The notes under the pieces were generated by a model. The model was not told where the DNA came from and did no database searches. It saw only the letters and a list, made by a program, of their open reading frames with translations. Both the position numbers and the translations under genes were made by a program. Source: Amycolatopsis granulosa (GTDB taxonomy: Bacteria; Actinomycetota; Actinomycetes; Mycobacteriales; Pseudonocardiaceae). Taken from it: 64,000 nucleotides of DNA. Shown here in pieces: positions 1 to 64,000 of the stretch (positions are counted from its first letter, which is position 1; every line of letters begins with the position of its first letter). The stretch spans positions 806,001-870,000 of the forward strand of contig NZ_JAANOV010000001.1 of the NCBI RefSeq assembly GCF_011758745.1, given 5' to 3'.

Positions 1-222
1 TCCGTACTGGGCCGCGGTGTTTTCGATATCGGTGTCCAGAATTGCCGTCAGGAAAGGCGGTTCCGGCGCGGCCGGTGGTGGTGACGCCGGCGGCGGTGAC
101 GCGGACGGGGTCGTGCACGCGGCGGTGAGGATCAGGGTCACCACGGCAGCCGCGGCCGGCCACCGGCGTGCGTGACCACCCAAGCGGCGGGCCGTGCGGG
201 TGGTGCCGTGAACTCGTTCCAT
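1..222 (-). CDS. Putative lipoprotein, N-terminal part only
   Basis: The minus strand opens with ATG at 222 and stays open to the window edge, giving 74 residues. An Arg-rich start is followed by a hydrophobic stretch (about residues 21-33) and a lipobox-like LTAAC, so the Cys near residue 36 is probably lipidated. A Pro/Ala/Ser linker follows, and the mature domain is just beginning (FLTAILDTDIENTA). The reverse strand has GGCAGGG just before the ATG. The gene diverges from the response regulator at 333. The mature function cannot be told from this fragment. Confidence 0.65.
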   Translation of the reverse strand, partial: MERVHGTTRTARRLGGHARRWPAAAAVVTLILTAACTTPSASPPPASPPPAAPEPPFLTAILDTDIENTAAQYG

Positions 223-332
223 CGCCCTGCCAGCATCGGCTCCGGCGCGCCCGGTGCCCTCCTGCGTTTGGGGGTGCCGGTCACCTGCAAACGCATGAGG
301 ACAGGCCCACGGGCGGCGCCCACGATGTGCCG

Positions 333-1061
333 ATGGAGCGGACGCGTGTGTTCTTCGTGGACGACCACCAGGTGCTGACGGACGCCCTGGCCACCTTGCT
401 GGCCGACGATCCAGAGCTGCACGTGGTCGGCCACGGCACCATCCGCGACCCGCAGCTGACCGGGCTGGTCGCCGTGTTGCAGCCCGACGTGATCACGGTC
501 GACGTCGCCGCCGCGGACATGGAGCCGGGCCGGCTGGTCGAGCGGCTGCTGGCCGCGGCACCCGGCGCCCGCGTCGTCGTGCTGACCGCCGCGCACGATC
601 CCCGTCAGGCCACCGACGTCGCGCGGGCGGGCGCCGCGGCCTGGGTGAGCAAGCAGTGCTCGGCCCGCTACTTCGTCACGGTGCTGACCGGGGTGTGCCG
701 CGGCGAGGCGTTCTTCCCGGCCGACCTGCTCGGCACCGTCTTGCACCAGCTCCGCGAGGACATCGGCCGCGCGCGGGCGCACAGCAGGCTGCTGGACGTC
801 CTGACCGCGCGCGAGTGCGACGTCCTCACCGGCATGACCGCCGGCTGGTCGAGCGCGCGCATCGCGGCGGAGCTGTTCCTGTCGCCGCACACCGTGCGCA
901 GCCACATCCGCGCGATCCTGTCGAAGCTCGACGTGCACAGCCGCCTGGAAGCGGTCCAGAAGGTGCGCGCGGCCGGCCTGGCTCCGCCCGACGGCGCCGC
1001 CGTGATCGGCCTGCGGGACCACCGGCCCGCATCTGAGGTAACGCATCTACCCCATCGGTAG
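333..1061 (+). CDS. LuxR/NarL-family response regulator
   Basis: A 242-residue two-domain regulator. The N-terminal receiver begins RVFFVDDHQ, with the acidic pair near residues 8-9, the likely phospho-Asp in DVITVDV and a conserved Lys in WVSKQ. The C-terminal LuxR helix-turn-helix is clear (LTARECDVLTGM, IAAELFLSPHTVRSHI, KLDVHSR). ATG 333 is chosen because it starts exactly at the receiver; the upstream in-frame sequence has no domain character. No sensor kinase is adjacent. Its position 70 bp before the glycan operon suggests it may control that operon, but this is inference. The receiver lacks some typical motifs, so phosphorylation is not certain. Confidence 0.85.
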   Translation: MERTRVFFVDDHQVLTDALATLLADDPELHVVGHGTIRDPQLTGLVAVLQPDVITVDVAAADMEPGRLVERLLAAAPGARVVVLTAAHDPRQATDVARAGAAAWVSKQCSARYFVTVLTGVCRGEAFFPADLLGTVLHQLREDIGRARAHSRLLDVLTARECDVLTGMTAGWSSARIAAELFLSPHTVRSHIRAILSKLDVHSRLEAVQKVRAAGLAPPDGAAVIGLRDHRPASEVTHLPHR

Positions 1062-1130
1062 GAGTCGCCGACCACGGCCCGCGCTTAGCGTCGACATCTG
1101 GTCCGCCCGCGTCACTTGTGAGGTGGTCGA

Positions 1131-2489
1131 ATGGAGCTCAACGAGGCCCTGCGCCGCACGTTCGCCGGGCACTGGCGCCTGCTGGTGTGCGCCGTCGCCC
1201 TGCCGTTGCTGGTCGTCGCCGCGCTGCAGGCACTGGCGGTCCCGGCCTACGTCGCCACCAGCCGGATCCAGGCGTCGAGCACCCCGCCCAGCACCGACAC
1301 CGAGGCCGATGCGGTGCTCAACCGCGTCGCCGGGATCGCGACGAGTCCCAGTGTGGTCAACGACGCCCTCCGGCAGGCGGGCATCACCAACCGCAACGCC
1401 GACCAGGTGGCCGGCAACGAGGTCGCGGTGACGCGGCTGGGCAGCTCGGCGGTGTTCAACGTGAGCATCACCGACCCGAGCCCCCAGGTCGCGACCGGTC
1501 TCGCCGGCGCGCTGGGCAACCAGCTGGTCACGTTCCTGAACGGGACGGGGGATCCCCGCGCCGCCGGTCTGATCACCCAGCTGACCAACCAGCAGCGCGA
1601 CCTGCTGGCGCAGCGCCAGCAGGTCGCGGCGCGGCTCGCGGCGGGCGGCAGTGCCCTGGACACCGCGAACCTGTCCGCCCAGCTGAGCACACTGGACCAG
1701 CAGCTCAACGACATCGGTGCGACACTGCGCCAGCTGCAGTCGACCGTGCTCACGAACGGCGGTTCCGCCGCGGCCATTTCCCTGGCGGGCCCCGCCGTGC
1801 GGGCGCCGTCCCGGCTCGCGACCGATCTCGGTCTCGCCGGCATCGCCGGCCTCGTCGCGGGGCTGCTGCTCGCCACCGGGCTCGAGATGCTGCGTCCCCG
1901 GGTGTCCGGCGGACGAGACGTCGCCCGCGAGCTGGGCACGGTGCACCTCGGGCGGCTGGCGCGCCCGCGGGACGGGGACGGCGCACCCCCCGTCGACGAC
2001 GTGACCCTGGTGGGCCTGCGCGAAACGCTGACGCGCACCGGGACCGACCGGGTGGTCGTGGCCGGACCGCTGCCCGCGCCGCGGTTGTCCGCGATCGCCG
2101 CGGAGCTGTCGAGCCGCCTGTCCATCGATCGCAACAACGGGGACGAGCCGGCAGCGGCGGACGGTGTGCCCGGGGCACCCGGGGTTGCCCCACAGCCGGA
2201 GGCCCTGGCCGGGCACGGCCGCACCGCCACCTTCCAGCCGGTCCTGGAGCTGCGGCGCAACCACCAGGCGATCGAGGTTCGCGCACTGCCCGAGATCGGC
2301 ACCGCCGCGGACACCGCGCACAGCGGTCTGCTGTTCGTCACGCCCGATTTCATGCTCCACCGCGAAGTGCACGGGCTGCGCACGCTGACCGCCGCCACCG
2401 GCTGGCCGGTGCTCGGCGTCCTGGGCACCCGGGCTCTCCGCCGGCGCGAACGCGGCCGCCGGACCAGCCGGCGGGGAGCGCGCCCGTGA
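1131..2489 (+). CDS. Wzz-like polysaccharide chain-length/co-polymerase protein
   Basis: A 452-residue inner-membrane protein. It has a first membrane segment at about 16-38, an extracellular region with a Gln-rich coiled section (about 145-205), and a second membrane segment at about 230-252. A 200-residue cytoplasmic tail follows. This is the layout of Wzz/CapA-type proteins that set chain length with a Wzy polymerase. The tail has no Walker A motif, so there is no BY-kinase activity, and no separate BY-kinase is seen in the operon. GAGGTG sits about 10 bases before the ATG. The stop overlaps the GTG of the next gene. It is the first gene of the glycan operon. Confidence 0.75.
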   Translation: MELNEALRRTFAGHWRLLVCAVALPLLVVAALQALAVPAYVATSRIQASSTPPSTDTEADAVLNRVAGIATSPSVVNDALRQAGITNRNADQVAGNEVAVTRLGSSAVFNVSITDPSPQVATGLAGALGNQLVTFLNGTGDPRAAGLITQLTNQQRDLLAQRQQVAARLAAGGSALDTANLSAQLSTLDQQLNDIGATLRQLQSTVLTNGGSAAAISLAGPAVRAPSRLATDLGLAGIAGLVAGLLLATGLEMLRPRVSGGRDVARELGTVHLGRLARPRDGDGAPPVDDVTLVGLRETLTRTGTDRVVVAGPLPAPRLSAIAAELSSRLSIDRNNGDEPAAADGVPGAPGVAPQPEALAGHGRTATFQPVLELRRNHQAIEVRALPEIGTAADTAHSGLLFVTPDFMLHREVHGLRTLTAATGWPVLGVLGTRALRRRERGRRTSRRGARP

Positions 2490-3430
2490 CGGCCCTGTCC
2501 CATGAGCCACCCCGGGTCCGGCTGGACTGCGTGGCGGCGGTCGACGGCCTGGCCAGTGTGCTCGAACGCGCGGCCGCGGCGCTCGCCGACGCCCGCCAGA
2601 TCCGGCTGGCGCGCCCGGGCGAACCGGCCGACGTGGTGCACACGGTGGGCGAGGCCGGGCCGGGGCGCGCTGCGGGCCGGGCGCGCCGGGTGCACACCGT
2701 CGACCGCGTGCTGCTCGACCGCAGGGGCCTGGCCGCCGCGGCCGGATGGGTGCACCGGCAGCGGCGGTTCACCCGCGGCGCCGAGACCTGGCTGGTGCAC
2801 GGGCGGACGGCGGCCCGGGTCCTGGTCGCGTCCGGGGTCGTCGACGGTGCCCGGCTGCACGAGCTGCCGGTCGTCGCGCCACCACCGGGGCGGGCCGCCG
2901 CTGACCGGGACCGGTCGAGCGTGCGCGCCCGGCTCGGGATCGCACCCGGTGTCGCGCTGGTGGTGGGGTGCGAACGCGGCCCCGGCCTGAGCGTGCCCGG
3001 GTGGGCCGACTCGATCCGCGCGCTGCACCGGACCGACGTCCGGGTGATCCACCACGGAACCGGTGGGCCCGTCACGTTCGAGGAACTGCTCGTCGCCGCG
3101 GACCTGTTCGTCGCCGCCGGGCTCGGCCTGACGGCGTGCAACCCGGGCGCCGCCGCGGTCGCCGCCGGGATCCCGCTCATCGCGGCGACCAGCGACAGTG
3201 CGGCCGAACTGCTGCGGTTCGGCCGCACCGGTCTGGTCGTGCCACCGCATCCGGCGGCGATCGCGGCCGCCGTCCAGGCCGTCCTCGACGGCGCTCTGCC
3301 CCGCCGCGACCGCCGCCCCCCGGCATCGGCTGCCGACGCCCAGCTGCCCGCGCTCGCACGCGGGCTGCTCGGCGCCTACCACCGGGCGCTCGGCACGCCA
3401 CGGGCACCGGTCGCGTGGAGCGGGTCATGA
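2486..3430 (+). CDS. Glycosyltransferase, GT4-like, divergent
   Basis: 314 residues from a GTG that overlaps the Wzz stop (GTGA). The C-terminal half resembles the donor-binding lobe of GT-B glycosyltransferases: VTFEELLVAADLFVAA, then AAVAAGIPLIAA, then AAELLRFGRTGLVVPPHP, the usual family-4 ending. The N-terminal acceptor lobe is short and poorly conserved, and the usual EX7E motif is degenerate (CNPGAAAVAAGIP replaces EGLPxxxxEAMAxGxP). It probably adds one sugar to the lipid-linked repeat unit at the cytoplasmic face. The sugar cannot be predicted, and reduced activity is possible. Confidence 0.7.
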   Translation: MTALSHEPPRVRLDCVAAVDGLASVLERAAAALADARQIRLARPGEPADVVHTVGEAGPGRAAGRARRVHTVDRVLLDRRGLAAAAGWVHRQRRFTRGAETWLVHGRTAARVLVASGVVDGARLHELPVVAPPPGRAAADRDRSSVRARLGIAPGVALVVGCERGPGLSVPGWADSIRALHRTDVRVIHHGTGGPVTFEELLVAADLFVAAGLGLTACNPGAAAVAAGIPLIAATSDSAAELLRFGRTGLVVPPHPAAIAAAVQAVLDGALPRRDRRPPASAADAQLPALARGLLGAYHRALGTPRAPVAWSGS

Positions 3431-4611
3431 CCGCCGGGGTGGGCACGCGCACCGTGCCCTACGCGCGGTGCCACATCGTGCCCGAGGCGCACGAGGCCGT
3501 CGCGCGGGTGCTGGCGAGCGGGTGGCTGACCACCGGACCGCAGACCCTGGCGTTCGAGGACGAGTTCGCCGGCTGGCTCGGCGCGCCCGAAGCCGTCGCG
3601 GTCAGCTCCTGCACGGCGGCGCTGGAACTGGCGTTGCGGGCACTGCGACTGCCGCCGGGGGCGCCGGTGCTCACACCGGCCCTCACCTTCTGCGGCGCGG
3701 TGCACGCCATCATCCACAGTGGACTTCGCCCGGTGCTGCTGGACGCGGACGAGCAGACGCTGACGGTGGATGCGGCCACGGTCGCCGCGGTGGCCGACCG
3801 GGTCCGGCCCGCGGCCATGGTCGTCCAGCACATGGCCGGTTACCCGGTGCCGGTCCCGGCCCTGGCCGGGGCCGCCGGTCTGCCCGCTGGACGGGTCGTC
3901 GAGGACGCGGCACACGGGCTGGGCGCCGCGGCGGGCGGCCGGCCGGTCGGGGCGGCGTCCACCGCGGCCTGCTTCAGCTTCTACGCCACCAAGAACCTTC
4001 CGATCGGGGAGGGCGGCGCGATCACCACGACCGACCCCGCGCTGGCCGCAGCGCTGCGCGAGACGCGCCAGCACGGGATGAGCCGCGACGCCTGGCGGCG
4101 CTACGGGCCCGGCGCGCAGTGGCGTTACGACGTCACGGCCGACGGGCTGAAGGCCAACTTCACCGACCTGCAGGCCGCGATCGGGCGAGCCCAGCTGCCT
4201 CATCTCGCGGACTGGCAGCGGCGGCGCGAGGAGCTCGCCGCCCGGTACGACCAGGAGTTGGCGGCCGTCCCCGGAATCATCCCGCCGCCCCGCCCGTCCG
4301 GTGGCCGGCACGCCTGGCACCTCTACCCGGTCCGGGTCGCCGCGCCGTACCCGCTGCACCGGGACGCGCTGGCCGAGGCGTTGCGCGGGCGGGGCGTCGG
4401 CACCTCGGTGCACTTCATCCCGGTGCACCACTTCACGTACTTCCGCACGCTGCTCGGGGCGGACGCCTGCGGGCGCCTGCCGGTGGCCGACAAGGTGTTC
4501 CCGCAGCTCCTGTCGCTCCCGCTGCATCCCGGCCTCACCGACGACGACGTCGACTACGTCTGCGACCAGATCGCGAGCCTCGCCCGGACCGGAGGTGACC
4601 CATGCCCCTGA
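3427..4611 (+). CDS. DegT/DnrJ/EryC1/StrS sugar aminotransferase
   Basis: 394 residues, the usual family length. It is a PLP enzyme that converts a nucleotide-linked keto sugar to an amino sugar. The Schiff-base Lys is K189 in FYATKNLPIGEGG, and the Asp that contacts the pyridine nitrogen is D160 in VVEDAAH. The N-terminal SSCTAALELAL and the C-terminal GVGTSVHFIPVH are typical. It starts inside the preceding stop (ATGA) and overlaps the next gene, a 4,6-dehydratase, by 10 bp. The pair would give a 4-amino-4,6-dideoxy sugar from a UDP or TDP hexose. The exact substrate is inferred from context only. Confidence 0.9.
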   Translation: MTAGVGTRTVPYARCHIVPEAHEAVARVLASGWLTTGPQTLAFEDEFAGWLGAPEAVAVSSCTAALELALRALRLPPGAPVLTPALTFCGAVHAIIHSGLRPVLLDADEQTLTVDAATVAAVADRVRPAAMVVQHMAGYPVPVPALAGAAGLPAGRVVEDAAHGLGAAAGGRPVGAASTAACFSFYATKNLPIGEGGAITTTDPALAAALRETRQHGMSRDAWRRYGPGAQWRYDVTADGLKANFTDLQAAIGRAQLPHLADWQRRREELAARYDQELAAVPGIIPPPRPSGGRHAWHLYPVRVAAPYPLHRDALAEALRGRGVGTSVHFIPVHHFTYFRTLLGADACGRLPVADKVFPQLLSLPLHPGLTDDDVDYVCDQIASLARTGGDPCP

Positions 4612-6098
4612 CCCACTGGCGTTCACGCCATCGTGCCAGTCCCGGGATGGCGGCACGCACGCTGATCGTGGGAGCCGGCGACGCCGGCCGCACGCTGGCC
4701 CACGATCTGCAGCAGACCCCGTCCTACGGCCTGGTGCCGATCGGTTTCCTCGACGACGACGTCCGCAAGCGGCACGTCGCGCGGCTGCCGGTGCTCGGCC
4801 GCCTGGCGCAGCTCACCGACCTGGTGCGCGCGGAGGCCGTCGACGTCGTCATCGTCGCGATCCCGTCGCTGCCGCCGGTGGAGCTGGCCGCCCTGCTGCG
4901 CGAGGCGAGCCTGTCCGGGGCGCGGGTCCGCTACCTGCCGACATTTCACGCCGCGGTGCAGCGCGGCAGCCGGGCCGAGGACCTCTACGAGGTCTCCCCC
5001 GCCACCCTGCTGGGGCGCGCCGAGATCAACGTGGTCCGGACGGTCACCCCGACGCTGATCCGCGGCCGGCGTGTGCTGGTGACCGGGGCGGGCGGCTCGA
5101 TCGGCAGCGAGCTGTGCCGTCAGGTGCGTGCCTACCGGCCCGAGGCGCTGTTCATGCTGGACCACGACGAGTCCAACCTGCACCGGCTCCAGCTCGAGAT
5201 CACCGGCGAGGCCCTGCTCGACGCCGACGAGCTGATCGTCGCCGACATCCGGGACCGGGCCCGGGTGGACCAGATCTTCGCGACCCTGCGCCCGGAGATC
5301 GTCTTCCACGCCGCCGCGCACAAGCACCTGCCGCTGCTGGAGCGGCATCCCTGCGAGGGTGTGAAGACCAACGTGCAAGGCACGCAGCACCTGATCGACG
5401 CGGCGGCCGCCCACGGCGCCCACCGGTTCGTCCTCATCTCCACCGACAAGGCGGCGGCGCCCACGTCGGTGCTCGGCGCGACGAAACGCCTCGCCGAGCT
5501 GGTCGTGCGCGGGCACGCGGGCAACAGCACCGTGGCGGGGTCCGTGCGGTTCGGCAACGTGCTCGGCAGCCGGGGATCGTTCCTCGACGTGCTGGCCCAC
5601 CAGATCGCGGCGCACGAACCGGTGACCATCACCGACCCCGACGCGGACCGCTTCTTCATGACCGTCGAAGAGGCGGTCGGGCTGGTCCTGGAGGCAGCCG
5701 GGATGGCCGAGACGGGCGAGACCTTCGTGCTCGACATGGGCGCTCCGGTGCGGCTCCGGTCCCTGGTCGAAACCTACGCCGCCCAGGTCGGCGCGCATGA
5801 CGTGGTGATCCGGTTCACCGGGCTGCGCCCCGGGGAGAAGCTGAGCGAGGTCCTGTTCAGCGCCTCGGAACGGCGCATCCCGACCGGCCATCCGCGGATC
5901 TTCGCCACCCGCGGCGAGCCGGTGCCGCCGGACCTGGACGCCGGTCTGGGCGAGCTCTACGAGGCCGCCGAGCGCAACGACGACGACGCCGTCGGGGACT
6001 GGCTCGCCAAGCTCGTCCCCGGCTACCGGCCGGCCGCACGGGGCCGGCCGCCGTCCCCCCGGGCCCTGTTCGGCACGTTGTACCCGGACGACTTCTGA
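4602..6098 (+). CDS. CapD/PglF-like nucleotide-sugar 4,6-dehydratase
   Basis: 498 residues with two Rossmann regions. The first (LIVGAGDAGR, about 21-30) is the regulatory CoA-binding-like domain of the family, and the second is the SDR domain with TGAGGSIGSE at 161. The catalytic stretch reads STDKAA at 280 and SVLGATK ending at K295. In this family the SDR tyrosine is usually methionine; here it is leucine. The four N-terminal membrane helices of classic CapD/PglF enzymes are absent, so this is a soluble form. It should remove water from a UDP-N-acetyl hexosamine to give the 4-keto-6-deoxy sugar used by the aminotransferase upstream. Confidence 0.88.
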   Translation: MPLTHWRSRHRASPGMAARTLIVGAGDAGRTLAHDLQQTPSYGLVPIGFLDDDVRKRHVARLPVLGRLAQLTDLVRAEAVDVVIVAIPSLPPVELAALLREASLSGARVRYLPTFHAAVQRGSRAEDLYEVSPATLLGRAEINVVRTVTPTLIRGRRVLVTGAGGSIGSELCRQVRAYRPEALFMLDHDESNLHRLQLEITGEALLDADELIVADIRDRARVDQIFATLRPEIVFHAAAHKHLPLLERHPCEGVKTNVQGTQHLIDAAAAHGAHRFVLISTDKAAAPTSVLGATKRLAELVVRGHAGNSTVAGSVRFGNVLGSRGSFLDVLAHQIAAHEPVTITDPDADRFFMTVEEAVGLVLEAAGMAETGETFVLDMGAPVRLRSLVETYAAQVGAHDVVIRFTGLRPGEKLSEVLFSASERRIPTGHPRIFATRGEPVPPDLDAGLGELYEAAERNDDDAVGDWLAKLVPGYRPAARGRPPSPRALFGTLYPDDF

Positions 6099-7087
6099 TG
6101 CGGGCCATGATGATCCAGGCCGGGGAACGGCTGCTCGCCGACTGCCCACGGGGCTGGGTGGCCGACCTGCTCACCGAGGCGTGCCCCGGGGCATGGCAGC
6201 CGGCGGACGGGCAGCCGGCCGACATCGAGCTATCCGTGGTCACCGGGCGCAAACCGTTCCGCGTGACCGGCGCCGTGCCGTTGACCAGGGGCGCCTACCG
6301 CGGGGCCGGTGCGGTGGTGCTGACCAACGCCTGCGGGAGCGGCTTCGACCTGCGGGTGACGGCCGGTGCGGACCGGCTCCGGGTGGAAGCCCGGTGGCGG
6401 CCGCCGCACCGGGAACGGGTGGCGGCGCGGGTGCTGCGGTCCCGGTTCCACCTGCTCGCGCGCGCCGCGCTGCTGCAGTACCCGGCGCTGTGGTGGGCGG
6501 GCCGCCGCGGCCGGGTCCCGGTGCACGCCGCCGCGGTCACCGCGGCCGGCACGGTCCCGCTGCTGGCCGGGCCGGGCGGAATGGGCCGGTCGACGCTCCT
6601 GCTCGACGCGGTGGCGGGTGGTGAACAGGCCTGCTCGGACAACCTGTGCGTCAGCGACGGCGACCAGGTCTACGGGGTGGTCGAACCGGTCCGGGTCGAG
6701 GGCGGTGGGGGCCGCCGCATGGCCTACGGCCGCCGGGAACGCGGCCTGCCGGGCCGGATCGGCGTGCTGCGCCCCGACCGGCTGGTCGTGCTCAGCCGCA
6801 CCGGAGCCGGACAGCCCGTGGTGCGGCCCTTGGCCGCGACGGCGGCGGCCGAAGCCCTGACCGCGGGCACCTACATGGCCGGTGAGCTGCGGCGGTACTG
6901 GGCGTTCGCCGCCACGCTGGCCCTGGGTACCGGGCTGGGGCCCGCGCACCCGCCGGTCCGCGAGGTCGCCGTGGCCATGGCCGACCGGCTGCCCGCGTGC
7001 GAGATCGTGCTCGGTGCCCGGCCGGGCGCGGGCCTCGCCGAGTTGCTGGCACCGGCGACCGGCCGGCCGGCGGCGGTGACGTCATGA
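6098..7087 (+). CDS. HPr-kinase-like P-loop protein of the glycan operon
   Basis: 329 residues. The centre has VHAAAV, then a Walker A loop GPGGMGRST (158-166) and SDNLCVSDGDQVYGVVEP (about 180-197), the pattern of HprK-related ATPases found in some polysaccharide clusters. The HPr-kinase signature proper is missing and there is no HPr gene nearby, so classical HPr phosphorylation is unlikely. The N-terminal 130 residues have no recognised domain. ATG shares one base with the previous stop. The substrate is unknown; it may phosphorylate a sugar or another protein of the pathway. Confidence 0.7.
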   Translation: MRAMMIQAGERLLADCPRGWVADLLTEACPGAWQPADGQPADIELSVVTGRKPFRVTGAVPLTRGAYRGAGAVVLTNACGSGFDLRVTAGADRLRVEARWRPPHRERVAARVLRSRFHLLARAALLQYPALWWAGRRGRVPVHAAAVTAAGTVPLLAGPGGMGRSTLLLDAVAGGEQACSDNLCVSDGDQVYGVVEPVRVEGGGGRRMAYGRRERGLPGRIGVLRPDRLVVLSRTGAGQPVVRPLAATAAAEALTAGTYMAGELRRYWAFAATLALGTGLGPAHPPVREVAVAMADRLPACEIVLGARPGAGLAELLAPATGRPAAVTS

Positions 7088-8238
7088 GCGGGCCGCGGGT
7101 GGCCACGGTGATCACCCGGTTGCAGGCCGGCGCGGGCATCGTGGCGCTGCGTGGAGCGGAGGCGCTGGCCGCCCGCGGCTACCAGGTGACGATCATCGCC
7201 GGCAGCGGTGACCGGCTGCTCGACCAGGCGGGTGTCGAAGTGGTGCGGGAGCCGGCGTTGCGCGCCCCGATCGCCCCCCGGGACGACCTGGTGGCCCTGC
7301 ACCGGCTCACCGGCCTGTTCACCCGGCGGCGGTTCGACGTCGTCCACACACACAGCGCGAAGGCCGGTGCGATCGGCCGCATCGCCGCGCATCGCGCCGG
7401 GGTGCCCCGGATCGTGCACACCTACCACGGCTTCCCGTTCCACGAGTTCCAGCCGGCGCTGCGGCGGCAGGCCTACGTCCGGATCGAGCGCAGGCTCGGC
7501 CGCATCACCGACATCGCGTTGTGCGTCGGCACCGGGGTGTCGGTCGAGGCCATCCGGCGTGGCCTGCTCCCGCCGGAACGGATCCGCACGATCGCGGTGC
7601 CCGTGGCCGCCGACGTGCTCCCGCCCTCGCCGCAGGCACGGCCGCGGGCCCGCCGCGCGCTGCGGCTCCCCGACTCGGCGCTGGTCGTGGGGGCCGTCGG
7701 GCGGCTGTCCTACCAGAAGGCCCCGGAACACTTCATCGCCGCGATGACGGCGCTGCACCGGCCGGACGTGGTCGGCGCGTGGATCGGCGACGGTGAGCTG
7801 GCGGCGCGGGTCCGGGTGCTCGCGCGCGCGGCCCACCCGGACACGCGCATCGTGCTGGCCGGTGAACGGTCCGACGTGCCGGCACTGCTTCCCGCGTTCG
7901 ACGTGTTCGCCCTGCCCAGCCGGTACGAGGGCCTGCCCGTGGCGATCGTCGAGGCGATGGCCGCGGGCGTGCCGGTGGTCGCGACCGCGGTCAACGCCGT
8001 GCCCGACGTGGTGCGGCCGGGCGAGACCGGGCTGCTCGTCCCGCCGGAGCGCCCGGACCTGCTCGCCACCGCCATCGCATACCTGCTGGACCGTCCGGGT
8101 GAGGCGGCGCGCCTGGCGCACGCCGCACGGGCCCAGGTCGGTGCCCGCTACGGCGCCGGTGCGCTGGCCGACGCGCTGGAAGCCGCCTACCAGGCCACAC
8201 CCACCACTGCCGATCACGAGGAGTCCCCGTGCGCGTAG
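7084..8238 (+). CDS. GT4-family glycosyltransferase
   Basis: 384 residues with a complete GT-B architecture. The N-terminal lobe has RLQAGAGIVALRGAEAL and FDVVHTHSAKAGAIGRIAA. The C-terminal lobe has GAVGRLSYQKAPEHFI, then the EX7E motif in SRYEGLPVAIVEAMAAGVPVV, then GETGLLVPPE. Enzymes of this kind transfer a sugar from a nucleotide donor to a lipid-linked acceptor with retention at the anomeric carbon. The start overlaps the preceding stop (ATGA) and the end overlaps the next gene by 10 bp. It is the best-conserved transferase of the operon. Confidence 0.9.
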   Translation: MSGPRVATVITRLQAGAGIVALRGAEALAARGYQVTIIAGSGDRLLDQAGVEVVREPALRAPIAPRDDLVALHRLTGLFTRRRFDVVHTHSAKAGAIGRIAAHRAGVPRIVHTYHGFPFHEFQPALRRQAYVRIERRLGRITDIALCVGTGVSVEAIRRGLLPPERIRTIAVPVAADVLPPSPQARPRARRALRLPDSALVVGAVGRLSYQKAPEHFIAAMTALHRPDVVGAWIGDGELAARVRVLARAAHPDTRIVLAGERSDVPALLPAFDVFALPSRYEGLPVAIVEAMAAGVPVVATAVNAVPDVVRPGETGLLVPPERPDLLATAIAYLLDRPGEAARLAHAARAQVGARYGAGALADALEAAYQATPTTADHEESPCA

Positions 8239-9668
8239 ACGTGTTCACCCACCCCACCGGCGACCCCGTGGCGGACCTGACGGTGTTCGACAACGCCGAC
8301 GCGCCGGCCGATCCGGCGCTGCTGGACCGCGTGCGCGCGGGCACGGCGGCCGCGGACCTCGCCGCGCCGCCGGTGGTGCTGCCGGACTTCTGCCACAAGG
8401 AAAAGTCCGAGATGCCCTCCAGCATCGCCGTCGCGACGCGCGACGCGATCCGCCCGACGCTGACCGACGCGGCCCTCAACTGCGGCATGGCACTGGCCAC
8501 TTTGGACATCGAACCACCGGCCGTGCCGGCGATCGACGACTTCTACCGGCGGGTCCGCGAGCGGTATCCGAACCCGCCCGGCTGGCGGTTCGAACTCACC
8601 CGGGACGAGGTGCTGCGCGCCGCGGTCGAGGGGGCCGGTTTCGCCGCGCACCGGTACGACCTGGACGGCCACGACATCGACCGGGTCGAGGAGTTCGGCC
8701 GGCTGCCGGTGGAGGAATACGGTGGCGCCGCCCGCGCCCGCCGCGAGCTGCCGTGGATCTGCGTCCAGCTGGCGCGCCTGCGGTTCGGCTCCATCGGCCC
8801 GAGCACGCACTTCCTGGAGCTGCAGCAGGTCGAGGAGGTGTTCGAGCCGGAGATCGCGGAGCACCTCGGGGTGCACGTGGGTCAGGTGACGATGCAGTTC
8901 CACAACGGCGGCGGGGTGCTCACCGGCCAGATCGGGGAGATGTACGCCCGCCGCAAGTCCGCGTCCCGCCTGCTGCGCACCGAGATGGCTCTGCAGAAGC
9001 CGCTGACCCACCTGGCCGGCGCGGGCAGCCTGGCCCGGGCACGGCAGCGCTACGCCACGTACTTCTCGGTGGGCTGCCCGTCCATTCCCATCGAGGGCGA
9101 CGAAGGCCGCCGCGTGATGCTGGCGCAACGCCTGTCGATGAACTACGGGTTCGCCTACCGCCTGGCGACCTACGCCACGCTCCGCCGCTTCGCCCGGGAG
9201 GCGTTCGGCGCGTCCCTGCGGCTGGTGGTCGACTCGCCGCACAATTCGGTCTACGAGGAGACGGTCGACGGCCGGCCCGCGTTCGTGCACCGGCACAACG
9301 CGGCGCGGGCGTGGCCGGCCGAGCTCATGAGCGGGCATCCCGCGTTCGCCGGCACCGGGCAGCCGTTGCTCGTGCCCGGGACCAACCGCACCTCGTCCTT
9401 CCTGTGCGTGCCAGCACCGCAGGCGCACCGCAGCCTCTACACCGCCTGCCACGGCACCGGCAGCATCATCAGCGAATTCGTCCGCAATGGACGGTCCGGC
9501 CCCGACCCGCGGGGACGCCACACCTTGCGCTACGGCTACACCGACGCCGCACCGCGGGAGGTCGCGCAGCTGGACGACCACGGGGTGGACGCGGCGCTCG
9601 GCATCCTCACCGGCAACGGCCTGGTCCGCCCGGTGGCCCGGCTCCGGCCCTTCGCGGTGCTGACATGA
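8229..9668 (+). CDS. RtcB-like protein with altered active site
   Basis: 479 residues matching RtcB RNA ligase along its whole length. Recognisable blocks are LPDFCHKEKSEMPSSIAVAT, NCGM with C85, STHFLEL with H194, MQFHNGGG with H225, VDSPHNSVYEE with H338, FVHRHNAARAWP, PGTNRTSSF and ACHGTGSII with H408, the position that takes GMP in RtcB. Two differences stand out: the metal-binding Asp three residues before the Cys (VDIGCGM in RtcB) is Ala, and the C-terminal Lys (usually ..VKG) is Thr in RPFAVLT. It sits inside a glycan operon with 4-10 bp overlaps on both sides. Ligase activity is doubtful; a different nucleotidyl-transfer or structural role is possible. Confidence 0.8.
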   Translation: MRVDVFTHPTGDPVADLTVFDNADAPADPALLDRVRAGTAAADLAAPPVVLPDFCHKEKSEMPSSIAVATRDAIRPTLTDAALNCGMALATLDIEPPAVPAIDDFYRRVRERYPNPPGWRFELTRDEVLRAAVEGAGFAAHRYDLDGHDIDRVEEFGRLPVEEYGGAARARRELPWICVQLARLRFGSIGPSTHFLELQQVEEVFEPEIAEHLGVHVGQVTMQFHNGGGVLTGQIGEMYARRKSASRLLRTEMALQKPLTHLAGAGSLARARQRYATYFSVGCPSIPIEGDEGRRVMLAQRLSMNYGFAYRLATYATLRRFAREAFGASLRLVVDSPHNSVYEETVDGRPAFVHRHNAARAWPAELMSGHPAFAGTGQPLLVPGTNRTSSFLCVPAPQAHRSLYTACHGTGSIISEFVRNGRSGPDPRGRHTLRYGYTDAAPREVAQLDDHGVDAALGILTGNGLVRPVARLRPFAVLT

Positions 9669-10918
9669 CCAGCTCCCCCGCGGTGCACACGGGACCGGCG
9701 CACTGGCAGGCGGTGCTGCCGCCGGGCCGGCGGTTCGTGGCGTTGCCGTCGCGCCGGCGGCCCGTCGTGGTCGCCGAGGAGGACCCGTCGGTGCTGCGGT
9801 ACGTGCGGACCTGCCTGCTCGCCGCGCCGCCGGGCAGTACGCTGCCCGGCTGGGTGTTCGGCGCGGCCCGCCAGGCCCTGCGCCTGCCGGTGTCGTGGCG
9901 GCTGGCGCCGCACCTGCGGGCCCCGACCGGTGCCACGGGACGGTTCGACCGGCTCGCCGCCGGGCACCGGCTGCTGGTCCTGCGGCACAGCCACGACCCG
10001 GATGCGCGGATCCTGCTGCTGCTGTTCGCGCCGGACGGCCGGTGGCCGCGCCACGCGGCGAAGGTGTCGTCCGACCCCGCGGGCGCCGCGCGGGTCCTGC
10101 GGGAGGCGGACCGGCTGCGCGCCATCGGCGGGCTGTCCCTCGGCCCGGTGCGGGCGACGGTGCCCGAGGTCGTCGCGGTTCTGTCCGACGACGGCTCGCC
10201 CGCCCTGGTGACCACCGCGGTGCCCGGTACGCCGATGCTGGTCGGCTACCACCGCCGCGGGCACACCAGCCGGCCCGCGACCGTCCGCGCGGACTTCTCC
10301 GCGGCCGGGGCGTGGCTCGCCGCGTTCCAGTCCGGCACCACGGACGGGGTGGCGCCGCTGGACCTCGCCCCCGGCGTACCGGAGAGGCTGCGGCACCGGC
10401 TCGGTGCGCGGCCCGACGGCGGGCAGCGCGTGCAGGACCAGCTGGCCGCACTGCGGCAGCGGCTGGGGCGGCACCAGGGCCCGCGGACCGCGGTGCACGG
10501 CGACTTCTGGCCCGGCAACCTCCTCCTCGACCGGGGCGCCGTGACGGGCGTGGTGGACTGGGAATGGGCCGAGCCCGCGGGCAGCCCGGTGCGTGATGTG
10601 GCCCGCTTCGTCCTGACCTACTCGCAGTACCTCGCCAAGCACACCCCGCCCGGCCGCCAGGTGCGCGGGCATCCCGGGCTGCTCGCCGGCCGTCCGGACG
10701 CGGCACTGGGCTACGCCCTCGACGGCGAGGGCTGGTATCCGCGGCTGGTGCGCGAGTTCCTGCACACCGGGCTCCGCCGGGTCGGGATGACCCCCGGCTG
10801 CGCCCGGGACGCCGTCCTCGCCGAGCTCGCCGCGGTGGCGGCCGAAGCGACCGACCGCGCGTTCGGGGAGGAGCAGGTGCGCGTGTTCGAGCGGCTCGCC
10901 GGGCAGGTGCCGTCATGA
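9665..10918 (+). CDS. APH/choline-kinase-fold phosphotransferase
   Basis: 417 residues. The catalytic loop is VHGDFWPGNLL (Asp base, Asn metal ligand), followed by GVVDWEWAEPAG, the metal-binding Asp region of aminoglycoside/choline kinase-like enzymes. An ATP-lobe Lys is seen in HAAKVSSDP, after an unusual N-terminal extension of about 110 residues. Location in the operon suggests it phosphorylates a sugar or polyol precursor rather than an antibiotic. It is coupled by ATGA overlaps to the RtcB-like gene before and the Wzy-like gene after. Confidence 0.78.
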   Translation: MTSSPAVHTGPAHWQAVLPPGRRFVALPSRRRPVVVAEEDPSVLRYVRTCLLAAPPGSTLPGWVFGAARQALRLPVSWRLAPHLRAPTGATGRFDRLAAGHRLLVLRHSHDPDARILLLLFAPDGRWPRHAAKVSSDPAGAARVLREADRLRAIGGLSLGPVRATVPEVVAVLSDDGSPALVTTAVPGTPMLVGYHRRGHTSRPATVRADFSAAGAWLAAFQSGTTDGVAPLDLAPGVPERLRHRLGARPDGGQRVQDQLAALRQRLGRHQGPRTAVHGDFWPGNLLLDRGAVTGVVDWEWAEPAGSPVRDVARFVLTYSQYLAKHTPPGRQVRGHPGLLAGRPDAALGYALDGEGWYPRLVREFLHTGLRRVGMTPGCARDAVLAELAAVAAEATDRAFGEEQVRVFERLAGQVPS

Positions 10919-12216
10919 CGGTGCGGACCAGGCCGCTGCCGGCGCTCGCCGAGCTCCCCCGTCCGGCGCGGGGGACGGCCGAGCGCGCGGCCGTGCTGGC
11001 CGCCGCCGGGGCGATGGTGTTCCAGCCGATCCTGCGGCCGGCCGGGCCGGGAAACAGCTCGCCGGTGGACCTGTTCACCGCGGCCACGATCGTGTTCGTC
11101 GCCCTGTGGGCGGCGACCAGCGGGCGCAAGCTCGGCGCGCCGTACCTGCTGTCCTTCGGGCTGATGATCGTGGCCGGCGGGATCGCCGGGCTGGCCGGCC
11201 CGCTGCCGCGCACGTCCCTGCTGGAGGTTTTCCAGGACCTCGTGCTGATCGCCTGGGCGGTGGCGCTGTACAACATCGCGCGCCGTCCCGGTGTGCTCGG
11301 CATGCTGACCGCCACGTTCGCCTACTCCTCGATCGTCTGGGCGACGGTGCTGGTGGTCGCGTCGCTTGCGCACATCACGCCCCTGGAGGGCATTTCCGCG
11401 GCCGAGGGGAACCGGCTGCTGTTCACCCTGGGCGATCCGAACTACGCGTCGGCCTACTGGGTGGTGTCGCTGCTGGTGGTGTTCGCGGCGAAACGCCCGC
11501 GGCACTGGGCGGCCCGCTGGTTCGGCTACGCGATGCTGGTCTGGGCGATCGTGCTGAGCGAGTCCAACGGGGGCGTGCTCGAGCTCGGCATCGGCCTCGG
11601 CTTCCTCGCTCTGGTCGCCAGTTACCGGCGGCGCGGGCTCGTGGGCGCGCTGGCCCTGGCGGTGTCGCTGGCCGCCGTCGCCGGACTGGGCCTGCGGCTC
11701 GTCCCGTTCTCACAGGTGCAGACCTGGGCGCTCCAGTCGGGACAGTCCTACCTGGTCAACTCGCTCGGGCGCAGCAACGGCAGCAGTTCGCAGCGAGCCC
11801 TGCTGATCCAGGAGTCGATGGGGCTGTACCACGCGGACGGGGTGCTCGGCAGCGGGCCGCGCACCACGAAACAGCTGCTGATCGACCGGAATTACCCGTA
11901 CGCCAAGGAAGCGCACGACGATTACCTGGCCGCGCTGACCGAGCGGGGTGTGGCCGGGGCGGCCGGGATGGTGCTGCTCGTGCTCGTGGCGGCCTGGCGA
12001 GCGAGCCGCGCGCTGCGCGCCCCACCGGCTGCGGGGTTCGCGGCGGAGGTGGCACGGCCGGCCGGGCTCGTCGCCGCCCTGCTGGCCATGGCCGTGGCCG
12101 GGACCTACTACCAGGTCCTGCATTTCCGCTTCGTGTGGATCCTGCTGGTGTTCGTCGCGGTGCTGGCCTCCCGGCCCGACGCCGATCAGCCAGCGCCGGG
12201 GCGGGGATCCCGATGA
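10915..12216 (+). CDS. O-antigen ligase/polymerase-like membrane protein (Wzy/WaaL)
   Basis: 433 residues with about ten hydrophobic segments and a larger loop (about 265-335) that holds GVLGSGPRTTKQLLIDRN and YAKEAHDDYLAALTERG. The last is the H-x(1-3)-D/E-x-Y/L pattern common near the C-terminus of the Wzy_C/O-antigen ligase family. It would polymerise or ligate lipid-linked repeat units at the outer face of the membrane. ATG overlaps the kinase stop, and the TGA overlaps the ATG of the flippase. Sequence in this family is poorly conserved; the call rests on topology, loop motif and neighbours. Confidence 0.78.
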   Translation: MTVRTRPLPALAELPRPARGTAERAAVLAAAGAMVFQPILRPAGPGNSSPVDLFTAATIVFVALWAATSGRKLGAPYLLSFGLMIVAGGIAGLAGPLPRTSLLEVFQDLVLIAWAVALYNIARRPGVLGMLTATFAYSSIVWATVLVVASLAHITPLEGISAAEGNRLLFTLGDPNYASAYWVVSLLVVFAAKRPRHWAARWFGYAMLVWAIVLSESNGGVLELGIGLGFLALVASYRRRGLVGALALAVSLAAVAGLGLRLVPFSQVQTWALQSGQSYLVNSLGRSNGSSSQRALLIQESMGLYHADGVLGSGPRTTKQLLIDRNYPYAKEAHDDYLAALTERGVAGAAGMVLLVLVAAWRASRALRAPPAAGFAAEVARPAGLVAALLAMAVAGTYYQVLHFRFVWILLVFVAVLASRPDADQPAPGRGSR

Positions 12217-13535
12217 GGATCGACGTGCCGGGCGTGGCGCGGCGCTGGTGGGGCACGAGCGCGGGCAGTCCCTTCGGCCGCCGCGGCGCGCTGCTCAACC
12301 TCACCGCGCAGGGCACCGCGTTGCTCATCGTCGCCGTGGCCAGCGTGCTGGTGGCGCGGATCGGCGGACCGACCGTGCTGGGCGAGTACACGCTGCTGCG
12401 GGTGCTGCCCTGGCTGTTCGCCGTCGTGTTCAGCTGCGGGTTGCCCGTCGCCTCGACGTTCTTCATCGCCGGCGGCTACCGCGACGACCCGCGGCTGCGG
12501 CCCACGCTCACCGTCCTCGCGGTCCTCGGCGCGGGCATCGCGACGGTGCTGTGGCTGGTGGCGGCACCGCTGTTGCACCGGGAACTGTTCACCGCCACGC
12601 CGCTGCGGGTGGTCGCGCTGATGGCCGCCACGGTGGTCACGCAGCTGATCACCGTCTGGGGCAAGGCCTGCTGCCAGGGCGCCGCCGACATGCGCGGGGC
12701 CAACCTGGTGATCGTGTGCGAGGAGCTGCTGTTCCTGCCTGCCTACGGCATCGCCGGCCTGGCCGGGCTGCGTGGTATCGACGCCGTGGTGGCCGGCATG
12801 ATCGCCGGCGGTGCGGCGGCCGCGGGGACGGCGCTGGGACGGCTGGCCGTCACCGGCTTCTTCCGCCACTGGTCACGGCCGCGCCTGCCGCTCGGCTTCG
12901 CCATCCTGCGCTACGGCGCCCGCGGTCAGCTGGGCAACCTGCTGATGCTGGTCAACCTCCGGCTGGACTTCGTGATCCTCGGCGTGCTCGCCGGTCCGGC
13001 GGTGGTCGGGGTGTACGCGGTCGCCTCGAAGTTCGCCGAGCTCATGCGCCTGCCGGCGACCGCGCTGAACTACGTGCTCTACCCGCGCTTCGCCCGGCAG
13101 GAACCGGCCGCGGCCGACGCGGACGTGCAGCGCCTGCTGCCCCGGGCGGTGGCCGGCACCGCGGCCATGGCGCCGCTGCTGGCGGGCGCGTCGGTGATCA
13201 CACTGCCGGTGCTGTACGGGCCGGCGTTCCATTCGGCGGTGCTGCCGGCGTGCATCCTGCTGGCCGGGCTCGCCGTCGAGGGAGCCGCCGCCGTGTCGTC
13301 GGCCTACCTGTGCGGCCGGGGCCGGCCCGGCGCGAACTCGTGGGGCATGGGCGCCGGCGCACTGGTCACCGTGGCGCTCGACCTCGTGCTCATCCCGCGC
13401 GCGGGCGCCGTGGGCGCGGCCATCGCGTCCAGCGCGGCCTACCTCGTGACCACCGGGCTGCTCACCACGATCGCGCAGGGGCTCGCCCGGCGCTCGGTCG
13501 CCGTGGTGGTGGCGGACGGTGGTGAACCGGCATGA
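12213..13535 (+). CDS. Wzx-type polysaccharide flippase (MOP superfamily)
   Basis: 440 residues with about twelve membrane segments. It has the family-like blocks GPTVLGEYTLLRVLPWLF, YGARGQLGNLLMLVNLRLDFVI split around a loop, and VGVYAVASKFAELMRLPATAL, as in Wzx/MATE-like lipid-linked oligosaccharide flippases. It would move the undecaprenyl-linked repeat unit from the cytoplasmic to the outer leaflet. Immediate coupling to the Wzy-like gene upstream (ATGA) fits a Wzx/Wzy-dependent pathway. Confidence 0.87.
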   Translation: MRIDVPGVARRWWGTSAGSPFGRRGALLNLTAQGTALLIVAVASVLVARIGGPTVLGEYTLLRVLPWLFAVVFSCGLPVASTFFIAGGYRDDPRLRPTLTVLAVLGAGIATVLWLVAAPLLHRELFTATPLRVVALMAATVVTQLITVWGKACCQGAADMRGANLVIVCEELLFLPAYGIAGLAGLRGIDAVVAGMIAGGAAAAGTALGRLAVTGFFRHWSRPRLPLGFAILRYGARGQLGNLLMLVNLRLDFVILGVLAGPAVVGVYAVASKFAELMRLPATALNYVLYPRFARQEPAAADADVQRLLPRAVAGTAAMAPLLAGASVITLPVLYGPAFHSAVLPACILLAGLAVEGAAAVSSAYLCGRGRPGANSWGMGAGALVTVALDLVLIPRAGAVGAAIASSAAYLVTTGLLTTIAQGLARRSVAVVVADGGEPA

Positions 13536-14809
13536 CCAGCCCGGCGTCGCTCGTCTCCGCCGTGGTCGCGGTGCTGGTACTCGTGGTCGGGCTCGCCGCC
13601 GCGGACAGCCCGTCCGTGGCCGGCGGCTACCCGCCGTGCACATCGTCGGTGGCACCGCAGGCATTCCGCGTCACCCTGTGCCTGACCGCGCCGGCCGCGG
13701 GCGCGACCCTGCCGGGCCCCGCCACGGTACGCGCCACGGTGGCCGTGTCCGGCCCGGCTCCCGACGTCGAGGGCGTGACCTACAGCCTCGACGGGGCCTA
13801 CCTGTTGTCCGACGAGCAGTCGCCGTACTCGTTCACCCTGCACACCTACCTGTTCGCCCCCGGGCGGCACGTCCTGTCCGCCAGCGTGTCCTTCAGCGGT
13901 GGCTACGCGACACCACCGCTGGCGCTGCCGGTGACCTTCGCGCCGACACCCGCGCCACCGCCACCGCCACCGTTCACGCCGTCGACCGGGACGCCGCCCG
14001 CCCCCGGGGCACCACTGGTGGTGGCCGCCGGCGGCGACGGCGCGTCCGGGCTGACCCGGGAGCAGCAGGTGGCCGGCCTGATCGGCTCGTGGCACCCCAA
14101 CCTGTTCCTCTACCTCGGCGACGTCTACGAGCAGGCGTCGAGTGAGGAACTGCTGAACTTCTACGGCGAGCAGGGCTCGTTCTTCTCCCGCTTCCGCGCG
14201 ATCACGAACCCGACGGTCGGCAACCACGAGTACACCTTGAGTCCCACCGCGCAGCCCTACATCGACTACTGGGGCGGGATCCCGCACTACTACAGCTACG
14301 ACATCGGCGCCTGGCACTTCGTCAGCCTCGACGACACCGCACAGTACGGCCAGGGCGCGGTGACCTCGCCACAGTACCAATGGCTCGCCGGCGACCTCAC
14401 GCGCAACACCAAGCCCTGCACCCTGGTCTACTTCCACCGGCCGATCTTCACCCTCGACGCCGATGCCCCGGCCACCGAGTACACCGCGTACTGGCAGCTG
14501 TTCGCGGCCCACCACGTGACGCTCACGCTCAGCGGGCACGCACACAACTACCAGCGCTGGCAACCGCTCGACGGGGACGGCGCCGTCAGCGCCACCGGCG
14601 TGACGTCGATCGTGGCCGGTACCGCCGGGCAGTGGCTGAGCCCGTTCGCGCGCACCGATCCGCGCGTGGCCGCCGGGTTCGACAACACCCGCACGAGCTC
14701 GGGGGCGTTGCAGCTGCGGTTGTCGAACGGCAGTGCCGGCTTCCTGTTCCAGAACGTGTCGGGCCAGGTCCTCGACCACGGCGAGGTCACCTGCCGGGGC
14801 GGGACATGA
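13532..14809 (+). CDS. Secreted calcineurin-like metallophosphoesterase
   Basis: 425 residues. An N-terminal signal sequence (about 1-25) is followed by an Ig-like beta domain (about 45-140), a Pro-rich linker and a metallophosphoesterase domain. The metal-binding motifs are visible: GDGASG, LGDVYEQ, VGNHEY and the C-terminal SGHAHNYQRW, the set seen in purple-acid-phosphatase-like enzymes. The first motif reads GDG rather than GDxG/GDxH, so one metal ligand may differ. Export from a glycan operon suggests it trims phosphate or phosphodiester groups from the surface polymer; this is inference. Confidence 0.85.
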   Translation: MTSPASLVSAVVAVLVLVVGLAAADSPSVAGGYPPCTSSVAPQAFRVTLCLTAPAAGATLPGPATVRATVAVSGPAPDVEGVTYSLDGAYLLSDEQSPYSFTLHTYLFAPGRHVLSASVSFSGGYATPPLALPVTFAPTPAPPPPPPFTPSTGTPPAPGAPLVVAAGGDGASGLTREQQVAGLIGSWHPNLFLYLGDVYEQASSEELLNFYGEQGSFFSRFRAITNPTVGNHEYTLSPTAQPYIDYWGGIPHYYSYDIGAWHFVSLDDTAQYGQGAVTSPQYQWLAGDLTRNTKPCTLVYFHRPIFTLDADAPATEYTAYWQLFAAHHVTLTLSGHAHNYQRWQPLDGDGAVSATGVTSIVAGTAGQWLSPFARTDPRVAAGFDNTRTSSGALQLRLSNGSAGFLFQNVSGQVLDHGEVTCRGGT

Positions 14810-14826
14810 ACCACGGAGGTGCCGCG

Positions 14827-15849
14827 ATGCCCGGTCCGCAACGGTCTCCCGGCCGTGTCGTGTTCGTCGGCGCGGTCCACGAAGCGCTCCCGGCACTGTC
14901 CACTTTGCTCGCGCACCCCGCGGCGCGGGTCGTCGCGGTGCTGACGCCACCGGCGGAGCAGGCGAGGCAGCTGTCCGGTGCCGTCGACCTCGCCGCGGTG
15001 GGCGGGCTCGGCGGTGTGCGCCTGCTCCGCGCCGACGACATCAACGCGCCCGCCGTCGTGGGCACGGTGCGCCGCCTGGCGCCGGATCTGCTCGTGGTGG
15101 TGGGCTGGACCCGGTTGCTCGGCCCCGAGCTGCTGTCGGTGCCCGCCCGGGGCTGTGTCGGGTTCCACGCGTCCCTGCTCCCGCGCCACCGTGGGCGGGC
15201 CCCGGTCAACTGGGCCATCCTGCGGGGCGAGACGCTCACCGGGAACACCATGCTGTTCCTCGATCCCGGTGCCGACACCGGCGCCATCATCGACCAGCGC
15301 CCGGTGCGCATCCGGCCCGACGACACGTGCGCCACCGTGTACGAACGCGTCGCCGCCGCGGGCGCCGACATGCTCGCCGAGCACCTTCCCGCGCTGCTGG
15401 CGGGCACCGCACCCCGCCGGCCGCAGGATCCCTCCGACGGGGACGTGCTCCCCCGCCGCACCCCCGCGATGGGCATCCTCGACTGGAACCGGCCCGCCCG
15501 CGCCGTCCACGACTGGGTCCGCGCCCTCACCCGGCCCTACCCCGGCGCGTTCAGCGCGCTCCACGGGAACCGCACGATGATCTGGCGGACCCGTCCACCG
15601 GGCGAGTCCGGACCGGACGGTCCCGCGGGCACGATCCTCGCGGTGGACCAGGCCGGGGTCCGGGTCGCGACCAGCCCGGGCAGTGTCGTCGTCACCAGCA
15701 TGTCCGGACCGGATGAACCGCCCCGGCACGCGGCCGACTGGTGCGCCGAACGCGGGATCCGGCCCGGCGCCCGGTTCGCGGCCGTGCCACCGGCGCTGGC
15801 GCGCTGGGCCCGGGGCGAAGGGCCGCGGCCGGAGGTGCTGGCGCGATGA
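14827..15849 (+). CDS. Formyltransferase, Fmt/ArnA-like
   Basis: 340 residues. The N-terminal domain has FHASLLPRHRGRAPVNWAIL and LDPGADTGAII, the 10-formyl-tetrahydrofolate-dependent formyltransferase core with catalytic His and Asp. The Asn usually two residues before the His is Gly, as the hydrolase-type relatives also vary there. A C-terminal OB-like domain follows. ATG 14827 is preferred over 14806 because GGAGGT lies six bases upstream. A true methionyl-tRNA formyltransferase would not be expected here; with the dehydratase and aminotransferase of this operon the likely job is N-formylation of an amino sugar. Confidence 0.82.
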   Translation: MPGPQRSPGRVVFVGAVHEALPALSTLLAHPAARVVAVLTPPAEQARQLSGAVDLAAVGGLGGVRLLRADDINAPAVVGTVRRLAPDLLVVVGWTRLLGPELLSVPARGCVGFHASLLPRHRGRAPVNWAILRGETLTGNTMLFLDPGADTGAIIDQRPVRIRPDDTCATVYERVAAAGADMLAEHLPALLAGTAPRRPQDPSDGDVLPRRTPAMGILDWNRPARAVHDWVRALTRPYPGAFSALHGNRTMIWRTRPPGESGPDGPAGTILAVDQAGVRVATSPGSVVVTSMSGPDEPPRHAADWCAERGIRPGARFAAVPPALARWARGEGPRPEVLAR

Positions 15850-16511
15850 ACACGGTGCTCGTGGTGGCCGCCCATCCCGACGACGAGGTCCTCGGCGCCG
15901 GGGGCACCCTGGCCCGTCACGTCCACTGTGGAGACCGGGTGCACGCGCTGCTGGTCGCCGACGGCGCGACCAGCCGGTACGCCACCGGGATGGCGGAGAG
16001 GCTCGCCAAGTGCACGCACCGGGCGGCGCAGGTGCTCGGGTTCGCCTCGGTGCACCAGTTGTCGCTGCCGGACCAGCGGCTGGACACCCTGCCGCTGCTC
16101 GACGTCACCCGCGAGGTGGAGAAGGTGGTCGACCGGGTGCGGCCGGAGGTCGTCTACACCCATTTCCCCGGAGACGTGAACGCCGATCACGGGGTGGTGG
16201 CCAGGGCGGCCTGGACGGCCTGCCGGCCGTACGTGCTGCCCGGGCTGCGCCTGTTCGCCGCGTTCGAGACCCCCTCGTCCACGGAATGGGCCTGGCCGCT
16301 CGCGGGCAGCACGTTCAGCCCCGCGCGCTTCGTCGACGTGTCCGCCACCCTGGACGGCAAGCTCGACGCGATGTCCTGCTACGACAGCGAACTGCGCGAC
16401 TACCCGCACCCGAGATCGCTGCGCGCGCTGCGGGAACGCGCCGCCTACTGGGGCAGCCGGGTGGGGCGGCCCGCGGCGGAAGCGTTCCAGGTGCTGCGGG
16501 AGGTGACGTGA
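15846..16511 (+). CDS. PIG-L/LmbE-family deacetylase
   Basis: 221 residues. The zinc-binding AHPDDEVLGAGG motif is at the N-terminus and the later THFPGDVNADHGVVARA supplies the third ligand region. Family members remove N-acetyl groups from GlcNAc-containing lipids or small molecules. In this operon it may free an amino group on the sugar before formylation or another transfer. The ATG lies inside the stop of the formyltransferase gene (ATGA), which supports joint translation. Confidence 0.88.
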   Translation: MNTVLVVAAHPDDEVLGAGGTLARHVHCGDRVHALLVADGATSRYATGMAERLAKCTHRAAQVLGFASVHQLSLPDQRLDTLPLLDVTREVEKVVDRVRPEVVYTHFPGDVNADHGVVARAAWTACRPYVLPGLRLFAAFETPSSTEWAWPLAGSTFSPARFVDVSATLDGKLDAMSCYDSELRDYPHPRSLRALRERAAYWGSRVGRPAAEAFQVLREVT

Positions 16512-17146
16512 CCGGCGAGATCGTGACCGGCACCATCGTGCCCGACACCCGCCTGCGCCGGGCCGCCGACCTCGCCGTGGCCGCGACGGCCTTGGTCGTG
16601 CTGCTGCCGCTGCTCGTGGTCATCGCGCTCGCGATCAGGCTGACCAGCCGCGGACCCGCGGTGTACCGGCAACGCCGCGTCGGCCGGAACGGGCGCCCGT
16701 TCCTGATCTGGAAGTTCCGCACCATGGTCGCGAACGCCGAGCGCATCGGGCCGGCGGTGAGCGGCAGCGCGGACCCGCGGATCACCCGGGTCGGGCGATG
16801 GCTGCGCGCGACGCGGCTGGACGAGCTCCCGCAACTGGTCAACCTGCTGCGCGGGGACATGACCCTGATCGGGCCGCGGCCCGAGGTCGAGCGGTTCATC
16901 CTCTACTACACTCCGGCCGAGCGCCGCCTCCTGACGGTCCGCCCGGGCATCCTCGGTCCCGGCGCACTCCTGTTCGCCGCCGCGCAGAGCCAGGAGCTGA
17001 CGCATGCGGCCGATCCGGAGGCGCACTACGTCGCGCACCACCTGCACCCGAAGCTGGAGCTGGATCTGGCGTACCTGGCCCGGCGCGGGCTCCGGGCCGA
17101 TCTGGCCCTGCTGGCGCGGACCGTCCGGATCGTGCTCGGCCGGTGA
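16508..17146 (+). CDS. Undecaprenyl-phosphate sugar phosphotransferase (monotopic PGT)
   Basis: 212 residues, the short catalytic-only form. One membrane-dipping helix lies at about 22-45, then YRQRRVGRNGRPFLIWKFRTM and the catalytic Asp-Glu pair in RLDELPQL, followed by GDMTLIGPRPE. Enzymes of this family move a phospho-sugar from UDP-sugar to undecaprenyl phosphate, the first membrane step of repeat-unit assembly. It is the last gene of the operon, starts with a GTGA overlap and ends 18 bp from the convergent MFS gene. Confidence 0.92.
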   Translation: MTGEIVTGTIVPDTRLRRAADLAVAATALVVLLPLLVVIALAIRLTSRGPAVYRQRRVGRNGRPFLIWKFRTMVANAERIGPAVSGSADPRITRVGRWLRATRLDELPQLVNLLRGDMTLIGPRPEVERFILYYTPAERRLLTVRPGILGPGALLFAAAQSQELTHAADPEAHYVAHHLHPKLELDLAYLARRGLRADLALLARTVRIVLGR

Positions 17147-17164
17147 GCGGCCCCCGGGTGCAGG

Positions 17165-18658
17165 TCACGCCCCAGCGCCCCGCTCCCCCGGCGTCACCGC
17201 CTGCGGGGCAGCGGGCGCCGGTGCGGCCGTGCTGCGCGAGCGGCGGCCGGCCAGGACGAACACCGCCGTGGTGAGCACGCACACGGCGAGCAGGACCAGC
17301 ACGGCGGCGCGCGTCGCCGTGCCGACGGCGTCGGTGAACACGGGTGCCGTCGCGGCCGGGCGCTGCGCCGGGGGCAGGCCCGCCAGCGTGCTCTCCAGTG
17401 TGGCCGTCATGAGCGTGCCGAGGACGCTGGTACCGAGCACACTGCCGAGCTGGCGGGCCGCGTTGACCGTGCCCGCCGCGGCACCTTCGTTGCCCCGCGG
17501 CACGTGTTCGACGGCGAGCACGGTCGACGGCCCGTTGGCCAGGCCGCAGCCGAGTCCGAAGAGGACGAAGGAGGCGAGGTAGTCGGGAAAGGTGTCGTCG
17601 GGGCCGATCGCGGTGAACAGCGCGGCGCCGGCCGCCGCGGCGAGGAGTCCGGCGACGACCAGCCAGCGCGCCGGCACCCGGCGCACGAGGAGCCCGGCCA
17701 GCGCCGAGACCACGATGAACGCGCCGAACTCGGCGAGCATCTGGACCCCGACCGCCAGGGCGCTCAGCCCGGCCACCCGCTGCAGCCACAGCACCTGCAG
17801 GACGGACACGCCCACGAAGCCGAACAGCACCGCGGCCGCGAGCACCAGCGCGGCGCTGTACTGGGCGTTGCGCATCAGGCGCAGGTCGAGCATCGGCGCC
17901 CGGTGCCGCAGCTCGACGACCACGAACAGGCCGAGGGCGGCCACGGCGATCGCGGCGGCGGTGATCACCCGGCCGCTGCCCGGCCCGGTGTGACCGCCTT
18001 CGATCAGGGTGTAGATCAGTGCGCCGACGCCGGCCGCCCCCAGCAGCAGACCGCGGAGGTCGAGACCGCTGCCCGCGGTGCGCGATTCGGGGACGAACGC
18101 GAGGGCGGTCACCGCCGCGATCACCGCGAGGAGCGGGTTCACCCAGAACGCCGCGTGCCACGTCGTGTACTTCAGGGCCAGGCCCGCGGCGATCGGCCCG
18201 ACCGCGAGGCCGAGGCCCGAGACGGCGGCCCAGGCCGAGATCGCCGCCGCGCGACGGGCGGGTTCGGGGAACTGGTGCGCGAGCAGGGCCAGCGAGCTCG
18301 GGGCGATCAGCGCCCCACCGAGGCCGGCGATCGCCTGCCCGGCCAGCACGACGGGAAAGCTCCCGGCGAACACCAGGAGGACACCGCCGGCCGCCATGGC
18401 GGCGACCCCGGCGAGGAACACGCGCCGCCGCCCGTTCCGGTCCGCGAGCGCTCCGGCGGCCAGCACGAACGTCGCCACGATGAGGGTGTAGACGCTGGGG
18501 ATCCACACCACCTGGGCGGGCCCGAGGTGCAGCTCGTCCTGCACGGCGCTGAGCGTGCCGATCGTCTGCGTGGTCTGCATGAGGACGGTGAACAGGCCCA
18601 GGCAGGCCGCGGTCAGGACCGCGGCGCCGTGGGCGCGGGTGGGGCTTTCAGCGTGCAT
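17165..18658 (-). CDS. MFS drug-efflux transporter, DHA2 family
   Basis: 497 residues with about fourteen membrane helices. Motif A is GALADRNGRRRVF and motif C-like sequence is GLGLAVGPIAAG, as in proton-driven multidrug exporters of the 14-helix group. Start ATG 18658 is supported by GGAAGGAACC upstream; the longer frame adds only a basic low-complexity tail. It diverges from the HxlR regulator at 19015. The inverted repeat near that regulator gene could serve both promoters. Confidence 0.88.
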   Translation of the reverse strand: MHAESPTRAHGAAVLTAACLGLFTVLMQTTQTIGTLSAVQDELHLGPAQVVWIPSVYTLIVATFVLAAGALADRNGRRRVFLAGVAAMAAGGVLLVFAGSFPVVLAGQAIAGLGGALIAPSSLALLAHQFPEPARRAAAISAWAAVSGLGLAVGPIAAGLALKYTTWHAAFWVNPLLAVIAAVTALAFVPESRTAGSGLDLRGLLLGAAGVGALIYTLIEGGHTGPGSGRVITAAAIAVAALGLFVVVELRHRAPMLDLRLMRNAQYSAALVLAAAVLFGFVGVSVLQVLWLQRVAGLSALAVGVQMLAEFGAFIVVSALAGLLVRRVPARWLVVAGLLAAAAGAALFTAIGPDDTFPDYLASFVLFGLGCGLANGPSTVLAVEHVPRGNEGAAAGTVNAARQLGSVLGTSVLGTLMTATLESTLAGLPPAQRPAATAPVFTDAVGTATRAAVLVLLAVCVLTTAVFVLAGRRSRSTAAPAPAAPQAVTPGERGAGA

Positions 18659-18953
18659 CGAAGGTTCCTTCCGCCGTCTCCGGCGCTGGGTCGGGTGTGG
18701 TGAGTGCGTGGCCGTGTTTGCCGCTCCCAGCGGCGTGTTTGCCACTGGTAGGTCGCGTTCGGCGGTCAGCGGCCGGAGTGCACGGTCTGGGCTGCTTCCC
18801 GCGCCCGCGCACCGGCTCGGTGGTGGCCGGCCTCCGGGCAGGAGGTTCCACGCCGGCGTCAGCCGTCGGAGTCACCGCCGCGATGACACCTTCGTCCACT
18901 GCGGAACGTGGCGGGAGCTGGTGCCGGACCATGACGGGTCCCCCAGTTAGTCA

Positions 18954-19006
18954 GTTGGAATGTCAAACCGAGTGGAGACTAGCGGTGGTGAGTTTGATAT
19001 GGCAAC
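18954..19006. promoter_or_regulatory. Inverted repeat, probable HxlR operator
   Basis: Two 15-base arms face each other: GTTGGAATGTCAAAC at 18954-18968 and GTTTGATATGGCAAC at 18992-19006. They match at 12 of 15 positions when one is reverse-complemented, with a 23-base spacer. The surrounding sequence is much richer in GC. The site lies in the 356-bp space between the divergent exporter and HxlR genes, just before the regulator start, as expected for autoregulation plus control of the exporter. The remaining part of that space (18659-18950) shows no gene. Confidence 0.6.
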
Positions 19007-19014
19007 CTACTGGG

Positions 19015-19488
19015 GTGACGAACCCAGCCGGCGCTTCGCACGATGCGCCCGCCCTGCCGGGACGGCCGTGCTCCATCGCGGCGGCCCTGCACCTCGTGGG
19101 GGACAAGTGGGCGCTGCTCGCCATCCGCGAGCTCACCCTCGGCAACCACCGGTTCATCGAGATCGCACGGGACACCGGTGCGCCGCGCGACCGGCTGGCG
19201 GCACGGCTACGCGGCCTGGAAGCGGCCGGTGTCGTCGAGCGACAGCAGTACAGCGAGCACCCGCCGCGCTTCGAGTACCACCTCACCGAGGCCGGGCGCG
19301 ATCTCGGCATGGTGCTGCAGGCCCTGCGCAGCTGGGGTGACCGCTGGGCCGTGGACGAGCCACCGGTCGTGTTCGAGCACACGTGCGGGCACCCGCTCGA
19401 CGCGGCCCTCATGTGCCGGCACTGCGGTGCCGAAGTGGTCCCGGGCGACGTCCACGCGCACAGCGGCGCCGGCACGGACGAGCACTGA
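19015..19488 (+). CDS. HxlR-family transcriptional regulator
   Basis: 157 residues. The winged-helix core is complete: CSIAAALHLVGDKWALLAIREL, then RFIEIARDTGAPRDRLAARLRGLEAAG and the wing RFEYHLTEAGRDL. A C-terminal Cys-rich tail (CGHPLDAALMCRHCGAE) could bind a metal. GTG 19015 is favoured because upstream GTG codons would place the inverted repeat inside the gene; no strong ribosome site is seen, so it may be leaderless. Members of the family sense small molecules or oxidants and usually control a neighbouring gene, here probably the divergent exporter. Confidence 0.85.
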   Translation: MTNPAGASHDAPALPGRPCSIAAALHLVGDKWALLAIRELTLGNHRFIEIARDTGAPRDRLAARLRGLEAAGVVERQQYSEHPPRFEYHLTEAGRDLGMVLQALRSWGDRWAVDEPPVVFEHTCGHPLDAALMCRHCGAEVVPGDVHAHSGAGTDEH

Positions 19489-19577
19489 GACGGCCGCTCC
19501 CCGTCCTCCGCGCAGCCGAGCGCCGCGGCGGGATCGGCGACGGCGACCGGGGAACCATCGGGTGAACATGCGGTGCC

Positions 19578-19594
19578 TGAATTTGATTTATTCA
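19578..19594. promoter_or_regulatory. AT-rich dyad before furA, probable Fur-type operator
   Basis: A 17-base A/T-rich element, TGAAT-N7-ATTCA, stands out in very GC-rich DNA 25 bases before the fur-family start. Position and base content match the autoregulatory site of actinobacterial FurA/CatR. The arms are only five bases, so the call rests on location and composition. Confidence 0.55.
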
Positions 19595-19618
19595 AGACAA
19601 CTGCTCTAAGGTCGTGGC

Positions 19619-22347
<2,729 letters not shown>

Positions 22348-22360
22348 TCGCACCGGCACG

Positions 22361-22397
22361 ACGAGCCCGGCCGGTCCATGTGACCGGCCGGGCTCGT
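22361..22397 (+). terminator. Strong hairpin terminator after katG
   Basis: A perfect 16-bp stem (22361-22376 with 22382-22397) and a five-base loop begin 14 bases after the katG stop. There is no long T tract, as usual in such GC-rich genomes. It would end the furA-katG transcript. Confidence 0.85.
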
Positions 22398-22503
22398 CCC
22401 GTTCCTCCCGGGGCCCTGACGTTGTCGCCCAGGAGGTGGAGGCCGCGTCGAGCTGCGCCCGGGTCGTTACACTCCGCCGGGATTCACCGGCGAGGGGGAC
22501 GGG

Positions 22504-23715
22504 ATGGCGGAGGAGGCGCGGGCGGGCGCGGCCGATCAGGAGGCCTGGCGGCCGCGCTGGTGGTTCCTGGGGATGTTCGCCGTGCTCGCCGGGATCCACC
22601 TGGGCCGCGGCTGGGACGCCACGACCGCGGTCGGGCTGCCGGTGGGCTTGGCCGTCACGCTGGTGCTGGTGTTCGTCCGGCGGCTGCCGTCGTGGGTGAC
22701 CGGCGAGTGGGCGGCGCGGCCGACGTCGCGCCGCTGGGTGCGGGCCCAGCGCAACCGGCTGTCCTGCGTGCTGCCGTTCGTCCTGCTGGGCGTGGCGGCG
22801 GTCGTGTCCGGAGTGGACGATCACCGGCCGCAGGGCGACGAGGTGCCCGCCGCCGTCTTCGTACTCGTCTGCGCCCTGGGACTGGCGCTGTTCGTCACGC
22901 TCCGCTGGCTGCGCGCCGTCCGCACGCTGCGCCTGCTCGCCGGTTCGCGGACCGCGCTGCGCGCCGAGGTCCACTCGCCGGCACCGATCGATGACCCGGT
23001 GGCCGTCACCGGAACCGTCACCTTCCCGGACGGCTCACCGGGTTCGTTCACCGCACGCGAGTGCCCGGCCGGGCTCGCGACGGCGATCGCGGACACGGCA
23101 ACGCTGCACGTCACGTCCCCGCGCCCGGGCCGGGTGCTGGCGGGCCTGCCGGGCAGCGACGAGTTCGCCCGAGTCAGGCTCACGACCAGGCGCTTCCTCT
23201 CGCGGACGGAACTGACCCGGCGGCTGCGCGTGCGCACAGCCACCCTGGTGGTCGTCGCGGCGGCCGCCGCCGCGGTGGAGGTCACGGCGTGGATCACGCT
23301 CGGCGGTGCGGTGCCGTGGGTGCTGGCGGTGCCTCTGCTGCTGGCCGTCGCGGGTGTCGCGGGGTGGCGGTCGAACGTCGCCCGCCTGGTGCGGCCGCTC
23401 GCGGCCGGTTCCTGGACCGGGGTCGCCGCCGCTACCCTGGACGACCCCGCCGACCGCGGGCCGGTCACCGGGTGGGCGCGGTTCCCGGACGGGGTCCGCG
23501 CCCGCTTCCGGATCGCGCAGTGTCCACCCGGGATCGCCACCGAGCTCCGCGAGCGACGGCGGTTGTGGATCGCCGGCGACCCGCACGGGGACGAGGTCGC
23601 CGTCGGCACCCCGGACGGTGACGACGTCGCCCTCGTCACCTTCGGGGTGCGGCGCCGGGAGTACCGACGGCTCAGGGCGCGGACGGCTCCCGCAGCAGCG
23701 GCAGGAGATCGCTGA
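22504..23715 (+). CDS. Membrane protein of unknown function with internal duplication
   Basis: 403 residues, not recognised. It has hydrophobic segments at about 22-60, 85-105 and 115-135, a soluble domain, two more segments at about 245-285 and a second soluble domain. The two soluble domains look related: each has a TVTFPDG or ARFPDG-like strand, a Cys-Pro pair (ECPAGLAT, QCPPGIATEL) and a short GD/LPGSDE end, suggesting an internal repeat. Its last 44 bases overlap the convergent monooxygenase gene. Function cannot be assigned. Confidence 0.75.
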   Translation: MAEEARAGAADQEAWRPRWWFLGMFAVLAGIHLGRGWDATTAVGLPVGLAVTLVLVFVRRLPSWVTGEWAARPTSRRWVRAQRNRLSCVLPFVLLGVAAVVSGVDDHRPQGDEVPAAVFVLVCALGLALFVTLRWLRAVRTLRLLAGSRTALRAEVHSPAPIDDPVAVTGTVTFPDGSPGSFTARECPAGLATAIADTATLHVTSPRPGRVLAGLPGSDEFARVRLTTRRFLSRTELTRRLRVRTATLVVVAAAAAAVEVTAWITLGGAVPWVLAVPLLLAVAGVAGWRSNVARLVRPLAAGSWTGVAAATLDDPADRGPVTGWARFPDGVRARFRIAQCPPGIATELRERRRLWIAGDPHGDEVAVGTPDGDDVALVTFGVRRREYRRLRARTAPAAAAGDR

Positions 23716-24805
23716 CGACGCGGTCGGCGTCCTCGGGGATCACGGCGGGCCGCACCCGGACCCCGGCGAGGCCCTGACCGGCCCAGGTCGCGAGCAGGTC
23801 CCGCAATTCGGCCGCGGTGCCGGTGAACACGCTCGTGTCGGTGGTCCACGCGGCCCCGGCGAGGCCCTCCAGTTCCGCGCGCCGCTGCCGGGCGTGCGCG
23901 GCGGTGTCCCCCAGGACCACCGCCACGTCGGCGTACACCTCGGTCGGTGCGGCACCCGGCGTGAGCCGTTCGATCTCGCGCAGCACCTGGGTGATCTCCG
24001 CGGGCGACTCCTCCCCCGGCGTGACGAACACCCGGTCGGCCACGGCCGCGGCCAGCCGGTACGGCTCGAGGGCGTGGTGGGCGAGCACCGCCACCGGTGG
24101 TGTCGCGAGCACCGGCACGTTCAGCGGGCCGTCCGCCTGGTAGCGGCCCGCTGCCGCGCGGACGGTCCCCACCCGCTCCGGGTCCAGGAAGGACCGGGGT
24201 GTGCCGTCAGCGGAACCGGCCAGGCTGTCGCCGGGAAAGCTCGCCCACAACTGGCGGACCGCCCGCACGAAGTCCTCGGCATCGTCGAACAGGGTGTGCA
24301 GCCGGCGGGCGATCTTCGTCGGGACGTAGATGTCCTCGGGTTGCAGGGCGGGGGTGGCGCGGCCGCCGGCGACCGCGGCGTCCGCCGCGTTAGCGGACAC
24401 CTGCGGCCGCCACACCAGCCGGCCGGGGGCGATCGCGGCCAGCGACGCGAGCTGCGCGGCGACCTGGAACGGCTGGTGGTGCGTCACGTTGCGGGAGACC
24501 ACCACCTCGATCCGTTCGGTCGCCGACAGCAGCAGCGCGGCGGCCACCACCGGATCGAGCCGGCCGCGCACCTGGTCGCCGCGCCGGTCGGGGGTACCGA
24601 ACCGTTCGCTCTGCAGGCTGATGCCGTCCTCGACCGTCACGAACGCGGCACCGCCGGCCTCCGCGCGACGCGCCAGGCCGGTCCAGAACGCGGCGCCGAA
24701 CAGGTCGGCGGGGCGGTCGACGGAGGTCACCTGCCAGGCACACGGGTGCCAGCCGGCCCCGTCGAGCGCGAGACCCACGCGGAGCCGGCCGGATCGTGTG
24801 TTCAT
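23672..24805 (-). CDS. LLM-class flavin-dependent monooxygenase
   Basis: 377 residues with the TIM-barrel pattern of bacterial luciferase-like oxidoreductases: RVGLALDGAGWH, FVTVEDG, AALLLSATERIEVVVSRNVTHHQP and a C-terminal GTAAELRDLLATWAGQGLAGVRVRP. Such enzymes use reduced FMN or F420 to oxidise organic substrates; F420 use is plausible here but not shown. Start ATG 24805 has GAGGA upstream. A nearly perfect operator-like palindrome lies at 24821-24840, overlapping a TTGACC -35 box. Confidence 0.85.
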   Translation of the reverse strand: MNTRSGRLRVGLALDGAGWHPCAWQVTSVDRPADLFGAAFWTGLARRAEAGGAAFVTVEDGISLQSERFGTPDRRGDQVRGRLDPVVAAALLLSATERIEVVVSRNVTHHQPFQVAAQLASLAAIAPGRLVWRPQVSANAADAAVAGGRATPALQPEDIYVPTKIARRLHTLFDDAEDFVRAVRQLWASFPGDSLAGSADGTPRSFLDPERVGTVRAAAGRYQADGPLNVPVLATPPVAVLAHHALEPYRLAAAVADRVFVTPGEESPAEITQVLREIERLTPGAAPTEVYADVAVVLGDTAAHARQRRAELEGLAGAAWTTDTSVFTGTAAELRDLLATWAGQGLAGVRVRPAVIPEDADRVVSDLLPLLREPSAP

Positions 24806-24820
24806 CCCGGCATCCTCGAA

Positions 24821-24840
24821 CCCTCACACTGGTGTGAGGG
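24821..24840 (-). promoter_or_regulatory. MerR-style operator in monooxygenase promoter
   Basis: Perfect nine-base arms CCCTCACAC/GTGTGAGGG surround a two-base centre. On the minus strand TTGACC overlaps the arm as a -35 box, and the gene starts 15 bases beyond the dyad. Placement of a dyad between -35 and -10 is typical of MerR-family activators. No MerR gene is adjacent. Confidence 0.65.
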
Positions 24841-24863
24841 TCAAGACCGGCGTGACGCGCGGC

Positions 24864-25304
24864 TCAGCTGACCGCCTGCTTCACCAGCTGGGCGATGCGG
24901 TTCTCCACCTCGGGGGTGATCTCGATCAGGGCGAACGAGGTCGCCCACATCCCGCCGTCGTCCAGGTTCGCGCGGTCCTCGAAGCCGAGGGTCGCGTAGC
25001 GGGACTTGAACTTCTCCGCGGGCCGGAAGTAGAGGACGTTCTTCCCGCCGAGCGCGTAGCAGGGCATCCCGTACCACAGCTTCGGCTCCAGTTCCGGAGC
25101 GGTCGTCGTGACGATCGCGTGCACGCGCTCGGCCAGGACCCGGTCGGCGTCACGCATTCCGGCGATCTTGGCGAGCACGTCCCGCACGGCTTCCGCCGCC
25201 TTCTCCGCGCGCGACCCGGCGCGGGCGGCCTTGCGCTGCTCCGTGGCGTGCTCCTTCATCGCGGCGCGCTCTTCGGCGGTGAATCCCTCGTAGCTACGGC
25301 TCAT
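24864..25304 (-). CDS. DUF1801-family protein
   Basis: 146 residues. The C-terminal part has WYGMPCYALGGKNVLYF, KFKSRYATLGF and GGMWATSFALIEI, matching the small YdhG/DUF1801 alpha/beta proteins. The N-terminal 40 residues are charged and helical. Biochemical role is unknown; some relatives have been called iron chaperones. ATG 25304 is chosen because the domain starts there. It is followed 58 bases downstream by the monooxygenase gene and preceded by a VOC protein in the same direction, so the three may be co-transcribed. Confidence 0.8.
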   Translation of the reverse strand: MSRSYEGFTAEERAAMKEHATEQRKAARAGSRAEKAAEAVRDVLAKIAGMRDADRVLAERVHAIVTTTAPELEPKLWYGMPCYALGGKNVLYFRPAEKFKSRYATLGFEDRANLDDGGMWATSFALIEITPEVENRIAQLVKQAVS

Positions 25305-25360
25305 GGTTCGGTCCTTCCGGTTGTGGTGGTGTGCGGCGGCGGGTGGGCTGTGCAGGCACA

Positions 25361-25984
25361 TCAGGGCCGCGCGGCGATCGGGCTGGTCTCCCAGACGAAC
25401 CCGTCCGGGTCGGTGAACGCGCCGGCGCCGCCGATCGCGATCCGGTGCGATCCGGTGCCCTCCGGGGACACGCGCGAGGTCTTGGCCAGGGCCCGGCGGC
25501 GGTAGAGGGCGAGCTTGACCCGGCCCTCCCCCGGCTCGAACTCCGCGTACACGCGGCCGAAGCTCTTCGCCACGCGGAACCCGCGGCCGGCGTAGAACCG
25601 CTTGCTCGCGGCCACGTCGGCCACGCCGAGCAGGAGGACGACGGCGTCGATCCGGCCGGTGGCCGGGCCGGTGTCCTTCTTCGCCGATGTCGCGATCTTC
25701 CAGATCGTCCCGTCGGGGGCCTGCACCACGCCGCCGTAGCCCCACAGCGACTTCGTGGCGGGCTCGAGCACGGTGGCACCGGCTTCCCGGGCGGCACCGG
25801 TCAGGGCGTGGACGTCGGCCGGCTGGGACACCAGCAGCGACAGGGTGAACCCGCGGAAGCCGGTGCTCGGCTCCCGGGCGGCCCGCAGCCGCAGCTCGTC
25901 GCCCAGGCCGAAGGCGGTGGCGTAGAAGCGTTCGGCAGCCGGGAGGTCGGCCACCTCGAGGGTGATGGCGTCGATGGAAGTCAT
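25361..25984 (-). CDS. VOC/glyoxalase-fold protein, two domains
   Basis: 207 residues made of two VOC half-domains: DAITLEVADLPAAERFYATAFGL at the N-terminus and DAVVLLLGVADVAASKRFYAGRGF from about residue 113. Both keep the beta-alpha-beta pattern and the APDGTIWKIA or DPDGFVWETS ending. The metal ligands of true glyoxalase I are not all present, so a lyase activity is not implied. Probably a small-molecule binding or dioxygenase-like protein. ATG 25984 is well placed. Confidence 0.85.
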   Translation of the reverse strand: MTSIDAITLEVADLPAAERFYATAFGLGDELRLRAAREPSTGFRGFTLSLLVSQPADVHALTGAAREAGATVLEPATKSLWGYGGVVQAPDGTIWKIATSAKKDTGPATGRIDAVVLLLGVADVAASKRFYAGRGFRVAKSFGRVYAEFEPGEGRVKLALYRRRALAKTSRVSPEGTGSHRIAIGGAGAFTDPDGFVWETSPIAARP

Positions 25985-26064
25985 GCCGGTAACGCTATGT
26001 GCGCCGCGGTGACCAGCGCTTCTCGATTCCTGACCGGTCGTGCCGTAGGGCCTAAGCTCGCCGC

Positions 26065-26508
26065 ATGGCGGCAGGCAGGAAGGCGCGGGTGCGCGACGTG
26101 CACGATCTGGCGATGGCGATGCCGCACGTGACGCGGCTGCCGGGCAGCCGGGGCAGGCCGGTGTACCAGGTCGGCGGCCGGTCGTTCGTGATCTTCCGCA
26201 ATCCCCGCCCCGACGCGGCGGACCCGGTGACCGGCGAACGCTACCCCGACGTGATCGTGTTCTGGGTGGGGTCGCAGGCCGACAAGGAGGCGCTGGTGGG
26301 CGACGAGAACTCGCCGTGGTTCACCACGCCGCACTTCGACGGGCACCCGTCGGTGCTGCTGCGGGAGGCCGACGTCGAACGGCTCGACCACGACGAACTG
26401 GCCGAGATCGTGCAGGACGCGTGGCTGGCCCGCGCCTCGGCCAGCCGGGCGAGGGCCTGGCTGGCGGCACACGGACTGCCGTCCACAGAGGACCGCGGCC
26501 GCGCGTGA
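26065..26508 (+). CDS. YjbR/MmcQ-like protein
   Basis: 147 residues. The pattern VHDLAMAMPHVTRLPG, YQVGGRSFVIFRNP, FWVGSQADKEALV and VLLREADVERLDHDELAEIVQDAWLARA is typical of the YjbR (CyaY-like fold) family, which is thought to bind DNA or act as an MmcQ-like accessory protein. No further role is known. It is transcribed alone, away from the VOC gene. Confidence 0.82.
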   Translation: MAAGRKARVRDVHDLAMAMPHVTRLPGSRGRPVYQVGGRSFVIFRNPRPDAADPVTGERYPDVIVFWVGSQADKEALVGDENSPWFTTPHFDGHPSVLLREADVERLDHDELAEIVQDAWLARASASRARAWLAAHGLPSTEDRGRA

Positions 26509-26619
26509 GCGCACCTACCCGGTTCCCGTCCTCGTCACACCGCGGCATCAGCAGGGTTCCGCCGGGCCGTTCGGGGTACTGCCCCTGCTCGGGCACGCGA
26601 GCGGACCACGGAGGGGTGG

Positions 26620-27080
26620 ATGAACAGGACCTGGCTGGGGCTCGGCGGGGTGGCGGCAGCGGCGACGGCGGCCACCGCGGTGCTCCGGAGAGACATCGGC
26701 ACCGCGGCCAGGCGGAGCCCGGGCGGTGGCTCGTGGTCACCGTCGACGCCTCGCCGCTGACCGTGGGCAACAGCAGCGAGCTGCGGCAGATGCTCGCCGG
26801 GTTCGGGGACGACGTGGAGTTCCAGCTCTCCCCTGCACCGGGCGACCGGGGCACCGAGGTGGCCCTGCGGCCGTCGGGCACCCGGGAGAGCACGGTGTTC
26901 GCGCGGCTGCGCGGCGACGATCCGCGGCAGGAGGTCCGCCGCGCGCTGCGGGACCTCAAGTCGCGCCTGGAGACCGGCGACGTGATCCGCCCGGACCTGC
27001 CGACCACCGGAAAACCGACCCCGGGCGGCGCGATCATGCGCTTCGTGACGCGACGCGCGGGCGGGGAGGGACGATTGTGA
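26620..27080 (+). pseudogene. Frameshifted small membrane-anchored protein gene
   Basis: A strong ribosome site (GGAGGGG) precedes ATG 26620, which reads a hydrophobic start MNRTWLGLGGVAAAATAA and then stops at 26758. From about 26703 a different frame reads PGRWLVVTVDASP and continues with protein-like sequence to 27080, where its TGA overlaps the GTG of the dehydrogenase gene. The two parts look like one gene broken by a one- or two-base shift between about 26690 and 26730. A separate GTG start at 26733 (115 residues) is the alternative. Function unknown; related small proteins are said to sit before such dehydrogenases, from memory. Confidence 0.5.
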
Positions 27081-28252
27081 AGGCACTGTGCTGGCAAGGC
27101 GTGAACAAGCTTTCGGTCGAGGACGTGCGGGATCCGGAGATCCGCAACGGGGAGGACGTGATCGTCCGGGTCACCGCGAGCACCACGTGCGGTTCCGACC
27201 TGCACCTGATCGGCGGTTACGTCCCAGCGATGGAGGCCGGGGACGTGCTGGGCCACGAGTTCCTCGGCGAGGTGGTCGAGGTCGGCCCGGGCGTGCGGCG
27301 GCACCGGGTGGGCGACCGGGTGGTGGTGGCGTCGTTCATCGGCTGCGGCCGCTGCTGGTACTGCCGCAACGACCTGTGGTCGCTGTGCGACAACAGCAAC
27401 ACCAACCCCGGGATCGCCGCGATGATCTACGGCTACGAGCCGGGCGGGATCTTCGGCTACTCGCACGCGATGGGTGGTTTCCAGGGCAGCCACGCCGAGT
27501 ACATCCGGGTCCCCTTCGCCGACTACGGAGCCTTCACGGTGCCCGAGGGGCTGGACGACGACGCGGCGCTGTTCGCCTCCGACTCGGTCCCCACCGGCTG
27601 GATGGGAGCGGACCTGGGCGGGGTCAAGGCGGGCGACGTCGTGGCCGTGTGGGGTTGCGGCGCGGTCGGGCAGATGGCGGCCAGGGCGGCGATCCTGCTC
27701 GGCGCGGAACGCGTGATCTCCATCGACCGCTACCCGGAACGGCTCGCCATGACCGAGCGGCACATCGGGTCCGAGACCATCGACTACACCAGCACCGACG
27801 TCGGCGCCGAGCTGCGCGAGCGCACCGGCGGCCGCGGCCCGGACGTGTGCATCGAGGCGGTCGGCATGGAGGCGCACACCACCGGGCCGGAGCAGCGCTA
27901 CGACCAGGTGAAGCAGCAGCTGCGGCTGCAGACCGAGCGGCCGGCGGCGGTGCGGGAGGCGATCCACGCCTGCCGCAAGGGCGGCACCGTGTTCGTGCTC
28001 GGCGTGTTCGGCGGCGTGGTGGACAAGTTCCCGCTCGGTGCCGTCATCAACAACGGGCTGACCATCCGGGGCGCCCAGCAGCACGGGCAGCGCTACATCC
28101 CGATGCTGCTGGAACGCATGGCCGCCGGGCAGATCCCCACCCGGCACCTGGTCACGCACGCGTTGCCGCTGACCGACGGCCCGAAGGGATACGACCTGTT
28201 CAAACACAAGAAGGACGGCTGCGTCCGGGCGGTCTTCCACCCCGGCGGGTGA
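27077..28252 (+). CDS. Zinc-dependent alcohol dehydrogenase (formaldehyde dehydrogenase-like)
   Basis: 391 residues, MDR superfamily. The catalytic zinc Cys is in TTCGSDLHL, the His in GHEFLGEV, and the structural zinc loop has GCGRCWYCRNDLWSLC. The NAD-binding region has VWGCGAVGQMAARAA and SIDRYPERLAM. The long loop around YEPGGIFGYSHAMGGFQGSHAEYIRVP is typical of glutathione-independent formaldehyde dehydrogenase relatives. The exact alcohol or aldehyde is not predictable. GTG 27077 overlaps the end of the upstream reading frame, so the two genes were probably coupled. A bidirectional hairpin follows. Confidence 0.9.
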   Translation: MKALCWQGVNKLSVEDVRDPEIRNGEDVIVRVTASTTCGSDLHLIGGYVPAMEAGDVLGHEFLGEVVEVGPGVRRHRVGDRVVVASFIGCGRCWYCRNDLWSLCDNSNTNPGIAAMIYGYEPGGIFGYSHAMGGFQGSHAEYIRVPFADYGAFTVPEGLDDDAALFASDSVPTGWMGADLGGVKAGDVVAVWGCGAVGQMAARAAILLGAERVISIDRYPERLAMTERHIGSETIDYTSTDVGAELRERTGGRGPDVCIEAVGMEAHTTGPEQRYDQVKQQLRLQTERPAAVREAIHACRKGGTVFVLGVFGGVVDKFPLGAVINNGLTIRGAQQHGQRYIPMLLERMAAGQIPTRHLVTHALPLTDGPKGYDLFKHKKDGCVRAVFHPGG

Positions 28253-28272
28253 CCGTCGGCGCCGGTACGAGA

Positions 28273-28313
28273 ACGGCCGCGTACCGCCCCTGTGCGGGGT
28301 GGTACGCGGCCGT
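28273..28313. terminator. Bidirectional hairpin between convergent genes
   Basis: An 18-base stem with one mismatch (ACGGCCGCGTACC on the left, GGTACGCGGCCGT on the right) and a short loop lies between the dehydrogenase stop and the convergent membrane-protein stop. It can terminate both transcripts. Confidence 0.75.
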
Positions 28314-28324
28314 CCGGACAGCCG

Positions 28325-29443
28325 TCAGCGCTTGAGGAACTTCAGGCTGGTGCTCAGCGAGTCCGACCACGGCGAGGCCAGGTCGAGACGCCGCAGTTCG
28401 TCGGCGTGCTGGACCGCCGCCAGCTCCGCCATCAGGCGGGCCCGCATCCGGTCGTCGTGCGCGGCGTTCGCCGCCCGCAGGGCGCGGTCCAGCCGGGTCT
28501 TGCGGAACGGGGTCATCCACGACGCCCGGGCCAGGTGCGCGGCCCGGCGGGCGGCCCGGTCGCGGGTGCGCGCCAGGGCGTCCCGCTCGTCGTCACCCAG
28601 CCCCAGCCGGGACAGGAACCGCTCCTTGAGCTCGCGGGTGACCCGCGACCACGTGGTGATCCGGGCGCGGGCGTGCCGCAGCTCGATCCCGAGCGCCAGG
28701 TGCAGCATGACCACGCCGAGCACCGGTCCCAGCGTGACCCGCGCCAGGCCGGACACCGGTCCGGCCAGGTCGAAGGCCATGTAGCCGGACGCCGCGCACA
28801 GCGCCCACAGGATCAGCCGTGCCGGGCCGGGCTTGCCGCTCGGGCTGCGGATCTCGGCGCGCATGGCGAACCCGCACGCGATCAGGGCCACCTCGACCAC
28901 GGCGAACATCGCGGCCCGCTCGTAGACGTTGGTGATCCCGAGCTTGTCCCCGAAGAACCGCCACGAGGTGTCCACCGAGACCAGCAGCGACATGAACGCC
29001 ACCAGGTAGAAGCCCCGCGAGCCCTCCGGCGATTTCCGGGCGGCGGGTGCCGTGGCCTCGGCGGTGTCCGTGCCCTGGCCGGTGGGGGTGTCGGCGTCCT
29101 CGCCGGACGGCTCCGCGGCGGCCTCCTCGGCGTCGCGCCGGTCGTCCAGTTCGGCCAGCATCTTCACCGACAGCCGCGGCAGGTCGCCGGTGTCACCCAG
29201 CCCGCGCTCCTTCCGCCACCGGGTGACCTGCTCCCCCACAGCGGCACGTTCCCGCTTGGGGTTGGTGACCACGCCGTAGGTCACCAGGAAGGCCAGCACG
29301 TCCGACGTGGACGGCTCGCCCAGGGTTTCGCACGCGTACCGGACCTTCTCGTCCATGGTGTCCAGCATGACCAGGCGGGCGGCGTGCGCCGCGCTGCTGA
29401 TCACGTCAGTCGAAGCAGCGTGCTGGTCGCTCTCGGTTTCCAT
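28325..29443 (-). CDS. Membrane protein of unknown function, DUF2637/SpdB-like middle
   Basis: 372 residues. The N-terminal 100 residues look like a winged-helix or small alpha domain (SDVLAFLVTYGVVTNPKRERAAVGEQVTRWRKERG). An acidic Thr/Ala linker follows, then four membrane segments (about 145-157, 176-195, 207-223, 236-254) with SVDTSWRFFGDKLG and VVMLHLALGIELRHARARI. The C-terminal 110 residues are Arg/Ala-rich and helical. The membrane part reminds me of DUF2637 or spread proteins of actinobacterial plasmids; that is weak recall. Start ATG 29443. A 16-base dyad at 29497 lies in its promoter region. Confidence 0.7.
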   Translation of the reverse strand: METESDQHAASTDVISSAAHAARLVMLDTMDEKVRYACETLGEPSTSDVLAFLVTYGVVTNPKRERAAVGEQVTRWRKERGLGDTGDLPRLSVKMLAELDDRRDAEEAAAEPSGEDADTPTGQGTDTAEATAPAARKSPEGSRGFYLVAFMSLLVSVDTSWRFFGDKLGITNVYERAAMFAVVEVALIACGFAMRAEIRSPSGKPGPARLILWALCAASGYMAFDLAGPVSGLARVTLGPVLGVVMLHLALGIELRHARARITTWSRVTRELKERFLSRLGLGDDERDALARTRDRAARRAAHLARASWMTPFRKTRLDRALRAANAAHDDRMRARLMAELAAVQHADELRRLDLASPWSDSLSTSLKFLKR

Positions 29444-29496
29444 GTTCGTCCTTGTGAAGCTCTCGTCGGTGGGGTCGCGAGCATAGCGGGTATGTC

Positions 29497-29512
29497 GATC
29501 AACCGGGTGATC
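29497..29512. promoter_or_regulatory. GATCA/TGATC dyad upstream of membrane gene
   Basis: A 16-base palindrome (GATCAACCGGGTGATC, 14 of 16 positions symmetric) lies in the 82 bases between the pntB stop and the divergent-facing start of the membrane gene at 29443. A further GATCAAG follows at 29517. Its position fits an operator for the gene at 29443, but no regulator is known. Confidence 0.4.
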
Positions 29513-29525
29513 GCCCTTGATCTTG

Positions 29526-30986
29526 CTACCCGCGGCTCCCGGCCGCCGCGTGCGCCGTGCTCGCCGTGGGCAGGGCACGCAGCAGGTCCTCGACCCGCTC
29601 CTTGGCGTCACCGAAGAGCATCGCCGAGTTCTCCCGGAAGAACAGCGGGTTCTGCACGCCCGCGTACCCCGACGACATGGAGCGCTTGAACACGACGACG
29701 TTCTTGGCCTCCCACACCCGCAGCACCGGCATACCGGCGATGGGTGAGCCGGGGTCCTCGGCCGCGGCCGGGTTGACGGTGTCGTTGGCCCCGATGACGA
29801 GGACGACGTCGGTGTCGGCGAAGTCGTCGTTGATCTCGTCCATCTCCAGCACGATGTCGTAGGGCACCTTCGCCTCGGCGAGCAGCACGTTCATGTGCCC
29901 GGGCAGCCGTCCAGCGACGGGGTGGATGCCGAAGCGGACCTCGACGCCGCGGTCCCGCAGCCGGCGGGTCAGTTCGGCCACCCCGTGCTGGGCCTGCGCG
30001 ACGGCCATGCCGTAGCCGGGGGTGATGATCACACTGCTCGCGTCGGCGAGCAGTTCCGCGGCGCCGTCGACGCCGATCTCCCGGTGCTCGCCGTAGTCGG
30101 TGTCGGCCGCCGGTCCCGCCTCGATGCCGAACCCGCCGGCGATGACGGAGAGGAACGACCGGTTCATCGCCTTGCACATGATGTAGGACAGGTAGGCACC
30201 CGAGGAGCCGACGAGCGCGCCGGTGACGATGAGCAGGTTGTTCTCCAGCAGGAAGCCGCTCGCCGCGGCCGCCCAGCCGGAGTAGCTGTTGAGCATCGAC
30301 ACGACCACCGGCATGTCGCCGCCGCCGATCGACGCGACGAGGTGCCAGCCCAGCGCCAGCGCGACCACGGTGACGGCGATGAGCAGCCACAGCTGCGGCC
30401 GGGCGATGAACCACACCGTCAGCGCCACGAACACGACCAGCGCGCCGAGGTTGAGGAAGTTCTTGCCGGGCAGCATCAGCGGTGCGGACTTCATCCGCGC
30501 GGACAGCTTCAGGAACGCGACGATCGAGCCGGTGAAGGTGACGGCACCGATGAACACCCCGATGAACACCTCACCGGAGTGGATGCCGCCCAGGCCGAGC
30601 GCGTCCAGCGCGTGCGCCTCGGTGCCGCCGGGTTCGGCTTCGACCTGCAGGTAGCCGTTCCAGCCGACCAGCACCGCGGCCAGACCGACGAACGAGTGCA
30701 GCAGGGCGATCAGCTCGGGCATGCCGGTCATCTGCACGACGCGGGCCCGCTGCAGGCCGACGGCCGCGCCGGCCACCATGGCGACGACCAGCAGGATGAC
30801 GCCAAGGGTGGAGATGTGGCGGTTCACCGCGAGCGCGATGGTCGCGGCCAGCGCCACGACCATGCCACCGATGCCGAACCCGTTGCCGGTCTTCGCGGTC
30901 TCGTGCTTGGACAGGCCCGCCAGCGCCAGGATGAACAGCAGCGCGGCGACGAGGTAGGCCGCCTGCGCGATGGTGTCGAGTGTCAT
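29526..30986 (-). CDS. pntB: NAD(P) transhydrogenase beta subunit
   Basis: 486 residues. The N-terminal half has about nine membrane helices of domain II, including the Gly-rich segment [24 protein letters not shown] and the following [17 protein letters not shown]. The C-terminal NADP-binding domain III has [37 protein letters not shown] and [14 protein letters not shown]. The enzyme couples proton entry to NADPH formation from NADH. AGGAGACC precedes the ATG, which lies 25 bases after the pntA stop. Confidence 0.95.
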
Positions 30987-31011
30987 GAGTACAGGTCTCC
31001 TGGGTCCGGCT

Positions 31012-32538
31012 TCAGCTGCGGGAGAACATGGCGAGCATGCGCCGGGTGACGGCGAACCCACCGAAGATGTTGATCGAGGCCAGCAGGATCGCCGCGAACG
31101 ACAACCAGGTCACCACGGCGTTGCTGTGCCCGACCTGCAGGAGCGCGCCGACCACGATGATCCCGGAGATCGCGTTGGTCACCGACATCAGCGGCGTGTG
31201 CAGCGCGTGGTGCACGTGCCCGATCACGTAGTAGCCGATCACCACGGCCAGCGCGAACACCGTCAGGTGCCCCTGCAACGCCGGCGGGGACGCCGCGACC
31301 AGCAGGAACAGCAGCGCACCCGCCACCGCGACCAGCCCGATCCGGGCCGCGGGCGACAGCTTCTTCGCCGGCTCCGGCTCCGCCTTGGCCGCGGCCGGGG
31401 CGGCCTTCGCGGGCGCCGCGGACACTTGCGCCGGGGGCGGCGGCCACAACACCTCGCCCTCCCGCACCACCGTCATCGACCGGATCACGATGTCGTCCAG
31501 GTCGAACACCGGTGTGCCGTCCTTGCCCGGTGTCACCAGCTTCATCAGGTTGACCAGGTTCGTGCCGTAAAGCTGCGAGGACTGCGCCGGCAGCCGTCCG
31601 GGCAGGTCGGTGTAGCCGAGGATGGTCACCCCGTTGTCCGTGGTGACCGCCTTGCCGGGCACGGTGCCTTCGACGTTGCCGCCGTTGGCCGCGGCCATGT
31701 CCACGATGACGCTGCCGGGACGCATGGAGGCGACCATCTCCGCGGTGATGATCCGCGGCGCCGGTTTCCCCGGGATCAGCGCGGTGGTGATGATGATGTC
31801 GACGTCACGGGACTGCTCCTCGTAGAGCCGCCGCTCGCGCGCCTTGTAGTCGTCGCTCATCTCCTTGGCGTAGCCGGTGGTGGAGACCTCGACGTCCGGC
31901 GCCTCGATGGACAGGTACTCACCGCCGAGCGATGCCACCTGGTCGGCCACCTCCGGGCGCGGGTCGGTGGCGCGCACCACCGCACCCAGGCTCCCGGCCG
32001 CCCCGATCGCCGCCAGCCCGGCCACCCCGGCGCCGACGACGAGGACCTTCGCCGGTGGCACCTTGCCGGCCGCGGTCACCTGGCCGGTGAAGAACCGGCC
32101 GAAGGTGTGCGCCGCCTCCACCACGGCCCGGTACCCGGCGATGTTCGCCATCGACGACAGCACGTCCAGCGACTGCGCCCGGGAGATGCGCGGCACCGCG
32201 TCCATCGCCAGCGCGGTGATCGGCCGCTTCCCGAGATCGGCCACGAGGTCCGGCTTGAGCGCCGGGCTCAGCAGGCTGATCAACGTCGCACCGGGCTTCA
32301 ACGCGTCCAGCTGCTCCACGGCCGGCGCGTTCACCCCCAGCACGATGTCGGCTCGCACCGCGTCCCCGATGGACGCGCCGGCCTCGGCATACGCCTCGTC
32401 GGTGAAACTCGCCGCCGCACCGGCACCGGGTTCCACCACCACCTCGTACCCCAGCTTCACCAGCTGGGCCACCGTGGTGGGGGTCGCGGCCACCCGGGTC
32501 TCGCCCGGAGCGGCCTCCTTCAGCACTCCGACCAGCAT
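31012..32538 (-). CDS. pntA: NAD(P) transhydrogenase alpha subunit, single chain
   Basis: 508 residues. The alanine-dehydrogenase-like NAD-binding domain I begins [20 protein letters not shown], with the Rossmann loop [22 protein letters not shown] split here around residues 165-185 and the mobile-loop region GYTDLPGRL. An Ala/Pro-rich linker (about 370-395) leads to three to four membrane helices ending in [23 protein letters not shown]. It is therefore the fused alpha form, as in Escherichia coli, whereas many actinobacteria and Rhodospirillum split this subunit. It forms the membrane enzyme with PntB. Confidence 0.95.
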
Positions 32539-32945
32539 CGGTCACCTCGTCCACGCTCGAACGACGAACGCCGGGTGTCGTACGTCGACGTACTCCGCGG
32601 CGCTTTCCCGTGGCCGATCCCCGGTCGGAAAGCGCGGCGATCACATTGGCAGCTTTCTAGCACGATGACCCGATTCTGCCGATGACACCAGCCACATGAC
32701 GACCCGGACCGCAGCAGCTCACGGACCACTACCGGCGGGTAAAGGGACGCCCGGTACCGGCACTGGCCCCCGTCGGAAACCATTCTTCAGTCCCTGATGC
32801 TCCCGATCATTACCTATCCGACCGCATCAGCATCTTTGTCAGGTGCTTATCCCGACCTGAGGAGGCAACGAGGATGATCTACGACACCATGTCGTGCGAC
32901 CGGGCCGTCCATCCCGGTGCGTGGAACGGAAACGGACGGCGCCGG
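32539..32945. other. Intergenic stretch between ripA-like gene and pntA
   Basis: This 407-base space should hold the pntAB promoter on the minus strand. A weak hairpin (GCCGTCC/GGACGGC, about 32902-32944) lies just after the peptidoglycan hydrolase gene and may end its transcript. On the plus strand a good GGAGG (32861) precedes ATG 32874, but the frame then runs antisense through the hydrolase gene and looks like a shadow. No RNA family was recognised. Confidence 0.5.
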
Positions 32946-34289
32946 CTACCCGACCAGACGCGTCGCGAACGGCAGGATGTCGCCGTAGCGCACCGGGGCG
33001 ACCCGGACGGTGAGGCCGGACTGCGGGGCCTCGATCATCATGCCGTTGCCGAGGTACAGCGCGACGTGATGGATGCCGCTGCGGCCCCAGAACAGCATGT
33101 CCCCGCGCCGCATCTGGGCCAGCGGCACCCGCTTGCCGGCGGTGTACTGGTAGCCGCTGTAGTGCGGCAGCGAGGCGACCCCGGCGAAGGCGTAGATCAT
33201 CAGGCCGGAGCAGTCGAACCCGATCTTGCGGTAGTCGCCGTAGGCGTCGGCGACACCGCCGTCCCGGATGCCGCGCGTGGGGCCGGCGGTGGTGCCACCG
33301 CCCCACGCGTACGGCAGCCCGAGCTGGGACATCGCCCGCGCGATCACCCGCTCGACGGTCTGGGAGGCCGAACCGGAGCTCACCGGCGGCGGGGCGGGCC
33401 GGCTGCCGCCGCCCGCCGGCGGAGCCGATGCGGAGGCCGCGGCCAGCGCCGCCTGCCGCGCCTGCTCCTCGTCCTCGCGCTGCTTCTGCGCGAGCCAGTC
33501 CTCGTAGCGCTGGCGCTGCCCCTGCAGCCCGTTGACCCGCTGCTGCGCCTGGAACAGCTGTTGCTCGACGGTGGTCTTCTGCGACTCCAGCTGCGTGGTC
33601 TGCACGGCCTGGGCCTGCTGGGCCTGGATCGCCGCGGTCTGGGCGCCGTCCGCGGTCTGCTTCGCCCGCGCCGCCTGCTCCTGCGCCTGCTGGGCGAGCT
33701 GCAGCGCCTGGCGGGCCGCGGCGTCCTTGTTGGACTTGTCGGTCTGGGCCTGCTGCATCATCTCCAGCGCGTTGAGCTGGCTGCCGCTCACCGACTCCAG
33801 CAGCTGGGCGCGGGCCAGCAGGTCCTTCGGGCTGCTGGCACCCAGGTAGGCCGAGATGGAGCCCATGGTGCTGCCCTGCTGGTAGCTGCTGGAGATGAAC
33901 GCGTCGAGGTTGGCGCGGGCGGTGTCGATCTGCGCCTGGGCCGCGTCGGCCTCGCGCTTGGCCGCGTCCGCGTCGCGCTGGGCGGCGTCGGCCGCGTCCT
34001 GCGCGGTCTGCAGGTCGACCAGCGCCTTGTTGGCCTCTTCCATGCGCAGCTCGACCGTGCTCTGCAACTGATCCAGCCGCGACTCCGCCTCGGCGAGCTG
34101 GTTGGTCAGCTGGCCGACCTCACCGGCCTTGGCGTTCGCATCGCGCTGGCTCGCGCTGATCTCGGAATCGCTCGGATTGGGCGGGGGTGGCGGCACGGCG
34201 GCGGCCGGGGCGGTCGCCACCGACACGACCACGAGCGCCAGTGCGCCGATCCCCAGCCAACGGCGCACTCCCCGGCCCCGGTCACTCAC
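32946..34289 (-). CDS. RipA-like NlpC/P60 peptidoglycan endopeptidase
   Basis: 447 residues. A signal peptide (about 1-31) and a Pro linker are followed by a long Ala/Gln-rich coiled coil (about 45-300) and a C-terminal NlpC/P60 domain. The likely catalytic residues are C360 (FDCSGLM), H408 (IHHVALYLG) and E420 (IEAPQSG), with spacings close to the RipA triad. It should cut the D-Glu to diaminopimelate bond in peptide stems during division. The coiled coil probably keeps the enzyme inactive or tethers it to partners. GTG 34289 has GGAGGG upstream; the longer frame has no signal peptide at its start. Confidence 0.88.
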   Translation of the reverse strand: MSDRGRGVRRWLGIGALALVVVSVATAPAAAVPPPPPNPSDSEISASQRDANAKAGEVGQLTNQLAEAESRLDQLQSTVELRMEEANKALVDLQTAQDAADAAQRDADAAKREADAAQAQIDTARANLDAFISSSYQQGSTMGSISAYLGASSPKDLLARAQLLESVSGSQLNALEMMQQAQTDKSNKDAAARQALQLAQQAQEQAARAKQTADGAQTAAIQAQQAQAVQTTQLESQKTTVEQQLFQAQQRVNGLQGQRQRYEDWLAQKQREDEEQARQAALAAASASAPPAGGGSRPAPPPVSSGSASQTVERVIARAMSQLGLPYAWGGGTTAGPTRGIRDGGVADAYGDYRKIGFDCSGLMIYAFAGVASLPHYSGYQYTAGKRVPLAQMRRGDMLFWGRSGIHHVALYLGNGMMIEAPQSGLTVRVAPVRYGDILPFATRLVG

Positions 34290-34434
34290 GCCTCGACTCC
34301 CTCCAGGCACAGATCCCCACTGCACCGCAGACTGTGCCACCCGAGTCACTGCCGGGCCAGGTGTCACACGCTGCACAGCTGCAACATTCACCCCAACCGG
34401 GGATCCTTCGGCCGTTTCCGCGCGTCAGAGGGCC

Positions 34435-34875
34435 ATGCACGGATCCCGGATCGGCCCCGCGGCCGCCTCGCTGGGGCTCGCCCTCGTGGTGGCGGGCACC
34501 TTCCTGCCCTGGTTCCGCTCCGGGTCGGTGGGGCGGAGCAGCTACGCGGCGGCCGGCCTGGCCGACCGGCTGGCGCTGCTCGACCACCCGCTCGCCGGTC
34601 CCGCGCTGCGCGCGTGGGTGGCGGTTCCGGCGGTGGCGGCGGTGTGCCTGGTGCTGTTCGTGTGTGGCGTGGCACGCACCGCCGCAACGGTGACGGCACT
34701 TCTGGCGATCACCGGGGGAACCATTGCGCTGCTCGCCACCGTCCAATCGGGCGGATCCGCGGGCGTGGTCTCGGTGTCCCTGAGCGGCCCGCTGACCACG
34801 CTGGGCGGATCCGCCCTGGCACTGGCCGGCGCGCTCGGCACCTTCATCACGGCGAGAGCAGGTAGGACACGGTGA
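34435..34875 (+). CDS. Small four-helix membrane protein
   Basis: 146 residues with four hydrophobic segments (about 8-25, 56-80, 84-102, 118-138) and a short extracellular WFRSGSVGRSS loop. No family is recognised with confidence. It starts back to back with the peptidoglycan hydrolase gene and its TGA overlaps the GTG of the next membrane protein, so the two membrane proteins are probably co-translated. It may be a companion of that protein in the envelope. Confidence 0.7.
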   Translation: MHGSRIGPAAASLGLALVVAGTFLPWFRSGSVGRSSYAAAGLADRLALLDHPLAGPALRAWVAVPAVAAVCLVLFVCGVARTAATVTALLAITGGTIALLATVQSGGSAGVVSVSLSGPLTTLGGSALALAGALGTFITARAGRTR

Positions 34876-36272
34876 GCATGCCTCCCCACGACGGCCGGTG
34901 GCCGTCCCCGCAGAACAACCAGTACCCCCAGCAGCCCGCGTACCCGCAGCAGTACCCCCAGCAGCAGTACCCGCAGCAGCAGTACCCCCAGGGTGGTCAC
35001 GGGCAGCCGTGGGGGCCGTCGCCGGTGCAGCCGTTCCAGCAGCTGCCGCCCCAGCAGCCGCCGACGCGGAGCCGCCGGGGCCTGATCATCGGCCTGGTGG
35101 TCGCGCTGGTCGTGCTGCTGGGCGGTGGCGGGACCTGGTTCGCGCTGTCACAGCGGGACTCGATCGCCTCCGGCGCGGCCACGCCGACCGAGGCGGCGCG
35201 GAACCTGGCGACCGCGCTGAGCGGCAGCGACGTGGTCGGCATGATCGGCGCGCTCGCGCCGGCCGAGGCGAAGCTGCTGACCGAGCCGGTCGGCCAGACC
35301 ACCGGCGAGCTGAAGCGGCTCGGCATCCTCAAGCCCGACGCCGATCCGAGGGCGCTGACGGGCCTGCAGGTCAAGGCCGAGAACCTGACCTTCGACGAGA
35401 CGGGCGCCGAGCAGGTCAACGACCACCTGACGATCACCAAGCTCACCGGCGGCACCCTCACCGTCACCGCGGACCCGGCCCGGCTGCCGCTGTCGGACCA
35501 GCTGATGGACCAGATGCCCGCCGGGCAGGGCCCGCAGACCGAAACGATCGACATCGCCCGCCAGGTCCGCCGGTCGGGTGAACCGGTGCGGATCGCGACG
35601 GTGAAGGTCGACGGCGAGTGGTACCCGAGCCTGCTCTACACGGTGGCCGACTACGCGCTGCGCGACGAGCACGAGCCGTGGCCGTCCACCTCGATCCCGG
35701 CGCGGGGCGCGTCCAGCGCGAACGAAGCCGTCGAGCAGCTGCTCCAGGCCGCACTGGACGCCGACGTCACGCGCGTCATCGAGCTGCTGCCGCCGGACGA
35801 GATGGCCGTGCTGCACGACGCCGGCCCCGCGATCGTCGCCGCCGCGCGCGACGCCGAGCCCAGCGGGGCGAAGGTGCTCGATCTGACCACCGAGACCTCG
35901 CCGGTGCCGGGCGGTACCCGCGCCACCGTGACCCGCGTGCGGCTGCAAGGCCCGGACGGCGAGACCTACACCCTGACGAAGAAGGGCGACTGCTACGAGG
36001 CCACCGGCGAGGGCCGCACCGAGGAGCTGTGCGCCGACTACCTCGCGGACAACATCGAGCACGAGATCGGCTCCTCGCTGCCCGCCGAGGTCACCGCGGT
36101 GCTGCGCCACCTGTCCAGCGGTGTTCTCGCCCAGGGCCTGGGCGTCGTCACCACCGAGATCGCCGGCAAGCACTACGTCAGCCCGCTGCGCACGTACACG
36201 GAGCTGGGCCTGACCGTGCTGCGCAGCCTGCAGCCGGAGGACATCACCGCGCTGCTGCACCTGGCCGGGTAG
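34872..36272 (+). CDS. Pro/Gln-rich membrane-anchored envelope protein
   Basis: 466 residues. A cytoplasmic head rich in YPQQ repeats (residues 18-40) leads to a positively charged RSRRG and one membrane helix (69-91). The large outer part appears to hold two related alpha/beta regions (about 100-280 and 285-465), each starting with a helix like TPTEAARNLATAL or SANEAVEQLLQAAL. A single Cys pair (KGDCYEATG, EELCADYL) could form a disulphide. Function unknown. GTG 34872 overlaps the previous stop; ATG 34878 is an alternative. Confidence 0.75.
   Translation: MSMPPHDGRWPSPQNNQYPQQPAYPQQYPQQQYPQQQYPQGGHGQPWGPSPVQPFQQLPPQQPPTRSRRGLIIGLVVALVVLLGGGGTWFALSQRDSIASGAATPTEAARNLATALSGSDVVGMIGALAPAEAKLLTEPVGQTTGELKRLGILKPDADPRALTGLQVKAENLTFDETGAEQVNDHLTITKLTGGTLTVTADPARLPLSDQLMDQMPAGQGPQTETIDIARQVRRSGEPVRIATVKVDGEWYPSLLYTVADYALRDEHEPWPSTSIPARGASSANEAVEQLLQAALDADVTRVIELLPPDEMAVLHDAGPAIVAAARDAEPSGAKVLDLTTETSPVPGGTRATVTRVRLQGPDGETYTLTKKGDCYEATGEGRTEELCADYLADNIEHEIGSSLPAEVTAVLRHLSSGVLAQGLGVVTTEIAGKHYVSPLRTYTELGLTVLRSLQPEDITALLHLAG
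34923..34991 (+). repeat. Tandem YPQQ-coding repeat
   Basis: Short near-repeats of tac-ccc-cag-cag encode about five YPQQ/YPQQQ units in the cytoplasmic head of the envelope protein. Copy number may vary between strains by slippage. Confidence 0.75.
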
Positions 36273-36330
36273 CGCGAACCACGTCACACCGTCACAGCAC
36301 TGCCTTGGGCGGGTCGCGTTGAACTCAAAA

Positions 36331-36352
36331 AAGGACAAGCGTACTGTTTGCC
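36331..36352. promoter_or_regulatory. AcnR-type operator upstream of aconitase
   Basis: AAGGACAAGCGTACTG (36331-36346) agrees with 12 of the 13 defined positions of the Corynebacterium AcnR motif CAGNACnnncGTACTG, as I recall it. The site is also an imperfect dyad centred on GTAC at 36341. It shares CGTAC-N-GTTTGC with the site before acnR at 48741. It lies about 125 bases before the aconitase start. Confidence 0.65.
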
Positions 36353-36473
36353 GTGTGGGAGCCTGCGCTCATCCCCGCGTCTGCGGACGCGACCCGCGTG
36401 CGCCAGACTCGCAATGGTCGACAGAAAGACCCGAACCGAACTGACGGCGACGACCCTGCCCAGGGAGTTAGAC

Positions 36474-39284
<2,811 letters not shown>

Positions 39285-39298
39285 CGGTTTCTCCCCGA

Positions 39299-39331
39299 GA
39301 AGCGCCCGCGAGCCCCGCTCGCGGGCGCTTC
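39299..39331 (+). terminator. Hairpin terminator after aconitase
   Basis: A perfect 15-bp stem, GAAGCGCCCGCGAGC against its complement, with a three-base loop and a following TTCGT, begins 14 bases after the acn stop. It may also stop the convergent phosphoesterase transcript. Confidence 0.88.
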
Positions 39332-39380
39332 TTCGTGTCCGGGCCCGGCCGCTCCCGCCGTGGGCGGCGAGAGCGGCCGG

Positions 39381-39398
39381 CGTATAGGTCGTTATACG
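39381..39398. repeat. CGTATA/TATACG inverted repeat
   Basis: Six-base A/T-rich arms around a six-base spacer, in a space between convergent genes. The base content is unusual here. It could be a protein-binding site or only a small hairpin; no gene start is nearby. Confidence 0.35.
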
Positions 39399-39411
39399 GT
39401 TTGGGTGGCGA

Positions 39412-41034
39412 TCAGCGACCGTGGCCGTGCTCGTCCACGACCGCACCGCCGGCCGGGTCGAGGGTGACCGCCTTCGCCTTCCGGCCGTGGAAGTCGAACA
39501 GGTTGTCCATCGTGCCGGCCCGCTCGTCGTAGGAGCCGCCGCCGATCCGGCCCACCGACCAGTTGTCCTCGACGAACTTCAGGATCGAGGTCTGGTCGGT
39601 GCGGGTGTGGTCGACGAAGTTCTCCTTGGCATACGGCGAGATCACCAGCAGCGGCAGCCGGGGGCCGAACCCGCACCGGTCCGCGAAGCCGAGCACGTTG
39701 GGCGTGCGGGTGCAGACCGTGGAGTCCTGCGTGGCGTCGGACGAGCCGTTCACCACCGCGCTCACGTGGTCGTACCAGCCGTCGGAGTCGTCGTAGGCGA
39801 GCACGATCGCCGTCGAGTTCCACTCCGGCGAGTGCTCGATCTTGTTGATCTCCTCGACGACGAACCGCTGCTCGTCCAGGGGGTCGGAGTAGGCCGCGTG
39901 CGCGTCCTGGTAGGCCGGGGCCTTGAGGAAGCTGACCGCCGGCATGCTGCCGGCGGTCAGGGCGGTGTCGAAGTCGGTGATGTCGTACTGGTGGTTGGCC
40001 TGGTCGGTCTGGCCGATCGCGGCGGGCGAGCTCGGCGGCAGGTGCTTGGCGTTCGACGTCGACTCGTAGTACTGGAACGGCTCGTGGTGCGGGCTGTAGT
40101 CGGTGACAGTGATGCCGCCGACGTTCTGGTGGGTCTGCCCGCACACCGCGTAGCCGTTCTTCTGGCCGGTGGGCCGGAAGCCGCCCTGGAACCAGCCCCA
40201 GGTGACGCCGTGCGCGTTGAGCAGGTCGCCGATGTTGGGGCCCTGCGCCCGCGCCAGGTTGGCGGTCGCGGTGTGGTTGTTGTCCGAGCAGTCGTCGAAG
40301 GCGGGGTCCGGGTCGGCGATCACGGTGCCGGTGCCGGAGGCATCCGGCGACACCGCGACCGACGGGTCGGTGACCGGCCGGTGGGTGACCGAGGTGACCG
40401 GCTGCACACCGTGGGTCTGGCCGGAGATCAGGTTGATCGCACCGGGCGTGGACGGGCCGAACGTGGTGTTGAACGAGTTGTCGCTCATCGCGAAGTGCTG
40501 CGCGTAGTTCCACATCGCGGTGACGGTGTTGCCGTCGTAGTAGTCCATGACCAGGCCCGGTTCGCCGAACAGGATGGGCTGCCCGGTGCACGTGTCGCGG
40601 CCGGTGTACTCGACGAACTTGTCCATCGCGCTGTTGTCGAACGCCTTCTGCTCGGCGCCGTAGCCGTGGTTCTGGTCGCAGGTCAGGACCTGTTGCGGGG
40701 TGAGGCGCTTGGGGTTGTAGGCGTTCGGGTTCGCGGTGAGCAGCTGCGGCGAGAGGCCGTTGACGGCGGGGGTGCCCGGGGCGGCGTCGAAGTGGGTGCC
40801 GTCGGTGTTGGCCGCGTTCGGGTAGGTGCCGAAGTAGTGGTCGAACGAGATGTTCTCGCCGAAGATGACCACGACGTGCTTGATCGGCGTCGCGGTGTGC
40901 AGCGCGGTGGCCGGTTTGAGCCGCAGCGGCTCGGCCTGCGCGCCGCCGACCGCGGTGGTGACCGCGATCGCCGCGGCGGCGGCGGTGGCCAGCGCTCCCG
41001 CGCCGATGAGCAGCCGTCTCCTGGCTGTGTCCAC
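39412..41034 (-). CDS. Secreted phosphoesterase (phospholipase C/AcpA family)
   Basis: 540 residues. A Tat-like N-terminus (ARRRLLIGAGALAT) ends near residue 34. The mature enzyme starts with KHVVVIFGENISFDHYFGTYP, the metal-binding block of the phosphoesterase family that includes acid phosphatase AcpA and phospholipase C, followed by MSDNSFNTTFGPSTPGA with the likely nucleophile Ser. Later DDSDGWYDHV and PLLVISPYAKENFVDHT complete the metal site. It should act outside the membrane on phosphate esters. GTG 41034 follows AGGAGG and lies 30 bases after efeB, suggesting one operon. Confidence 0.9.
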   Translation of the reverse strand: MDTARRRLLIGAGALATAAAAAIAVTTAVGGAQAEPLRLKPATALHTATPIKHVVVIFGENISFDHYFGTYPNAANTDGTHFDAAPGTPAVNGLSPQLLTANPNAYNPKRLTPQQVLTCDQNHGYGAEQKAFDNSAMDKFVEYTGRDTCTGQPILFGEPGLVMDYYDGNTVTAMWNYAQHFAMSDNSFNTTFGPSTPGAINLISGQTHGVQPVTSVTHRPVTDPSVAVSPDASGTGTVIADPDPAFDDCSDNNHTATANLARAQGPNIGDLLNAHGVTWGWFQGGFRPTGQKNGYAVCGQTHQNVGGITVTDYSPHHEPFQYYESTSNAKHLPPSSPAAIGQTDQANHQYDITDFDTALTAGSMPAVSFLKAPAYQDAHAAYSDPLDEQRFVVEEINKIEHSPEWNSTAIVLAYDDSDGWYDHVSAVVNGSSDATQDSTVCTRTPNVLGFADRCGFGPRLPLLVISPYAKENFVDHTRTDQTSILKFVEDNWSVGRIGGGSYDERAGTMDNLFDFHGRKAKAVTLDPAGGAVVDEHGHGR

Positions 41035-41064
41035 TGTGTCCTCCTGTGTGGTGGGGAAATCCGG

Positions 41065-42288
41065 TCAGGCGAGCAGTGCCCGTCCGAACTGGTCGCCGGG
41101 GCCGGTGACGCCGGGAAGGGCGAAGAAGTAGCCGCCCCCGAACGGGGAGATGTAGTCGGTCAGCGGCTCGCCGGCGAGCCGGGTCTGGACGGCCTCGAAC
41201 TGGCGGACCGGATCCTGCTGGTAGCAGGTGAAGACGAGGCCCATGTCGAGGTTGCCGTTGCTGTCGATGCCGCGGTCGTAGTTGTAGGCGCGGCGCACGA
41301 TGCGGCTGTCCGCGGTCCGCGGGGTGCGCGGGTTGGCGAGCCGGATGTGGCTGGTGAGCGGGACGGCCGCGCCGGCCGGGTCGAGCGCGTAGTCCGGCTC
41401 GTCCTCCTCCCGGGAGCCGTCCAGGGGCGCACCGGAGTCGCGGCGGCGGCCGATGATGTTCTCCTGCTCCGACAGCGACACCCGGTCCCAGAACTCGACG
41501 AGCATGCGGATCAGGCGGATCACCTGGTAGCTGCCGCCCGCGGCCCAGGACGGCTCGCCGGCCCCGGCCCACACCAGCCGCGTCATCTCGGCGGCGTCGC
41601 CGGGGTCGGGGTTGGCGATGCCGTCCTTGAAGCCCATCAGGTTGCGGGGTGTGCCGTCGGGGCGGGACGGGGAGGTGAACCCGGCGACGCGCCACCGGGG
41701 TTGCATGCCGCCACGAGTGGCGCGGGTGAGGTCACGCAGGGCGTGCAGGACGGTGTCGGCGTGGTCGGCGGCCAGCACGAGGCTGAGGTCGCCGTGGCAC
41801 TGGGCCGGGTCGAGGGCGTCGTCGGCGAACACGCGCATCGGGGTCAGGTGCGCGGGCTTGCGGTCGGCCAGCCCGTATCGGTCGTCGAACAGCGACGCGC
41901 CGACGCCGAGGGTGACGGTGAGCCGGTCGGCGGGGACGACCGGGCCGAGCACGCCGGAGTCGGTGGGCGGGCCGGTGATGCCGACGGTCTCCGGGGTGCC
42001 GCCGGCGGTGAGGAACCGCGCCCGGTCGGTGAGGGCGCGGAAGAGCTCGGTCAGCTCCGCCCGGCTCCCGGCGATGACATCGAACGCGGCGACCATCGCG
42101 TGCGGCGCGGACGGCCGCAGGACGCCGGGCTGGTGCTCGCCGTGGAACGGCACGGTGCTGTCCTGGCCGGGGGTGTCCTGAGCCGCGCCGTCCTGGGCGG
42201 TGGCGGGCGGCGCGAACCCGGCGGCCACGGCGGTCGCCCCGGCCCCGGCGAGCGCCCCCCGCAGAAACGCCCGGCGGGCGACACTCAT
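41065..42288 (-). CDS. efeB: EfeB, Dyp-type haem peroxidase/deferrochelatase
   Basis: 407 residues with a Tat signal (ARRAFLRG) and cleavage near residue 31. The distal GxxDG motif is GFKDGIANP and the proximal haem-ligand His lies in [11 protein letters not shown]. EfeB proteins oxidise ferrous iron or release iron from haem outside the membrane. GGGGAGG precedes the ATG. It lies directly after efeO in the same direction. Confidence 0.93.
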
Positions 42289-42433
42289 ACCTGCCTCCCC
42301 ATCCCCGAGGTGGCGCAGTGCCGGTCCCGGAGCGCACGGCCGCCCCGGGCGCGCTCCACCACGACGCCACGAACACGAGCCCGCCGGCCCACCGGGGCCT
42401 CCCCTGGACGGCGCCGGCGGCGGCCCCCGGGGG

Positions 42434-43603
42434 TCACGAGCTCCTCCGCGGGGCGGTGATCGCTGCGATGGGGGCCAGCTCTTCGGTCAGTTCGGCGACC
42501 GTGCCGTTGATGCGCTCGCGCAGCGCCGTGGGTAGCTGCGCGACCGGCACCCAGCTGCCGTCCGCGCGCTGCCCGCTCGCCACCGCCGTGCGTGCGCGGC
42601 CGATCTGGGCGTCCACTTGGGACAGTGCCGGCAGGCGGCCCGCCAGCAGCGGGCGGAGGACGTCCAGCACCGCGACCGTGCCGTCCAGGTTCGCCAGCGT
42701 CGTCGCCAGGCCGGTGCCGCTGCCGTAGTCGGTGTGGCCGGTGAGTTCGGACTGCAGCGCGTTCTCCATGATCTCGTGGGCGCGCACACCCAGGTCGAGC
42801 TGGTCGATCTGACGGTCCGGAAAGGACTCCCCCAGCCGGTGGACGGCGTCGGTGAGCTGCTGCGCCACCGCGGCCAGGGCGGAGGTGGCCTCGTCGCGCC
42901 AGAGGCCGGACTCGAGCCGGTGGAACCCGGTGAAGCCTGGGTCGGCGGTGCCGTCGGGGAGGCCGTCGGCGGTGCCGTTGATGGCGGCGTCGGCGTCGCC
43001 GAAGGCTCCGTACGCGGCGCCGAGCCGTTCGTAGGTGAGGTGCGCGGTGAGCCACGCCGCCCGCGCGGCGGCGCGGTCACCGGAGCGGACGGCGGCGGCG
43101 AGGGCGTCGGTCTGGGCGGCGAGTGAGTCAAGCCCGGCGGCGATGACCGCGTGGTAGGACTTGGCCGGGCCGAGCAGGTCGGCGTAGGTAACCGGCACGA
43201 TCGCGGGCGCCGGGCGGGGCGCGCCGCCGGTGACGTGAACGACCGGCCCGGTCACGGCGTCGGCGTCGTCCGGCAGGCAGCGCAGCGCGTAGTCGCCCGC
43301 GCCGAGGGTGATGTCCAGGGCGCGGGTGGCGCCCGCACCGAGGCCCTCGATCTCGCCGAACACGGCGCCGGTGGCCGGGTCCACGACCTCCGCCCCGGCG
43401 GTGACCGGGCCGGTGTTGCGCAGCCGGAGGGTCTGCCGCCCGGCCTGCGGGCCGGCCCAGCCGCGCCCGCACGCCGACACCGACACCTCGACGACGCCGT
43501 CGGCCGACGGCGCGGGCCGCGCCCACAGCCACCAGCCGGCAGCGGCGAGCAGCACCACGGTCACTCCCGCAACCACAACCCAGCGCAACACCGTGCTCCC
43601 CAC
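42434..43603 (-). CDS. efeO: EfeO, iron-uptake periplasmic protein
   Basis: About 389 residues. A single N-terminal membrane helix (about 5-25) anchors a cupredoxin-like domain ([12 protein letters not shown], about 38-125) and an M75 imelysin domain with the [10 protein letters not shown] HxxE motif and YERLGAAYG. EfeO hands iron to EfeU; no efeU permease is found in the window. GTG 43603 is used; a GTG at 43639 would add 12 residues, and neither has a clear ribosome site. efeB follows 145 bases downstream. Confidence 0.9.
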
Positions 43604-43743
43604 TCGAACGGATGATTCCGGCGAGCGGAGCGTAGGCACCGGTGATCGCGGACCCCGTCCGTTTTGGGCGGTCGCGGGGAACGTTCACCGACTGTTCGGG
43701 CACGATTTCGCCCAGGCGGGCCGAAACCGGAAAGCGGGCGCGG

Positions 43744-44223
43744 TTACCGGCGGGTGAGCAGGAAGATCGGCAGCTCGCGGCCCGCCGCGAGGCGTTCCAT
43801 CTCGTAGCCGGGCCAGAACTCCAGCAGCCGCCGCCACATCTCGTCGTAGTCCTCGCCCTTGACGGGCGCGGCGGTGACCGCGATCTCGCGGCCGCGGACG
43901 GCGACGGTCGCCTCCGGATGCGCACGCAGGTTGTAGGTCCAGCCCGGGTCGCGGGGGCGGCCCCAGTTGGACCCGACCAGCACGAACCCGTCCCGGAAGG
44001 GGAAGTACAGCAGGTTGGTGCTGCGCGGCAGCCCGCTCTTGCGCCCCAGCGTGGTCAGCCGCAGGGACGGCAGACCGGCGATCCCCACCAGGCTCACCCG
44101 CCCGCGGAACCACCGGTGCAGCCGCTGGTCCGACCAGATGATGACCTTCGCGAGCCGCATCAGCCACGGCCGGGTGCCCAGCCTGCGGGCCAGGAGCGGG
44201 AGCGGGTTCTTCACGTCCCCCAT
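43744..44223 (-). CDS. Deazaflavin (F420)-dependent nitroreductase-family protein
   Basis: 159 residues, the usual Ddn/DUF385 length. The split-barrel core has LPSLRLTTLGRKSGLPRSTNLLYF, GFVLVGSNWGRPRDPGWTYNLRAHP and VTAAPVKGEDYDEMW. Such proteins use reduced F420 to reduce quinones or other small molecules at the membrane. It starts 36 bases after egtD in the same direction, so it may be co-transcribed with the ergothioneine genes. Confidence 0.9.
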   Translation of the reverse strand: MGDVKNPLPLLARRLGTRPWLMRLAKVIIWSDQRLHRWFRGRVSLVGIAGLPSLRLTTLGRKSGLPRSTNLLYFPFRDGFVLVGSNWGRPRDPGWTYNLRAHPEATVAVRGREIAVTAAPVKGEDYDEMWRRLLEFWPGYEMERLAAGRELPIFLLTRR

Positions 44224-44259
44224 TGGACCATTCGCCCGTTCCCGCCCTGCCCGCGGTGG

Positions 44260-45234
44260 TCAGCTCATCGCGCGCGCCAGCGACACCGCGAACCGGCCCT
44301 GCGCGTCGGTCCACCAATGCCGGACCTCGAACCCGGCGTCGGCCAGCTCGGCGGTGACGCCCTCGCGGCGGAACTTCGCCGAGATCTCCGTCCGGATGTC
44401 CTCCCCGGCCTCGAACGACACCTCCATCCCCGCGCCCGGGATGGACACCCGCACCGCCCCGGGGGTGCGCAGCCGCATCTCGATCCACTCGTTGCCGGCG
44501 TCCCAGTGGGCCACGTGCTCGAAGGCGTCCGGGTCGAAGTCGGCGCCCAGCACCTCGTTGACCACGCGCAGCACGTTGCGGTTGAACTCCGCCGTCACCC
44601 CGGCGGAGTCGTCGTAGGCACGCACCAGCGTGCCCGGGTCCTTGACCAGGTCGGTGCCGAGCAGGAACCACTCGCCGGCGGCGAGCACGTCCCGCACCGA
44701 ACGCAGGAACTTGCCGCGTTCGGCGGGCAGGAAGTTGCCCAGCGTGCCGCCCAGGAAGGCGACCAGCCGCGGCGGTTCGCCGGGCAGCAGCCCCAGGTGC
44801 TCGGTGAAGTCGCCGACCACCCCGCGCACGTCCAGCCCCGGGTAGTCCGCTCCGATCGCCCCCACGGCCTGGGCGAGGGCGGACTCCGACACGTCCAGTG
44901 GCACGAAGGTGCGCAGGCTGCCGTGCTCGCGCAGCCCGTCGAGCAGCAGGCGGGTCTTCTCGCTCGACCCCGAGCCGAGCTCCACCAGCGTGTGCGCGCC
45001 GGTGATCCGCGCGATCGACCCGGCCTCCCGCGCCAGCACCTCGCGTTCGGCTCGCGTCGGGTAGTACTCCGGCAGCGCGGTGATTTCCTCGAACAGCTCG
45101 CTGCCCCGCGCGTCGTAGAACCACTTCGACGGCAGCCACTTCCGCGGCGCGGACAGCCCCGCCCGCACGTCGGCGCGCAGCGCCTCGGCGATCTCGGTCG
45201 CGCTGCGGTGGATGTCCAAATCGGACTCGGTCAT
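44260..45234 (-). CDS. egtD: L-histidine N-alpha-methyltransferase EgtD
   Basis: 324 residues. SAM-binding blocks are TLVELGSGSSEKTRLLL and PLDVSESAL; the histidine-binding part has LVAFLGGTLGNFLP, YDDSAGVTAEFNRNVL and IEMRLRTPG. It trimethylates histidine to hercynine, the first committed step of ergothioneine synthesis. The start overlaps the egtC stop (ATGA). Confidence 0.96.
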   Translation of the reverse strand: MTESDLDIHRSATEIAEALRADVRAGLSAPRKWLPSKWFYDARGSELFEEITALPEYYPTRAEREVLAREAGSIARITGAHTLVELGSGSSEKTRLLLDGLREHGSLRTFVPLDVSESALAQAVGAIGADYPGLDVRGVVGDFTEHLGLLPGEPPRLVAFLGGTLGNFLPAERGKFLRSVRDVLAAGEWFLLGTDLVKDPGTLVRAYDDSAGVTAEFNRNVLRVVNEVLGADFDPDAFEHVAHWDAGNEWIEMRLRTPGAVRVSIPGAGMEVSFEAGEDIRTEISAKFRREGVTAELADAGFEVRHWWTDAQGRFAVSLARAMS

Positions 45235-45992
45235 GGCACGACACTCCGATCGGTGTGGAGGGGAAGGAGTTCGACGGCGCCGTGGCACGCGCGGAGCAGG
45301 TGCCGGTCCGGTACCTCCGACCAGCCCGGTGCATCGTCCAGGGGTTCGGACGCGACCAGCACCGCCTCGCCATCGACCCGGACCGACAGCGAGTGTGTCC
45401 ACGCCGTCGCGACGAGCACCGTCCCGTCGGTGAGCAGGAAGTTCAGCCGGGAACCGGGCGCGGCGCGCTCGACCTGCGCGATCAGGTCGGCGACCGCGCC
45501 GGCCGGGTCCTCCCCCGCCGCGAGCCGGTCGCGCAGCAACGCCCACAGCAACGCCGAGTCGGTCGGCGCCGGCAGCGTCATCAGGTCGGTGACCGGGAGT
45601 TTCCCCGCCAGCGCCGCCATCCTGTCCGGCCAGCCGCGCACCACACCGTTGTGGCTGAACAGCCACCGGCCGCCGGTGAACGGCGCGCAGGCGCCCTCCC
45701 CCGGCGGCATCCCGGTCGTGCCGTTGCGCACCGCGGCGACGAACGCGCCGCTGAGCACCGAGCGGGCCAGCCGCGGCAGGTCGTGGTCGCTCCACAGCGG
45801 CACCGGGCGCCGGTACCGCACCGGCTCCGGCCCGTCGCCGTACCAGCCCAGCCCGAAGCCGTCGGCGTTCACCACCCCGCCGCCGCGCATGTCCTTCGGT
45901 GCGAAGGTCTGCCGCAACAGCGAGTGCGGCGCGTCGAACAGGGCGTCCGCGGGTGAGCGCGGCGGGCCCAGGTAGCCCAGGTGTCGGCACAT
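45231..45992 (-). CDS. egtC: Gamma-glutamyl-hercynylcysteine sulfoxide hydrolase EgtC
   Basis: 253 residues, a class-II glutamine-amidotransferase fold. The nucleophile is Cys2 in MCRHLGYLGP, exposed after removal of Met. Further family blocks are NADGFGLGWYGDG, RYRRPVPLWSD and FSHNGVVRGWP. It removes glutamate from gamma-glutamyl-hercynylcysteine sulfoxide. It lies two bases after egtB and overlaps egtD by four. Confidence 0.95.
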   Translation of the reverse strand: MCRHLGYLGPPRSPADALFDAPHSLLRQTFAPKDMRGGGVVNADGFGLGWYGDGPEPVRYRRPVPLWSDHDLPRLARSVLSGAFVAAVRNGTTGMPPGEGACAPFTGGRWLFSHNGVVRGWPDRMAALAGKLPVTDLMTLPAPTDSALLWALLRDRLAAGEDPAGAVADLIAQVERAAPGSRLNFLLTDGTVLVATAWTHSLSVRVDGEAVLVASEPLDDAPGWSEVPDRHLLRACHGAVELLPLHTDRSVVP

Positions 45993-45994
45993 CG

Positions 45995-47380
45995 TCAGGC
46001 CCGCTCGCCCGGCGGGACGTCCCGCGCGCACCGGAACCCGGAGAAGATCTGCCGCCGGACCGGGTAGTCCCAGTTGCGGAAGGTGCCGCGGATGGCCGCC
46101 GCGTCGGTGCCGAACGAACCGCCGCGCAGCACCTTGTACTCCGGTCCGAAGAACACTTCCGAATACTCCCGGTAGGGGAAGGCGCGGAAGCCCGGGTACC
46201 CGGCGAAGTCGCTGCTCGTCCACTCCCACACATCGCCGACCAGCTGGTGCACGCCGAACGCCGAGACACCCTTCGGGTAGGCGCCCACCGGCGCCGGCGA
46301 CAGGTGGCGCTGGCCGAGGTTGGCGTGCTCGGGCGTGGGATCGTCGTTGCCCCACGGGTACCGCCGGGATTCCCCGGTGCCCGGGTCGAACCGCGCGGCC
46401 TTCTCCCATTCCGCCTCGGTGGGCAGCCGCTTGCCCGCCCACTTCGCATAGGCCTCGGCCTCGTGGAACGACACGTGCACCACCGGCTGCTCGGGCGGCA
46501 CCGGTTCGGCCACCCCGAACCGGGTGCGCCACCACCCGTCGGGCTCCCGGTGCCAGAACCGCGGCGCGGTGATGTCGTGCCCGCTGCGGTAGGCCCAGCC
46601 CGCCTCGCTCCACCACTCGCGCCGGTCGTACCCGCCCTCCTCGACGAACTCGAGGTAGGCGCCGTTGGTCACCGGGACGGTGTCCAGGTAGAAGGCGTCC
46701 ACGTCCACCTGGTGCGCCGGGCGCTCGTTGTCCAGCGCCCACGGCTCGAGCGAGGTGCCCATCACGAACGGGCCGGCCGGGATCAGCACCTCGCCGGGCA
46801 GCGGCCCGGACCGCGCCGGCGGCGGCTCCGGCGCGTGCAGCACCGGATCGCCCCGGCGCAGCTGGTGGGTGGCCAGCATCGTCTCGTCGTGCTGCTGCTC
46901 GTGCTGGGTGATCATCCCGAAGGCGAACCCGGCCTCGGTGAGCGGCCTGCCCGTCAGGGGTGCGCGCTCCAGCACGTCGAACGCCTTGGCCCGCACCTCG
47001 GCGACGTAGGCCCGCGCCTCCGCCGGACCGAGCAGCGGCAGCGACGGGCGGGTGGCGCGCGGGTGCTGGAAGGCGTCGTAGAGGTCGTCGATGTCGGGCC
47101 GCAGCGGCTCCCGGCCACCCACGTCCCGCACCAGCCACAACTCCTCCTGGCTGCCGATGTGCGCGAGGTCCCAGACCAGCGGCGACATCAGCTTCGAGTG
47201 CTGCCGCACGAGGTCGTCGTCGTCCACCGCGCCGGTGAGCACCGTGCTGCGGGCGCGTGCCCGGTCCAGGGCCGACGCGGCGCGCGCCCGCAGCTGCTCG
47301 GCGGGCAGCTCGCGCACCGGGTTGGGCGCCTCGGACAGCGGAACCGGCGATGCCGGCGAAGTGGGTGCCGCGTCGGTCAT
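45995..47380 (-). CDS. egtB: Ergothioneine sulfoxide synthase EgtB
   Basis: 461 residues. The DinB-like N-terminal domain carries the iron ligands H74 and the HxxxHxE motif H160-H164-E166 (TQHEQQHDE). The C-terminal FGE-sulfatase domain has EVLIPAGPFVMGTS, RLPTEAEWEKAARF, LVGDVWEWTSSDF and VLRGGSFGT. It joins gamma-glutamylcysteine to hercynine with oxygen. Use of gamma-glutamylcysteine fits the presence of egtA and egtC. The start overlaps the egtA stop (ATGA). Confidence 0.96.
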   Translation of the reverse strand: MTDAAPTSPASPVPLSEAPNPVRELPAEQLRARAASALDRARARSTVLTGAVDDDDLVRQHSKLMSPLVWDLAHIGSQEELWLVRDVGGREPLRPDIDDLYDAFQHPRATRPSLPLLGPAEARAYVAEVRAKAFDVLERAPLTGRPLTEAGFAFGMITQHEQQHDETMLATHQLRRGDPVLHAPEPPPARSGPLPGEVLIPAGPFVMGTSLEPWALDNERPAHQVDVDAFYLDTVPVTNGAYLEFVEEGGYDRREWWSEAGWAYRSGHDITAPRFWHREPDGWWRTRFGVAEPVPPEQPVVHVSFHEAEAYAKWAGKRLPTEAEWEKAARFDPGTGESRRYPWGNDDPTPEHANLGQRHLSPAPVGAYPKGVSAFGVHQLVGDVWEWTSSDFAGYPGFRAFPYREYSEVFFGPEYKVLRGGSFGTDAAAIRGTFRNWDYPVRRQIFSGFRCARDVPPGERA

Positions 47381-48627
47381 CTCGTAGCCTCCCCGGCGTG
47401 CGCGAGCCGCTGCACGCCTTCGGTGATCTTGTCGACGGTCTCTCCGGGCAGGCCGGTGCGCGCCAGCTCGGCGCATCCGAGGTCGGCGACCTCGCGGGCC
47501 GCCGCGGCGATCCGCGGGTCGCGCATCCCGGCCCGCGCGGCCGCCTCCCACTCGCCCTGGACGGGCGCGCAGACCGCACGCACGCGGTCCACAGTGGACG
47601 GACGGTCGAGCAGTGCGGTGAGCAGCGCGACCGGGTGCAGCCAGCGCTGCCGCGGCTGGGCGTCGAGGTAGCGGACCTCGAGGTAACCGTGCGGCCGCAC
47701 CGGGGTGAACATCGTGGTCAGGTGGTAGTCGAGGTCGGCCAGCGTGGGCCGCCGCAGGACGCGCCCGGCGCCGCGGCCGGCCGCCCAGTCCGCGAACGTC
47801 AGGCCCTCCGGGGCGTCCCACGGCCCGTCCCGCCGCACCACGAGCAGGGGCGTGTCCAGCACGCGGCGGGCCCAGCTCGCGGCGGCGTCCGGGCCGCACG
47901 CGGCGGCCGTGGTCCGGCAGGGTTCGGTGGCCCGCACCGCGAGCCACCGCGCGGATGCCGCGCCGGTGTCGCGGCCCGCGCGCCGCGGGGAGTTGGCGAA
48001 CAACGCCAGCAGCGGGGGGCCGAGCGCGTGGATCGCCGCCCAGCGGGCGGCGAAGGAGCCGGCCTCGCCGGTGTCGACGCAGACCTGGAGCCCGGCGGTG
48101 CTGCACATCATGGTGAGGCCACCGGGGCCACGCGGGGCGAACCGCCGTTCCATCGCCGCGTACCGGGGCGTGTCGAGCAGCCGGGCGGGTGCGCGATGGG
48201 CGTCCATACCCTCGTCACGCAGGACGAACCCGTGCCGCGCGAGCAGGTCGGTGAGATGAGCGAGATCGTTGGTGACCACCTCGGCCAGGTCGCGCAGCGA
48301 CGGCTGGGGCAGCGCGGAGATCTCCACCTGGCCACCGGGTTCGAGGGTCACCGGAGAGCCGGCCGGCAACGGCAGCGCCGGGCTGTCGGGACGAAGGGTG
48401 CGCGGGGTGTGCGGGCCGAGCGCACGGGCGAGGTCGCCGGGATCGAGTGGTCTGCGGAGGTCGCCGGCGTAGTGCACGGTGTACTCCAGCTCCACGCCGA
48501 GCAGGCGCGGTGGGCCGTGCTTGAAGCACACGGACGCCACGTACGCCTCACCCTCGGCGCGGTCGGAAACCACCTTCGCCGCCACCGCCCCGCCGGGGGC
48601 GGGGGACATCGGCCGGGCCGCCGTCAT
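47377..48627 (-). CDS. egtA: Glutamate-cysteine ligase EgtA
   Basis: 416 residues. GVELEYTVHY, TLEPGGQVEISALPQPS, MCSTAGLQVCVD and RPHGYLEVRYLD are the ATP, glutamate and metal-binding blocks of EgtA/GshA-type ligases. It makes gamma-glutamylcysteine for EgtB. ATG 48627 is chosen; TTG 48639 is possible. It is the first gene of egtABCD and diverges from acnR. The egtE lyase, needed for the last step, is not in the window. Confidence 0.94.
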   Translation of the reverse strand: MTAARPMSPAPGGAVAAKVVSDRAEGEAYVASVCFKHGPPRLLGVELEYTVHYAGDLRRPLDPGDLARALGPHTPRTLRPDSPALPLPAGSPVTLEPGGQVEISALPQPSLRDLAEVVTNDLAHLTDLLARHGFVLRDEGMDAHRAPARLLDTPRYAAMERRFAPRGPGGLTMMCSTAGLQVCVDTGEAGSFAARWAAIHALGPPLLALFANSPRRAGRDTGAASARWLAVRATEPCRTTAAACGPDAAASWARRVLDTPLLVVRRDGPWDAPEGLTFADWAAGRGAGRVLRRPTLADLDYHLTTMFTPVRPHGYLEVRYLDAQPRQRWLHPVALLTALLDRPSTVDRVRAVCAPVQGEWEAAARAGMRDPRIAAAAREVADLGCAELARTGLPGETVDKITEGVQRLAHAGEATR

Positions 48628-48740
48628 CGTCGTGTCCAATCGCCGGGATCACTTGGTTTCGGACGCTACACGCGGGTACCGACAATTTCAGGAGCGGAAA
48701 GCGGCCCACGGCGGAATTCCCGGCGAGATCCGGAAGTCTT

Positions 48741-48762
48741 GCAGTAAGTACGTACGGTTTGC
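48741..48762. promoter_or_regulatory. AcnR-type operator upstream of acnR
   Basis: A 22-base dyad with GCA/TGC ends and a GTACGTAC centre. Read as CAGTAAGTACGTACGG (48742-48757) it fits the recalled AcnR motif at 11 of 13 defined positions. CGTAC-N-GTTTGC is shared with the acn site at 36331. It lies about 35 bases before the acnR start in the space shared with egtA. Confidence 0.6.
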
Positions 48763-48795
48763 GAAAGTGCGGCCCGCGGTGACAGGATCTGGTGC

Positions 48796-49389
48796 ATGCC
48801 CCGGGTCAGCCAAGACCACCTCGAAGCGCGCAGACGCCAGATCCTCGACGGGTCGCGTGTCTGCTTCGCCCGGTACGGCTACGAGGGTGCCACGGTGCGG
48901 CGGCTGGAGGAAGCGACCGGGCTGTCCCGTGGGGCGATCTTCCACCACTTCCGCGACAAGGAATCCCTCTTCCTCGCCCTCGCGGAGGAGGACGCCGCCC
49001 GGATGGCCGACGTGGTCGCCGAGCAGGGCCTGGTGCAGGTGATGCGCGATCTGCTCGCCGAGGGCAGCGACCACCCGGCGGACTGGCTGGGCACCCGGCT
49101 GGAGGTGTCCCGGCGGCTGCGCACCGACCCGGAGTTCCGCGGGCGCTGGGCGGAACGCTCACAGCAGCTGACCGCGGCGACCCGGCAGCGCCTGCTGTGG
49201 CAGCGGCGGGCCGGCAACCTCCGCGACGACGTGGACGTCGACGTGCTCACCGCCTATCTGGAACTGGTGCTCGAAGGCCTGGTCTCGCACCTCGCGATGG
49301 GCCTGCCCGCGGACGATCTGGGGCCCGTGCTCGACCTGGTCGAGGAGAGCGTGCGGCGCCACCGGGTGCGCGCCACGGCCGAGTCCTGA
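48796..49389 (+). CDS. acnR: TetR-family regulator, AcnR-like
   Basis: 197 residues. The N-terminal helix-turn-helix QILDGSRVCFARYGYEGATVRRLEEATGLSRGAIFHHFRDKESLFLALA (given here as a region, residues 15-63) is close to Corynebacterium AcnR, including GYEGATVRRLEEATG and SRGAIFHHF. AcnR represses aconitase. The C-terminal domain is helical and of normal length. An operator-like dyad lies before it, and a similar one before acn. In corynebacteria acnR directly follows acn; here about 9.5 kb separates them. Confidence 0.85.
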   Translation: MPRVSQDHLEARRRQILDGSRVCFARYGYEGATVRRLEEATGLSRGAIFHHFRDKESLFLALAEEDAARMADVVAEQGLVQVMRDLLAEGSDHPADWLGTRLEVSRRLRTDPEFRGRWAERSQQLTAATRQRLLWQRRAGNLRDDVDVDVLTAYLELVLEGLVSHLAMGLPADDLGPVLDLVEESVRRHRVRATAES

Positions 49390-49470
49390 CACGCTCACCA
49401 GCGCCGACGCCCTCGCCCCCTCCCCCGGCCCGGGTATCATGGCGCACACACGTTTCGCCATTTCCGAGGA

Positions 49471-49584
49471 GTGACTTCTTTCGTGCGCGACGCGCAGTCA
49501 CCTGGTGACAGTACGAGGCCGGGTGGCGAACCCGGCTTACCCGAGCACCTCTCCGGCCCGGTTCAGGACCGTGACGGCCGATGA
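49471..49584 (+). CDS. Possible short leader peptide before CNNM genes
   Basis: A GTG at 49471 directly after CGAGGA opens a 37-codon frame whose TGA overlaps the ATG of the next gene (ATGATGG). An 11-codon frame before it (ATG 49439, MAHTRFAISEE) ends with a GTGA overlap on the same GTG. The frame contains a rare TTA codon and has about two thirds G/C at third positions, lower than its neighbours, so coding is uncertain. The alternative is a non-coding structured leader: CCGGG/CCCGG and GTCA/TGAC pairs are present. Confidence 0.3.
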   Translation: MTSFVRDAQSPGDSTRPGGEPGLPEHLSGPVQDRDGR

Positions 49585-50927
49585 TGGACGTGCTCCTCTC
49601 CGTTCTCGGAGTCCTGTTCTTCGTGTTGCTCACCGTCGGCACCGGTCTCGCGGTGGCCGCCGAGTTCTCGCTCACCGCGCTCGAGCGCAGCACCGTCGAG
49701 GCCAATGTCCGGCAGGTCGGTGACCGGCGGTCCCGGACCGTCCGCAAGGCGCACTCGACGCTGTCGTTCCAGCTGTCCGGCGCGCAGGTCGCGATCACCC
49801 TGACCACCCTGGTCACCGGGTACGTCGCGGAACCGCTGATCGGCAACCTGGTCCGCCCGCTGCTCACCGCCACCGGCCTGTCCGCGGGTGTCGCCGCCGG
49901 GGGGTCGGTCGCCATCGCCCTGCTGCTGGCGACCATCCTGTCGATGGTGCTGGGCGAGATGGCGCCGAAGAACCTCGCCGTGGCCAGGCCCCTGCAGACC
50001 GCGCGGGCCGTGATGGGCTACCACTCCCGGTTCTCGGCGCTGTTCCGCTGGCTGATCACCCTGATGAACAACAGCGCCAACTTCGTCGTCCGCAAATTCG
50101 GCATCGAGCCGCAGGAGGCGCTGCGCTCGGCGCGCTCGCCGCAGGAGCTCGGGTCGATCGTGCGCACCAGCGCCGAAAGCGGCACCCTGGACACCTCGAC
50201 CGCGCGGCTGCTGGACAAGTCGCTGCGCTTCGGCGACCGCACGGCCGAGGAGCTGATGACCCCGCGGGTGCAGGTGCAGTCCCTCACCGTCGGGGACACG
50301 ATCAACGACCTGGTGGAGGTGTCCCGGCGCACCGGATTCTCCCGGTTCCCGGTCTACACCGAGGATCTGGACGACGTGCAGGGCGCGGTGCACGTGAAGC
50401 AGGCGTTCGCGGTGCCGGCCGCCGAACGCGCGACGGTGAAGATCGGCTCGGTCATGCGACCGGTCCCCACGGTGCCGGAGTCGCTGCCCGGCGACGCGCT
50501 GCTGTCCCGGTTGCGCGACTCGCGTTTCCAGCTCGCCATGGTCGTCGACGAGTACGGCGGCACGGCCGGGCTGGTGACCCTGGAGGACGTGGTCGAGGAG
50601 ATCATCGGCGACGTCCGGGACGAGCACGACACCGGCGAAGCGCCGTCCTCGCAACGGGTCGGCACCGACACCTGGCTGGTCTCCGGTCAGCTGCGCGCGG
50701 ACGAGGTCACCGAGATCACCGGGTTCCGGATGCCCGACGGCGACTACGAAACGATCGCCGGCCTGGTGCTGGAACGGCTGGGCCGGATCCCGGTGCCGGG
50801 CGACGCCACCGAGGTCGACGGCTGGCGGCTGACGGTGTCCGACATGGACCGGCACCGGATCGCCGCGGTGCGCCTGCGGCCGCTCGCCGACGCCGGTGCC
50901 GCCGGTGCCGGGGAGGTGACGCGGTGA
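49581..50927 (+). CDS. CNNM/CorC-family membrane protein (HlyC/CorC)
   Basis: 448 residues. The CNNM (DUF21) membrane domain has four segments with GTGLAVAAEFSLTALERS, VLGEMAPKNLAVARP and about 190 residues in all. A CBS pair follows (LMTPRVQVQSLTVG to VTLEDVVEEIIGDVRDE), then a CorC_HlyC C-terminal domain (WLVSGQLRADEVTEITG). Such proteins are linked to magnesium or cobalt transport. ATG 49581 overlaps a short upstream frame. It is coupled to a second CNNM gene. Confidence 0.9.
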   Translation: MMDVLLSVLGVLFFVLLTVGTGLAVAAEFSLTALERSTVEANVRQVGDRRSRTVRKAHSTLSFQLSGAQVAITLTTLVTGYVAEPLIGNLVRPLLTATGLSAGVAAGGSVAIALLLATILSMVLGEMAPKNLAVARPLQTARAVMGYHSRFSALFRWLITLMNNSANFVVRKFGIEPQEALRSARSPQELGSIVRTSAESGTLDTSTARLLDKSLRFGDRTAEELMTPRVQVQSLTVGDTINDLVEVSRRTGFSRFPVYTEDLDDVQGAVHVKQAFAVPAAERATVKIGSVMRPVPTVPESLPGDALLSRLRDSRFQLAMVVDEYGGTAGLVTLEDVVEEIIGDVRDEHDTGEAPSSQRVGTDTWLVSGQLRADEVTEITGFRMPDGDYETIAGLVLERLGRIPVPGDATEVDGWRLTVSDMDRHRIAAVRLRPLADAGAAGAGEVTR

Positions 50928-51967
50928 ACGACTGGCTCGCCATCTTCCTGATCGTCGTGCTGCTGCTGCTCAACGCGTTCTTCGTGGGTTCGGAGTTCAC
51001 GCTGATCTCCTCGCGCCGCGACCGCCTGGAGGCCCTGCTCGAACAGGGCAAGCCGCGCGCGCGGATCGTGATCAACGCCAGCCGGCACGTGTCCCAGATG
51101 CTCGCCGGCGCCCAGCTCGGCATCACCATCAGCTCGCTGCTGCTCGGGCGGTTGGGCGAACCCGCGGTGGCACACCGGCTCGCGGTGTTCTTCGACCTGT
51201 TCGGCCTGCCCGAGGTCCTGCTGCACGCGGTGTCGTTCGCCATCGCGCTGGCCTTCATCACGATCCTGCACGTGCTGATCGGCGAGATGGTGCCGAAGAA
51301 CCTCGCCATCGCCGAACCGGAGCGGCTGGCGCTGTGGCTGGTGCCGATCCACGTGGCCTGGGTGAAGGTCGCCAACCCGTTCATCTGGCTGCTCAACGCG
51401 ATGGCCAACAGCCTGCTGCGCCTGGCGCGGGTCACGCCCAAGGACGAGCTGGAGACCGCCTACACCTCCGACGAGCTGGCCGAGCTGCTGTCGGAGTCCC
51501 GCCGGGAGGGTCTGCTGGAACAGTCCGAGCACGAGCGGCTGAGCCAGACGCTGTCGTCGGTGGAGAAGACCGTCGCCGACGTCGTGGTGCCCACCGGCGA
51601 GCTCACCACCCTGCCCAGCACGCCGACGATGGGTGACGTCGAGGAGGCGGTCTCGGCGACCGGGTTCTCGCGTTACCCGCTGCGCGGCGCCGACGGGGAG
51701 CTGATCGGGTACCTGCACGTCAAGGACGTCCTCGACCAGATCGGGGAGAGCCCGGGCAGCACGATCCCGGCGGACAAGACGCGTCCGCTGACCGACCTGC
51801 CGGTGCACGCCCGCCTGGACGAGGCGCTCTCGGCGATGCGGCGCGAGGGCAGTCACCTGGCGCGGGCCCGCGGCGACGACGGCGCGATCATCGGCGTGGT
51901 GGCGCTGGAGGACCTGCTGGAGGAGTACGTCGGCACGGTGCGCGACGGCACCCACGTGACCGCGTGA
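50924..51967 (+). CDS. Second CNNM-family membrane protein, lacks CorC_HlyC domain
   Basis: 347 residues. It has the same CNNM membrane domain (FVGSEFTLISSRRDRLEALL, LIGEMVPKNLAIAEP) and CBS pair (SATGFSRYPLRG to GVVALEDLLEEYVG), but ends there, so the CorC_HlyC domain is missing. GTG 50924 overlaps the end of the first protein. The pair may form a hetero-oligomer, as is common in actinobacteria. Confidence 0.9.
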   Translation: MNDWLAIFLIVVLLLLNAFFVGSEFTLISSRRDRLEALLEQGKPRARIVINASRHVSQMLAGAQLGITISSLLLGRLGEPAVAHRLAVFFDLFGLPEVLLHAVSFAIALAFITILHVLIGEMVPKNLAIAEPERLALWLVPIHVAWVKVANPFIWLLNAMANSLLRLARVTPKDELETAYTSDELAELLSESRREGLLEQSEHERLSQTLSSVEKTVADVVVPTGELTTLPSTPTMGDVEEAVSATGFSRYPLRGADGELIGYLHVKDVLDQIGESPGSTIPADKTRPLTDLPVHARLDEALSAMRREGSHLARARGDDGAIIGVVALEDLLEEYVGTVRDGTHVTA

Positions 51968-52845
51968 GGCGCCCGGTGATCCTGGCCGAGCACGAGTGGC
52001 GGGCGCGGGCGGCGGCGCACCTCGCACGCGTGCGCCGCTGGACCGGCCCGTACCAGGAGCGCCGGTCGCGCGGCGCGAAGCACCCGGTGCACGACTTCCT
52101 GTTCCAGTACTACCCGCATCGCCCGGCGCACCTGGAACGGTGGAGCCCGGGACCCGGGGTGGTGCTCGCCGGACCGGGCGCGCGGGTGTTCCTGGAGCGG
52201 CCCGGGTTCCGCCCGGTCCCCGGCGGCGTGACCCTGGATCCGGGCGCGTTCACCCCGAAACGCGCCGGGACGACGAAGGCGGTGCTCGTCCTGCTGGCGG
52301 CCACCGCGTCCCGTGCGCCGCGGCTGAACTGCTTCGGGCTGCACGAATGGGCGATGGTGTACCGGCAGGCGCCCGCGCAGGTCCGGCACAGCCAGCTGCC
52401 GCTCCGGCTCGGCCCGGACCGGACGGACGCGGTGGTCGAGTCACTGGAGCTGCGCTGCGGGCACTACGACGCGTTCCGGTTCTTCACCCCGCCCGCGCGG
52501 CCGCGCAACGCGCTGGAGCCGTCCCGGGAGCGGCAGGTGGAACTGGAGCAGCCGGGGTGCCTGCACGCGAACATGGACCTCTACCGGGCCGCGGTCAAAC
52601 TCGACCCGTTCGTGCCGTCGGAGCTGGTCGCGGACTGTTTCGAGCTGGCGGTGGAGATCCGCGAACTGGACATGCGAGCGAGTCCGTACGATCTGTCGGA
52701 ACTGGGCTACTCCCCTGTGCGGATCGAGACCGCCCGGGGGCGCGCGGAGTACGCGCGTGCCCAGGCCGCGTTCGCGGCGCGCGCGGAGCCGCTGCGGATT
52801 CGGCTGATCGAGCACTGCCGGACGCTCCTCGCACAGGAGCAGTAA
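51964..52845 (+). CDS. Conserved protein often called 3-methyladenine DNA glycosylase
   Basis: 293 residues. LAEHEWRARAAAHLARVRRW, HPVHDFLFQYYPHRP and LNCFGLHEWAMVYR are conserved in an actinobacterial family that, from memory, is annotated as 3-methyladenine DNA glycosylase. The alkylpurine-glycosylase HhH motif is not visible, so this name is doubtful. GTG 51964 overlaps the CNNM stop, suggesting co-translation, but a link with ion transport is not obvious. Confidence 0.6.
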   Translation: MRRPVILAEHEWRARAAAHLARVRRWTGPYQERRSRGAKHPVHDFLFQYYPHRPAHLERWSPGPGVVLAGPGARVFLERPGFRPVPGGVTLDPGAFTPKRAGTTKAVLVLLAATASRAPRLNCFGLHEWAMVYRQAPAQVRHSQLPLRLGPDRTDAVVESLELRCGHYDAFRFFTPPARPRNALEPSRERQVELEQPGCLHANMDLYRAAVKLDPFVPSELVADCFELAVEIRELDMRASPYDLSELGYSPVRIETARGRAEYARAQAAFAARAEPLRIRLIEHCRTLLAQEQ

Positions 52846-52953
52846 CGCTCGGTCCTGCGATTTTCCGGGGTTCATCACGTTTCGCTAACGGCGAGCCCCT
52901 GTTAGGGTGAACGACGTTTGGCGTCGCACACGAAGAGTCGAGGAAAGGCACGC

Positions 52954-54099
52954 ATGGGGCGACACAGCAGGGGCGACGACCCCGGGCACGGCCGTCCTGA
53001 GGCTGGGGAGCCGTCGGGGCGGCCGCGACCGGGCGAGGTGACCGGTGCGTTCCCGGTGGAGTCCACGCCCGCCGGAGCGCCCGGGCGGAACCTCGCTCCC
53101 GGTCACGGCACCGGCAGCTGGAGCGTTCCGCGCGGGGCGGAACCGGGCTCGCGACCGGCCCGGGTGGCACGCACCGCCGCGACAGCGACCGGCAGCCATC
53201 GCGTCCACGCGGCCGAGGCCGCGGGCGAATCCACCGGCACCCGCCGCGCCTACTCCCCCGCGAGCGCCACCGAAACCACCGGCAGCCGCCGCGCCGCGGG
53301 TACGACCTCGGGCTACCGGCGGTCACCCGCCGGCGAGTCGACGGGCACCCACCGGGCGGTGGGCGCCGGACAGCCGGGCCGCCGGGGCGAGTCGACCGGC
53401 ACGTTGCAGGTCCTCGGCGTCGACGGGCGTCCTCAGCTGGGCCGCCGCCGGGCCGGTGAGACCACCGGCTGCCACCGCATCACCCCGTCCGGGGAGACCA
53501 CCGGATCGCACCGCGTGGTCGCCGAGGGCAAGCGCGGCATCGCGAAGTGGCCCATCGTCGCCGGGGTGTTCGTCCTGCTCCTCGTCCTGGGGCTGCTCGG
53601 CTGGGGCTGGGCCGACGACGTCCTCAACAACCGTGCCGAGGCACAGGCCAGCGCGTGCGCCGAGGGCGACTCGAACCTCACGGTGGCCGCCGCTCCGTCC
53701 GTGGCCCCCGCCGTCACCGCCGCCGCCGACCGGTGGAACCGGGCCGGGACCGTCGTGCACTCGCACTGCATCAACGTCCAGGTGCGGGCCCTCGACGACC
53801 AGCGGGTGCTGCAGGCCCTGACCGGCCAGGGCAACCTCGACTCAATCGGCGGTCAGCCCGCCGTCTGGATCCCACAGACCACGGCGACACTCACCGAGCT
53901 CACCACCGCGCGGCCCGCGGTGCTGACCTCCCCGGCCGAATCGCTGGCGACGACCGCCGACGGCGACTACCCGTGCGCGGTGCTCACCACCGACACCGTC
54001 GACGAGGTCCAGCAGCGGGCCGCTCAGGTCTTCCGCAACTACCTCGAGGAACCCGCGCAGAAGACCGACCTCACGCGCGCGCTCACCCCGGGGGCGTAG
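52954..54099 (+). CDS. Membrane protein with ETTGSHR-type repeats and truncated SBP domain
   Basis: 381 residues. The cytoplasmic first 195 residues are polar, Gly/Arg/Pro-rich and hold about eight degenerate units of the type (E)[ST]TG[ST]HR. One membrane helix lies at about 199-219. The outside part (CAEGDSNLTVAAAPSVAPAVTAAADRWN in two parts, about 234-381) resembles the start of the solute-binding half of VWA-linked proteins, but ends after 160 residues. AGGAAAGG precedes ATG 52954. Function unknown; the repeats may bind a kinase or scaffold. Confidence 0.7.
   Translation: MGRHSRGDDPGHGRPEAGEPSGRPRPGEVTGAFPVESTPAGAPGRNLAPGHGTGSWSVPRGAEPGSRPARVARTAATATGSHRVHAAEAAGESTGTRRAYSPASATETTGSRRAAGTTSGYRRSPAGESTGTHRAVGAGQPGRRGESTGTLQVLGVDGRPQLGRRRAGETTGCHRITPSGETTGSHRVVAEGKRGIAKWPIVAGVFVLLLVLGLLGWGWADDVLNNRAEAQASACAEGDSNLTVAAAPSVAPAVTAAADRWNRAGTVVHSHCINVQVRALDDQRVLQALTGQGNLDSIGGQPAVWIPQTTATLTELTTARPAVLTSPAESLATTADGDYPCAVLTTDTVDEVQQRAAQVFRNYLEEPAQKTDLTRALTPGA
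53188..53514 (+). repeat. Degenerate TG[ST]HR-coding repeats
   Basis: Residues 79-187 of the protein contain TGSHR, STGTRR, TTGSRR, TTSGYRR, STGTHR, STGTLQ, TTGCHR and TTGSHR with spacers of 9-25 residues. The Thr/Ser residues beside basic ones look like possible Ser/Thr-kinase sites. DNA-level identity is modest. Confidence 0.65.
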
Positions 54100-54120
54100 C
54101 GCCGCCGACGCGGGCGGCGG
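54099..54120. terminator. Hairpin between convergent genes
   Basis: A seven-base CGCCGCC/GGCGGCG stem with a six-base loop fills the 25 bases between the stops of the repeat protein and the XRE regulator. Confidence 0.5.
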
Positions 54121-54124
54121 CGGG

Positions 54125-54895
54125 TCACCTCGGCTGCCGGCGCGTGAGGACCTCCCGCGTGGCCGCGTCGGCCGGGTAGAAGGACTCGATCACCAGCTCG
54201 GCCAGCGTCACGTCCAGCGCCGTGCCGAACGTCGCGACCATCGACATCAGGGTCAGCACGCCGTCACCGTGGCGGAGCCGCACCGGCACGAACACCGACC
54301 CGGCCGGCGCCTCGTCCACCGGGTCGTCGCACGGATAGCCGCTGACCTCGGTCAGCAACGCGGCCAGGTCCGCGTCGCCGGTGATCTCCACCTGCCGCCG
54401 CAGCCGGCCGAGCAGCTCGGCTCGCCACTGGCCGAGGTTGAGCACGTGCGGCGCGAGGCCACGCGGGTGGAGGGCGGCCCGCAGCACGTTCGCGGGGGGC
54501 TCCAGCAGGTCCGGGTCCACGAGGTCGGTGAGCAGCGTGATCCCGCTGTTGGACTCGACGAGGTCCCAGCCGCGGTCGAGCACCAGCGCCGGGTACGGCT
54601 CGTGCCCGGCGAGAAGGTGCCGGACCGCCTCCAGCGCCACACCCAGGTCGGGCAGCGGGGTCTGTGGGTAGACCGGGGCGTAGCCGGCGGCGAGCAGCAG
54701 CCGGTTGCGTTCCCGCAGCGGCACCTCCAGCCGTTCGCCCAACCGCAGCACCATCTCGCGACTGGGCCGGGACCGCCCGTTCTCCAGGAAGCTCAGGTGG
54801 CGGGTGGAGATCTCGGCGGACAGGGCGAGGTCGAGCTGGCTGAGCCGGCGGCGTTCCCGCCACTGCCGCAACTGCTCACCCACCGGGCGCTGCAT
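54125..54895 (-). CDS. XRE-family regulator with MmyB-like ligand domain
   Basis: 256 residues. The Cro/CI helix-turn-helix (GEQLRQWRERRRLSQLDLA, STRHLSFLENGRSRPSREMV) is followed by a C-terminal region beginning LLLAAGYAPVYPQTPL, typical of MmyB-like regulators that bind fatty-acid-like ligands. ATG 54895 is used; GTG 54904 is an alternative start. It diverges from the SnoaL-like gene at 55020, which it may control. Confidence 0.85.
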   Translation of the reverse strand: MQRPVGEQLRQWRERRRLSQLDLALSAEISTRHLSFLENGRSRPSREMVLRLGERLEVPLRERNRLLLAAGYAPVYPQTPLPDLGVALEAVRHLLAGHEPYPALVLDRGWDLVESNSGITLLTDLVDPDLLEPPANVLRAALHPRGLAPHVLNLGQWRAELLGRLRRQVEITGDADLAALLTEVSGYPCDDPVDEAPAGSVFVPVRLRHGDGVLTLMSMVATFGTALDVTLAELVIESFYPADAATREVLTRRQPR

Positions 54896-55019
54896 GGTCG
54901 TCACCCCGTCGAAACTACGGGGCCCGCCGGCGGAGCCGCCATTACCTCCGGCGTAATCGACGGGCCGCGCGATCCGGGAGATCGTGATCTGGTCACACCG
55001 ACCCGATCAGGAGGATCCG

Positions 55020-55382
55020 ATGACCGACTACACCGCCCTCGCCCAGCGCTACATCGACGTGTGGAACACCACCGACGCGGACAAGCGCCGGGCGCTGGTG
55101 GCGGAACTGTTCACTCCCGAGGCCACCTACACCGATCCGCTGGGTGCGGTGCGGGGCACCGACGGGATCGACGGGTTCGTCGCCGGGGCGCAGGCGCAGT
55201 TCGCGGGGCTGGAGTTCCGGCTCGACGGCACGGTCGACAGCCACCACGACCAGGCCCGGTTCACGTGGCACCTGGGGGCGCCCGGGGACGCGGAGCCGCT
55301 CGTGATCGGCTTCGACGTCGTCACGACCGTGGACGGGCGGATCAACCAGGTGCTGGGTTTCCTGGACAAGGTGCCCAGCTAG
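55020..55382 (+). CDS. SnoaL-like (NTF2-fold) protein
   Basis: 120 residues with TALAQRYIDVWNTTDADKRRALVAELF split around a turn, ATYTDPLGAVRGTDGIDGF and FTWHLGAPGD. This is the NTF2/SnoaL fold used by polyketide cyclases and stress proteins. Ligand unknown. AGGAGG precedes the ATG. It diverges from the XRE regulator and ends against a hairpin shared with the riboswitch on the other strand. Confidence 0.85.
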   Translation: MTDYTALAQRYIDVWNTTDADKRRALVAELFTPEATYTDPLGAVRGTDGIDGFVAGAQAQFAGLEFRLDGTVDSHHDQARFTWHLGAPGDAEPLVIGFDVVTTVDGRINQVLGFLDKVPS

Positions 55383-55394
55383 GGCCCGGCGGCC

Positions 55395-55419
55395 GGCCCG
55401 GACCCCCCAGGTCCGGGCC
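55395..55419. terminator. Ten-base-pair hairpin between SnoaL gene and riboswitch
   Basis: GGCCCGGACC and GGTCCGGGCC form a perfect ten-bp stem with a five-base loop. It lies 12 bases after the SnoaL stop and directly after the last aptamer on the minus strand, so it may terminate both transcripts. No T-tract. Confidence 0.65.
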
Positions 55420-55420
55420 C

Positions 55421-55631
55421 TCCCCACTCTGTCGTGCCCCGTGGGCGCCTGAGAGGTTCACCCGAGTGTTGAGCCGGGTTTGCACCGTCGGCGGGGCGGG
55501 ACGGAGTTGTGCCCGTCGGCCCGCTTTCCAGAGGCGTCTCGTCCGCGCGGTCCGGGGTGCCTGAGAGGTTCCGGGGAGGACTTGCTCCTTCGGCGCCGGG
55601 CACGATGGTGGTGGCCCGGTCTCTCCCGCGC
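55421..55631 (-). ncRNA. Tandem glycine riboswitch (gcvT type)
   Basis: On the minus strand the first aptamer has GGGAGAGACC, GCGCCGAAGGAGCAAG, CCTCTCAGGCACC and GACGCCTCTGGAAAGC (about 55521-55631). The second has CCGACGGTGCAAACC, CCTCTCAGGCGCC and GACAGAGTGGGGAGG (about 55421-55510), joined by a short linker. These are the conserved blocks of the two-aptamer glycine riboswitch. In mycobacteria gcvP follows the neighbouring MerR gene. Here no minus-strand gene follows: a hairpin and the convergent SnoaL gene lie next, so the target is missing. Confidence 0.9.
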
Positions 55632-55680
55632 GGCTTCAGCGACTGCGCTCCGTACCCTACTCCCCGGTTCGGCGGATCGA

Positions 55681-56247
55681 TCAGCCGGTCCGGCGGGCGT
55701 TGCGGCGCTGGGCGAGTTCGTCCGGGGCGACCGGCTCCACCTCGCCGCCATCGGCGCGTTCGGCGGGAAACTCGTGCAGGGTCCCGCTGATTTCCTGCAT
55801 GGGGACCTTCACCGCGATGCCGAAGACGCCCTGCCCGCCCTGGAGCAGATCCACGATCTCCTCCGGCGAGGTGCACTCGTAGACGGTGGTGCCGTCGGAG
55901 ACCAGGGTGACCTTCGCCAGGTCGCGCGCCCCGCGCTTGCGCAGGTGCTCGACGGCCACGCGGATGTTCTGCAGCGAGACGCCCGTGTCGAGTAAACGCT
56001 TGACGATCTTGAGGGCGAGGATGTCCTTGAACGAGTACAGCCGCTGCGATCCCGATCCGTGGGCCGTGCGGATGCTCGGCGCGACCAGCCCGGTGCGCGC
56101 CCAGTAGTCCAGTTGGCGGTAGGTGATGCCGGCGATCTGACAGGCCGCGGGGCCCCGGTATCCGACCAGCTCGTCAGGCAGTGACGAGTCCGGGAAGAGC
56201 TCACCCTGCTCTCCCGGCACGACCTGAACCGGCCTTTCGTCGACCAC
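55681..56247 (-). CDS. MerR-family regulator (Rv1830-like)
   Basis: 188 residues. GYRGPAACQIAGITYRQLDYWARTGLV and SGSQRLYSFKDILALKIVKRLLDTGVSL are the MerR-type helix-turn-helix and arm (given here as regions of about 29-90). The C-terminal part is short and acidic. GTG 56247 is fixed by GGGGAGG five bases upstream. Orthologues sit between the bifunctional nuclease gene and gcvP in mycobacteria. Its ligand and targets are not known to me. Confidence 0.9.
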   Translation of the reverse strand: MVDERPVQVVPGEQGELFPDSSLPDELVGYRGPAACQIAGITYRQLDYWARTGLVAPSIRTAHGSGSQRLYSFKDILALKIVKRLLDTGVSLQNIRVAVEHLRKRGARDLAKVTLVSDGTTVYECTSPEEIVDLLQGGQGVFGIAVKVPMQEISGTLHEFPAERADGGEVEPVAPDELAQRRNARRTG

Positions 56248-56538
56248 GCATGCCTCCCCTCGCCCGGCCGGTGCGGCCGGTCGAAACAAGCACCCGGGGC
56301 CCTGGACGTAGGACCCGCGGCAGTGGCAAACCGCGGATGTGCCCCAGTGACCGCGCCGCGGCCGAATCACACCGAAGCGATTTACCGCCATCGACGGTAT
56401 GCGCGGGCAGGCCCCCGGTCAACGCGACGCGCGGCCCGCCCTGCAGCCTGTCCGGGGAGTTGACCGGTCAAGGCGCCCGACCAGCGTTACCCGGACGGGT
56501 AATTTTCCTCGCCGGGCCGCGGGGACCGCGCCGGAACG
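56248..56538. other. Upstream region of the MerR gene
   Basis: About 290 bases with no convincing gene on either strand. It should contain the promoter of the MerR gene on the minus strand; a more A/T-rich patch lies near 56368-56400. No RNA family was recognised. Confidence 0.4.
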
Positions 56539-56590
56539 CGCCGAAGGGGCCCTCCCGGCCGGTGCTCGAGCCGGGAAGACCCCTTCGGCG
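56539..56590. terminator. Interrupted hairpin after the nuclease gene
   Basis: CGCCGAAGGGG pairs with CCCCTTCGGCG, with an inner CCCGGC/GCCGGG stem. It begins 17 bases beyond the stop of the minus-strand gene at 56608 and probably ends its transcript. Confidence 0.7.
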
Positions 56591-56607
56591 CCGCCGGAGG
56601 CGGGCGG

Positions 56608-57081
56608 TCAGGTGTCCGCGCCGCGGAAATCCTCCGGCGAGACGGACTCGAGAAATTCGCGGAACTTCTCGACCTCGTCCTCCTGCTCGTCCGGGATGAT
56701 CAGCCCGGCCTCGTCGAGCACCGCGTCCACCGCGTGGATCGGCACGCCGACGCGCAGGGCCAGCGCCACCGAGTCGCTCGGCCGCGCGGACACCCGTACG
56801 TTGCCGTCGAAGACCAGTTCGGCGAAGAACGTGCCTTCGCGCAGGTCGGTGATCACGACCTGCTCGAGCTCACGGCCCAGCGCGCCGATGACCTCCTTCA
56901 GGAGGTCGTGGGTCAGTGGCCGGGCGGGGCGGACGCCCTGCTGCTCGAGCGCGATCGCGGTGGCTTCGACCGACCCGATCCAGATCGGGAGGTACCGCTC
57001 ACCCTGCGCCTCCCGCAGCAACAAGATCGGCTGGTTCGCGGGCAGTTCCACCCGCACGCCGACGACGCGCATTTCGCTCAT
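56608..57081 (-). CDS. Bifunctional nuclease-family protein (Rv1829-like)
   Basis: 157 residues. MRVVGVRVELPANQPILLLRE, YLPIWIGSVEATAIALEQQGV and RPSDSVALALRVGVPIHA are conserved blocks of the BFN domain (DUF151). Plant relatives have RNase and DNase activity; bacterial members are poorly studied. It lies between ftsR and a MerR gene, as in mycobacteria. The acidic C-terminus (EQEDEVEKFREFLESV) is usual for the family. Confidence 0.92.
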   Translation of the reverse strand: MSEMRVVGVRVELPANQPILLLREAQGERYLPIWIGSVEATAIALEQQGVRPARPLTHDLLKEVIGALGRELEQVVITDLREGTFFAELVFDGNVRVSARPSDSVALALRVGVPIHAVDAVLDEAGLIIPDEQEDEVEKFREFLESVSPEDFRGADT

Positions 57082-57326
57082 CGGGCTTCGCCTCCCTCTC
57101 GTGTGCGCGGGCCGCGGCGCTGGTCCGAGGGCCCCGCATCGACATCTTCGACGCTACCCGCCATCCCGGCGCTGTGCTCGCTTTCGGAACCGCGTGGCAG
57201 TCGCATGAACCGTTCCGGCAAATCCATCACCAACGGTACGGCATCCATGGCTCGCTGCGGAGCCCTGAAACCAGTTCATTACCGTCGGGACCGCGACCTG
57301 GGAAGATCGGGATCGGCCGGGCACGC

Positions 57327-58073
57327 TCAGCCGCCCGTCACGTCCCGGATACCCGCCTTCACCAGCAGTGTGTGCAGCGTCACCGACAGCGCGGCGAACT
57401 GGCGCGCCAGTTCGTCCGCCCTGGCCTTCGCGTCCGCGTCGCGGTGCCGCGACACGGGCGCGATGATCTGCTGCAGCAGGCCCACCTCCCGGTCGGCCGA
57501 GGCGCGGAACGCACGCAGGTGCCGCGGTTCGATGCCGAACTCCGTCATCGCGCGGACCGTGCGGGCCACCAGGACCGCGTCCGGGTCGTAGAAGCCGGCC
57601 GCACCCGCGCGGATCAGCCCGTACTGCTCCAGCTCGGCGAGCAGGGCGCCGTCGACGCCGGCCTCGGCGAGCAGGTCCTCCCGGGTCAGCCGGACCTCCC
57701 GGCCGGGCGCGAAGTTCTCGGGACGGGGCAGCCCGTCGCCCGGGTTCGCGGGCAGCGGAACCAGCTTGCGCGGCAGGCGCCCGCCGAGGCCCTGACCGTC
57801 GGTCCGGCCGTGATCGGCGGCGTCGAGCTGCTCCTTGATGACTTTGAGCGGGAGGTAGTGGTCCCGCTGCGCGGCCAGCACGAACCGGAGCCGTTCCACG
57901 TCCGCCGCGGAGAACTGCCGGTATCCGGATGCCGTCCGGCCCGGGCGGACCAGCCCCTCGGACTCGAGGAACCTGATCTTGGAGATGGTGACGTCGGGGA
58001 AGTCCGGGCGCAGCTGCGCCAGCACCGCCCCGATGCTCAGCCCATCACGCTGTGGCCGCCCGGCAGCCGTCAC
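57327..58073 (-). CDS. ftsR: MerR-family regulator FtsR
   Basis: 248 residues. The MerR winged helix has LSIGAVLAQLRPDFPDVTISKI, FLESEGLVRPGRTASGYRQFS and ADVERLRFVLAAQRDHYLPLK. A C-terminal domain of about 120 residues ends ALSVTLHTLLVKAGI. Orthologues (Rv1828; Corynebacterium FtsR) activate ftsZ. GTG 58073 overlaps the garA stop (GTGA), so the two are translated together. Placement after garA is the conserved order. Confidence 0.9.
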   Translation of the reverse strand: MTAAGRPQRDGLSIGAVLAQLRPDFPDVTISKIRFLESEGLVRPGRTASGYRQFSAADVERLRFVLAAQRDHYLPLKVIKEQLDAADHGRTDGQGLGGRLPRKLVPLPANPGDGLPRPENFAPGREVRLTREDLLAEAGVDGALLAELEQYGLIRAGAAGFYDPDAVLVARTVRAMTEFGIEPRHLRAFRASADREVGLLQQIIAPVSRHRDADAKARADELARQFAALSVTLHTLLVKAGIRDVTGG

Positions 58074-58534
58074 CGCGCCCCCTGGCCCCCGTGCCCCGGG
58101 CCGGTCAGGAAGACCAGGCGAAACTTCCCGATCTGCACCTCGTCGCCGCCCGCGAGCACCGCCTGGTCGACCGGCTCACGGTTGACGTAGGTGCCGTTGA
58201 GGCTGCCCACGTCGATGACGACGAACTCCCCGCCCTCGCGGCGGAACTCCGCGTGGCGACGGGACACGGTGACGTCGTCGAGGAAGATGTCGCTGTCCGG
58301 GTGGCGCCCCGCGCTCGTGGTATCCCGGTCGAGCAGGAAGCGCGAACCCGCGTTCGGGCCCCGCTTGACCACCAGCAACGCCGTACCCGCCGGCAGCGCG
58401 TCGACACCGGCGACCGAAGGCTCCGGCGTCGGCGCCTCCTGACCCTCCGCATCCGCCAGGAAGTCGGCCCGGAAGACCGAGGTCCGCTCCGGAGACTGCT
58501 CCGGGGGAACGCCGGGCCCGTCGTTGGTGCTCAC
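58070..58534 (-). CDS. garA: FHA-domain protein GarA/OdhI
   Basis: 154 residues. The N-terminal phosphorylation segment TSVFRADFL with T18 is the motif used by PknB/PknG in GarA; the family's ETTS is ERTS here, so one of two Thr is Arg. The FHA domain (about 60-148) has SAGRHPDSDIFLDDVTVSRRH and SLNGTYVN. It inhibits 2-oxoglutarate dehydrogenase and glutamate dehydrogenase when unphosphorylated. GTG 58534 has AGGAGAG upstream. It lies between gcvH and ftsR, the usual order. Confidence 0.93.
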   Translation of the reverse strand: MSTNDGPGVPPEQSPERTSVFRADFLADAEGQEAPTPEPSVAGVDALPAGTALLVVKRGPNAGSRFLLDRDTTSAGRHPDSDIFLDDVTVSRRHAEFRREGGEFVVIDVGSLNGTYVNREPVDQAVLAGGDEVQIGKFRLVFLTGPGHGGQGAR

Positions 58535-58637
58535 CTGAGCTCTCCTCACCACTGATGTGTCGCTGGCTGAAAACCTGTGGCTGTCAACGTACCGTGCCTG
58601 ATCGATTCGGCCCCCGCCGCTCCCCCAAAACGCGGTC

Positions 58638-59021
58638 CTACCCTGCGGTCAGCCGGTTGTAGGCGTCGGCGTCGAGCAGCCCGGACAGCGCGTCCGGGTC
58701 GCTCGCCCGGATCTCGACGAGCCAGCCCTCGCCGTAGGGGTCGCTGTTGATCAGCTCCGGCGAGTCGCCCACGGCGTCGTTGACCGCGACGATCTCACCG
58801 TCGACCGGGGCGAACAGCTCGGAGACGCTCTTGGTCGACTCGATCTCGCCGAACGGTTCCCCCGCCGTCACCGACTTGCCCGCCTCGGGCAGGTCGACGA
58901 ACACCACGTCGCCCAGCTGGTCCTGCGCGTACTCGGTGATCCCCACCCGGACCACGTCCTCGGCACGGGTGGCGACCCACTCGTGCTCCTCGGTGTAGCG
59001 CAACTCTTCTGGCGCGGACAC
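58638..59021 (-). CDS. gcvH: Glycine cleavage system H protein
   Basis: 127 residues. The lipoyl-attachment Lys is K64 in [25 protein letters not shown] and [14 protein letters not shown] are typical. It carries the aminomethyl group between GcvP and GcvT during glycine breakdown. GTG 59021 follows AGGAAAGGGG. gcvP and gcvT are not in the window. garA follows after about 100 bases. Confidence 0.95.
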
Positions 59022-59079
59022 TGCACGTCCCCTTTCCTGCCCCGGCTCACCCGAGGCGTCCCGATGCTCGCGCGCAGTC

Positions 59080-59691
59080 TTACATCCCCGCGCCCGTCCT
59101 GGCACGCCGGACCGCCCAGAAGGTCTGCAGCAGGTACAGCGCGCCGGACCACACGTACAGCACGGTGCCCCACGCGGTGAAGGAGTAGGCGATCGGCCGG
59201 GCGATGTCCGCCGCGGCCGACGTGCCCTGCGTGAGCAGCAGGAACGGGAAGGCGTACATCAGCACGAAAGTCGCGGCCTTGCCGATGTAGGTGACCTCCG
59301 GGGGCGCGTAGTCGTGGCGGCGCAGCACCACCAGGGCCACGCCGACCAGCAGCTCGCGCCCGACGAGCACCGCGACCAGCCACCACGGGACGATGCCGCG
59401 GATCAGGAACGCGGCCAGCGTGGCCACGATGTAGAGCCGGTCGGCGGCCGGGTCGAGCAGCTGCCCGAGGCGGCTGGTCTGGTCCAGCCAGCGGGCCAGT
59501 TTGCCGTCCAGCCAGTCGGAGACGCCGCTGAACACCAGCAGCACCAGGGCCCAGCCGTCGGCGCGCGGACCGAGCAGGAGCCAGAGGAACACCGGGACGC
59601 CCGCCAGCCGCAGCAGGGACAGCAGGTTCGGCACGGTCCACGCCTGCCGCAACAGGCTGGGCCCGGCCGGCTCGGTGCGGGGTTCGATCAC
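59080..59691 (-). CDS. CDP-alcohol phosphatidyltransferase
   Basis: 203 residues with about five membrane segments. The family signature DG-x2-AR-x8-G-x3-D-x3-D is complete in [20 protein letters not shown] followed by LLDPAADR. It makes a phospholipid head group, most likely phosphatidylglycerol phosphate or cardiolipin; Rv1822 (pgsA2) lies at the same place in Mycobacterium. GTG 59691 starts the frame. It lies 58 bases before gcvH. Confidence 0.9.
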
Positions 59692-59757
59692 CCCGTAACC
59701 CTAATCGGTGCGGTGCCACTTTCCGGCGGCGGCGCCGGCGCGGTCACGCCCGGGCGC

Positions 59758-60015
59758 TCAGCCGGCGCGGCGGTGGCTCCAGCCACGGCGGTGCAGCTCG
59801 GCTCCGCTGAGGGTCTGGGGGCGGCCCAGGTGGTCGGTGCCCACCCAGCGCAGCGCTCCGGCGCCGGACTCGAGGACGTAGGGGCGGCCCTGGCTCCACA
59901 CGACGGAGCACGGGGTGGTCGGGAGCGGATCCGTCGAGGCGGCGGTTTCGATGCTCAACACAACCGTGGTGTCGCGTCCCGCCGCCGAAGTGTTAGCAGT
60001 CCGCCAACGATTCAC
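59758..60015 (-). CDS. Small hypothetical protein
   Basis: 85 residues from GTG 60015, or about 67 from GTG 59961. PCSVVWSQGRPYVLESGAGALRW and GTDHLGRPQTLSGAELHRRG look protein-like and lack the Arg/Gly bias of shadow frames. No ribosome site decides the start. No function. It lies just upstream of the phosphatidyltransferase gene on the same strand. Confidence 0.5.
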   Translation of the reverse strand: MNRWRTANTSAAGRDTTVVLSIETAASTDPLPTTPCSVVWSQGRPYVLESGAGALRWVGTDHLGRPQTLSGAELHRRGWSHRRAG

Positions 60016-60114
60016 CCGGCCGGTGGATCAGCGTCCACAATGGAGCCGCCACGGGCGCGTCCTGCCTGCGATTTCGCCGCGGGGGCGGTACTTTCCCCAT
60101 CCGGGAGGGATCAC

Positions 60115-60570
60115 ATGACCACACCTGGCCGCACCCTGGCACTGCTGCTCCTGGCGGCGGGCGTCCTCGCCGGCTGTGCCGGGACACCGGCCGCCCCGGT
60201 GCCCGCTCCGCCCCCGCCGGCGACCACCACCCCACCCGGACCGGAGGCACCGAGCACCCCAAACCCGAACCCCGCGGCCCCGAGCACCGGCGTACGTGCC
60301 GACGGGTGCGGCACCGTCCACGCGGCGAGCGGGCTCACCTTGCAGGTCATGGACACCACGACCAGCGCGCTCAGCTGCGGCCAGGCGACCGACCTGGTGA
60401 CGCGGTTCCAGCAGACGATCGCCGGGCGCCAGCCGGCCGGATCGGCCCGCCCGGTCAGCGAGACCGTCGACGGGTGGGTGTGCGTGTCCGGGCCGCCCGC
60501 CTCGCAGGGCGGTACCACGTGCAGCCGCGGCGAGGACACCGTCTTCGCCCAGGTCACCGAGGCGGAGTAG
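60115..60570 (+). CDS. Small Pro-rich lipoprotein
   Basis: 151 residues. The signal peptide ends in a good lipobox, VLAGC, with Cys20. A Pro/Ala/Thr linker (about 22-60) precedes a compact 90-residue domain with four Cys (DGCGTVH, LSCGQAT, GWVCVSG, TTCSRG), which could form two disulphides. GGGAGGGA precedes the ATG. The domain is not recognised. A strong hairpin follows. Confidence 0.85.
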   Translation: MTTPGRTLALLLLAAGVLAGCAGTPAAPVPAPPPPATTTPPGPEAPSTPNPNPAAPSTGVRADGCGTVHAASGLTLQVMDTTTSALSCGQATDLVTRFQQTIAGRQPAGSARPVSETVDGWVCVSGPPASQGGTTCSRGEDTVFAQVTEAE

Positions 60571-60574
60571 CGCC

Positions 60575-60606
60575 CCGCCCCCGCCCACGAGCCGGGGCGG
60601 GGGCGG
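60575..60606. terminator. Bidirectional GC hairpin
   Basis: An eleven-bp stem CGCCCCCGCCC/GGGCGGGGGCG with an eight-base loop lies between the convergent lipoprotein and acyl-CoA synthetase genes. Confidence 0.75.
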
Positions 60607-60612
60607 CCGCGC

Positions 60613-62325
60613 TCAGCCCTTGAGGTCCGGGAAGTCGTCCTCGCGGAACTCACCCGCGGCGCGCGACTCCGGCGACGCCTGCTCCCTGCCGCGCAGCTCG
60701 ACGCGGCGGATCTTGCCGGAGATCGTCTTCGGCAGGTCGGCGAACTCCAGCCGGCGGATCCGCTTGTACGGCGCGAGGTGCTCGCGGCAGAACGCCAGGA
60801 TGCTCTCCGCGGTGGCCGCGTCCGGCTCGTGTCCCGCGGCCAGCACCACGTACGCCTTGGGCACCGCGAGGCGGATCGGGTCCGGCGCCGGCACCACCGC
60901 GGCCTCGGCGACCGCCTCGTGCTCGAGCAGCACGCTTTCCAGCTCGAACGGCGAGATGCGGTAGTCCGACGCCTTGAACACGTCGTCGGTGCGGCCGACG
61001 TAGGTGATGTAGCCCCGTTCGTCGATCGAGCCGACGTCACCGGTGTGGTACAAGCCGCCGCGGAACGCCTCCGCGGTGCGTTCGTCGTCGTCGGCGTACC
61101 CGACCATCAGGCCGACCGGGCGTTCGCTCAGGTCGAGGCAGATCTCGCCCTCCTCCGCCGGTTCGCCACCGACCGGGTCGACCAGCACGACCTTGAAGCC
61201 GGGCACCGGCCGGCCCATCGAACCGGGCTTGACCTCCTGCCCCGGCGTGTTGGCGATCTGCACGCTGGTCTCGGTCTGGCCGAAGCCGTCCCGGATGGTC
61301 ACGCCCCACGCCTTGCCGACCTGGTCGATCACCTCCGGGTTGAGCGGCTCCCCCGCGCCGACCACCTTCACCGGCGGGGTGCGCAGGGCGGTCAGGTCGG
61401 CCTGGATCAGCATCCGCCACACCGTCGGCGGCGCGCAGAAGCTGGTGATACCGCAGCGCTGCATCTGCGCCAGGAGCGCACCCGCGTCGAAGCGGGTGTA
61501 GTTGTACAGGAACACCGTGGCCTCGGCGTTCCACGGCGCGAACACGTTGCTCCACGCGTGTTTGGCCCACCCCGGCGAGGAGATGTTCAGGTGCACGTCG
61601 CCCGGCTCGAGGCCGATCCAGTACATCGTGGACAGATGCCCGACCGGGTAGGACACCTGTGTGTGCTGGACCAGCTTCGGCTTGGCCGTCGTGCCCGACG
61701 TGAAGTACAGCAGCAGCGGGTCGGCCGCCGCGGTCGGCCCGTCCGCCGCGAACGATTCCCCGGCGGAATAGGCGTCGGCGAAGGACAGCCACCCGCCGGC
61801 GCCCTCGCCGACGGCGATGCGGGTGTAGTCGCCGGGGACGTCGGCGAACTTCTCCACGTCCGCCGACCGGACGACGACGTGCCGGGCGCCGCCCCGGTCC
61901 ACCCGGTCCCGCAGGTCGGCCGCGCCGAGCAGCGTCGACGCCGGGATGATCACCACGCCCAGCTTGATCGCGGCGAGGATCGTCTCCCACAGCTCGACCT
62001 GGTTTCCGAGCATGAGGATCAGCCGGTCGCCGCGGCGCACCCCGTGCCCGCGCAGCCAGTTGGCCACCTGACTGGACCGGCGGGCCATCTCCGGGTAGGT
62101 CCAGCGGCCCTCGCTGCCGTCCTCCTCGACGATCCACAGCGCGTACCTGTCCGCGTTGGCCGGGTCGGCGGCGATCACGTCGAACCAGTCCAGCGCCCAG
62201 TTGAACTCGTCCAGCCGCGGCCACGCGAAGTCGCGGTAGGCGGTGTCGTAGTCCTCGCGATGCGCGATCAGGAAGTCACGTGCCTCGCGGAAGCGTTCGT
62301 GAGCGGCTGAATGGACAGTGTTCAT
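60613..62325 (-). CDS. AMP-dependent acyl-CoA synthetase
   Basis: 570 residues. The ATP-binding loop is YFTSGTTAKPKLVQHT, then DGFGQTETSVQI, YHTGDVGSIDERGYITYVGRTDD and the catalytic Lys in LPKTISGKIRRVEL. The substrate pocket resembles medium-chain or aromatic-acid ligases, but the acid is not certain. Its start lies ten bases after a crotonase gene on the same strand, so the two probably act together on one acid. Confidence 0.9.
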   Translation of the reverse strand: MNTVHSAAHERFREARDFLIAHREDYDTAYRDFAWPRLDEFNWALDWFDVIAADPANADRYALWIVEEDGSEGRWTYPEMARRSSQVANWLRGHGVRRGDRLILMLGNQVELWETILAAIKLGVVIIPASTLLGAADLRDRVDRGGARHVVVRSADVEKFADVPGDYTRIAVGEGAGGWLSFADAYSAGESFAADGPTAAADPLLLYFTSGTTAKPKLVQHTQVSYPVGHLSTMYWIGLEPGDVHLNISSPGWAKHAWSNVFAPWNAEATVFLYNYTRFDAGALLAQMQRCGITSFCAPPTVWRMLIQADLTALRTPPVKVVGAGEPLNPEVIDQVGKAWGVTIRDGFGQTETSVQIANTPGQEVKPGSMGRPVPGFKVVLVDPVGGEPAEEGEICLDLSERPVGLMVGYADDDERTAEAFRGGLYHTGDVGSIDERGYITYVGRTDDVFKASDYRISPFELESVLLEHEAVAEAAVVPAPDPIRLAVPKAYVVLAAGHEPDAATAESILAFCREHLAPYKRIRRLEFADLPKTISGKIRRVELRGREQASPESRAAGEFREDDFPDLKG

Positions 62326-62335
62326 GACGTTCTCC

Positions 62336-63178
62336 TCATTCGCCCGTGAACTCCGGCGTGCGGCGTTCCACGAACGCCCGCACCGCTTCCTGCAGATCCT
62401 TGCTGGGCAGGAACGCCGCGTTCCAGGTGGAGACGTAGCGCAGCCCGTCGGCGACCTGCCGCTCGGTGTTGAGCGACAGCACGTCCTTGACGCCCCGCAC
62501 GACCAGCGGCGGGTTCGCGGCGATCTCCCCGGCCAGCGCCCCGGCCGCGGCCAGGAGCGCGTCCGCGTCCGGGTACACGTCGTTGACCAGGCCGATCTTC
62601 TCCGCCCGGGCGGCGTCGATGTCCTTGCCGGTCAGGGCCAGCTCCCGCAGGTGGCCCTCGCCGATGATCCCCGCCAGCCGCTGCAGGCTGCCCAGGTCGG
62701 CCACGATCGCCACCTTCGCCTCGCGCACGCTGAACTTCGCGTCCGCGCTGGCGAGGCGGACGTCGGCGGCGGCGATCAGGTCGACCCCGCCGCCGATGCA
62801 CCAGCCGGACACCGCGGCGATCACCGGCGTGCGGCACTCCGCCACGGCCGTGACGCTGTCCTGCAGGGACCGGATCTCGCGCAGGAACTCGGTCCGCGGC
62901 CCGGCCAGCGCGTCCCCGGCCAGCAGCGGCGCCCAGCCGCCCATCATGGCGGGCAGGTCGAGACCGTAGGAGAAGTTCTTCCCACTGCCCGTCAGCACGA
63001 TCGCCCGGACCGCGGGATCGGCGTCCAGGGTGCGGAACACGATCGGCAGCTCGCGCCAGAAGTCGGGGCCCATCGCGTTGCCCTTGCCCGGCCCGAGCAG
63101 GGTCACGCGGGCGAGGCCGCCGGTGCGCTCGACGGCGAGCGAGACCAGGTCCGGCAGCTTGTCGGCGGTGTCAGTCAT
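62336..63178 (-). CDS. Crotonase-family enzyme, dienoyl-CoA-isomerase-like
   Basis: 280 residues. The oxyanion-hole blocks are LTGSGKNFSYGLDL and CIGGGVDLIAAADVRL. The active-site region VREAKVAIVADLGSLQRL resembles delta3,5-delta2,4-dienoyl-CoA isomerase (VKEVDVGLAADVGTLQRL), with Glu and Asp at the catalytic places, rather than enoyl-CoA hydratase, whose GGTQRL is missing. It would shift double bonds in an unsaturated acyl-CoA. ATG 63178 (MTDTAD) is used; ATG 63187 adds three residues. Confidence 0.85.
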   Translation of the reverse strand: MTDTADKLPDLVSLAVERTGGLARVTLLGPGKGNAMGPDFWRELPIVFRTLDADPAVRAIVLTGSGKNFSYGLDLPAMMGGWAPLLAGDALAGPRTEFLREIRSLQDSVTAVAECRTPVIAAVSGWCIGGGVDLIAAADVRLASADAKFSVREAKVAIVADLGSLQRLAGIIGEGHLRELALTGKDIDAARAEKIGLVNDVYPDADALLAAAGALAGEIAANPPLVVRGVKDVLSLNTERQVADGLRYVSTWNAAFLPSKDLQEAVRAFVERRTPEFTGE

Positions 63179-63257
63179 GGCTGCCATCTTGACGCATCCG
63201 GACGCTTTCGCGCGCCGCAGCTGTGCGGGAGCCGCCGGTGATGGTTTCCTGATCGAC

Positions 63258-64000
63258 ATGCTGACCCGCCCCTTGGAGCTGGCCGGTGCCTTCACCTTCG
63301 AGGGACACCGGCTGTGCTACACGCAGTTCGGCACCGGCGACCGCGTCGTGGTGCTCGCCCACGGCCTGATGTTCACCCGGCGGATGCACGCCCCGCTGGC
63401 CCGCACGCTGGCCGCCGACGGGTTCCGGGTGATCACCGTGGACCTGCTCGGCCACGGCGACTCGGACCGGCCACGCGAGTCGTGGCAGTACTCGATCCCG
63501 GCGTTCGGCGACCAGGTGCTGGCGCTGCTGGACCACCTGGACGTGCGGGCGGCCGTGGTGGGCGGGACGTCGCTGGGCGCGAACGTCGCGCTGGAGGTGG
63601 CGGTCCGGGCGCCGGAGCGGCTGCGCGGCATCGTGGTGGAGATGCCGGTGCTGGACAACGCGATCGTGGCGGGGCTGCTGGCGTTCACCCCGCTGCTGTT
63701 CGCGGCGCGGTTCGTGCCCTTCGGTGTGCGGGCGGTGGCGCGGGTGGCCGCGCTGGTGCCGCACGGCAGCCAGTGGGTCGACGTCGTCACCGACACCCTG
63801 GAGCAGCGGCCACCGGCCCTGGCGGCGTTGCTGCACGGCGTGTTCTTCGACCGCATCGCGCCGCCGCGGTCGGTGCGCCGGCGGATCGAGGTGCCGGCGC
63901 TGGTGATCGGCCACCAGCGCGACCCGGTTCACCCGTTCGGCGACGCGGACACCCTGGCGGCGGACCTGCCCGCAGCGGAGTTCGTGCAGGCCCGCAGCCC
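63258..64000 (+). CDS. Alpha/beta hydrolase, C-terminus cut by window
   Basis: At least 247 residues from ATG 63258, open at the window end. VVLAHGLMFTRRMHAPLA holds the oxyanion region, the nucleophile elbow is GGTSLGANV (Ser), and RVITVDLLGHGDSDRP is typical of the family. The acid Asp is in VIGHQRDPVHPF; the catalytic His lies beyond the window. Substrate unknown. It diverges from the crotonase gene. Confidence 0.9.
   Translation, partial: MLTRPLELAGAFTFEGHRLCYTQFGTGDRVVVLAHGLMFTRRMHAPLARTLAADGFRVITVDLLGHGDSDRPRESWQYSIPAFGDQVLALLDHLDVRAAVVGGTSLGANVALEVAVRAPERLRGIVVEMPVLDNAIVAGLLAFTPLLFAARFVPFGVRAVARVAALVPHGSQWVDVVTDTLEQRPPALAALLHGVFFDRIAPPRSVRRRIEVPALVIGHQRDPVHPFGDADTLAADLPAAEFVQARS

Follow-up and report, generated by a model that had tools for sequence, protein, structure and literature searches.

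Tandem glycine riboswitches of the Rfam family RF00504 are known from gcv operons, in which they precede a same-strand gene to control. Aptamers lacking a fitting gene were noted in the 2007 survey by Barrick and Breaker, the available part of which names action in trans or recent pseudo-regulatory sequences as explanations and describes one antisense SAM-I case (PMC2258182). In that case, from Clostridium acetobutylicum, the riboswitch is convergent with a gene, and the antisense target lies in the ligand's own pathway (same source, same part). For Listeria, the accessible sections of a further article describe SreA, a SAM riboswitch RNA that acts in trans, and AspocR and Rli55, in which a B12 riboswitch lies ahead of a non-coding output (PMC8079631). 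The trans function of riboswitch-derived small RNAs in Sinorhizobium is called putative in the accessible text of PMC9373788.

We analyzed a stretch of 64,000 nucleotides from Amycolatopsis granulosa (hereafter, the window), which carries a tandem glycine riboswitch on its minus strand with no recognized same-strand gene close behind it. This orphan shares both aptamers, the leader, the linker, the -10 box and the ancestral locus with the RF00504 switches of gcv operons, but it has no same-strand gene to control, its hairpin is stronger and its ribosome site is gone. A terminated riboswitch RNA with possible distant action would make it similar to SreA; however, SreA still has a cis operon and a known target according to the accessible sections of PMC8079631, whereas the orphan has no cis gene. 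Riboswitch-led non-coding output would likewise relate it to AspocR and Rli55, although there the riboswitch governs a longer RNA past the terminator (PMC8079631, accessible sections), and the alignment contains no shared element past the hairpin except, in the rows that have it, the SnoaL-like gene. Glycine riboswitch orphans kept across a genus are not described in the accessible portions of PMC2258182, PMC8079631, PMC9373788, PMC6944388, PMC12452182 and PMC9481103, and among the matches listed, the open-licence PMC literature contained no report of an orphan glycine riboswitch in Amycolatopsis.

Identity and parts of the orphan riboswitch

On the minus strand of the window, a MerR-family gene is followed after about 46 nt by aptamer 1, aptamer 2, a hairpin and the stop codon of a convergent gene. 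The features are as follows (gene names other than Pfam matches are our reading of the translations):

55681..56256, minus strand: MerR-family gene (Pfam MerR_1), directly upstream of the RNA
55654..55659, minus strand: -10 element TAGGGT, presumed to belong to a promoter of the RNA's own (TANNNT, -31/-32 relative to GGGAGAG)
55634..55643, minus strand: leader GTCGCTGAAG, nearly invariant in 19 genus members
55538..55638, minus strand: glycine aptamer 1 (RF00504, 59.8 bits, E = 7e-10; cut-off 32)
55419..55541, minus strand: glycine aptamer 2 (RF00504, 42.6 bits in the whole-genome search; cut-off 32)
55395..55419, minus strand: terminator-like hairpin, 11 bp, 25 nt, -23.1 kcal/mol, with no U run in this genome
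55020..55382, plus strand: convergent SnoaL-like gene (Pfam SnoaL_2), with 12 nt between its stop codon and the hairpin
54125..54904, minus strand: XRE regulator with an MmyB-like ligand domain (Pfam HTH_3, MLTR_LBD), on the strand of the RNA, about 0.5 kb further on

The sequence-only reading had proposed a tandem glycine riboswitch, and the covariance search with RF00504 placed the sequence and structure of both aptamers in the family, above the curated cut-off (59.8 and 42.6 versus 32 bits). The second score came from the whole-genome search; cmscan of the whole window reported aptamer 1 alone, and when 801 bases were scanned with laxer cmscan settings, the region of aptamer 2 matched just a related family, at 12 bits. 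That reading had also found no gene after the switch, and indeed the next recognized same-strand gene, encoding the XRE regulator, lies about 0.5 kb on, with the hairpin and the convergent SnoaL-like gene between. The observation of a tandem glycine riboswitch without a downstream gene was thus confirmed. We also considered whether this RNA reads into a same-strand gene at another place in the assembly, and rejected this because the genome is a single contig (5.62 Mb, 99.6% complete) and XRE is the next recognized gene.

We compared the locus across 19 genomes of the window's genus, an Amycolatopsis subgroup that includes A. tucumanensis, A. thermalba, A. deserti, A. taiwanensis and A. acididurans. 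A riboswitch directly followed MerR in every one; aptamer 1 was detected in 19 and aptamer 2 exceeded the cut-off in 14, its assignment in the other five being based on motif and alignment. Within the genus, 555 of 570 helix cells were paired in aptamer 1 and 603 of 627 in aptamer 2, the tail of aptamer 2 (GACAGAGTGGGGAGG, 55419-55433) was invariant (19/19), and the inter-aptamer linker was nearly invariant. We take GTCGCTGAAG to be the part of the leader that pairs with this linker in tandem glycine riboswitches (leader-linker/K-turn). Orphan switches were also found in 12 species outside the genus, and the motifs of both aptamers were kept in all 31 orphans. The aptamer 1 core of A. rhizosphaerae, known from a low-coverage assembly, reads CTCACAGG in place of CTCTCAGG.

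A TANNNT box was found 31 or 32 nt upstream of GGGAGAG in all 79 riboswitches of the locus that were examined, including 31/31 orphans, against a chance level of 2.5% of random 30-nt windows. This bears on the idea that the element is the 3' end of the garA-ftsR-BFN-MerR unit, co-transcribed with MerR, with the 3' end or stability of that transcript set by glycine. Proximity agrees with such an arrangement, since the distance from the end of MerR to aptamer 1 is about 46 nt in the window and does not exceed about 210 nt among the 19 genus members. However, a -10 box kept before aptamer 1 in every orphan would be unexpected of it, and most Lentzea rows have about 1 kb between MerR and a switch that leads to gcvP; we therefore consider this explanation very unlikely. 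Minimum free energy folding alone gave no signal (z = +0.77), and a generic promoter and terminator scan flagged neither the -10 box nor the hairpin. The case for the riboswitch unit is made by the covariance models and the comparative data.

Loss of gcvP from the locus and the surviving copy

A MerR homologue was present in all 70 family genomes searched. With a single genome taken per genus, gcvP was found 3' of MerR, within the stretch covered, in 39 of the family's 46 genera. In 38 of these 39, the covariance model detected a riboswitch between MerR and gcvP. The exception, G020, still has gcvP right after MerR, and RF00504 had no match anywhere in the genomes of G020 or G065 (family genus g3). 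Of the seven genera without gcvP at the locus, two still have the riboswitch (the window's genus and A. arida) and five do not. No gcvP was found in the flanks of the locus in any of the 19 genus genomes (1.7 to about 7 kb downstream searched). In A. regifaucium and similar species, the order is MerR, riboswitch, gcvP, SnoaL and XRE; thus, loss of gcvP alone gives the layout of the window. According to the sequence-only reading, the corresponding gene block of mycobacteria also leads into gcvP.

A quick tree of 96 rows, built from five neighboring proteins and leaving many forks open, contained 31 orphans, 15 rows that had lost both gcvP and the riboswitch, 49 linked rows (including L144 and L160, which hold a riboswitch and were counted as linked) and one row at a contig edge. 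The orphans comprised the window's genus with A. suaedae (fork support 81), A. marina with A. palatopharyngis, A. arida, and a rubida-jejuensis-saalfeldensis group of eight species nested among linked species. The orphan label required three changes on this tree, two of them forced by starred branches, and because gcvP1 (the gcvP of the locus), once lost, would probably not be regained at the same site, we read the orphan state as having at least two origins. The 15 rows lacking both elements consisted of 14 from the Prauserella/Saccharomonospora group and A. antarctica; retention of the switch is therefore not automatic, as a related group lost the gene and the switch together.

The window genome contains three tandem glycine riboswitches, located at 0.86 Mb (the orphan), 1.63 Mb and 4.64 Mb. 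Its only full-length gcvP is the 4.64 Mb copy, which has its own tandem riboswitch before gcvP-gcvT, and the third riboswitch (1626294-1626478; 10295-10479 of L010, minus strand) lies 5' of gcvH2-glyA-sdaA. The sequence-only reading had stated that gcvP is gone and the switch remains, and had suggested looking elsewhere in the genome for gcvP and a second glycine riboswitch; both were found, at a distance from the orphan. Its account of a switch that stayed behind is borne out by the 39 of 46 genera that still have gcvP at the locus. More than four aptamer matches were observed in only three of the 19 genus genomes (G000, G016 and G018). G000 (5.62 Mb) and G018 (5.7 Mb), which are sisters in the tree, are the smallest genomes of the genus, the others measuring 6.8-9.5 Mb.

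A single full-length GDC-P, located away from MerR, was present in all 37 genomes tested (including 18 congeners) and in the window genome, and a glycine aptamer lies just 5' of the surviving gcvP in 19/19 genus genomes. When the GcvP of the window genome was compared with 13 locus-type GcvPs, identity was 68-71% for 12 of them and 64% for that of L162. For A. regifaucium and A. anabasis, the locus GcvP is in each case 79-88% identical to ten others, but 76-78% to L155 and 70-71% to L162; because locus-type proteins themselves fall to 70-71%, identity alone is no proof of a separate origin. The 57 GcvPs placed in a tree included 23 non-locus proteins, which formed one clade with full support and of which five came from the window's genus (5 of its 19 members were included); this tree was rooted at its midpoint for drawing only, two long branches were flagged, and second copies of linked species were left out. 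The suggestion that gcvP had moved recently did not survive these comparisons: a recent transposition was rejected, as the orphan state is common to 19/19 congeners and the surviving GcvP belongs to a clade apart from the locus GcvPs. Among linked genomes tested, two gcvP copies were found in 9/9 of Amycolatopsis or Prauserella and one in the single Lentzea. We infer that a second gcvP (gcvP2) was gained before these genera diverged, with several later losses of the locus copy. In A. sp. 2-2 (L069), gcvP1 is split over two frames beside an intact riboswitch, which may capture the loss in progress or reflect a sequencing error.

Constraint on the orphans and the 3' hairpin

We measured constraint as the divergence of the switch relative to that of 4-fold degenerate sites. 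For the window's genus the ratio was 0.357 (19 rows, 171 pairs), and for the rubida group it was 0.285 (8 rows, 28 pairs), versus 0.363, 0.312, 0.384 and 0.448 in four linked sets (11, 13, 6 and 16 rows; the third set overlaps with the first two); divergence at 4-fold sites reached 0.46, and sites near 0.45 may approach saturation. Within the genus, 141 of 198 gap-free columns of the switch were invariant, compared with 82 of 379 at 4-fold sites. The 47 linked rows used have 108 invariant columns, at which the orphans differed in 27 of 3348 cells, 18 of these being one G-to-A change at a paired position, and the linked rows, in a leave-one-out comparison, deviated in 10 of 5086. The rate is slightly higher in orphans (0.8% versus 0.2%) but far below that expected of free drift. 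Orphans are about as constrained as gcvP-linked switches, with little or no loss of constraint.

These values are difficult to reconcile with a relic, that is, a decaying, functionless leader left by the loss of gcvP1. An explanation of this kind was named by Barrick and Breaker in the available part of their survey (PMC2258182), and the split gcvP1 beside an intact switch in A. sp. 2-2 implies that recently orphaned switches should exist. However, a level of constraint near that of linked switches, maintained over 4-fold divergence of up to 0.46, so few core deviations and a covarying hairpin all disfavor a relic, which we regard as highly improbable.

The hairpin 3' of aptamer 2 was at or below -15 kcal/mol in 31/31 orphans versus 26/47 linked riboswitches, and the medians were -21.8 and -16.5 kcal/mol, respectively (Mann-Whitney test, P = 5e-10, for rows that are not independent). 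Five of 11 stem pairs changed on both sides within the genus, with a covariation score matched by 0/500 shuffles; the count of pairs changed on both sides was matched by 2/500 and that of further pair types by 98/500. The outermost pair was open in 11 of 19 members. At least four T within 10 nt after the hairpin were found in just 3/31 orphans, the window genome not among them, which makes termination uncertain. A ribosome site with a start codon within 130 nt was found in 1/31 orphans versus 42/47 linked switches; a hidden leader ORF, for which start signals only were searched, was rejected on this count. With respect to a discrete terminated RNA of the SreA type, the -10 box and the hairpin were kept in 31/31 orphans, and U runs were few. 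The -10 box and the tail of the orphans were inherited from the gcvP-linked state.

Downstream neighbors and the mode of action

As for a cis leader of the RF00504 type, a same-strand gene close behind the switch was found in 4/31 orphans and not in the window (L097 is unclassified). In A. marina and A. palatopharyngis (L040, L041), SnoaL is gone and a same-strand XRE gene starts about 75 nt past the switch; in A. pithecellobii and A. rhizosphaerae (L019, L020), a same-strand gene read from its translation as an aldo-keto reductase follows the orphan, in A. pithecellobii with a hairpin and a T run between them. These four genes could be captured cis targets, and it is possible that the A. pithecellobii reductase is newly captured. 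In G011, an opposite-strand gene follows the orphan. Since the unit persists beside differing neighbors, selection most likely acts on the RNA itself.

The sequence-only reading had raised antisense transcription into SnoaL and XRE. The XRE part is excluded, because XRE shares the strand of the RNA. For SnoaL, the geometry stands, whereas a general role does not: the gene is convergent in 25/31 orphans (16/19 in the genus, A. suaedae and 8/8 of the rubida group), and the switch persists in the six others, which have no SnoaL there. A glycine-controlled antisense RNA would require that glycine decides read-through past the hairpin into SnoaL, for which the C. acetobutylicum SAM-I riboswitch (PMC2258182) and AspocR of Listeria (PMC8079631) provide precedents in the available parts of both sources, and the 12-nt distance to the SnoaL stop codon in the window would suit it. 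However, SnoaL lies 3' of gcvP in 14 linked rows, so gcvP loss makes SnoaL the neighbor automatically, and inspection by eye found no clear competing antiterminator. We consider antisense control of this kind unlikely. To our knowledge, SnoaL-like proteins have no link to glycine.

The stand-alone glycine-sensing RNA, which the sequence-only reading had listed among its options, is the best supported by constraint, the -10 box and the conserved hairpin, although the scarcity of U runs leaves its termination uncertain. A -10 box, both sensors and a hairpin kept across the genus suggest that the RNA probably works free-standing, and our best reading of the orphan is a promoter-driven, probably terminated, stand-alone glycine-sensing RNA. 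We thus think it likely that the riboswitch of gcvP1 was kept after gcvP1 loss and is now a stand-alone RNA gene. The RNA would be transcribed from its own promoter, marked by the -10 box, and would end at the hairpin with a length of about 250 nt. It is predicted from the kept core columns (27/3348 orphan cells deviating) to bind glycine, which would change the segments of the RNA that are exposed, and it may act in trans on an mRNA, another riboswitch leader or a protein.

What the tests of constraint and conservation favor is use of the RNA, not trans action. Trans action would be the likeliest mode for the orphan, with antisense control of the convergent SnoaL as its main rival. Duplex energies compared with shuffles, in a calculation that ignores internal pairing and uses approximate start sites, gave no consistent outlier for gcvP2 in five genomes or for seven other start regions in one genome. 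Only one of the five genomes had a gcvP2 duplex about two standard deviations below shuffles, and the gcvH2 duplex was -130.6 versus -117.9 for shuffles (SD 6.0) in one genome. The CCUCCCC of aptamer 1 could possibly pair with the GGGGAGG tail. More broadly, and tentatively, since we would give it somewhat less than an even chance, a free-standing glycine-gated RNA gene may have arisen at least twice in Amycolatopsis upon loss of gcvP1 in favor of gcvP2; its targets in trans would be glycine and one-carbon genes, possibly reached by way of the homologous gcvP2 and glyA leaders.

These findings caution that assigning a riboswitch target by the next gene can mislead. Repeated loss of gcvP1 constitutes a natural experiment on the question of the survey, recent orphans or trans action, and this question is directly testable in culturable soil actinomycetes. 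In the window's genus, the switch has persisted without its gene for at least as long as the genus has existed, while a related group shows that its loss is possible.
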